Source: Candidatus Woesearchaeota archaeon (GTDB lineage: Archaea > Nanobdellota > Nanobdellia > Woesearchaeales > GW2011-AR4). Taken from it: a stretch of 40,119 bases of DNA. The position numbers and the translations under genes were made by a program. Of the stretch, positions 1 to 40,119 are shown piece after piece. Each line of letters starts with the position of its first letter. Within the stretch, counting starts at the first letter, position 1. The stretch spans positions 1 through 40,119 of the forward strand of contig JADHVE010000002.1 in NCBI GenBank assembly GCA_016784195.1, in the 5' to 3' direction. A model generated the notes under the pieces. The model did not search any database, had not been told where the DNA came from, and was given only the letters and a program-made list of their open reading frames with translations.

Positions 1-1048
1 CTCTTTTAACTTCTTGCAGTTCTTCGTTTAATCTTTCCATTTCGAACTGTTGTACTTTCTTTTTAGGTCTATGCCTGTCAATAGCCAGGAAATTTACATA
101 TTTATCTATTTCATCAGAACTAGGTTTATGTCCTAATCTTGCGTTTACTTCATCTGTAGTCCATCCTTTTTTAAGAAGATCACAAGCCATCCCTGACCTT
201 AAATCCTTCCAGGTTGTACGTTGACCGCCAGGAATACATTTAATTTCTGTCTTTTCAACAAGTCTATTAATTATCTTTTTTGCATTTGCATATTCAAAAT
301 CAAATAATTTTACTCCATCTTCTAAACCTTTTAAATACAAGTCTAACAGTTCTACAGTTTCAGGATAATTGGTTATTTCACTTCTCGCTTTACGTGATCG
401 CTTTAATATTTCTTTCCTCAGATTTATTCTATATTCTGGTTCTTTAGTGTATGGGTTATTTTGCCTTAAGAAATCATTTTTTTTCAGTTGTAATATTGCG
501 TTTATATTTTCTCCAATATCCCAACATAACCATAATAAAACTCGATGATGCTGTTTATAAGAACTATTAACAATAATTCTAAAACTTTCTTCTTGAATAA
601 ATCTTACATCCTCCTTATTATTATTTCCAGTATATTTAATTACTTCTTTTGCTAACTCAATCTTTCCAGCTAACTCAAAAGGCCGGCTCTTGAATACTTT
701 GGAATAATAAGAACCACTCAAATTTTGATAAGGCTTATTATATCTATTTAAAATAATACCATCTTCTAAATCATCATACACTTTTTTAATATCTTCTTTT
801 GTTAATTTTATCCAGGATTTATTATTAAAGAATCTGTTAGCATTTTTAAACATCCTAACATAAGCGTACAAGGTCTTTGCATTGCCTTCATCTAAAGCCC
901 TCAAATTCCTGATACGCTTCAATTTATATTCTTCTTCTTCAAAGAACTTGCTGAATAATTCTCTATTTTCTCTGCATATTGCAGAATCACTTAACAATTT
1001 ATCTTTTGCTTTCAAGTATCTATTAAGAAAAGTTGCTTTTTGTTTCAT
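1..1048 (-). CDS. Tyrosine recombinase/integrase, C-terminus truncated by window edge
   Basis: Open frame on minus strand from ATG at 1048 to the edge (MKQKATFLNRYLKAKDKLL...TTWKDLRSGMACDLLKKGWTTDEVNARLGHKPSSDEIDKYVNF...); R..LGHK..Y catalytic-domain pattern. Absent from ORF track because it runs off the window. Confidence 0.8.
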   Translation of the reverse strand, partial: MKQKATFLNRYLKAKDKLLSDSAICRENRELFSKFFEEEEYKLKRIRNLRALDEGNAKTLYAYVRMFKNANRFFNNKSWIKLTKEDIKKVYDDLEDGIILNRYNKPYQNLSGSYYSKVFKSRPFELAGKIELAKEVIKYTGNNNKEDVRFIQEESFRIIVNSSYKQHHRVLLWLCWDIGENINAILQLKKNDFLRQNNPYTKEPEYRINLRKEILKRSRKARSEITNYPETVELLDLYLKGLEDGVKLFDFEYANAKKIINRLVEKTEIKCIPGGQRTTWKDLRSGMACDLLKKGWTTDEVNARLGHKPSSDEIDKYVNFLAIDRHRPKKKVQQFEMERLNEELQEVKR

Positions 1049-1121
1049 TATTAATCACTCTATAGGCTAAGAAATAAAGCAAGTATTTAAATGTTTTTGT
1101 TAGGGGTACAAAAGAGTAAAA

Positions 1122-1237
1122 CGCCGAGGGTGGGATTTGAACCCACATATCCCGAAGGAAACAGGATTTTTACAATCTGTATAGCAATCTTACGCTTCTT
1201 GTTGAATCTGCGCAGTACCAGATTGTGCCACCTCGGC
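1122..1237 (-). tRNA. tRNA-Ser(GCU) with two introns (plus-strand 1190-1207 and 1168-1181)
   Basis: Acceptor GCCGAGG/CCTCGGC, G73, T-arm GTGGG-TTCAAAT-CCCAC, long variable arm TTTCCTTCGGGATAT. Removing the two insertions gives a perfect anticodon arm CAGGA-TTGCTAA-TCCTG. Confidence 0.8.
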
Positions 1238-1573
1238 AGTAAGCAATAGTAATTTCAATTTAATTTATAAATTTGTTGTTTTAAATTCAATAAAAAAATC
1301 ATTATGTAACAAATCTCAATTATTTGTTCAATATTCCATTGATTATCATTAAAAAACTTGATTATTTTCCATTTAACATTTTAAAACAAATAAAAATAAT
1401 AAAGAAAAAAGCTAAAAGCTATTCAGATAATTGTTAGCGTGTTACATTAATCAAGGGTAAATATCGGAGGTTAAAAAATATAACCGATTAAAACTTAACA
1501 AATAACCAAAATCAAATAGAAAACTTTAAATACAACTCTTATACTTCAATATATATTCCACAAAAGATATTGG

Positions 1574-1858
1574 TTGGGGGTAGAAATGAACAATAACAAA
1601 GAAATTTTTAATGTATTTTTTCGGGAAAAGCCTGCAATGATGCTTGTTGAGTTAAAAAACGCAAAAAGCGAAATTTACGCTTCCTCATTAGCAAAACAGA
1701 TTGACTGCACATATTCTCATGTTGTTAAGATACTCCAGCATATGGAACAGGCAGGTCTTGTTAATTTTGAAAAGCAGGGTAGATTAAAACTTTTGACATT
1801 GACAAAAACCGGCTCAGAAATAGCAGAGAATATTGATAACATCCGTATTTCTTTGTAA
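1574..1858 (+). CDS. Small winged-helix transcriptional regulator
   Basis: 94 aa ORF; AKQIDCTYSHVVKILQHMEQAGLVNFEKQGRLKLLTLTKTG is a typical MarR/ArsR-like wHTH; start may be the second Met (1586). Confidence 0.75.
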   Translation: MGVEMNNNKEIFNVFFREKPAMMLVELKNAKSEIYASSLAKQIDCTYSHVVKILQHMEQAGLVNFEKQGRLKLLTLTKTGSEIAENIDNIRISL

Positions 1859-1885
1859 TTATTTTATTTAAATTTTATTATTTAA

Positions 1886-3310
1886 CTAAACAATCTTTTC
1901 TTCCAAAGCCTTCTTCCCTAAAACTTCTTTAGCCCTCTCAACCATCAAATCTTCTTTATCAGTTGGAATTAAAGCTCCAGCAGCATTCTTATGACCTCCA
2001 GATTCGCAGCCATCTATACCTTTTATTATCTCTTCCACTACAGCCTTTAAGTCAACATATTTGTTTCTTCCGCTTAGCCTTAAAGAAACCTTGGTACAGC
2101 CGTTAAATAACTGGGCCATTGACATTATAAAAGTTCCTGATTTGAAGCCATTGGACTTTGAAAGTATTGAAGCTAATGTCCCTATGATTGTAGGCATTAT
2201 CTGGTCTTGGGCATTTATTATGACAAAACCATCTCCATCAAGGACTAATCTGCTTTCCTTGTTTTCCTCAAACCACCTTAATGAATTTATTATCTCTCTT
2301 TTATAATTGCTTAAGCTTGCAATAGCCTTCCGCTTGATCTTCTTGTCTCCAAGGCAAGCACCTATGCCTAAAGATGCTTTGTCCATACGCCCGCAAGCAT
2401 TAAGCAAAGTCGCGAATTCCTTAGCATCCCTCGTAGGGCTTTCTTTTTCTTCTTCTTTTAAAATATACACATTACCTAAAACATCCTCTGGATCATCTTC
2501 ATTGTTCAGCCTTTTCATTATAATCCCTGTAACAAGCTTTTTTATCTCTTCATCGCTTAAATGAACAAGCTTCTTCCACTCATTCCCGTTTTTTGGGTCA
2601 ATTCCAATCTGATGCAAAAATTGTATTGCTCCTGATTCACTTCCAGTAACATCCGGAATATAGGGGTCTGTAGAATACTCTAAAACCTTATGCAATGGCT
2701 TTGTTTGAGCTCCAAAAATTCTAAGCCCTTTTATAACCTTTATCTTGCCTGTACTAACAGCAACATCCAGAATTTCTTTATTAAGCATTAAAAAACCCTT
2801 ATCTTCCTGCATGTCCCCTATTGCCCCTATGACAGCAACATAAGCCATATCCTCAATTTTCTTATCCAGCATGCTCGCAAACAAATAAACAACGCCTGCT
2901 CCAGAAATCTCTTTTCCTCCATCTACTCCAAACACGTGGGGATTGACAAAAACAATATTTTCATCTATCTTTTCAACCTCCTCCGGAGTATGATGGTCTA
3001 AAACAAAAATTTTCTTTCCACTCAAAACCCTGCTCATATCACTTAGGCTGTTTGAGCCAATGTCAGTAAACATAAAATAATTATAAGGCTCAGGTTCAAA
3101 GCTGCTTAAAACTTCTTTTGTCAGTTGCTGTACAATCGAAACAGAATACTTCATATTATAATTGTTCAGCAGCTTCACAAGTATAGAACAGGCACTTATG
3201 CCATCAGCATCCAAATGGCTTATCAGCCTTATTGTCTCATTTTTATCTATTTTCTTGAACTCTTCAGTAGCCTTTTTAATCTGTTCTTTGAATTGTTCAT
3301 ACTGATCCAT
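1886..3310 (-). CDS. DHH-family phosphoesterase, archaeal RecJ-like single-strand exonuclease
   Basis: 474 aa; LISHLDADGISACSIL, FVLDHHTPEE and C-terminal GGHKNAAGA DHHA1 motif. Confidence 0.9.
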   Translation of the reverse strand: MDQYEQFKEQIKKATEEFKKIDKNETIRLISHLDADGISACSILVKLLNNYNMKYSVSIVQQLTKEVLSSFEPEPYNYFMFTDIGSNSLSDMSRVLSGKKIFVLDHHTPEEVEKIDENIVFVNPHVFGVDGGKEISGAGVVYLFASMLDKKIEDMAYVAVIGAIGDMQEDKGFLMLNKEILDVAVSTGKIKVIKGLRIFGAQTKPLHKVLEYSTDPYIPDVTGSESGAIQFLHQIGIDPKNGNEWKKLVHLSDEEIKKLVTGIIMKRLNNEDDPEDVLGNVYILKEEEKESPTRDAKEFATLLNACGRMDKASLGIGACLGDKKIKRKAIASLSNYKREIINSLRWFEENKESRLVLDGDGFVIINAQDQIMPTIIGTLASILSKSNGFKSGTFIMSMAQLFNGCTKVSLRLSGRNKYVDLKAVVEEIIKGIDGCESGGHKNAAGALIPTDKEDLMVERAKEVLGKKALEEKIV

Positions 3311-3463
3311 TTTAGAAAAACAATAAAAAAAGAAAAGAGCTTCTTTTTATAGTTTTTGATTTGGGTATTTTTAAGAGATTTTTATTTTGAATAAATCAAA
3401 AAGGAAATCAGGTGTGATATTAACCAAATTGAGGTTATTAGGTAAGTTTTAAACTTTTTTTAA

Positions 3464-3943
3464 TTATGTTAATTCTCTGATAATTTTTGCTTCAATTCGA
3501 TGATTATATACCTGCTCAAATTTATCCTTAGTCCATCCCATATCTGGTACAATCTTTCTATAATAATCTTTAGTAAATGATGGACTATCTCTGCCCAAAA
3601 GCAATGATTCAAATCCAGATACACAATATCCATATGAGATGCCACAAAGCATTCCTTTTTCTATCTTATCCTCAATCAAACTATTTTTTGCTAATAAAAA
3701 TTGATTTTCAACAGATTCCATAGGTATATAGTTCAAGTGCTTAGAAAATCTTTTGATTCTGGGGTGAATCAATTCAGATTCCAGGTCAGCACTTTCAAAC
3801 CCTAAGAAATAAACTTTTTTCCCTTGAGATAATGACTTTCGAATCTCAGCAGAAATCTTAATAGATAAATCACCAATGTCCTTATTGTATTCTTGATCCA
3901 TTTTAGGGTCAAATTCAATATGAATAACAGCTAACGCATCCAT
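3464..3943 (-). CDS. Hypothetical protein
   Basis: 159 aa ORF with normal codon usage; no family recognised. Confidence 0.6.
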   Translation of the reverse strand: MDALAVIHIEFDPKMDQEYNKDIGDLSIKISAEIRKSLSQGKKVYFLGFESADLESELIHPRIKRFSKHLNYIPMESVENQFLLAKNSLIEDKIEKGMLCGISYGYCVSGFESLLLGRDSPSFTKDYYRKIVPDMGWTKDKFEQVYNHRIEAKIIRELT

Positions 3944-4035
3944 AAACAGAAAAAAAAAGCAGAGTTTATAAATCTTTCTATTTAGTTGTTATTATTGAGT
4001 GGTAAATATTTCTAGAATCAAGGTATATAATAAAT

Positions 4036-4767
4036 TCACTCACCAAACCTTCTCTCTCTTGCCTTAAACTCTTCAATTACCTTAATCAAATCCTCTTTCT
4101 CAAACTCAGGCCATAATTTATCAAGAAAAAACAGCTCAGAATAAGCACATTCCCATAAAAGAAAGTTACTCATCCTTTTCTCACCACCTGGCCTTATCAT
4201 AATGTCGGGTTCGCTTTGCAAATACAGATTTTCACTAACCAGCTTTTCATCAATGTCACCAATTTTAATCTCTTTACCCTCAGAGTTGTTGCCGGACGTA
4301 GTCCGAGCATTTTTAAATTTTTGAATTATTTTTTTGATGGAATCCACAATCTCAGCTCTGCCGCCATAGCCAACAGCAAAATTAACTATAAAATCAGTAT
4401 TGCCGGAAGTTTTTTCCATCAGTTCCTTCATATCTTGCCTTAAATTATCGGAAAACAGCTCCAGCCTACCAATAAAATTAATCTTTATCTTGCCCTCATT
4501 CACTCTTTTATCCTTTTTCAGCCTGTTAAACTGCTCCTTAAACAACCTCATTAAATAATCAACTTCCTTTTTAGGCCTGTTAAAATTCTCAGTAGAAAAT
4601 GTGTATAATGTAACTTCCTTAATTCCTAACTCTATGCACCAGTCAAACAGCTCCTCTACCTTTTTAGCCCCAACTTGATGGCCTTTGAACCTGTTGCCTG
4701 CCTTTTTTCCATACCTTCTGTTTCCATCTAAAATAATCGCAATATGCTTCGGGTTTTTTTCTTCCAT
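4036..4767 (-). CDS. uppS: Polyprenyl (undecaprenyl-type) diphosphate synthase
   Basis: 243 aa; HIAIILDGNRRYGKK, VTLYTFSTENFNRP, IMIRPGGEKRMSNFLLWECAYSELFF are hallmark cis-prenyltransferase motifs. Confidence 0.95.
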   Translation of the reverse strand: MEEKNPKHIAIILDGNRRYGKKAGNRFKGHQVGAKKVEELFDWCIELGIKEVTLYTFSTENFNRPKKEVDYLMRLFKEQFNRLKKDKRVNEGKIKINFIGRLELFSDNLRQDMKELMEKTSGNTDFIVNFAVGYGGRAEIVDSIKKIIQKFKNARTTSGNNSEGKEIKIGDIDEKLVSENLYLQSEPDIMIRPGGEKRMSNFLLWECAYSELFFLDKLWPEFEKEDLIKVIEEFKARERRFGE

Positions 4768-4993
4768 TTTTTATTAATATTCGACCATGTCCACACCTGA
4801 TTGTGCTTCTGTTTGTGCTTTATTGGATTATTTTTATTGGTTTTTTATTTATAGGTCATGTTTGATTATACTTTTTTAATGGTTATTTTTATTGATTATG
4901 ACACTTAATTTTTATTGGATATTTTTTAATGATTTTATTATTGAATTTTTTTAAAATCCTGCTTATTTTTATTATTAAATTAATAATACAATT

Positions 4994-5518
4994 TTATTTA
5001 TATACCTTGCTAAAAATCCCTACAAAAACCTCTTTAGGAATCTCAATGCCAGCCTCAACAAAAGCCTTTGCTAGATTATAGCCATCTTCCCTTTCATCCC
5101 CTTTGAACCTGAACCTTAACAGCCTTCCCAGAGTAAACGAGTTCAATAATCCCTCATTCAACTTTAAACTAACCTCTCTATTGCCTTTTGAAACCTTCTT
5201 ATTTAAAAAATCAACAGAAAATTCACTTTTATCAACATCATACCTTAAAAACTCCCACTCAACAAGATTTTTTAATATCTTCTCCTTGTAATTTTTATCC
5301 AGGTACGCATCAATATTATCTATTTTTAAATATTCAAAAAAATCAACATCTTTTACCTTAGAGAAAGAATAAACCCTGCCTAAATACTTCTTTACCTTCT
5401 GTCTGGAGCCTTTGCCCTTTCCCTTAACACTCCGTTTATACCATTTATTATCTACAAGGTAAGCATAAGGATATATTTTCCCTTTTTTATTCTTGATATT
5501 CTTTACACGAATAAACAT
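4994..5518 (-). CDS. Hypothetical protein
   Basis: 174 aa ORF; basic N-terminus MFIRVKNIKNKKGKIYPYAYLVDNKWYKRSVKGKGKGSRQKVKKYLGRV. Confidence 0.65.
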   Translation of the reverse strand: MFIRVKNIKNKKGKIYPYAYLVDNKWYKRSVKGKGKGSRQKVKKYLGRVYSFSKVKDVDFFEYLKIDNIDAYLDKNYKEKILKNLVEWEFLRYDVDKSEFSVDFLNKKVSKGNREVSLKLNEGLLNSFTLGRLLRFRFKGDEREDGYNLAKAFVEAGIEIPKEVFVGIFSKVYK

Positions 5519-5599
5519 AGAATTAGTTAGGCACTATAAAATTATATAAACTTTTCGATTTAATGACTCTAAAACCCCAAAAAAATGCCTTCTCAGGCC

Positions 5600-6190
5600 T
5601 TACATCTCCTTAACAACTTCACCATCAGGGCTTTTTTCAGAAAAAACCTCTGTCTGGAACTTATATACTCTGCAGGCATCAAAATCTTTCCAGGTATCAG
5701 CTGGCAATCCAGCCTTCATACATGTCTGCTGTAAAAACATCAAAGCATCCCATTTCTGTTCAATAGCCACAATAGGCAACAATAAACCGGAGTTAAAAAC
5801 ACCTCTAACCAACAAACCATCTTTGCCTATCTGTATCTGCCTTAAATAATCATCTGCATTCCTCACATTCATCACACTTGGATTAGTCAAAACAGACACA
5901 CTGATCGTTATTTGTTCAAGTTCTTCTCTGCCCAAAGGAGGAAACCTAGGATCAGAAGAAGCGCTAACAGCAGAATCCGCAACAGCCCGGTAAAGCGGAT
6001 AAGCAGCCTCGGTAATTCCTATACACCCTCTTAACACATTATTCTTCTCTAAAGTAACAAAAGCTCCGCTTAGCAATGAAAATTCTTTTTTAGTACCATC
6101 CTTGATTTTCAGATTTTTTTTGAAAACATAAGAAGAAATAGCCTGCCTTGCCAGCTTAACAAGTTTTGTGCCTTGCTCTAAGCTTAACAT
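5600..6190 (-). CDS. AMMECR1 domain protein
   Basis: 196 aa; LRGCIGITEAAYPLYRAVADSAVSASSDPRFPPLGREELEQITISVSVLTNP matches AMMECR1 signature. Confidence 0.92.
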   Translation of the reverse strand: MLSLEQGTKLVKLARQAISSYVFKKNLKIKDGTKKEFSLLSGAFVTLEKNNVLRGCIGITEAAYPLYRAVADSAVSASSDPRFPPLGREELEQITISVSVLTNPSVMNVRNADDYLRQIQIGKDGLLVRGVFNSGLLLPIVAIEQKWDALMFLQQTCMKAGLPADTWKDFDACRVYKFQTEVFSEKSPDGEVVKEM

Positions 6191-6300
6191 TGAACCTTAC
6201 CTCTTTTACCAGTCTTATTGACTAATTTAAGTACCCTCGGAATCACGAGCTTAAAGAAGCGCTTTATATACGGTTAGCGAGAGATATAAAACAGATATTA

Positions 6301-6582
6301 CTAAATACGTACTTCTTTTGAAAATTCTTTCTTGAATTTTTCACTTACCTTCTTCAGTCTTTGCACTGCAGCTAGTAAAGCGTTTTTTGCAGTTTCATTT
6401 CCATCTGTCTCGATAATCATCTTCGGCTTGCTCACCAAAGGGTGGCGTATACTATAAGTAGCAACCTTAATATGGCTGTCATTCCACATCTCCTTCTTTA
6501 AAACATTGCAAAAAGTATGGCCTAAGCCCCGACTTTCAAAAACAAGTTTATTTTTTTTATTCTCAAGAATATTTAATTTCAT
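6301..6582 (-). CDS. rpoL: DNA-directed RNA polymerase subunit L
   Basis: 93 aa; GLGHTFCNVLKKEMW...VATYSIRHPLVSKPKMIIETDG is RpoL/Rpb11-like. Confidence 0.9.
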   Translation of the reverse strand: MKLNILENKKNKLVFESRGLGHTFCNVLKKEMWNDSHIKVATYSIRHPLVSKPKMIIETDGNETAKNALLAAVQRLKKVSEKFKKEFSKEVRI

Positions 6583-6644
6583 TTTAATCTGAAAACCTAT
6601 ATTTATTTAAATAATTTTGCTTTTTAAAGTTTAATCAATTTAAC

Positions 6645-7286
6645 TTAATCTGTTTTCTCCAACCTAAAACACCCTACGTCAATATACTTTATCCTGCGGG
6701 AATGGAACTTATAAGTAGCTTTTAAGGGAAACTTGAAATACCATGCACCTGTAACTTTAAACTCATTTTTAGCAGAAAGTCTCTCTATAAATGCTTTACT
6801 CTCACTCTTATGGAAACTGTACACTACATTGCCTGTCTCAAAAGCCTTTTTTAAAAAAGCCAGGTCAGCATGTCTCACTTTAACCCCGAAAGGAGGATTT
6901 TCGATAACCGTATCGCACTTTTCATTAAACTCCTTAATATCTTCACATGTAAAAACAGCCTTGCCTTCTATATTGAACTCACTTTTCACCTTCTCAAGGC
7001 TCTTTTTAGCAATCTCTAAAGCTGAGCTATCACTATCCACAAAAAACACCTTTTTTGCCCCTAATAACAAGGCACCTATGCCTAATATTCCGGTTCCACA
7101 TCCCAGATCAGCACTCACTTTTTGCCTTATATCCCCATTTAGAAGCCCATTCCACAGTACAAATGCACCTATCTCACTGTCCATAGTATACTGCTCAACG
7201 CTCACTTTTGGCTCTTTAAAGCCTTCTAGCTTTGATAATGCTATTGCAAGCCCTGATTTTGACCTTATTTCCTTCATTTCGAACAC
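6645..7286 (-). CDS. SAM-dependent RNA methyltransferase, METTL5-like
   Basis: 213 aa; DLGCGTGILGIGALLLGA and ENPPFGVKVRHAD (NPPF). GTG start at 7286 or ATG at 7277. Confidence 0.85.
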   Translation of the reverse strand: MFEMKEIRSKSGLAIALSKLEGFKEPKVSVEQYTMDSEIGAFVLWNGLLNGDIRQKVSADLGCGTGILGIGALLLGAKKVFFVDSDSSALEIAKKSLEKVKSEFNIEGKAVFTCEDIKEFNEKCDTVIENPPFGVKVRHADLAFLKKAFETGNVVYSFHKSESKAFIERLSAKNEFKVTGAWYFKFPLKATYKFHSRRIKYIDVGCFRLEKTD

Positions 7287-7444
7287 TCACTTCTCGCCAT
7301 TTTTGCCCTTATTTTAGCTATTTTCCAGCAATTCCATCCCTCACTATTACTTAAACTTTGCTCAAAATCCTTCCAAAGATTATTGCTTTCAGAACAAATA
7401 TAAAAACCTTGCCTTTCCACAAATCTGTTTTTATTCTTCATCAT
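7274..7444 (-). CDS. Small conserved-looking ORF (56 aa), overlapping start of methyltransferase gene
   Basis: Manual translation MMKNKNRFVERQGFYICSENSNLWKDFEQSLSNSEGWNCWKIAKIRAKMARSECSK; stop TGA overlaps ATG at 7277 (ATGA). Below ORF-track length cutoff. Confidence 0.5.
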   Translation of the reverse strand: MMKNKNRFVERQGFYICSESNNLWKDFEQSLSNSEGWNCWKIAKIRAKMARSECSK

Positions 7445-7519
7445 CTCTCTGAATTTTTTATCTCAACTAAAAAAATTAAAGTGCTATAACTCAAGTTCTT
7501 ATTCTCTTTATAGTCTCAT

Positions 7520-7684
7520 TCCCACAACATTCCCAGCAATTCCCTCGTCGGCAAAACATTTTCTTCATTCCCATGATAATCCCACCATATTCCCAAGACT
7601 ATCCCACCATAGTCCCACTATTTATAATTTTCTGTTCTGAAGATATTCCCCCCACGTTCCCAACTTATTCCCAACACAGTCCCA
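7520..7684. promoter_or_regulatory. Array of 12 TCCC(A) motifs phased at about 11 bp
   Basis: TCCC starts at 7520, 7531, 7541, 7569, 7580, 7591, 7602, 7613, 7647, 7658, 7669, 7680; immediately upstream of TATA-like ATATTTAAATA (~7691-7701). Confidence 0.85.
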
Positions 7685-7726
7685 AAAAACGAAATATTTA
7701 AATAAACCAGATTTATTTTATTAATT

Positions 7727-8440
7727 ATGTTCTGGAACCAAAACAAGATACAAAAAAAGATTTCAAATCTGCACAATCTTTTATCACAGTCATTCGGAAA
7801 TGTAAAGCAGGATACAGGCATCATCTTCCAGTGGCTGGACTACTTCCATAAAAAAAATTTAGAGCAGGAGCAAATAATCAAGAAGCTTCAGCTTGAGCTT
7901 TCTTACATACCTAAAACAAAAGAAGACCTAAAAAGAATCCTTGACAGCTATTATTCCTACGGGCCAATTTTAGAAAAAATCAATGATCTGAAAGAAAGAA
8001 TAGACTCTTCAAAAAGGGAGCGAATTATAGAAAATGAGCCAATCCTGAGAAAAATCAGAGAGCTTGATGAGCGTATAGAAGCAGTTAAACGGCAGGAATT
8101 AAGGCATATAGAAGAGCCAAAAGCTGCTTTAGAATTAGAATCAATAAGATCCAGATTAGGAAGATTAGAGCAAAAAAAGGATGCTATAAAGGAAAAAATA
8201 ATCAAGAGAATAACCAGAAACTCCAAAGATTATGTCAAGTCAATCTTAGTATCATACATCAAGAAATATGAAAAAATATCAGCCTTGCAGTTAAAGGAAA
8301 TGATTGTTGAAGAGCAGGGACTATGTTCAAAAAGCTCTTTCTACAGGATTCTGGAAGAAATAGAAATCATGAACGAAATAGCCACAATAAAGAAAGGCAA
8401 AGAAAAGCATTATATGGCTAAGAAGATAAAACTACAATAA
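7727..8440 (+). CDS. Coiled-coil protein with C-terminal winged-helix domain
   Basis: 237 aa; long E/K/R/L heptad region, then ISALQLKEMIVEEQGLCSKSSFYRILEEIEIMNEIATIKKGKEKHYM (wHTH). Confidence 0.75.
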   Translation: MFWNQNKIQKKISNLHNLLSQSFGNVKQDTGIIFQWLDYFHKKNLEQEQIIKKLQLELSYIPKTKEDLKRILDSYYSYGPILEKINDLKERIDSSKRERIIENEPILRKIRELDERIEAVKRQELRHIEEPKAALELESIRSRLGRLEQKKDAIKEKIIKRITRNSKDYVKSILVSYIKKYEKISALQLKEMIVEEQGLCSKSSFYRILEEIEIMNEIATIKKGKEKHYMAKKIKLQ

Positions 8441-8498
8441 AGCATATACTGCAAAATAGAAATATATTTAAACAAGACTAATCTAGAAATCCTCGGGG

Positions 8499-9068
8499 GT
8501 GATTGCCATTTTTAGCAATTTTTTTAAGCAGATAAAATGCTCTTTTATAAAAAAAGAGAAGAACAAGAGCATTTTACAAAAGAAAATCTTAAATGAAATT
8601 AAAAATCAGTCTGAAGAGCATTTAAGGGCTATTAATGAGAATACAAACGAGATTCAGTCCAATTATGGCTATATTTCAGAAATTGAAAATAAGATGCATA
8701 AATTAACTGAAAGGATAGACCAGATGCAGCTATTCCTGCAATCCAACAGCAACTTTGTCATGGATAGGATAGAGAATTTTGAGATAAAGCCATTGACAAG
8801 AAACGAGCAGTATGTATTCCTCGTTTTATACGCTTTGGAAGAGGAAAAAGGCTTTGTATCTTACTTGGATATAGCAAGAAAAACAGGCTTCACTGAATCT
8901 TTAGTGCTGGACTATGTAGCCTCTGTTATTGAAAAAGGAGTCCCAATAATAAAGAGATACATCAACAGCAAAGCCTATCTAAAGCTGGATAAAGACTTCA
9001 AAAGGTTGCAGACAAAAGAAAACATCTTGTGCATAGATACAGCTCAAAAAGAGCTTATCAATTTTTAA
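8499..9068 (+). CDS. Coiled-coil protein with C-terminal winged-helix domain (second of a tandem pair)
   Basis: 189 aa; N-terminal coiled coil, then LTRNEQYVFLVLYALEEEKGFVSYLDIARKTGFTESLVLDYVASVIEKGVPI (wHTH). Confidence 0.7.
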   Translation: MIAIFSNFFKQIKCSFIKKEKNKSILQKKILNEIKNQSEEHLRAINENTNEIQSNYGYISEIENKMHKLTERIDQMQLFLQSNSNFVMDRIENFEIKPLTRNEQYVFLVLYALEEEKGFVSYLDIARKTGFTESLVLDYVASVIEKGVPIIKRYINSKAYLKLDKDFKRLQTKENILCIDTAQKELINF

Positions 9069-9136
9069 CTTTTTTTTTCTTTCTAAAACCCATGAAAAAC
9101 TTCGTTTTTCAGGTATTTTAAAAATCTTTGATGTTT

Positions 9137-9212
9137 CAAAACTTTTAATCAATTATTAAAACTTTTATTTCATACATATTTTAAAACTTTTAGTCATTGA
9201 CAATAACTTTTA
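9137..9212. repeat. Four (T)AAAACTTTTA near-palindromes spaced 20/25/20 bp
   Basis: ACTTTTA at 9141, 9161, 9186, 9206, upstream of the integrase gene. Confidence 0.6.
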
Positions 9213-9444
9213 TTCTATTTATTGCTATATAGAAAATAAAAGAAACCAATTTTCCTAAAAAATCAACCAAATGACTTTCAACAATAAATCTATACCTTTT
9301 TGTGCAAAATCGAGCTTCAAAAGGATATTACATCAAAAACGCAACGATTCTACTACTTTTGTAGCATTTTAAGCCCATTTTCCATTAAAAACACAACATT
9401 TAAATACAAGTGTTGCGTTATTTTAAGAAAATTGGTGTTTTGGA

Positions 9445-10110
9445 ATGGCAAAAAAATTCAACGAATATTACCTTAATTGGGATGAAATAAGCCAGATAAT
9501 TACAGCAGCAAAAAATCTTAAGGAAAGTGTTGTTCTAAAAATCTTAGCTCGAACAGGTATGCGTAGATTTGAGCTTGCAAATATCAAGGTTAAAAATGTT
9601 GATTTTGAAAGAAAGAGAATATTTATTGAGAAAGGTAAGGGAGCAAGCCAAAAAGACTCAAAATCAAGAACAGTTCCTGTTGATAATGACACTCTTCAGT
9701 CAATCAAATTCTACATAGAAAGCCGAAAAACAGGCTTTTTAATACAAAGCAACAACAAAATCAAGGACGGCATAAGTTTGAGCCAGATCAACAGAATTGT
9801 AGATAACTGTGCAAAAAAAGCCAATATAAAAAACCCCAATCCTAAGCTCAAAAACATGAACCCTCATATATTCCGCCATAGCTTCTCCAGGCTTAGCTTA
9901 GCAGCAGGAATACCCTTCAACATGGTGCAGAGAATAGCAGGCCATGCTGATGCCCGAACCACTCTACAGATGTACGGCATTCCCTCTATAACCGATACAC
10001 AGCAGCTATACGAGGAAAAGCTCGTTGAAAGGTTCAAAGAAAAGCCAAAGAGCAAAGAGGATGTTAAATTGACTAAGTTTACAGATAAAAACAATCAAAA
10101 ATCTTCTTGA
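9445..10110 (+). CDS. Tyrosine recombinase/integrase (XerC/D-like catalytic domain)
   Basis: 221 aa; ARTGMRRFELANIKV, HIFRHSFSRLSLAAG, AGHADARTTLQMYG: R-HxxR-H-Y catalytic set. Confidence 0.92.
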   Translation: MAKKFNEYYLNWDEISQIITAAKNLKESVVLKILARTGMRRFELANIKVKNVDFERKRIFIEKGKGASQKDSKSRTVPVDNDTLQSIKFYIESRKTGFLIQSNNKIKDGISLSQINRIVDNCAKKANIKNPNPKLKNMNPHIFRHSFSRLSLAAGIPFNMVQRIAGHADARTTLQMYGIPSITDTQQLYEEKLVERFKEKPKSKEDVKLTKFTDKNNQKSS

Positions 10111-10158
10111 TATCCCTTAAACCAAAACAAATTTAAACAATCTCCTTAATTAATAAGT

Positions 10159-10851
10159 ATGGCAATCCAGATAATCCTGTTGGCGATATTAGGAATTCTT
10201 CTATTCTTACTGTTCTGGAAAATAACAAAAATGATTCTGAAAGCAATAACATTCACATTCTTAATCTTGTTATTATTGCTATCAATAACCGGATTTTTCG
10301 TCTACAAAGATATCAAAGACTTCCAGAATAATATTGGAGAAAAGCCTGTTCTGTTTGTTTTAACAGATCAAAATAAAGTCCTAACAGCAATAAGCATGGA
10401 AAAATTAGAACTTGAAGAAGGTTTTTTTGATAAAATATCAGAAGCAACATCCCCTGAAGAAATAGAAAAGCTATCATCTTACTATCAAAATAAAGACTAC
10501 AGCTCAATGCTCAACAACAATTACAAACTGGTATTAACCGACATAAGATTCATAGAAAATGGGTTAAAAGACAGCTTTGTTATAGGCGATAAAAGCGAAT
10601 TAGGAAAAGGCTTAACAAAAAAAGAAATCATTGATGTTCTAAAAGCAGAAAACCCTTTGAAAATCTCAGATTTTGAAGAAACAAACCCGGATAAAATAAG
10701 GAACTTCTTCTTTATCTTTTCTTTTGCAACAATTATCAAAGAAAATGGTCCTTTTTTCATGATAAAAGAGATGAAAAACAACAACATAGAAATCTATAAA
10801 GAGCCTTTCAGCCTCAAATTAATAAAGAATATCCCAAAAACTAAGAACTGA
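10159..10851 (+). CDS. Membrane-anchored hypothetical protein
   Basis: 230 aa with two N-terminal TM segments. Confidence 0.7.
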   Translation: MAIQIILLAILGILLFLLFWKITKMILKAITFTFLILLLLLSITGFFVYKDIKDFQNNIGEKPVLFVLTDQNKVLTAISMEKLELEEGFFDKISEATSPEEIEKLSSYYQNKDYSSMLNNNYKLVLTDIRFIENGLKDSFVIGDKSELGKGLTKKEIIDVLKAENPLKISDFEETNPDKIRNFFFIFSFATIIKENGPFFMIKEMKNNNIEIYKEPFSLKLIKNIPKTKN

Positions 10852-11173
10852 TACAAACACCCATCTCATCTGCTATTTTGCCCGTTAAACGGCATTTAAA
10901 GCCCTCTGGACAGCCAAAACCAGCTATACCACCACATTCACACTGCACTTGACACATTTCAATACAGAAATCAGCATCTGTTCCACCACAAGGGCTTCCG
11001 CATTCATTCCATTTGCCATTAACTTCTCTACATCTTTGTTTAGTAATACCATTAAAAGCTGTTTCTTCATCCATACCAGTATCATCTTCAGAAGGCTCAT
11101 GCACAACAGTTTCTTCCACACATCCAGCCAGAAAACCCATCAAAATTATTAAAAACAAGCCTGTTTTTTTCAT
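10841..11173 (-). CDS. Cysteine-rich putative lipoprotein
   Basis: 110 aa; lipobox-like FLAGC after signal peptide, then about 12 Cys residues. Confidence 0.7.
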   Translation of the reverse strand: MKKTGLFLIILMGFLAGCVEETVVHEPSEDDTGMDEETAFNGITKQRCREVNGKWNECGSPCGGTDADFCIEMCQVQCECGGIAGFGCPEGFKCRLTGKIADEMGVCISS

Positions 11174-11821
11174 AAAAATGGTGGTAATTTTGATTTATTT
11201 AAATTTTTCTATCTCTGAAAATTTTATCAATATTTGATATTACCCTATAAACTATAATCTTTGATAAAAATATTTAATCATAAAACTATTGTTAAAACTA
11301 TATTTAATATTTTAGATAATCAAAAATAACCTTTACTAAACTATCAATAAAATATATAAACAATATAATCTATAACCAATTAAACCTATTCCCATCTATA
11401 GTTTAAACAACATAATGCCTAATTAATTAATTTCCATATTGAAAATTAAAAACATCAAAACCAAAAAGTGAGTGTTCAGATAGCAGTGATAAACCAATAA
11501 AAAATAACAAAAAAGAGCATAATCATAATTTGACCTAACCAGCAAAGAATTACTTAAAAAATGAGCTCAATAAATCAAAAAAATACAATATCCGAAGCAG
11601 CAAAAACATTCAATAATCGATAGTGAGACTTTATAGAGCATTCATAAATCTATGTACATTTTTTATCATCAAAAATAATATTTTATTTTATCAGTTAAAG
11701 ATTTAATGATCAATCAAAAAGATTAAACCTAAAGTGAGAATAACAGCTAATTAGGCACTATAAAATAAGTAATCTATTTTCCATTTAAAACCTCTAAAAC
11801 CCTAAAATTTTTCAGTTACAG

Positions 11822-13630
11822 TTATTCTACTCCACTCAACTTCTTCCTATACAGTTCATTATCAGGTTCTAAACTAACAGATTTTCTCAACTCTTCCAAA
11901 GCCTTTCCCCTTTCACCTAAAAAATCATACAACACTCCAAGATTATAGTGAGCGTCAGCATAATCCTTATCAAGGATTATAGCTGTTTTAAAAGCCTCCA
12001 AAGAAGCATCAAAAGAGCCTACCTGCCCGTAAATTGTCCCTAAATCATTATAGCCTTTAGCATACTTAGGCTTTAAAACAACCGTCTTGTTCAGCATCAA
12101 AATAGCCTTTTCATACTCTCCAGTTTCAGCATACACTAATCCTAATTTATTGTAAGTTTTGTAGTACTGATTAAATGTTAAAGCAGTCTCAAACTCTATT
12201 ATTGAATAATTATACAAGCCAACCTTAGCCAAAGCAACCCCCAGATTAGTATGTGCTTTGTAATTATCCGGCTTTAATTCAATTGCTTTGCTAAACTCAG
12301 TTATAGCCTCTTTATACCTGCCCATCCTTTCATAAGTGAATCCAAGATTATCATGAGCCCCTGAATTATTTGGGCTATCCTTGACAGTCTCCGTCCATAA
12401 AGTTAAATTATCTTTCCACTCAGCATTCCTTTTTACGACCGCAAAAGAATAAGATAAAAACAGCAGAACAATAAAAACAACTAATCCTATTCTTATGTTT
12501 TTTTTGATATCCAGATTATAGATTTTGTCAAAAGCAAAAGCAAGCAGCAAACAAAATCCTAATGAAGGCAGATACAAATACCTCTCAGCCATTAAAACAA
12601 CCAATGGAACTATATTAGACACAGGCAATAAAGTAATAAAAAACCAAAACACGCAAAAAAAAGTTATTTTATTAAAAAGCCTTATTGTAATGAAGACAAT
12701 AAAGATTAAAATAAGTATTGGCAATAAAACATCAAAAATTGAATTTGCAATAGCCACATCATGAAATAATTTCAAGTCAAATGGAAATATCAACAGTAAA
12801 ATATAGCCGATAAAAACCTTAGTCATTGTTATCCCGGTAAAATACCATCCCTGGCTTGCATATTCAGGAACTCTGCCATACATGCCTAAAACAAAAAACC
12901 TGAAAAAAACATAAATACCAGCTATAATAAAAAAAGGCGAATATCTCTTAAATAAACTTTTGAAATTATCCTTGCTGAACCTTTCCTTGTTGAAAGAAAA
13001 CTCATACAATATAATGATTAAAGGTAAAGTTATGACTTCTTCTGACGCTAATAATCCAATAAAAAATATTATAACAGAGAGAATAAGATAATTTAATTTT
13101 TTATTTGTAAAAAATCTTTTAGATTTTTGAGCATGCTCGGAAATCTCCGATTTCCGACATTTAGAAAACCAAACATAAAAATAAAATGCCAACAAATACA
13201 AAAAGATTCCCAGTAAGTCAAAGCCGGCAGTCATATTAGTGACTCTGCCAGTATGCACTGGATGCAGAGCAAAAAGCAAAGAAGCAATTAAAGCAATATT
13301 CCTTTTATTGATAATCTTTAAAATTATAAAATAGGCTAATATGGATATCATTATGTGAAGAAACAAGGCATAAAGGTGGTATCCAAACGGGTTATCCTTA
13401 AAAACAGAGTAAACAACTGCATAACTGATGCTTCTTAAAGGCCTATACAATCCGTCTATACTGCTTGTAAAAAAACCCAAAACATTGGAAAAAGACTTTA
13501 TTTCAGTATTCTCCAAAATAAACATATAGTCATCCCAGACAAAATCATTAATGAAAATGTTCCCATAAGCTGTTATTGATAAGAATATGATTAAGAAGAC
13601 AGCAATAAGATTTTTACTTATTTTTTTCAT
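11822..13630 (-). CDS. Multi-pass membrane protein with C-terminal TPR repeats (TMTC/O-mannosyltransferase-like)
   Basis: 602 aa; NDFVWDDYMFI near N-terminus, many TM segments, then at least five TPRs (AHDNLGFTYERMGRYKEAITEFSKAIELKP...). Confidence 0.85.
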   Translation of the reverse strand: MKKISKNLIAVFLIIFLSITAYGNIFINDFVWDDYMFILENTEIKSFSNVLGFFTSSIDGLYRPLRSISYAVVYSVFKDNPFGYHLYALFLHIMISILAYFIILKIINKRNIALIASLLFALHPVHTGRVTNMTAGFDLLGIFLYLLAFYFYVWFSKCRKSEISEHAQKSKRFFTNKKLNYLILSVIIFFIGLLASEEVITLPLIIILYEFSFNKERFSKDNFKSLFKRYSPFFIIAGIYVFFRFFVLGMYGRVPEYASQGWYFTGITMTKVFIGYILLLIFPFDLKLFHDVAIANSIFDVLLPILILIFIVFITIRLFNKITFFCVFWFFITLLPVSNIVPLVVLMAERYLYLPSLGFCLLLAFAFDKIYNLDIKKNIRIGLVVFIVLLFLSYSFAVVKRNAEWKDNLTLWTETVKDSPNNSGAHDNLGFTYERMGRYKEAITEFSKAIELKPDNYKAHTNLGVALAKVGLYNYSIIEFETALTFNQYYKTYNKLGLVYAETGEYEKAILMLNKTVVLKPKYAKGYNDLGTIYGQVGSFDASLEAFKTAIILDKDYADAHYNLGVLYDFLGERGKALEELRKSVSLEPDNELYRKKLSGVE

Positions 13631-13681
13631 TAAAATAAAAGAAAGAAGAGAAAGAATAAAAACTTTGCTCTGATAATCACC

Positions 13682-14398
13682 TTATCCAACATAACTCATT
13701 CTTTTCTTCTCGCTTATTTCTTGCGCCTTTTGGCTTTGGCTTAACAGGCCTTTTAACTTACCCTCAAACTTTTCAGCCTGCTCCAATAAAGGCTTAGTAT
13801 CCACCTTCAAGCCTAAATATTTATCTAAAGTTTCCACAATCCTTGCAGCAGCCTTACTGTCAGGCATATTACTCTGTGTCTCAGCAAAAATACAGCTAAC
13901 AGGAACTTTTTCAGACCTCAAAAGCAAAGCTCCGGTAACTCCAACAACTATCCCCTCTTTTAACGGCTCTAAGCCTATACTTTCAAATTTTTTCTTTTTT
14001 GCAGCTTCATCAGTGTAATAAAAAACCTTTGATGTTGTTAACGGAACTTTTTCACCACTTCCTACGCCTTCTAAAGAAATTATCTCTCTGGCATTCAATT
14101 CTTCTGCAAGCTTTGTAATAGTCTCTGCAATCTCCCACTCAAAGCCTTGAGAAGCGGTTATTGCATGAAGTATCACCAGATTATATTTTTTATTGTAAAA
14201 AATTCCTAACGGCTCAACCACCTTATTCTCATGTATGGCGACCATAGCGGGCATTTCATTAAAAATAATTTTTCCTATCTGCTCTGTTTTCTGATGTCCT
14301 ATCAAAAACTCAGAAGCAATAGTCCCTACTAAACCAAAGCCCGGAAAGCCTTCTATTATTATCGGATTCTTTGGTTTTTTCTTAAGCTTTATTTCCAT
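13682..14398 (-). CDS. PAC2 family protein (proteasome assembly chaperone-like)
   Basis: IIIEGFPGFGLVGTIASEFLI motif; start chosen at internal Met (MEIKLKK) rather than the track's 14434, which overlaps the upstream ORF. Confidence 0.85.
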   Translation of the reverse strand: MEIKLKKKPKNPIIIEGFPGFGLVGTIASEFLIGHQKTEQIGKIIFNEMPAMVAIHENKVVEPLGIFYNKKYNLVILHAITASQGFEWEIAETITKLAEELNAREIISLEGVGSGEKVPLTTSKVFYYTDEAAKKKKFESIGLEPLKEGIVVGVTGALLLRSEKVPVSCIFAETQSNMPDSKAAARIVETLDKYLGLKVDTKPLLEQAEKFEGKLKGLLSQSQKAQEISEKKRMSYVG

Positions 14399-14411
14399 GT
14401 TAAAACCTCTT

Positions 14412-14876
14412 TTATTTTTTTTGTGTTCCATCATTTTTTACTTGTTTTTGGATGTTCCTGATAATTTTATCAATATCACCATCAATCTTTCTTACTTTTT
14501 TACTTAAATGATGAGCAGTTCTTGCTAAAAACCTATCAATGTTAATTTCATTAATCTCAGCTTTTTTCATCTCATCAAGCAGTTTTTCAATTTTTCGTAA
14601 TTTTTCCTTAATTACTGGAATAAGGTCATTCCTGCTTTTTGCTATCTCTCCTAAATTAGAAGCATCTCTGAAAAATTGGAATATGCCTGTATAATCAAAT
14701 TTAGATAACAGCGCTTTAAGCATTTCATCATCTTCAAAAATCTTAATATCTTCTTCTATTTTATCTAGGGCATTTTTTGAAGAATGTTTTTTTAAATGAA
14801 CATGAAGTTCTTCAACAATTTTATGTATCCTGCTAAGAGCTTCTTCCCGGCTAAGTTTTGTTTCTGCTGTTCGCAT
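14412..14876 (-). CDS. Hypothetical helical protein
   Basis: 154 aa ORF; charged, predicted alpha-helical. Confidence 0.65.
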   Translation of the reverse strand: MRTAETKLSREEALSRIHKIVEELHVHLKKHSSKNALDKIEEDIKIFEDDEMLKALLSKFDYTGIFQFFRDASNLGEIAKSRNDLIPVIKEKLRKIEKLLDEMKKAEINEINIDRFLARTAHHLSKKVRKIDGDIDKIIRNIQKQVKNDGTQKK

Positions 14877-15080
14877 AATTAATCGTCCGCAATTAACATA
14901 TATAAACTTTTTGTTTTGATTTTTAGATGCTGTTATGCAGGATAAATTATGGTTATTTTAAGAAAGAAAAAACTTATGAAGTTTACTTTAAATTTATTCC
15001 GACTAAAAAACACAATATTTATAAACCAATTATTATTCCCACTATAAGAAAAATAATCAAAATAATTAGGAGGATATAAA

Positions 15081-16367
15081 ATGGCAAAAGGTAACCCGCA
15101 TATAAATTTAGTATTCATAGGTCATGTTGATCATGGTAAAAGCACTACTGTAGGTAGATTACTGTTTGATTCTGGTAGTATAAGTGAACAAGCAATGAGA
15201 AAGCTTAAGGACAAAGCAGAAGAGCTGGGAAAGGGAGGCTTTGAATTTGCTTTTGTCATGGACAACTTAAAGGAAGAAAGGGAAAGGGGAGTTACAATTG
15301 ACTTAGCCCATAAAAAGTTTGAAACAACTAAGTATTATTTTACAATCATAGATGCTCCAGGACATAAAGATTTCATCAAGAATATGATTACTGGCGCATC
15401 ACAGGCAGACGCTGGAGTTTTAGTAGTTTCAGCAAACCCAAGCGACGGAGTACAAGCTCAGACTAAGGAGCATATTTTTCTTTCAAAAACACTGGGTGTT
15501 AACCAACTGATAATTGCCATAAACAAGATGGACATGGCAAAATATGCTCAAAAAAGGTTTGATGAAGTAAAAATGCAAGTGGAAACCTTATTGAAGAGTG
15601 TAGGGTACAAACCTGAAGAAATTTCATTCGTTCCAATTGCTTCTTTGCTTGGTGACAATATAACCAAAAAATCAGAGAATATGCCCTGGTACACTGGCAA
15701 GACCCTATTAGATGCATTAGACACATTAAAAGAGCCAGAAAAGCCAACAACTTTGCCATTAAGGCTTCCGATACAGGACGTATATAACATCACAGGTATA
15801 GGTGTTGTTCCTGTTGGCAGAGTTGAAACAGGCGTTATGAAAGTAGGAGACAAAGTAGTTGTTGTGCCTGGAAGGGAAGGCAAAGGCATTCAAGGGGAAT
15901 GTAAGACAATTGAGATGCATCATGAGCAAATGCAACAGGCAGAGCCTGGAGACAATATAGGCTTTAGCGTAAGAGGCATAGGCAAAAAAGACATTGCCCG
16001 TGGTGATGTTTTAGGGCATACAGATAATGTTCCAACTATTGCAACAGAATTCACAGCCCAGATGGTTGTCTTAAATCATCCAACTGTCATAACTGTGGGT
16101 TATACTCCGGTATTCCATATACATACAGCCCAGGTTGCATGCCAGGTAATAGCAATAGAGAAAAAGCTGGATCCAGCAACAGGAGAAACAAAAGAAGAAA
16201 ATCCTGACTTCATCAAGAACGGAGATGCAGCAATTGTCAGGCTAAAGCCGGTTCAGCCAATGGTAATCGAAAAGCAAAAAGATATCCCTCAGATGTCCAG
16301 ATTTGCTATTCGTGACTCAGGTGCAACTGTTGCAGCTGGTATGTGTATTGACTTAGTCAAAAAGTAA
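15081..16367 (+). CDS. tuf: Translation elongation factor EF-1 alpha
   Basis: 428 aa; [45 protein letters not shown] upstream. Confidence 0.98.
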
Positions 16368-16403
16368 TTAATTAAATTATTTTTTATATTTAAAATTAAA
16401 AAA

Positions 16404-16440
16404 CCTCGTTCCGAGGGTCATGATAATTTATTTTATCATG
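16404..16440. other. Two adjacent hairpins between tuf and rpsJ
   Basis: CCTCG-TTC-CGAGG, then CATGATAA-TTTATT-TTATCATG (8-bp stem). Confidence 0.6.
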
Positions 16441-16468
16441 TAAGCACGCAAATAACTACCCAAACAAA

Positions 16469-16777
16469 ATGCAGAAAGCAAGAATAAAACTAGCAAGTAT
16501 TGATATCACTAAGGTAAATGATGTCTGCAATTACATAAAAGATATTGCAGAGAAGACCGGGGTAGATATGCGTGGACCTATTCCTTTACCTACTAAAAAG
16601 CTTAAAGTTACCACTAGAAAAAGTCCAGATGGAGAAGGAACAGCAACCTGGGAAAGATTCGAAATGAGGGTCCATAAGCGCTTAATAGATCTTGGATTGG
16701 ATGAACGGGCTCTAAGGCTTGTTATGCGTGTGCCCATTCCAGAAGGACTTAGTATTGAGATTGAGATGATTGAATAA
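16469..16777 (+). CDS. rpsJ: 30S ribosomal protein S10
   Basis: 102 aa; [42 protein letters not shown]. Confidence 0.96.
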
Positions 16778-16779
16778 GG

Positions 16780-17358
16780 CTAAATCTTTTCTAGGATTGT
16801 TATATCATTAAGAGCGCTAATTTTTTTGAATTTAATATTTTTTAAAAATTGAATAATTTTCTCATTATCTAACAAATCAGCTCCTTTATGGATACTATAA
16901 TTACCTTTTTTAGTTAATAATGAAAAAACAGACAATACTTCTTGGGTATTCTGAATTTGCTTTTTTGGATCGAATATTTCTTTTTCCTTTGTTTTGATAA
17001 AATTACAGGAACTAAAAAAATATGCGCTTGCCGTTAAATCAAACCTTTTATTAAAAATTTTATTATGATTATCCAAATTTATCAATTGGTTATCAGCTTC
17101 AACTTCAGCTCCATACAACCTTAATTTTAATATATCCTCTCCCCCAATCTCACATAGTTTTATATCCTGAAGAATTTTTTCCTTTTCAAAGAAATTATTT
17201 ATTTCTCTAAAAGGTTTATTTTCTATTTCATTTAGTCTATTTAGCTCTTTAATTGAAAAACAAACAGCAGCTAAAAGATAATTTCCATAATCAACAGCTT
17301 TATCATTATAGTTTTTATTCAAAACATCAAAGGTGAATTTTCTTTGTTCAAATTCCAT
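16780..17358 (-). CDS. Hypothetical protein
   Basis: 192 aa ORF, no family recognised. Confidence 0.6.
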   Translation of the reverse strand: MEFEQRKFTFDVLNKNYNDKAVDYGNYLLAAVCFSIKELNRLNEIENKPFREINNFFEKEKILQDIKLCEIGGEDILKLRLYGAEVEADNQLINLDNHNKIFNKRFDLTASAYFFSSCNFIKTKEKEIFDPKKQIQNTQEVLSVFSLLTKKGNYSIHKGADLLDNEKIIQFLKNIKFKKISALNDITILEKI

Positions 17359-17434
17359 TTTTTATTTAAATTTACCTGAGTATTTAAAAATTTTCAATTA
17401 AGTTTATAAATGAAAAATAATTCTTTATTATTAA

Positions 17435-17536
17435 GCCGCAGTGGCACAACCTGGTACTGCGCAAGCTTGGAGTTTCAAGCAATGCTAGATAGCTTGTTTC
17501 CTTCGGGATATCCCGGTTCAAATCCGGGCTGCGGCG
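17435..17536 (+). tRNA. tRNA-Ser(GGA) with an intron (17473-17490)
   Basis: Acceptor GCCGCAG/CTGCGGC, G73, anticodon arm CAAGC-TTGGAG[intron]A-GCTTG, variable arm TTTCCTTCGGGATAT, T-arm CCCGG-TTCAAAT-CCGGG. Confidence 0.92.
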
Positions 17537-17546
17537 TATTACTTTA

Positions 17547-17573
17547 CCAAAACGTGTTTTCGTTTTGGTTTTT
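17547..17573 (+). terminator. Hairpin + T-tract downstream of tRNA-Ser(GGA)
   Basis: CCAAAACG-TGTTTT-CGTTTTGG followed by TTTTTC. Confidence 0.5.
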
Positions 17574-17627
17574 CTTGATTTCTAGGCAGAGGGGTCTCAA
17601 AGTCCCCTCTACTCCGACATATATTTT

Positions 17628-17760
17628 TAATTCCTGTTAAGTTCGTTTCCCATACGAAGTGTGGGAAACCTGAGTCTGCAGAGTAAAATTTGAGTTCCCA
17701 ATAAATTCGAGCCAAAGGCGAGTGTAAATGTCCGAAGGACTAGGGGGTTCCGTTCATTCC
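17628..17760. repeat. Dispersed intergenic element, copy D
   Basis: Shares GTTAA.., CCCATAC, AGTAAAATTT..TTCCCAATA.ATTC with the copy near 31.87 kb; contains GTTTCCCATACGAAGTGTGGGAAAC and GTCCGAAGGAC hairpins. Confidence 0.5.
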
Positions 17761-17776
17761 AAAAAAGATAAAGAAA

Positions 17777-17953
17777 TTATTTTTTAGAGTAAATCATATA
17801 TTCTATTATTAAAGTAAAAATTGGAAATAAAATACTTAAGACAATTGATGTATCTCTTCCGAGAGTTGTTGTTTGTAGAATGAAAAATATAATTAATCCT
17901 AAAGTTATTGTCTGTAATGTTCCAAAGACATAAAATAAGTTTTTGCTTTTCAT
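17777..17953 (-). CDS. Tiny membrane protein (58 aa), third gene of micro-operon
   Basis: Manual translation MKSKNLFYVFGTLQTITLGLIIFFILQTTTLGRDTSIVLSILFPIFTLIIEYMIYSKK; ATG overlaps upstream stop (ATGA). Confidence 0.6.
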   Translation of the reverse strand: MKSKNLFYVFGTLQTITLGLIIFFILQTTTLGRDTSIVLSILFPIFTLIIEYMIYSKK

Positions 17954-18105
17954 TTTTTCTTAAAAAAAGCTTTTTGCATTAAAGGACGTATATTATAACC
18001 TAATCCAAACCCAATAAACAGCATACCAATAAGTTTATTGCTATTTAAAAGTGCAATTCCTACTACAACTAAACCTGCTCCTAATGTTTCTTGCCAATAT
18101 TTCAT
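17950..18105 (-). CDS. Tiny membrane protein (51 aa), second gene of micro-operon
   Basis: MKYWQETLGAGLVVVGIALLNSNKLIGMLFIGFGLGYNIRPLMQKAFFKKK; ATGA overlaps on both sides. Confidence 0.6.
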   Translation of the reverse strand: MKYWQETLGAGLVVVGIALLNSNKLIGMLFIGFGLGYNIRPLMQKAFFKKK

Positions 18106-18281
18106 TTTTCAAAATATCCTCTTGCAATAAAGAATCCAGAAAACACCCCAATACCCACTAAGATTAATCCCGCAGGATTACCTTTAGAAAGCAATATTCC
18201 AATGATTGGCAAAAGTGGAGCAATTCCAAGCATAGCTTTTTTTGGAATAATTATAGATTCTTTTTTTAGTTTTTGGACCAT
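18102..18281 (-). CDS. Tiny membrane protein (59 aa), first gene of micro-operon
   Basis: MVQKLKKESIIIPKKAMLGIAPLLPIIGILLSKGNPAGLILVGIGVFSGFFIARGYFEK; stop overlaps next ATG. Confidence 0.6.
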   Translation of the reverse strand: MVQKLKKESIIIPKKAMLGIAPLLPIIGILLSKGNPAGLILVGIGVFSGFFIARGYFEK

Positions 18282-18504
18282 TATTATATCATTTAATCAC
18301 TTAGTATTTAAATTCTTTGACTTAGGAACCTTATCTTTTTTGTTTTATTTTCTAAAAAAGAAAATGGAACTTAACATCAAGTACAAAAACAGCTATTCAA
18401 AAGAGAATCTATTCTAGAAAAATAGAATTAGAGTCTCAAAAAATCTAGGCGAAATAGCGTTTTATAAAGACAATCTTTATATATCCATGCCTCCTTTTAA
18501 ATAG

Positions 18505-18730
18505 TATGCCGTCAAAAGACGTGCTTTTTTAGCATGTCCGAGAGCATATATTAAGGACACAGACGGTAGAAATCAAGATTCACGAGGACGGTGCCTTTAT
18601 CCGAAAGCACGTTCTAATCATTACTCGCTTGGACTGGGTTCAAAACAGCATATCCCAACATAGTTTAGGCAACCAGCTTAGCTTGGTGGCTCACTACTAA
18701 CACCGGGATACCTGTTGAAAGTCTCAGTCC
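18505..18730 (+). ncRNA. Candidate structured non-coding RNA, family unknown
   Basis: TATA-like CTTTATATAT at 18475; no ORF; nested complementarity GGACTGGG/CTCAGTCC, TTCAA-AA-CAG/CTGTTGAA, TATCCC/GGGATA, CCAGC-TTA-GCTTGG, plus 5' CCGTC/GACGG and GTCC/GGAC. Confidence 0.55.
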
Positions 18731-18867
18731 ATGCGTTCTTTAAAAAGTAAAGTTTTTGTAGAGTTCTGAGAAATAGAAAATACTTATAACCTCATGCTAG
18801 ATTCTAACTTGATCAGATGCAACAGTTCATGAAGTGAAAGAGGAACTTAAGTTCTAACCTTATAAAT

Positions 18868-19065
18868 TTAGGTTCCTAAAAATTTGAGCACTTCATAAAC
18901 AAGAAAAGTTGGCCAGATCATCGCTTTCAATAATCCTAAAGCAATATTCCAAAAACCCGTAGCATTTGATATATAATATATTGCTGCACCAATAAAACCC
19001 AGCCCATAAATTGCCCCGCCATTACACATATTATTTAAATCTCGTTTGCATTTTGTTTTCTTCAT
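18868..19065 (-). CDS. Small conserved membrane protein
   Basis: 65 aa; CNGGAIYGLGFIGAAIYYISNATGFWNIALGLLKAMIWPTFLVYEVLKFLG resembles a small membrane family common in tiny-genome prokaryotes. Confidence 0.75.
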   Translation of the reverse strand: MKKTKCKRDLNNMCNGGAIYGLGFIGAAIYYISNATGFWNIALGLLKAMIWPTFLVYEVLKFLGT

Positions 19066-19305
19066 TCTAATTCACCTCTTACCTTAATTAGTATACCTAC
19101 TATATAAATTTAATGAGTGATTACATAAACAAACAATATTATTGAAACAACAAAAAATACAATGCCTATATGAGTCAGCTTGTTATACCCATTTAGTTTT
19201 ATAATATTCCAGTAATCACTTACCTTAAGGTATGTTTTAAGAAAATAGTTAACAAAACAAACACAGAAAGAAAGTAATTTATACTTCTTCCCAATCTCTG
19301 TTGTT

Positions 19306-19992
19306 ATGCATCGTGTACAGAAATTATTGAGCAATTATGGGTATTGTTCCAGAAGAAACGCTGAAGAGCTTATTAAACAAGGAAGAGTTAAAGTAAATAA
19401 TAAGCTTATCTCTATTGGCGATAAAGCTTCTGAAAATGATAAGATCTATGTAGATGATAGATTAGTAAAAAAAGAAAAAAAGCTCTATTTTATGTTCAAT
19501 AAGCCAGTAGGCTGTGTTACTGCTTTAACAGATAGGAAATATAAAACAGTGATGGAATATATTGATGTCAAAGAAAGGATATTCCCTATCGGAAGGCTCG
19601 ATTATTTCACCTCAGGATTGCTGTTGTTTACTAATGACGGCGATTTTTCAAATAACATCATACACCCAAGATACGAAATAAAAAAAACTTACATGGTGGG
19701 ATTATACGACTCAATAGACTCAAAAAAGATTTTAATGATTGAAAAAGGAGTAATGCTTGAAGATGGGCTAAGCAGTCCGGCAAAAGTAAGAAAACTAAGA
19801 AGAGATTTAGTCGAAGTAACAATACATGAAGGCAAGAACAGGATATTAAGAAGAATCTTTAAAGAATTAGGCCTAAGGATAAAGTTTTTGAAGAGAATAA
19901 GGATAGGAATGTTAAATCTGGGAGATTTAACTGAAGGAAAATATAGAAAAATAAGCAAAAAAGAAATTGAAAAAATATTTGATTATAATTAA
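19306..19992 (+). CDS. RsuA/RluB/RluE-family rRNA pseudouridine synthase
   Basis: 228 aa; N-terminal S4 domain, MFNKPVGCVTALTD, FPIGRLDYFTSGLLLFTNDGD, EGKNRILRRIFKELG. Confidence 0.93.
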   Translation: MHRVQKLLSNYGYCSRRNAEELIKQGRVKVNNKLISIGDKASENDKIYVDDRLVKKEKKLYFMFNKPVGCVTALTDRKYKTVMEYIDVKERIFPIGRLDYFTSGLLLFTNDGDFSNNIIHPRYEIKKTYMVGLYDSIDSKKILMIEKGVMLEDGLSSPAKVRKLRRDLVEVTIHEGKNRILRRIFKELGLRIKFLKRIRIGMLNLGDLTEGKYRKISKKEIEKIFDYN

Positions 19993-20064
19993 GCGTGAAA
20001 TGGTCATTGTTGTTTCATTTCATCCAAAAAAATTTATAAACTCCCAACTATTCTCAAATATTCT

Positions 20065-20203
20065 GCTCCCATGGTGTAGTCCGGCCAATCATACTGCCCT
20101 CTCGAGGAGATATTAGATCGGGAAGCGATTTATGACAAGCCAAAGTAAGGCAGTGACCCGGGTTCAAACTGAAAGAAATTTCATGAAAGTCCCGGTGGGA
20201 GCA
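20065..20203 (+). tRNA. tRNA-Glu(CTC) with two introns (20105-20147 anticodon loop; 20169-20189 T-loop)
   Basis: Acceptor GCTCCCA/TGGGAGC, A73; CTGCC-CTCTCG[intron]A-GGCAG; CCGGG-TTCAAA[intron]T-CCCGG. Confidence 0.9.
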
Positions 20204-20222
20204 CTTATATCTTATAGAAATT

Positions 20223-20942
20223 CTAAAGCATTCTCTTAACAAATTCAGGCATCATCTTGAGCAGTAAGGCAATTAAAGTCCATCTCTTTGTAATATACAC
20301 TTTCTTCTTCTTTTTCTTTATAGCCTCAAATATCTGCCCTGCAGCTTTCTTCGCGCTTGCAACCCAGAATAATCCTTTTCTGTTCTTAATCATAGGAGTA
20401 TCCACCAAACCCGGAACTATTTCAGTGATATATATCTTCAGCTTTTTATTCACAAGCTTCTGTCTCAGCCCCCTCATATAGTGTGATACAAAAGCTTTTG
20501 ATGCACCATAGGCTGTTGACCTGCAGCTGTGCCTAAGTGCTGCAATAGAAGATATTCCAACAATATGTCCATAACCCTTTTTGGAAAAATATTTAACAGC
20601 AACATTTGCCATAGCAGCAAAACCCCTTATATTGACATTTATAGTTTCATTTTCATTGTCCCACTCAAGCTCAGGATTTTGATAGGAAACAGCTGAATTT
20701 ATAACAATCAAATCCATGCCGTCCATCTCTTTAATCAACTCATTAAGCAGAGCCATAGCTTCTTTTGTTTTGGACACATCAATCCTCTTAGCATGAGTCT
20801 CTGTTGGAATTTCATTTTGCAGCTCAGACAGCAAATTGGCTCTTCTCCCAGCTAACCCCACAATATAATTATTTTTTGCCAGTATTTTTGCTAATTCCCT
20901 GCCCATGCCTGAAGTAGCTCCAATCACAACTGCCTTTTTCAT
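20223..20942 (-). CDS. Short-chain dehydrogenase/reductase
   Basis: 239 aa; VIGATSGMGRELAKIL, NSAVS, YGASKAFV. Confidence 0.93.
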   Translation of the reverse strand: MKKAVVIGATSGMGRELAKILAKNNYIVGLAGRRANLLSELQNEIPTETHAKRIDVSKTKEAMALLNELIKEMDGMDLIVINSAVSYQNPELEWDNENETINVNIRGFAAMANVAVKYFSKKGYGHIVGISSIAALRHSCRSTAYGASKAFVSHYMRGLRQKLVNKKLKIYITEIVPGLVDTPMIKNRKGLFWVASAKKAAGQIFEAIKKKKKKVYITKRWTLIALLLKMMPEFVKRML

Positions 20943-21252
20943 TATATCTTTGGAATATGTCCCCTTTATTAATACTTTTTTAATCTATCAATCTTAAACC
21001 ATTAAATGATATAGTACTATAACTATTATTTGAACACTTTTTTAGTTTTGTTCTTGTGTCCTTTTTTAATTTTTTAAAATTAATAAATAAAAATAAAAAA
21101 ACACAACAAGGTTCACAACTAATTGATATTCTTTTTCTGCTCTATTGGCAATTTTTATTGGTCGATTTTAATGGCATTATTGATATGGGTTTTAATGAAT
21201 TTTTAAACAAAGATTTAAAAAGCAATCAACCTTTTTATTATTCTAAATAAGA

Positions 21253-23721
21253 ATGATAAAGAATAAAAAAAGAAAAAAAAATAAGAAAAAACAATATAAG
21301 GGCTTTATTGATTTTATAAAGCAAAATAAAGTACTTATAATTATAATAGCCATACTACTCTTAATCATTCTATTTTCTTTTGGAACAAAGATATTTCTTT
21401 TGACCAACTTCCTGCTGGGAAATGATATAATCGTGAAGTTAAATGCAGACAAGGAATTCCTTTTTCTGGAAAGAAACCAGGAAGAAACTATTGTCTTTGA
21501 AGCATCTGTAACCACAAACCCATTCTGCAAAGCAGTCTGCAGCTCCACATTCAAGGATATAAGCAAAAACACTATTATCGAGCAGGACAAATTTACATTA
21601 AAGCCTTCGATCAATCTACAAAAAAAATACACATTAAAAGCAACGAGCTTAGGTTATGGTATAGAATTATACAGCTTCAGTATGGATTGCAGCAGCCCCA
21701 GAACATTTCTCTGCCACACTGATGAAGAATTAACAAAAAGAAACATCTTAATCACAGTAGAATACCATCTAAACTATGAAGACAAACAATTAAAATCTGA
21801 ATTAGAACCAGATTTAGAAACCTTAAAAACAAAATTAAGTGAATTGGGTGGCAAAAAACAGCTTTTTGAAAACATAATCTATCAACTAAATGAATCAATA
21901 ATTCTAAATGAAAATTTAAATATCAATAATATTCAAAACAGATTTAATGAACATATCAAAGAAATAAAAACCTTCCAGGATATCTGGGAAAAACAGGATT
22001 ATGCTCTTCTTGCCTTGGAGCTGGAAAACTTAAATAAAGAGATTTCTGAAACAGAAAAACAATTTGAAGGGTTTAATAAAAGCATATTGGCAGTTATTTA
22101 CCCTTACAGTGTTATTGTTGAAGAAATAGGCAAAGCAGAAGATCAATTAAGGCAACTTTATCTTTTTGCTCTTATCAACCAAGAAAAAGCTCCTGAAATC
22201 AACAGAACGATTAAGGAATTTAATTCAGCATTAACCCTGTTTAAACAAAAAAGCAGCCTTGAGCAAAAGAAAAAGATTGTGGGGGGCATAATGGATGAAA
22301 CAAAAGACATTACATCATCCACTAACAAAGAATTCAAAAAAGAAGTTCTTAAGCAGGAGCTTCAGCTTGACATTGAATATGATACATTATGCAAAATATC
22401 CGGCTCATGCACGCCCCGCCCTTCAATAGAAGAGCGCTCTAAACAAAAAATATTTGAGTTAAACACAACATGCAGGAACATTGACAAATTCAGGGACAAT
22501 CTTCTATTGTTGAATTCTTCAATGAAAAATGCATATGTTAAGGAAAAATACCTGGATAATGAAGACTTCATACAGAATATAAGTGCAAAGGTAAAAAACA
22601 TCAGGCAAAACGTTACCGAGGAGTATCTAAATAGCTTGCCTTCAAATGAAGAAAATACAGAAATTATTCAGAAATTATTAGTCAGAAATGACCTTTCTGA
22701 AACAAAAGAATACCCTGAATATGATCTCATCCCGATTATGATTAGTGAATTAATAAAGCAAATGCCTCTGAGTTGTTATTCAGCTAATCCAAAAATTGAT
22801 TTAGTTAAATCTCCAGGCATTACTAAGATAACAATAAACAAATCAGCACAAATTCCTCTAGAGATTGAATTTAAAGAGCCATTGCCTCAATGCTGCGCTT
22901 TTGGCAAGTGTGAAGTTTGCTGTGTTTCAGAAGAGTGCAGGGAAAAAAACGATGTAGTAATATTTTTGCATGGGCATTCGCTAAACAAAGACACATCTGC
23001 TGAATACAGCCTGGATGCATTTAACAAGATACAGGAAAAGCTGGAAGAAGCCAACTACCTGAACGGGGGGGCAATTTCTACGTATACAGAACGTGACTCT
23101 CCAAGAGATATATGGAATAAACTGCCTGTTCCTTTGACAATCAAGGCAAGTTATTATTTTGACATCTTCAGAGAGCCGGAAAACTATATTGTCGTTCAGA
23201 CAAAGAGCGAAAATATAAACACTTATGCCCTAAGGCTGAAAGAGCTTATTGAAACTGTCCAATATAAAACAGGCAAACAAAAAGTCATTATCATTGCCCA
23301 TAGCATGGGCGGCTTAGTTGCAAGGCGCTACATCCAGATTTTTGGAGAAGATAAAATAGAAAAATTGATTTTGATAGGAACTCCAAACAAAGGCATTGCA
23401 GGGAATACTGCAGATTACTGCCCTTGGATAGGGGAACAGCTTGAATGCAGGGACATGAATTCTGATAGCTTATTTATAAACAAGATGAACCAGCAAAAAA
23501 ACTTTGAAATCCCTGTTTATAACTTGGTTGGCACTGGCTGCAAAATGGACTCTGATAAGGGTGACGGCATTGTACTGGAAAAAAACGCAATGATGGATAA
23601 CGCAAAAAACTTTATAATCAACGGCACATGCAAGGGTCTTGAAAAACTACATACTAAATTACTGGATATTGATACATACCCTGAAGTTTATTTTGTTATC
23701 CAGGAAGCTCTGAAAGAATAA
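21253..23721 (+). CDS. Membrane-anchored alpha/beta hydrolase (lipase-like) with long coiled N-terminal region
   Basis: 822 aa; N-terminal TM; VVIFLHGHSLNKD and VIIIAHSMGGLVARRYIQIFG (GxSxG). Confidence 0.85.
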   Translation: MIKNKKRKKNKKKQYKGFIDFIKQNKVLIIIIAILLLIILFSFGTKIFLLTNFLLGNDIIVKLNADKEFLFLERNQEETIVFEASVTTNPFCKAVCSSTFKDISKNTIIEQDKFTLKPSINLQKKYTLKATSLGYGIELYSFSMDCSSPRTFLCHTDEELTKRNILITVEYHLNYEDKQLKSELEPDLETLKTKLSELGGKKQLFENIIYQLNESIILNENLNINNIQNRFNEHIKEIKTFQDIWEKQDYALLALELENLNKEISETEKQFEGFNKSILAVIYPYSVIVEEIGKAEDQLRQLYLFALINQEKAPEINRTIKEFNSALTLFKQKSSLEQKKKIVGGIMDETKDITSSTNKEFKKEVLKQELQLDIEYDTLCKISGSCTPRPSIEERSKQKIFELNTTCRNIDKFRDNLLLLNSSMKNAYVKEKYLDNEDFIQNISAKVKNIRQNVTEEYLNSLPSNEENTEIIQKLLVRNDLSETKEYPEYDLIPIMISELIKQMPLSCYSANPKIDLVKSPGITKITINKSAQIPLEIEFKEPLPQCCAFGKCEVCCVSEECREKNDVVIFLHGHSLNKDTSAEYSLDAFNKIQEKLEEANYLNGGAISTYTERDSPRDIWNKLPVPLTIKASYYFDIFREPENYIVVQTKSENINTYALRLKELIETVQYKTGKQKVIIIAHSMGGLVARRYIQIFGEDKIEKLILIGTPNKGIAGNTADYCPWIGEQLECRDMNSDSLFINKMNQQKNFEIPVYNLVGTGCKMDSDKGDGIVLEKNAMMDNAKNFIINGTCKGLEKLHTKLLDIDTYPEVYFVIQEALKE

Positions 23722-23786
23722 AAATTTGAAGATATAGAATAAAAAAATTTATAATCTCTCCAAGACTTCTTTTATCTGTTTTTATT

Positions 23787-23909
23787 GCCAGGATGACGGA
23801 GCTCGGTTAATCGTGTTCGCCTCGAATAGCATAAATGTTTTTCATTTATAATTTTCAAAAGAGAGCGAATGTCCTTCGGGACACGCAGGTTCAAATCCTG
23901 CTCCTGGCG
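23787..23909 (+). tRNA. tRNA-Ser(CGA) with an intron (23827-23863)
   Basis: Acceptor GCCAGGA/TCCTGGC, G73; TTCGC-CTCGAA[intron]A-GCGAA; variable arm TGTCCTTCGGGACAC; GCAGG-TTCAAAT-CCTGC. Confidence 0.95.
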
Positions 23910-23916
23910 TAAAATA

Positions 23917-24192
23917 ATGAAACTCAAAAATATTTTTTTATTGTTAATACTTTTGATTCTAATTACAGGATCCACTATAGTGTGGGTTAGTTACCTCGAC
24001 TGCTCTGAAAAAACTTCTAAAAAAGAAATACCAAACAATGCAGGTTATAAAATGATCAAATTCGAAATAGAAGAAAAACCACCTAAGGTAACTCCATACA
24101 AACAAAAAACTGATTCTATCAGATATGTTAAGCATATTTACGAATATTTTGAAAAAATAGAAAAAGCCCGAGAAAGATCAATAAAAAAATAA
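23917..24192 (+). CDS. Small membrane-anchored hypothetical protein
   Basis: MKLKNIFLLLILLILITGSTIVWVSYLDC...; start set at internal ATG because the ORF-track start (23869) lies in tRNA-Ser. Confidence 0.6.
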   Translation: MKLKNIFLLLILLILITGSTIVWVSYLDCSEKTSKKEIPNNAGYKMIKFEIEEKPPKVTPYKQKTDSIRYVKHIYEYFEKIEKARERSIKK

Positions 24193-24194
24193 AG

Positions 24195-24378
24195 TGCCGC
24201 TGGCGGTACTCTCAAATCCTAAGGGATTTATAGTATCCCTTGAGGATATTCGAAACCACGACCTCTACGTAACCCAGTTAGACTTGAGTTAATCATCTCC
24301 CAAAGGGATCATCGCTCAAATTTATGAGCCTCGCTTCATCAAAGATGTAGCGCTCTAACCAGGCTGAGCTACAGCGGC
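24195..24378 (-). tRNA. tRNA-Met(CAT), elongator-type, with three introns (24330-24346, 24271-24322, 24209-24248)
   Basis: Acceptor GCCGCTG/CAGCGGC, A73; D-arm TAGCTCAGCCTGGTTAGAGCG. Excision gives CTACG-CTCATAA-CGTAG anticodon arm and GTGGT-TTCGAAT-ACCGC T-arm. Confidence 0.85.
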
Positions 24379-24477
24379 ATAGTCTAAAGAAAAAGTAATT
24401 TATTTTTAAAGTATTCGTTTTCTAAGAAAATGAATGGCATGAAGAAACCAATCTAAACTAGTTTATTGCTGGAATTA

Positions 24478-24888
24478 CTATAAAAACTTCTTAATATTCT
24501 CTTTATACTCCTCAATCTCTTTATTCCCGTATTTCTTATGGCTCCAGCTTAACCTTAATCTATCACCTTTAAACCTTGGAATAATATGGATATGTGCGTG
24601 TTGGACTAATTGCCCTGCGTCTTCACCATTATTCATAACCATATTGTAAGCGCCATTCCCTATAGACAAAGATAAAGCCTTGGTAATATTCTTAACAGCC
24701 TTAATCAACTCACTTAAATTTTCACCAGGGATGTCTAATAAGGTTTCATAATGTTTTTTTGGAATCACTAAACAATGCCCTTTGTTAGCAGGCATTATAT
24801 CCAGAAAGCTTATCACATTGCTATCTTCATAGACAATTGACGCAGGGATTTCTTTATTTATAATTTTGCAGAATATACAGTCTTTCAT
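24478..24888 (-). CDS. HIT family protein
   Basis: MKDCIFCKIINKEIPASIVYEDSNVISFLDIMPANKGHCLVIPKKHYE...HAHIHIIPR; start at internal Met. Confidence 0.95.
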   Translation of the reverse strand: MKDCIFCKIINKEIPASIVYEDSNVISFLDIMPANKGHCLVIPKKHYETLLDIPGENLSELIKAVKNITKALSLSIGNGAYNMVMNNGEDAGQLVQHAHIHIIPRFKGDRLRLSWSHKKYGNKEIEEYKENIKKFL

Positions 24889-25343
24889 CTTAATATTTAT
24901 GTAATATTTCCTGCCTAGCAAAATGATCAGCCCATCAACTTATTCAATCAAATTTAGGGGCAGTAAACTCTGTTATTTCAATTCCACCTGCTAATCCAGC
25001 TAGGCAGCATTTATTAAACATTCACTCATTATTTATCTCAAACCTATATACATTTTAGTAGCATCTGGTTTGTCTAATTGCCGGGCTACGCTTTTCAATT
25101 CTATTGCAGATGGTTATTGTTCAACTGGAATATCATTCATTTTATTCCATCTACACATCTCAATAGACAAGAATATCTGGTGATTTTTAAACCTTTTGTC
25201 CCTCCCCTTTTTTTAGTGTTAATCTTTGATTGGATTCAATATCAGAAAGTGTGGTTAAATCCTTCCGCTAGGAAAGAGGAATAGTCTACAATACGGTTTG
25301 GCAAAGCCAAAAAATTCCGAAGAGTTTTATTGTGATACATTTA

Positions 25344-25688
25344 CTAAGATGGTTCTATTCGTGTAACACTTTGATTTCCAATTTGTAAATGTTGAAGAAT
25401 ATAAGATTCAATATAAGGTTCAGGATCGTCTTTATAGAATTCAATTATTATACGATCTGTTTTTACTCCTTTTAGTAATCGCTCAATCAATTTATCTTCT
25501 GGAGAAAGTTTAATATCTCTTTTAATATTAACTAAACCATCTGGCCTATTTAAATCATATTTCACCCATACTTCTTTTCCAGCATATTGTTTTAAAATAT
25601 CTCTAGCTGTTGTAATAATATCTTTATTACAATATGATTCATACATTCTTTCAGGAGCAAATCCTTGGAAATTTTCAAAGTGATCCAT
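25344..25688 (-). CDS. Hypothetical protein
   Basis: 114 aa ORF, no family recognised. Confidence 0.55.
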   Translation of the reverse strand: MDHFENFQGFAPERMYESYCNKDIITTARDILKQYAGKEVWVKYDLNRPDGLVNIKRDIKLSPEDKLIERLLKGVKTDRIIIEFYKDDPEPYIESYILQHLQIGNQSVTRIEPS

Positions 25689-25913
25689 ATTAGTTGTTAC
25701 TTACAAGTGATTTATAAAACTTTTGATTATCACCACCATAAAAATTGAATATAATATCCACGCTTGTTAGTTTTGTTTTTGGTTATTAAGTTCCGAAAAC
25801 CTACGTCCGTAGGACTCTGGGGCGTTATTTTACATGGGTTTTTTGTTTGTGTTAAAGGGAGGATGGATATATTGTATTTAACGATTGATGTACTTACTGT
25901 TGAATAGCAATAG

Positions 25914-27191
25914 ATGGAAAGATTTATTAACTCAACTCTAGTCCTTACTTTTTATATGTTTAAACTAAATGTAGAAAAAAATTTAAAGAATCTCCTTGCT
26001 CAGGCTGACATCAAGATAAATACAGATGATCCAAGCAGACAATGGGACATACAAGTTCATAAATCAGAATTCTACGATAGAGCCATTAGAGGTGGAACAC
26101 TTGCTTTTGGAAGGTCATACATGGAAGGATGGTGGGACTGCCAAGATCTTACAGATTTTTTTACAAAAGTCTTAGAGGTAAGGCTTGAAGATAAAGTTAG
26201 TGGCATCATGGCTCTGTTAAATAGTTATAGGGCTGGAGGTCTTAATGAAGAAGGAAAGGCCTCTGTAAAGATGATATACAATGCATGGCTTAACAATCCT
26301 CAGGATAATGATGGCTCTCTTAAGGTTGGAACAACACACTATGATGCAGGAAACGATTTGTTTCAGGCAATGCTTGGTGAATCAATGACTTATACATGCG
26401 GTTACTGGCAAAAGTCAGAGCAGGGATTATGGAAAGCAGCAGAAACTCTTGAAGAAGCACAAGATCACAAGCTTGATATGATCTGCAAAAAATTAGACCT
26501 TGAGGCGGAAGATACGGTTCTTGATATTGGCTGCGGATTCGGAAGCTTTGCAAAGTATGCTGCTGAAAAATATGGTGCAAAAGTAGTAGGTATAACTATC
26601 TCCCAAGAACAGCTTGATTTTGCAAAAGAGGATTGTAAAGACCTTGATGTAGAGTTTGTTTTTCATGATTATCTCAAATTGTCCAAACCTCCTGCATTAG
26701 CGGGTCATCTATTTGACAAGATTGTCTCAATTGGCATGTTTGAGCATGTAGGCTCAAAAAATTATAGCAATTACTTCAAGTTTGTTGACGAGCATCTCAA
26801 ACAAGGAGGCATATCTCTCATTCATACCATTGGAAACGATAAAGAAACAAAAATGTGTGAGCCATGGACTGCTACTTATGTATTCCCGAATTCTAACCTT
26901 CCAACAGAGCGACAGATAAGAAAAACCAAGCCAGGACATTTTTTTGAGCAGGATTTTCATGAATTTGGAAAGGGCAATTATGATCCCACCATAAAAATAT
27001 GGCATGATAATCTAATGGAAGCATGGAGCGAACTTTCTGCAGGCAACAAGAAACATACTGAGAAATTCAGGCGTATGTTTAAATACTATCTTAATGGCAG
27101 CGAGGCTCTTTTCAAATCAGGCCAAGGACACCTATACCAATTTGTCTATTCAAAAGGAGAATTAAAACCATCTTATAAGATAGTACGTTAA
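25914..27191 (+). CDS. cfa: Cyclopropane-fatty-acyl-phospholipid synthase family methyltransferase
   Basis: 425 aa; THYDAGNDLFQAMLGESMTYTCGYW, VLDIGCGFGSFAKYAAEKYGAKVVGITISQEQ, SIGMFEHVGSKNY. Start may be 25956. Confidence 0.93.
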   Translation: MERFINSTLVLTFYMFKLNVEKNLKNLLAQADIKINTDDPSRQWDIQVHKSEFYDRAIRGGTLAFGRSYMEGWWDCQDLTDFFTKVLEVRLEDKVSGIMALLNSYRAGGLNEEGKASVKMIYNAWLNNPQDNDGSLKVGTTHYDAGNDLFQAMLGESMTYTCGYWQKSEQGLWKAAETLEEAQDHKLDMICKKLDLEAEDTVLDIGCGFGSFAKYAAEKYGAKVVGITISQEQLDFAKEDCKDLDVEFVFHDYLKLSKPPALAGHLFDKIVSIGMFEHVGSKNYSNYFKFVDEHLKQGGISLIHTIGNDKETKMCEPWTATYVFPNSNLPTERQIRKTKPGHFFEQDFHEFGKGNYDPTIKIWHDNLMEAWSELSAGNKKHTEKFRRMFKYYLNGSEALFKSGQGHLYQFVYSKGELKPSYKIVR

Positions 27192-27465
27192 AAATTTGTT
27201 TTTTCTATAATCTTTTTTTACTCATCTTTTCTTTTTTCGTTAAACTTTCAGGGAGTTTATTCCACCTAGTCCTGTCTGATATGCGCATTTTGTATAGGTG
27301 AGATATGCCATATTTAAAGTTTGATGTTGTTTAGCCCAGAACTCTTACTATCTTATTATCTTCAAGCCCCTGATTCTCATTATTAGTTTTTAGCCCCTTA
27401 TTCCGTTTTAGTTTATAATAAAAGATATTGATTTTTTTATATGGAATTGATCATTTAAAATTTTA

Positions 27466-27984
27466 CTATTTTTTCTTGATACGAGAAAAATTTTTAATTG
27501 GATTTCCCCATATCTTCGAATTTGGAATAGTAACAAATACCTGATCATCAGTTATAACAATACATGAAGATATACCCATTTCTTTGACAGTACCCTTTAT
27601 GCTTACAACCTCGACAGATTCTCCAATTTTCATTGGTTTGTTTATTAGAAGGAATATGCCGGCAGTAAGGTTAGATAAAACATCTTTGGTTGCGAACCCA
27701 ATAATAATCCCCATGGCACCCAAGCCAGCAACGAAACCAGTCACGTTGAAACCAAGATTGCTTAAGACTATTATGATAAAAATAACCCAAAGAAATATTT
27801 TAACTATTTTTTCTATAAACACTTCCAAGGTTCGATCAAGATCTACTTTATCAAAAAAGTGAGTTACATATTTACTAATAATATGAATTGCAACAAACCC
27901 ACCAATAAAAATTATAATAAAAAAGAGCCATTGAGTATAATGTCCAAAAAAATAATTTTGTATATTAGCCAATATTTCTATCAT
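27466..27984 (-). CDS. Small mechanosensitive ion channel (MscS family)
   Basis: 172 aa; GLGAMGIIIGFATKDVLSNLTAGIFLLINKPMKIGESVEV, IPNSKIWGNPIKNFS. Confidence 0.9.
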   Translation of the reverse strand: MIEILANIQNYFFGHYTQWLFFIIIFIGGFVAIHIISKYVTHFFDKVDLDRTLEVFIEKIVKIFLWVIFIIIVLSNLGFNVTGFVAGLGAMGIIIGFATKDVLSNLTAGIFLLINKPMKIGESVEVVSIKGTVKEMGISSCIVITDDQVFVTIPNSKIWGNPIKNFSRIKKK

Positions 27985-28018
27985 TTTTGCCCCTATTTTA
28001 TTGAGTATCCAATAATTT

Positions 28019-28123
28019 TTATTTGTTTTTAGTAAATGTTTTTATTCCTAAGTCAAAGTCTTCATTAGATAATTCTTCAACCAATTCTTGTTATTTAATA
28101 TTCTCCAAATCATCTTTATCCAT
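28019..28123 (-). pseudogene. Possible interrupted small ORF
   Basis: MDKDDLENIK*QELVEELSNEDFDLGIKTFTKNK*: coding-like sequence split by an in-frame TAA, with AT-rich TATA-like sequence upstream. Confidence 0.3.
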
Positions 28124-28301
28124 TATAAGCGTCCTCTGATCATTAAAAATAACATAATCCTATATAAATGTTAACATTAAAGATAATTCCACATATAAGT
28201 ATTCTCTTAACAAATATCGCACGAAGTGAGTGAATATGTGCGTAGCACTAGGAGGCTCAGTTCTATTTGAGAATCAAAGAGGAAGGCTAAAAATTATTTA
28301 T

Positions 28302-29600
28302 TTACCGCCTTCTATGACTATGTTTAAATCTACTCCCAAATTTAGCATGTTTAGAAAATGATCTTTTATTTTTTGATATGGGGTTAGATTTATGTTTAAA
28401 TCTGGAATTTCTACCAACCTGTTTTTTTGGCGGCGGTTTAGCTGCTGCACCTACTGCGTTTTTAGCAGTTTCTGAATGAAAGGTATGGTCCATAACTTCT
28501 ATTTTTTGCCTTATTAATTTCTCAATATCTCTAAGATAATTCCTTTCATCGGCTGCGCAAAATGAAAATGCTGTTCCATCAGCCCCTGCTCTGGCAGTTC
28601 TTCCAATTCTGTGAATATAGCTTTCCGGTTCGTTTGGAAGTTCAAAATTTATAACATGTGAAATATTATCTATATCTATTCCCCGCGCAGCAATATCAGT
28701 TGCAACTAATACTTTAATTCTGCCATTTTTGAAATTTTTAATAGCTTGATTTCTCGCATTTTGTGATTTATTTCCATGAATTGCATCAGAGAATATATTA
28801 TTTTTGCTAAGAAATAATGCTAATTTATTTGCCCTATGTTTTGTTCGAGTGAAAATTAAAACACGGGTAAGATGTTTCTGTCTTAGAAGTTCGAGTAATA
28901 AATCTTCTTTTGAAGGTTGGTCAATAAAAAATAGGTATTGTTTTACACTCTCAACTGTTGTTGCCTGAGGTGCTACTTCAACATGAATAGGATTTTTAAG
29001 TAAAGTTTTTGCAAGATTATTAATTTCCCGGGACATTGTTGCTGAGAAAAATAATGTCTGTCTTTTTTGTGGTAATCTTGTGATTATTTTTTTAATATCA
29101 TTGATGAAACCCATATCAAGCATTCTATCTGCTTCATCTAATACAAAAAATTCTATATTATTAAGACTAAGTTTTCTTTGATTCATCAAATCTAGTAACC
29201 TACCCGGTGTTGCCACAAGAATATCTACCCCACGAGCTAATGCATGAACTTGTTTTCCCTGGCTCACCCCTCCAAAAATTACAGTGTGTTTAAATTTAAG
29301 AAACTCACCGTATGCAGAAAAACTTTCTCCAATTTGTGCAGCAAGTTCTCGAGTTGGAGCAAGTACTAAAGTCTTAATTATTCTTGGATATTTCTCAGTC
29401 ATCCTTTGCAGTATAGGTAATACAAATGCTGCGGTTTTACCAGTACCTGTTTGTGCAATACCTATCAAATCTTTGCCTAGTAATAAATCAGGGATTGATT
29501 TTGATTGTATTGGTGTAGGTATAGTATACCCTTGTTTAGTTAGCGCTCTTTCGAGTGGAGGTATCAAATTCAGATCTTTAAATAGTAAGGTATTATCCAT
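28302..29600 (-). CDS. DEAD-box RNA helicase (RhlE-like)
   Basis: 432 aa; [50 protein letters not shown]; basic tail. Confidence 0.95.
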
Positions 29601-29669
29601 TATAGCCTAAAATATGCATTGAGTTATAAATGTAAGCTTATTATTGATGTAACTAATGGTGCAAATATA

Positions 29670-30209
29670 TTAATTTAGTTCTCTTTTTAAAATTTTATGG
29701 GCAGAATTTATTTTCTTAAATTTTTCTGTGTTTCCATTGGGCATATCAGGGTGATGTTCTTTTGAAAGATTTTTGTAGTTTTTGTGCATTGTTTCAAAAT
29801 CTGTTGAGGATTCTTCTACACCAAGAATTTCTCTTGCATTTTTTCTTTGTTCAATAATATCATTATCTTCCACAAATAATTTTAAGAATTCTTCCTGAGT
29901 TATTTTATCCTCACTTAAAAGATCAATGAAATACTTAATAACCTGTGCAACCATAGCTAAGTTTTCAACAAACTTTGTAGATCTATTATAACTAAAGAAT
30001 AAATGTTCATTCCACATATACCATGAAGCTGAGGCCTGCGCTTTTCGTATTGTAATACTCTCTAGGGGAATATCCATATCGTCTTCAGTCAACCCAAAAA
30101 CTTTTAGGTAGCCTATTATCTTGTTCTTATATTGCAAAGCTCTTCGATTGTACGAGTCACGAATAGCTATTTGTTTGAAATCATAACCTTTAATATTTAT
30201 CATAGACAT
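29670..30209 (-). CDS. Protein with C-terminal J-domain
   Basis: 179 aa; ILGVEESSTDFETMHKNYKNLSKEHHPDMPNGNTEKFKKINSAHKIL (HPD). Confidence 0.85.
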   Translation of the reverse strand: MSMINIKGYDFKQIAIRDSYNRRALQYKNKIIGYLKVFGLTEDDMDIPLESITIRKAQASASWYMWNEHLFFSYNRSTKFVENLAMVAQVIKYFIDLLSEDKITQEEFLKLFVEDNDIIEQRKNAREILGVEESSTDFETMHKNYKNLSKEHHPDMPNGNTEKFKKINSAHKILKRELN

Positions 30210-30267
30210 CGTTATCCTTATCCTATTTATAAGGTTAACTGTAGCTATTTAAACACAATCTAGTATA

Positions 30268-30320
30268 ACATCGGAAATTCCTGTTAGATGAATCATCCCC
30301 TACTAGCGTGCAGTTCAGTT
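30268..30320. repeat. Dispersed intergenic element, copy A (5' part)
   Basis: TATAACATCGGAAATTCCTGTTAGATGAATCATCCCCTACTAGCGTG resembles copy B near 31.12 kb. Confidence 0.45.
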
Positions 30321-30507
30321 ATGATTTTATCGTCAAAGAAGCAGATATTTAACAATTTACAGAATGTTAAAAAATTAAGTTGCTAAGCGTAGCGGGGGTG
30401 AGTCAAGAAAAAGACGTCTTTCACAGAGTGAAACAATACGTTTAGTAAAAGAAGAAAAGGGCAAAAACAAAAAATTTATATTGGTTTTCTCATTTTAAAG
30501 TAATAAA

Positions 30508-31074
30508 ATGTCTGCTAATGGTAATCAACCTCACTTCACGTATAATCTCCATATAACCAATACTGGAGGATATCATCATGATGTTAGTAATTTAACTCTT
30601 CCATTTATATTAACTGTAAATAATCCGTTGAACCTTACTACACAAGATACAACGAAAGAACCAATAAATGTTGGCAATGTAGTAAGGGCGAGCCATGGTG
30701 GGGGTTTAGATCCAAAGAGAAGGGAATCTCATCTTGTTCTTGAAAGCCAATTAAGCGAAGATGAGCTTGGAAAGCTTTTTGAAAATGGTAAATATCTAGA
30801 TGTTAATTCTTATGGTCCGGATTTTAAATTTAATATTTTTGCTGAAAGAAAAGGTGAAGGCAGAATACAAATCAAAGGTGTAACATTTGCTAAACCATTT
30901 CAACCAGGTGATTATGTAAGTATTGATGAGTATAGTGAGATAGGAAGAGTAAAAAGAATTAGTTTTCCCATTGGACCAGGAGTAAAAGAAACTAATCCAA
31001 CTGCTCTGGTGCGAACAATATGGGATATTGAAACCTTAGTTAAACTTCATGATAGATACAGGGGTTGGAAGTAA
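30508..31074 (+). CDS. Hypothetical protein
   Basis: 188 aa ORF; no family recognised. Confidence 0.65.
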   Translation: MSANGNQPHFTYNLHITNTGGYHHDVSNLTLPFILTVNNPLNLTTQDTTKEPINVGNVVRASHGGGLDPKRRESHLVLESQLSEDELGKLFENGKYLDVNSYGPDFKFNIFAERKGEGRIQIKGVTFAKPFQPGDYVSIDEYSEIGRVKRISFPIGPGVKETNPTALVRTIWDIETLVKLHDRYRGWK

Positions 31075-31102
31075 TTGTTTTTGCTCTCTTAACGTTTTTA
31101 GC

Positions 31103-31225
31103 CTTTTTCTCGATTTTGTCTAATATCGGAAATTCCCGTTAAACTCTTTCCCCCTACGAGGTGAGGTCAAACTTCGTCCGAAAAGTAGAGAAAAAGACCG
31201 TCCAATCAAGCATGAAGTGCTATCA
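31103..31225. repeat. Dispersed intergenic element, copy B
   Basis: CTTTTTCTCGATT..TAATATCGGAAATTCCCGTTAAACTCTTTCCCCCTACGAGG...CTTCGTCCGAAAAGTAGAG. Confidence 0.55.
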
Positions 31226-31250
31226 AGGAAAAGAATAAAAGTGGAAAAAG

Positions 31251-31796
31251 TTAAAAAAAGCAGAATATACCTATAAGAATAAATAAAATACCGGCTATAT
31301 ATGAAATAACTCTTCGATTTATTTTTTGTACAATAAACTTACCTAAGTATACAGCTATTATTGATAAAATGATTAATACAGAGATTACACCTAAAAAAAC
31401 CATCAATGTATCGTATTTTGTGGCAAATAATCCTGAAGCAATTTGAGTCTTATCTCCCATTTCTGATATTAAAATAATTGCAAATCCTGTTAGGAAGGGT
31501 TTTTTTAAATCACATTTAGATTCATCTTCCTTATTGTTTACTAAATTGGTTATCCCAAAAATAATAAAAATAATTCCTGAGATTATTTTTATATAATATA
31601 TTGGAACAATATTTGTAATGTAATTTCCTAAAAGGATAGCCAAACCATCTGTTATAATGAATGCTAAAATAACACCGGCCAATAATGGGAGGTATTTTTT
31701 TGTTTTGGAAGCTAAACAAATTACAGCAAGTTGGGTCTTATCACCTAGTTCTGCTAGTCCCACAGCAATAAATGGAATAATAAAATCTTGCATCAT
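31251..31796 (-). CDS. TMEM165/GDT1 family membrane protein
   Basis: 181 aa; duplicated motifs ELGDKTQLAVICLASKTK and EMGDKTQIASGLFATKY. Confidence 0.93.
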   Translation of the reverse strand: MMQDFIIPFIAVGLAELGDKTQLAVICLASKTKKYLPLLAGVILAFIITDGLAILLGNYITNIVPIYYIKIISGIIFIIFGITNLVNNKEDESKCDLKKPFLTGFAIILISEMGDKTQIASGLFATKYDTLMVFLGVISVLIILSIIAVYLGKFIVQKINRRVISYIAGILFILIGIFCFF

Positions 31797-31859
31797 AATT
31801 GACTATATCAAGCGATTATTAATAAATTTAACTTTTTCCGCTATTCTAATTTTCATGTC

Positions 31860-32035
31860 TTTTTCTCGATTAGCATAACATCGCAATTGTTGTTAAACTC
31901 TTTGCCCATACCTAGTATGTAAAAATTTCGACCGAAAAGTAAAATTTCCATTTCCAATAGATTCTACCGAAGGCAGACTAAAGTTTAATGGTCTGTTCAG
32001 TCTATCATTAGAGCGTTAGCGGTACTTCAAGAGAA
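31860..32035. repeat. Dispersed intergenic element, copy C
   Basis: TTTTTCTCGATTAGCATAACATCGCAATTGTTGTTAAACTCTTTGCCCATAC...TTTCGACCGAAAAGTAAAATTTCC. Confidence 0.55.
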
Positions 32036-32093
32036 ATAATCAAAGTGCACACTCAATAAGGGATAATAACTAATAAAACAAATTGGAATTGAC

Positions 32094-32771
32094 TCATAGG
32101 CATTTAAGGTAAGTACCTTCGTTTAATTTAGAATAACCTTGTGTGATTAATGCTTCTCTAATTGAATCTACTTTATCAGAGGTGGGGTCTATAATAAGTG
32201 CACCTAAGGATTTATTTGATTGGAATAATCTTTTTGATACAACTTCTAAGGTAGGCAAATCTGCTGAAAATCTTTGGTCTGTTAAATATTTTAGAAAGTT
32301 TATACAGAAAATTACATCATAACTATCCGGAGGAATGTCTTGAATTCCTAACACACCAAATCTAAGATTTTTGGCAATATCAGGTTTAGATTCAACCATT
32401 GTTTTTCCATTTGAACCAAGTTCTCTAAAATATCTCAGTCTATCTTCTGCAGTCAGATTTGACCAATGATACTCATAATTTGAATGTGGATCACCAATAA
32501 TCTGACCTGAAGTTGGACAAATAAAATATTGACCCATTTTAGCAGCTTCAATGGCTTCCCTATCTGTATCAAATCCTGACATATTATATTTATATCCTTC
32601 TTTTTCTAGTCCTATTGCAATTGCCAATGCCTCTATGCCAGTAGAACAAGGAACTGTGGCTACTTGTAATGGAATTACATTTGCAAATATTGGAAGTACT
32701 TCTTCTTTCAATGATTCAATAAGGGAGGGATGCCTGTTAAATCCTGTGATTCTCCACACTTTTTCTGCCAT
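32094..32771 (-). CDS. CheR-like SAM-dependent methyltransferase
   Basis: 225 aa; VPCSTGIEALAIAIGLEKEG...MSGFDTDREAIEAAKMGQY...YDVIFCINFLKYLTD. Confidence 0.75.
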   Translation of the reverse strand: MAEKVWRITGFNRHPSLIESLKEEVLPIFANVIPLQVATVPCSTGIEALAIAIGLEKEGYKYNMSGFDTDREAIEAAKMGQYFICPTSGQIIGDPHSNYEYHWSNLTAEDRLRYFRELGSNGKTMVESKPDIAKNLRFGVLGIQDIPPDSYDVIFCINFLKYLTDQRFSADLPTLEVVSKRLFQSNKSLGALIIDPTSDKVDSIREALITQGYSKLNEGTYLKCL

Positions 32772-33111
32772 AAATTAAATACAAAAGAGATCATATATAA
32801 ACCTTTCTATCTGTTACTACTATATAATAACATTATTATTAACTGAAGTCTTTCTGAGTGTGCCCCTATCTATAATAAATCATTTGCAGAGCAAAAGACA
32901 ATATGTGATTTAGGACGAATAGACCTGTTTTTAACTATTTATAACTCAAATTTTATTGAACTTAACATGTACAACCAGTTAGGGGTGCACCATTTATAAT
33001 ATGGTTAAGTGAAATAGATTTAGAAAATTTAAGATACTATCCGATAGAAATTGTAGGGCTTGAGCCTGAAAAAGGTTTAATTTAAATATTCTAGTTGATT
33101 AATGGACAAAA

Positions 33112-33702
33112 ATGATAGAATCCATAATTTTTAGCAATGATTTTTTTTTGTATGTAGTTGTCCCTTTTTTAATATTTATCAGTAGAATTATTGACGTCAG
33201 CATTGGAACAATTAGGATCATTTTTGTTTCAAAAGGATATAAAATTTATGCTCCAATCCTCGGTTTTTTTGAGGTATTAATCTGGTTGATAGTCATTAGT
33301 CAGATTATGAATAATCTTTCGAATTTTTATTGTTATTTTGCATATGCTGCTGGTTTTGCTGCTGGAAATTTTGTTGGAATGGTAATTGAGGAAAAATTAT
33401 CTATAGGTAAATCTATAGTCAGGATAATTACAGGCAGAGATTCTTCATCTTTATTGAAAAATCTAAAAGATGCGAGATTTACTGTAACAAGCATGGGCGC
33501 AGAAAGTCCTGATGGAAATGTTCGATCAATATTCACGGTAGTAAAAAAGCAGGATATCCCTAGGGTTATCCAAATAATCAAAGATTTTAATCCCAAGGCA
33601 TTCTATACCCTAGAAGACGTAAGATATGCATATGAAGGTCCTACTATAAATCCGGAAAGGAAGCGTTTTGGGATGATGCAGTTTTTTAGGAAAGGGAAAT
33701 AG
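33112..33702 (+). CDS. DUF2179/UPF0316-type membrane protein
   Basis: 196 aa; three TM segments, ISRIIDVSIGTIRIIFVSKG, GFAAGNFVGMVIEEKLSIG, AFYTLEDVRYAYEG. Confidence 0.8.
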   Translation: MIESIIFSNDFFLYVVVPFLIFISRIIDVSIGTIRIIFVSKGYKIYAPILGFFEVLIWLIVISQIMNNLSNFYCYFAYAAGFAAGNFVGMVIEEKLSIGKSIVRIITGRDSSSLLKNLKDARFTVTSMGAESPDGNVRSIFTVVKKQDIPRVIQIIKDFNPKAFYTLEDVRYAYEGPTINPERKRFGMMQFFRKGK

Positions 33703-33728
33703 ATTTTTTATTCTTTAATATACAATGA

Positions 33729-33846
33729 TGGACCAGCCGGGATTTGAATTTCCGTGCTGAAAACACTTTTCGAGCATCCCGGAGTCTTTCCCAGTCCAGT
33801 ATCTAAAAAGCCAAGGGAACACGATACCGGATTTCGCCACTGGCCC
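33729..33846 (-). tRNA. Probable tRNA-Ala(GGC) with two introns (~15 nt within 33793-33814; T-arm 33749-33777)
   Basis: Acceptor GGGCCAG/CTGGTCC with G3:U70, A73; TTCCC/GGGAA anticodon stem with 22-nt loop; T-stem CCGGG/CCCGG interrupted by 29 nt before TTCAAAT. Confidence 0.75.
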
Positions 33847-33895
33847 ATTATCAAATTTAGAATAACATCTAATTTAAAAATATTCTCATTAAGAA

Positions 33896-34111
33896 CTATT
33901 GTTTAGCCGCTAACTTTACATCTCCTTCGTGAACAGTTTTCCTTCCGGAGTGTTTTGAAATTTTAACAGCCTGCGTGCCTATTTTTTCCGCTATATTGGT
34001 TAAAATCTCATTAAAAGCATTAACAGCACTGGCAGAAACCCTTTTAGCTCCTGCATTTGTTAAAATCCTGCCTACTGGCGCTTTTGGAATGATACTAACC
34101 TTTCTTCCCAT
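33896..34111 (-). CDS. Archaeal histone
   Basis: 71 aa; PKAPVGRILTNAGAKRVSASAVNAFNEILTNIAEKI...SGRKTVHEGDVKLA. Confidence 0.95.
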   Translation of the reverse strand: MGRKVSIIPKAPVGRILTNAGAKRVSASAVNAFNEILTNIAEKIGTQAVKISKHSGRKTVHEGDVKLAAKQ

Positions 34112-34287
34112 TAAAAGACCCCCTTTAAGACGATTATCATCAAATAAAACCCCTTTAGTCTTTGCTGATTATTTAATTAAACATATTCTTTATATATCTT
34201 TCGGTTTGTAGTCGGGATATTGGCAGGATAAGATATTTAGATAAAAAACCCAAAACCTTAAATATTAAAAATATTAATCTGTTTTTT

Positions 34288-34782
34288 ATGGCCCTTAAAG
34301 TTCCAAAACAAAAAACATTTACAGGTCCTGCGCTTATATGGAAAAGAGTCCTGGCTTTTGTTATAGACATGTTAATCATAAACTTCATAATCTTATTTCC
34401 ATTCAGAACTTTATTCCAGAAAATGATTCCGGCCTCCCTATCTATTAAAGAAACATTTGAGCTTGCTAATTCAGGAGAATTAAACAGCTTAGTCATATTA
34501 ATAAGTGTGTTTGCATCAATACTGATGATGCTGTATTTCATAATCCTTGAGGGAAGATTAAAGCAAAGTATTGGAAAAATTTTAACAAATATATATGTTG
34601 TTAGTGAAGCAAAAGAATTTAAATTTTGGCAGTTATTAATCAGAAACTTATTCCTAATCCCTGTTTTTCCATTCATTCTTCTGTGGATTGCAGATCCTAT
34701 CTTCATGCTCTTTACAAAAGGCAACAAAAGGTTAAGTGAAATATTAAGCAAAACCAAAGTAGTTGGAGAATATAAATATTAA
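34288..34782 (+). CDS. RDD family membrane protein
   Basis: 164 aa; WKRVLAFVIDMLIINFI...QSIGKILTNIYVV. Confidence 0.85.
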   Translation: MALKVPKQKTFTGPALIWKRVLAFVIDMLIINFIILFPFRTLFQKMIPASLSIKETFELANSGELNSLVILISVFASILMMLYFIILEGRLKQSIGKILTNIYVVSEAKEFKFWQLLIRNLFLIPVFPFILLWIADPIFMLFTKGNKRLSEILSKTKVVGEYKY

Positions 34783-34809
34783 ACTAAATAAGATAAATGG
34801 TGATGGAAA

Positions 34810-35328
34810 ATGGTAAAACTATGGAGATGTGAAATTTGCGGAGATCCTTATATTGGAGAAACTGCTCCTGACAACTGCCCATTCTGCGGAGCGCATAAAA
34901 ACTACATTAAAGATGTAAAACAAGCTGAAGTTAATTTTGATGTTGAATTAAACGAAAAAGACAAGGCAAATGCAGAGCATGCTTTGCAGGTAGAAGTGAG
35001 TAATGCTGCATTTTATTTCTGCGCTGCCAAAAAAACAGAGGATGCAGAGGGAAAATTACTGTTCAAAGCCCTGGGAAAAGTAGAGGCAGAGCACGCAAGT
35101 ATCTGGAGAAAAATATTAAAGCTTGATACTGTACCTGGGGGAAATGATTCCTGTAATGAAAGCAACAAAGAAAATCTTGAAGAATCACATTCCAGAGAAA
35201 CAAAAGCAATTGAATTTTACAAAAAAGCAGCTGCAGAATCTGAAAATCAGAAGGTTAAGCAGTTATTCGGGGCTTTGGTCGTGGTAGAAACAGACCATCT
35301 GAAGCTTTCAGAGGAACGGTTAGAGTGA
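34810..35328 (+). CDS. Rubrerythrin-like protein with N-terminal rubredoxin-like domain
   Basis: 172 aa; WRCEICGDPYIGETAPDNCPFCG; ferritin-like ExxH motifs (KVEAEHA, VVETDHL). Confidence 0.92.
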   Translation: MVKLWRCEICGDPYIGETAPDNCPFCGAHKNYIKDVKQAEVNFDVELNEKDKANAEHALQVEVSNAAFYFCAAKKTEDAEGKLLFKALGKVEAEHASIWRKILKLDTVPGGNDSCNESNKENLEESHSRETKAIEFYKKAAAESENQKVKQLFGALVVVETDHLKLSEERLE

Positions 35329-36248
35329 AAAAACAAAAGACCAGATGGGGATTTATAATCCTGGTTGTTGTCTTTTTAATATTATTAGGATTTATTTTTG
35401 CAGGCTTTATTTCTTTATTCACATCAGACATTGAAAATTTTGGCGGAAACACAGCCTTGATTCCTATTAAAGGTGTTATTGTATCTGATGGAGCTGGAGA
35501 TCTATTTGAAGCTGGGGCATCCTCTACTGAAATAATCAAGTTAATCAAAAAAGCAGACTCAAACCCAAATATAAAGGCAATTATCTTTGAAATCAACAGC
35601 CCGGGAGGAACTCCTGTTGCGTCAGAGGAAATTACCAATGCAATAAAAAGAACAAACAAAACCACTGTTGCATGGATAAGAGAAGTAGGAGCATCAGGCG
35701 CTTACTGGATAGCATCTGCAACAGACCACATTGTAGCAAGCAGGATGTCTCTAACAGGATCTATAGGGGTTTTAGCCTCTTATCTAGAATTAGCAGGATT
35801 CTTAGAAGACCATAACGTTACATACAGAAGGCTTGTTGCAGGCAAATACAAGGATATCGGAAGCCCGTTTAAAGAAATAACCTCCAGCGAAGAATTACTG
35901 CTGCAGAAAAGCATAAACCAGCTCCACGATTATTTCATAGATGATGTTGTAAAAAACAGGAAATTAACACAACAACAAAAGCTAAGAATTTCAGATGCTC
36001 TGTTTTATACCGGTGCTGAAGCCAAAGAATTAGGCTTAGTTGATGTTTTAGGAAGCAAAGAAGAAGCAATCAGGTTGATTGAAGATAAATTGGACATAAC
36101 TGTAAATTTGGTAGAATATAAAAAAGAAAAAACAATCTTTGACGCTTTAAGCAGGATTTTCAGCGAGCAGTCCTTTTTTGTAGGTAAGGGAATCGGCTCA
36201 GCCATCTTAAGCAAAAGGCTGAGTAATGAAATAAGCATTACAACTTAA
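35325..36248 (+). CDS. sppA: Signal peptide peptidase SppA
   Basis: 307 aa; INSPGGTPVASEEI, GASGAYWIASATDHIVASRMSLTGSIGV. Overlaps previous stop by 4 nt. Confidence 0.95.
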   Translation: MKKQKTRWGFIILVVVFLILLGFIFAGFISLFTSDIENFGGNTALIPIKGVIVSDGAGDLFEAGASSTEIIKLIKKADSNPNIKAIIFEINSPGGTPVASEEITNAIKRTNKTTVAWIREVGASGAYWIASATDHIVASRMSLTGSIGVLASYLELAGFLEDHNVTYRRLVAGKYKDIGSPFKEITSSEELLLQKSINQLHDYFIDDVVKNRKLTQQQKLRISDALFYTGAEAKELGLVDVLGSKEEAIRLIEDKLDITVNLVEYKKEKTIFDALSRIFSEQSFFVGKGIGSAILSKRLSNEISITT

Positions 36249-36300
36249 TTTCAGCAAAAGATAAATATAAGCTGTAAAACTAGTTCTTTGTTAATTCAAA

Positions 36301-39300
36301 ATGTTAAAAAGAGCAGTAGGGTTAATAGTCTTATTTCTGTTAGTTATAAACATAGTAAATGCTGCCAAGATTGATAAAACCATAGAAGAAAAACTGGAAT
36401 CAGAAGATGAAGTTTCTGTTATAGTTGTTCTAAATGATGATTATTCTTCTGTAAACGAATTGTCAGTAAACTCAGCTAAAAATAAAAATCTGATAAACGA
36501 AAGATTGATGGTTGAAAAACAGCAGGACAAAGTTCTCAAAAATTTAAATTATAAAAAGATTTCATTAAAAAACGAATCAATTGGAAAAAAGACATTATCA
36601 AAAACATCAAAAAAAATAAATGATGAGGAAAAAAAAGATTTCTGGTTAAAGCATAAATACAAAGCAATAAACGGTTTTTCAGGAGAAATAACTAAAGAAG
36701 GTTTAGAAAAATTAAAAAACAATCCTGATGTAAAAAGAGTTTATATCAATGGAGTAAAGAATATCTTTCTTGATGCCAGTGTTCCTTTAGTTAATGCAAC
36801 AAGAACTTGGTCTCTGGTATATAATAACTCCAATTTGACCGGAGCAGGGGAAACTATTTGTGTCATTGACACTGGTGTGAATTACAACCACACTAATTTA
36901 GGGGCAGGATGGGGCAATAAGATAATTGAGGGATATAACACCTTAGATGGTAGTACTAATAATATCTGCTCTGTGAATAATTCAGCCTGTTACGATGACC
37001 ATGGCCACGGAACGCATGTAATCGGCACTATTATTTCAAATCATTCAACTTACAAGGGGGTAGCTCCTGATGCGAAGATTGTTGCAATCAAAGCATGTAA
37101 CTCCGGAGGTTCCTGTACAGATGATGATGTTATTGCAGGGATTGACTTATGCATAAATAATGCAACAAATCTTAATATCTCTGTTATAAGCATGAGTCTT
37201 GGAGGCGGTCTTTATTCTTCCTATTGTAATGATGATTCTATAGCAAATTCTATAAATACTGCTGTGGGAGAAAATATTTCTGTGGTTATTGCAGCAGGTA
37301 ATGGGTTAAACAATGATGGTGTTGGAAGCTCAACTCAGATAGCTTCTCCAGCCTGTGTTCAAAATGCAACTCCCATTAGTGCCACAAACGATAATGATGC
37401 AATTGCTTCATTTAGTGATAGAGCACCAAATTTTGGAGTTTTGCTTTTTGCACCTGGGGTAGATATAATCTCTCTAAATTATGGCGGTGGAACAACATCA
37501 AAAAGTGGCACTTCAATGTCAACCCCTCATGCAGCAGGAGCATTCGCCTTAATCAACCAGTATAGGAGATTAGAGGGAAGTAGAAAATTAACACCAACAG
37601 AAATAGAATATAGTTTAAACAACACAGGAAAAGCAATTATAGATGGTTCCACAACCTACAGAAGAATAAATATTTTCGCAGCAATACTATCTTTGGATAC
37701 AATAGCTCCAAGTATAATATTTGTAAATCCAACTTTAGCAAATAAAAGCAATTCAACAAATGCAACTTATTTCATAAATATAACCTCAAATGAAATTTTA
37801 GTTAACGTTACTTTAGAGTTTAATGGAACCAATGAAACAATGGAAGGTTCTGGACTGAATTGGTTCAAAAATAAAACTTTAGATAGTGGTGCATATTTAT
37901 ACAATGTATGGGGAAATGATTCTTCAGGCAATATTGGATTAAGCGAATTAAGGTTGATACAAATCAACAACACAGCTCCAAATATAACTTCTTTTTTTCC
38001 ATCAACATTAGATTATAGCATAAATGAACCAAACAACCAGACTTTTAATATAACCTACAATGATATAGATGGAGATACTGCAACAGCATCCTGGTATAGA
38101 AACTCTACTTTGATTTCTACTTCAAATGAATTTAACTTTACAGGCAATTATTCTTCTGTTGGATTTTATAATATCACAGTTTTTGTTGCTGACAATGGAG
38201 ACACTTTTCAATTAACCTGGAATTTTACAGTAAACAATACAAACAGGGCTTCTTTAGTAACTTCTGCTAATTTAACCTCTTCAGACTACCTAAACAGAAC
38301 AAACGGAACGTTAGAAGGAAGTTTTTTCTTTACAGATGTTGACGGAGATACGATAACAGCCAACGAAACGAAATGGTACAATAACAGCGAAGAAGTTTTA
38401 GAATTGATAAACTACACATCCATAACTTCCAACTACACCAAGAAAAGCCAAAACTGGACATTTAGCGTTAGAGTCCATGACAACTTTAACTGGAGCAGCT
38501 GGGTTAACAGCACAAATTTAACAATAAGAAATACCCCTCCTGAAATAAACATAACTACAACAAACATAGAATTAAATGAAACCCAGCTTGTCAACATAAG
38601 CCTAAATGCATCTGACATGGATAATGCTGGGATGAATTTTACCATAAATAGCACACTGTTTTCCTTAATAAACAACCAGTTCTTGTGGTATCCTAACTTA
38701 AGCCAGAGTGGGAATTATAATTTCAACGTTACTGTAAATGACACAGAAGCAACAGACTCAATAATAATAGGTATCACAGTAATTGATGTAAGAGACGCAG
38801 ACAATGACGGAAACCCTGATTTTAATGATACTGATGACGATAATGACGGTATTTCAGATGAAAATGATTTTTTATTAGGGAATTTGAGTAGTGTGAATAC
38901 AACAAATATCAATATTTCTATTAAAATAAACAGTTCAACTAACTTAACAAAAATAGTAAATACTACATTATCCATAAATATAACAGAAAATAATCTTGCT
39001 CTTATTGAATTTAACTGGACTTTTAATTCTTCAAACATGCTGGATTTATATAACATTTCAATAATTAAACATCCCGCAAATGCATCAAATGCGTCCTTAT
39101 TGATAAAAGGAATTAATCTTATTTTACAAAATATGACAAAAACAGTCTATTTACCCAGATTGCTAAACGGCACTGGATTATGCATAGAAGATGCCAAGAT
39201 TTCTTCTATCACAGAAATCTCAAATACATGCAGTGATACGAATGAATTCTGGATAAACTGTCCTGGATCAAACAATAATTATGTTTGTCAATTTTTTAAC

Positions 39301-39942
39301 AACAATACTAGGTATAAGATTACTGGTTTAATTCATTCAGGCCTGATAGAACAACCTACACATTGCGGAGATGGAACTTGTAATGGCGGTGAATCTTGTT
39401 CATCATGCTCTACAGATTGCGGTTCTTGTCCAACTACATCGACAAGTTCTAGCAGCGGAGGAGGCGGTGGGGGTGGAGGTGGAGGCGGAGGAGCTTTCTT
39501 CACCTGCAACCTGGACTGGAAATGTGATGAATGGTCTGATTGTGTAAATGAAAAGCAAACAAGAAACTGCTCTTTTGTAAAATTTGCTCAGCATGTTCAA
39601 AGTGAAAGATGCCCTTCAAAAGACGAAATACCTCCGACCAACAAATCATGTGAAATGCCCAAAAAAACTGATGTGCCTGAAACAAAAGAAATAAAAGAAT
39701 TAGAACCAGAAGCACCAGCTTTAGAAAAAAAAAAAGAAACAAAAACTGAAGGGTTTAGAGCAATCGCTGCCACAGTCATTAAAAACCTATTTGGAATCGA
39801 TGACAGAAGCATTTTGCTGGATTTATTCATAACTGGAATTATAACAGCAACTGCAATATTGTCCTATCAAGGATTAAAAAAGAAAAAACATAGAAAAGTA
39901 AAAAGAGTAAAAAATAAAAAAGTTTATAAAACATTTAAATAA
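36301..39942 (+). CDS. Large secreted S8 (subtilisin-like) serine protease
   Basis: 1213 aa; signal peptide, CVIDTGVN, DDHGHGTHV, SGTSMSTPHAAGA; Asn/Thr-rich repeats, DADNDGNPDFNDTDDDNDGISDEND, poly-Gly linker, Cys-rich module, C-terminal TM and basic tail. Confidence 0.95.
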   Translation: MLKRAVGLIVLFLLVINIVNAAKIDKTIEEKLESEDEVSVIVVLNDDYSSVNELSVNSAKNKNLINERLMVEKQQDKVLKNLNYKKISLKNESIGKKTLSKTSKKINDEEKKDFWLKHKYKAINGFSGEITKEGLEKLKNNPDVKRVYINGVKNIFLDASVPLVNATRTWSLVYNNSNLTGAGETICVIDTGVNYNHTNLGAGWGNKIIEGYNTLDGSTNNICSVNNSACYDDHGHGTHVIGTIISNHSTYKGVAPDAKIVAIKACNSGGSCTDDDVIAGIDLCINNATNLNISVISMSLGGGLYSSYCNDDSIANSINTAVGENISVVIAAGNGLNNDGVGSSTQIASPACVQNATPISATNDNDAIASFSDRAPNFGVLLFAPGVDIISLNYGGGTTSKSGTSMSTPHAAGAFALINQYRRLEGSRKLTPTEIEYSLNNTGKAIIDGSTTYRRINIFAAILSLDTIAPSIIFVNPTLANKSNSTNATYFINITSNEILVNVTLEFNGTNETMEGSGLNWFKNKTLDSGAYLYNVWGNDSSGNIGLSELRLIQINNTAPNITSFFPSTLDYSINEPNNQTFNITYNDIDGDTATASWYRNSTLISTSNEFNFTGNYSSVGFYNITVFVADNGDTFQLTWNFTVNNTNRASLVTSANLTSSDYLNRTNGTLEGSFFFTDVDGDTITANETKWYNNSEEVLELINYTSITSNYTKKSQNWTFSVRVHDNFNWSSWVNSTNLTIRNTPPEINITTTNIELNETQLVNISLNASDMDNAGMNFTINSTLFSLINNQFLWYPNLSQSGNYNFNVTVNDTEATDSIIIGITVIDVRDADNDGNPDFNDTDDDNDGISDENDFLLGNLSSVNTTNINISIKINSSTNLTKIVNTTLSINITENNLALIEFNWTFNSSNMLDLYNISIIKHPANASNASLLIKGINLILQNMTKTVYLPRLLNGTGLCIEDAKISSITEISNTCSDTNEFWINCPGSNNNYVCQFFNNNTRYKITGLIHSGLIEQPTHCGDGTCNGGESCSSCSTDCGSCPTTSTSSSSGGGGGGGGGGGGAFFTCNLDWKCDEWSDCVNEKQTRNCSFVKFAQHVQSERCPSKDEIPPTNKSCEMPKKTDVPETKEIKELEPEAPALEKKKETKTEGFRAIAATVIKNLFGIDDRSILLDLFITGIITATAILSYQGLKKKKHRKVKRVKNKKVYKTFK

Positions 39943-39987
39943 TAGTTAATCAAGTTCATATAAAGTTAATATAAAAAGAGGTAAAAA

Positions 39988-40119
39988 ATGCCCAAACTGA
40001 GTACTTTTGAATTTATTCTTTTGATTGTAGGTGTTGGAGCAGCATTCCTCGGCTTTAAACTGATAAACCAGCTTTACATCTCTGATGGGGGCTTAAGCTG
40101 GTTAATGGTGATTTCAATA
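39988..40119 (+). CDS. Membrane protein, truncated by window edge
   Basis: MPKLSTFEFILLIVGVGAAFLGFKLINQLYISDGGLSWLMVISI..., open to window end. Confidence 0.55.
   Translation, partial: MPKLSTFEFILLIVGVGAAFLGFKLINQLYISDGGLSWLMVISI

Follow-up and report, generated by a model that had tools for sequence, protein, structure and literature searches.

In Candidatus Woesearchaeota archaeon, a tiny uncultured archaeon, about a dozen copies of the short DNA word TTCCCA lie on one face of the double helix beside the gene of a probable DNA-binding protein (P1). Relatives keep such a site next to that gene, and almost nowhere else in their genomes, even where it is no longer the promoter of the gene, so it looks like a docking site for the chromosome, perhaps a primitive centromere. 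The window that we analysed is a stretch of 40,119 nucleotides (assembly GCA_016784195.1, contig JADHVE010000002.1, positions 1 to 40,119, forward strand). The features that concern the array are as follows.

7520..7545 (+), array block 1, three TTCCC sites (7520, 7531, and 7541)
7544..7555 (no strand), second element CTCGTCGGCAAA between blocks 1 and 2 (TCGWCG type; consensus TTATCGTCGATAA in relatives)
7569..7617 (+), array block 2, five TCCCA sites in strict 11-bp register
7618..7646 (no strand), linker of three helical turns (site-to-site step 34 bp), TATA-like ATTTATAA; in most relatives it holds TCGTC/TCGAC, here degenerate
7647..7684 (+), array block 3 (proximal), four sites at -80, -69, -58, and -47 from the ATG, positions shared by most relatives
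7690..7704 (+), BRE (CGAAA, 7690-7694) and TATA (TATTTAAATA, 7695-7704) of the 7727 promoter
7727..8440 (+), P1, 237 residues, N-terminus MFW plus basic residues, long coiled coil, C-terminal winged helix (about residues 140-231); probable array-binding protein
8499..9068 (+), P2, coiled coil plus MarR-like winged helix; obligate neighbour of P1
9445..10110 (+), short tyrosine recombinase (context, not a proven part)

The earlier note had described a helically phased array of 12 TCCC(A) motifs with an 11-bp period directly before a promoter, and this observation is correct in every coordinate. The TCCC words start at 7520, 7531, 7541, 7569, 7580, 7591, 7602, 7613, 7647, 7658, 7669, and 7680, with steps of 11, 10, 28, 11, 11, 11, 11, 34, 11, 11, and 11 bp. 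A tandem repeat search (TRF) also finds block 2. Two copies, at 7541 (TTCCCTCGTCGG) and 7647 (TTCCCCCC), lack the A, so ten copies are true TCCCA. Over 198 sites from 24 loci of the same family, the unit is T-A-(T/G)-T-C-C-C-A-n-n-A with a period of 11. The proximal block ends 5 bp before the BRE and 43 bp before the ATG. The promoter is a good archaeal one and is conserved in 24 loci; its spacing to the ATG suggests a (nearly) leaderless mRNA, although the transcription start is inferred. Rfam and tRNA scans found nothing at the array. Elsewhere in the window, Rfam finds two tRNAs spanning 116-123 bases that ARAGORN misses, at 23787-23909 (+) and 1122-1237 (-), which are probably intron-containing.

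The array is not due to chance. The intergenic stretch 7287-7726 contains 13 TCCC and 8 pairs exactly 11 bp apart, whereas 5000 dinucleotide shuffles gave a mean of 0.06 and at most 2 such pairs, and 100,000 random placements of 12 sites in the same span gave at most 6. Comparable periodicity in shuffled sequence and absence of the array upstream of all orthologues had been named in advance as observations that would defeat the proposal; neither was found, since shuffles do not reproduce the array and orthologues carry it.

P1 is modelled (mean pLDDT 84) as a long helical coiled coil followed by a confident winged helix. Its fold neighbours are generic winged helices (HOP2, Fur, BlaI, TubR, and AspA), all weak and none with E below 0.004. 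P2 is an 80-residue coiled coil plus a MarR-like winged helix. Sequence searches of Pfam, NCBIfam, PHROGs, and PDB gave no family for P1 or P2 beyond weak HTH and coiled-coil matches, and plasmid and phage collections hold no P1 relative. A conserved GGGGTG(AT) stands at or just before the P2 start in most loci (window 8494-8501); it may be a Shine-Dalgarno match rather than the GTG start. Upstream of the array, a methyltransferase and RNA polymerase subunit L (RpoL) are encoded divergently, and they are divergent neighbours in most loci (55 and 62 of 76, respectively). P1 and P2 are neighbours in all 76 named loci. A full-length XerA lies within 8 kb in 39 of the 76, at or near the place of the short tyrosine recombinase, mostly just after P2 on either strand, and directly upstream of P1 in two genomes of another order (loci L194 and L199; L numbers denote loci). 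The short tyrosine recombinase of the window is 79-81% identical to copies in distant relatives (L105, L109, L132, and L154) whose neighbouring genes are only about 50% identical or less, a sign of possible mobility or unusual constraint. A contig labelled Patescibacteria (L115, JAHILT010000040.1) carries P1, P2, and XerA of woesearchaeal type and is probably mis-binned.

P1 orthologues occur in 41 of 60 relatives and, in a profile search, across the order. About half the genomes of the order give no clear P1 hit, including a 96% complete genome (G003) of the same family, so P1 is not universal. We oriented and read the region before P1 in about 75 loci. Nearly all carry the array, usually at -80, -69, -58, and -47 plus a second block near -157 to -113, with a linker of 33-35 bp that often holds the palindrome-like TTATCGTCGATAA. 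An extra upstream block, as in the window, is also seen in L028, L030, L031, and L033. In 71 canonical loci there are 345 site pairs at 11 bp, against a mean of 0.6 and a maximum of 4 in mononucleotide shuffles, with peaks at 11, 22, 33 (33-34 for the linker), 44, and 55 bp; 54 of the 71 have at least three such pairs. Independent assemblies of dozens of species share the array. TCCCA drifts to TCCTA or TCTCA, some families have mirror copies (TGGGACAGTCCCA), and family f41 (L045 and L049; f numbers denote families) uses a 9-bp instead of an 11-bp step, with ATTCCCAACGTTCCCATCATTCCCA in L045 and three such clusters upstream. At L007, L008, L009, L010, L012, and L014, an inverted copy of the site (TTGGGACTATA or close) lies between TATA and ATG, at the expected transcription start.

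The array is the only one of its kind in this genome. Matches of a triple-site pattern in 28 of 60 genomes fall at the P1 locus with two or three stray exceptions, and a reversed control gave 1 hit in all. P1 coding sequences are nearly free of the word (68 in 47 kb, versus 543 in the 330-bp upstreams). A second palindromic element, TTATCGWCGATAA, sits in the array linkers (for example window 7544-7555) and again about 1.1 kb upstream in several genomes; it is also recorded at positions 214914 and 215003 of contig C12 of genome G009. It looked like a partner site, but its genome-wide counts resemble those of the reversed control and it is not locus-specific.

Three families, f9, f10, and f53, show no array before P1 and carry it 3' of P1 instead. 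In f53 (L068 and L069), P1 is inverted, giving the order P2(-), P1(+), array, methyltransferase(+), RpoL(+). The new upstream region of P1 has one site at most, but 15-16 sites (blocks of 3, 7, and 5) with spacings 12,10 / 33 / 10,11,11,11,10,11 / 34 / 10,11,11,11 remain at the old place, now at the 3' end of P1, again once per genome; the array still lies upstream of the methyltransferase gene. In f10 (L158), the array lies between P1 and a convergent gene, far from RpoL, so it is nobody's evident promoter. The evidence is strong in f53 and f10, whereas in f9 (L022 and L160) it is weak (5-6 sites, shuffle maximum 3-5). Therefore, the array does not owe its upkeep to the promoter of P1 alone.

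Where the repeat word changes, the winged helix of P1 diverges with it. Between families that share the TCCCA word, the winged helix of P1 is 56% and its recognition helix 72% identical, although its N-terminal part is 32% identical. In sister orders, the N-terminus keeps 17-24% identity but the winged helix falls to 11-17%, and there the word is different: TGTTTAAACAGCTGTTTA (f107), TTGAACATTCAA type (f104), CGTCTACGAAC in 11-bp steps (f95), and CTTAACAATAA (f91). The winged helix of P2 stays 29-37% identical over the same comparisons. This points to P1 as the binder, but it is a correlation over few lineages without a tree-based test of co-evolution over all genomes; binding was not assayed, and complexes of P1 with DNA or with P2 were not predicted. 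In f107 and f103, the word also sits inside the P1 coding sequence, in the linker between coiled coil and winged helix (peptide AVQTAVQTAVQT, DNA GCTGTTCAAACAGCTGTTCAAACAG). Such embedded words, at about +247 to +330 of P1, are seen in Pacearchaeota-like genomes (L184, L186, L188, L191, L192, L195, L196, and L198), where they force peptide repeats such as AVQTAVQTAVQT. Codon choice is biased towards the word (ACA in 57 of 61 Thr codons there and 24 of 68 elsewhere in P1; p about 3e-10 against rest plus background), though recent duplication could add to this bias. The word occurs almost only at this locus in eight genomes. P2 has its own, different repeats in its linker in L184, L186, L188, L191, L194, and L199 (STHSSTHN, TDRQTDRQT, SLTHSLTHS), in L194 and L199 also before its start (CACTCACTCA or CACGCAC), and P2 may have its own intragenic array.

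In total, 83 of 93 P1 proteins begin with an aromatic or hydrophobic cluster followed by basic residues (MFWKK, MFGWFGRKK, MSWFFGKK), against 14% of other frames; this background is rough because its start codons are mechanical. The motif resembles membrane-targeting ends and is the reason for the idea of a tether, which is an inference.

In the reading that we favour, about as likely as not, the array is a single-copy, cis-acting protein-assembly site bound cooperatively by P1 through its C-terminal winged helix, one wing per TCCCA, all on one DNA face, and the three-turn linkers would keep the blocks in register. It would work like the iteron centromeres parC and tubC, as a nucleoprotein complex at one chromosomal place that the coiled coil and aromatic/basic N-terminus of P1 tie to the membrane or to a partner (P2), serving chromosome anchoring or segregation. 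Because the site lies across P1's own promoter in most lineages, it would also set the level of P1. The array, its phasing, its uniqueness, its linkage to P1, its persistence without being the promoter of P1, and the co-variation of the repeat word with the winged helix rest directly on the sequence data, whereas binding by P1, cooperative assembly, membrane attachment, and a role in segregation are inferred from them. Several results weigh against this reading: no NTPase gene (ParA, ParM, or TubZ) lies at the locus, the locus is not origin-proximal, being 109-359 kb from cdc6 in the four genomes with both on one contig, and the fold matches of P1 are generic. P1 is also not universal in the order, the proximal block stands at a fixed distance from BRE/TATA in most genomes, and in f53 the array still lies upstream of the methyltransferase gene. 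GC skew of a near-complete relative (G100, sampled every 50 kb) gave no usable origin or terminus signal.

The main rival is a purely autoregulatory operator, through which P1 would repress or activate its own promoter as BldC does on direct repeats, with no structural role. We consider it less likely but possible, and it probably describes part of the function in most genomes. In most loci the proximal block lies at a fixed distance about 5 bp before BRE/TATA, as expected of a regulator, TTGGGACTATA lies at the expected transcription start in several g10 genomes, and direct-repeat binding by a winged-helix regulator has precedent (PMC5859096). However, the complete multi-block array persists 3' of P1 in the two f53 genomes and in a convergent region in f10, while the new promoter of P1 has 0-1 sites; the array thus sits at the P1 promoter in the canonical loci but not in these families, and its position does not settle the matter either way. 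In addition, twelve or more sites over 165 bp is far more than an autoregulator needs, and in sister orders sites lie inside the coding sequence.

An operator for another factor, or shared divergent control of the methyltransferase-RpoL operon and P1, is unlikely. RpoL and the methyltransferase are divergent neighbours in most loci and the array stays with them in f53, but in f10 it is next to P1 without them, the word co-varies with the winged helix of P1, and there is no second array in the genome, as a global regulator would need. An iteron-type replication origin is very unlikely: the direct repeats are in helical phase with A+T-rich surroundings, but no replication-initiator gene lies at the locus, cdc6 is 109-359 kb away in four genomes, and no plasmid or phage relative of P1 was found in the collections searched. 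Least likely is chance, an assembly artefact, or a passive DNA-curvature repeat with no specific binder. Phased motifs can bend DNA, but the conserved core is C-rich and sequence-specific and changes with the winged helix of P1, and the conservation data already contradict this reading.

The interpretation in the earlier note is thus supported in part. Helical phasing, non-coding nature, and a link to the adjacent gene hold. Binding by the adjacent proteins gains indirect support for the 7727 product but not for the 8499 product, a partition site is plausible, and a replication iteron is not supported. The statement that no archaeal element of this form has been described agrees with the literature that we could search, but the bacterial plasmid centromeres parC and tubC have very similar anatomy, with direct repeats in two or three blocks next to the gene of their binder and overlapping its promoter (PMC5016525).

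As in the type II site parC of plasmid R1, tandem direct repeats stand upstream of the operon, split into blocks around or beside the promoter; in R1, ten direct repeats flank the par promoter and ParR also represses it (PMC5016525). The parC repeats are 11 bp long. ParR is ribbon-helix-helix and works with the actin-like ParM, whereas P1 and P2 are winged-helix proteins, the locus is chromosomal, and a Pfam scan of the genes around the array found no ParM. As in the type III site tubC, direct repeats stand in blocks upstream of the gene of the probable binder. TubR is a winged helix and autorepressor (PMC5016525), and TubY is an HTH plus coiled coil with a membrane- and DNA-binding tail (PMC7762940), close to the domain plan of P1. 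There is no TubZ at the locus and no detectable sequence relation. P1 has a winged helix, but its fold match to TubR (E about 0.1) is no better than to many regulators and no sequence match was found in PDB, so we neither assign P1 to TubR homologues nor exclude it from them. In the SegAB system of Sulfolobales, the sites lie just upstream of the gene pair (SegB S1, S2; PMC11381335), and AspA of the AspA/ParB/ParA system of pNOB8 makes a superhelix on DNA (PMC9178275). AspA is a winged helix. SegB is RHH on palindromes, both systems have a ParA-type ATPase gene beside them, and neither has a phased direct-repeat array of this kind. No ParA-type gene lies at our locus, and ParB_N is present in only 1 of 30 relatives; SegB itself was not searched for genome-wide. 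BldC-type operators of Streptomyces bind winged-helix proteins head-to-tail on direct repeats of variable number (PMC5859096), but these are 9-bp repeats with 2-4 copies in the promoters described, versus 8-17 copies at one place per genome, usually 11 bp apart, here. RacA and Noc of Bacillus join a DNA-binding HTH to a coiled coil and/or a membrane-binding amphipathic end, but their sites are many and dispersed. The locus therefore fails membership in every known partition family, because no ParM, TubZ, or ParA gene accompanies it and the probable binders have no detectable sequence relation to the known ones.

A further possibility, which we advance tentatively, is that Woesearchaeota, and in altered form other orders of the same class, use a so far undescribed chromosome-anchoring or segregation system. 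It would consist of a single self-linked iteron array recognised by a coiled-coil/winged-helix protein with a membrane-binding end (P1), partnered by P2 and often encoded next to XerA, without a ParA-, ParM-, or TubZ-type motor in the locus, in which the repeat word and the winged helix change together between lineages. How DPANN archaea position and segregate their chromosomes is essentially unknown, and a single, conserved, computer-recognisable site with its probable binder gives a concrete handle on this question. The repeat word also seems to co-evolve with a DNA-binding domain across many lineages, a natural data set for reading winged-helix recognition codes.
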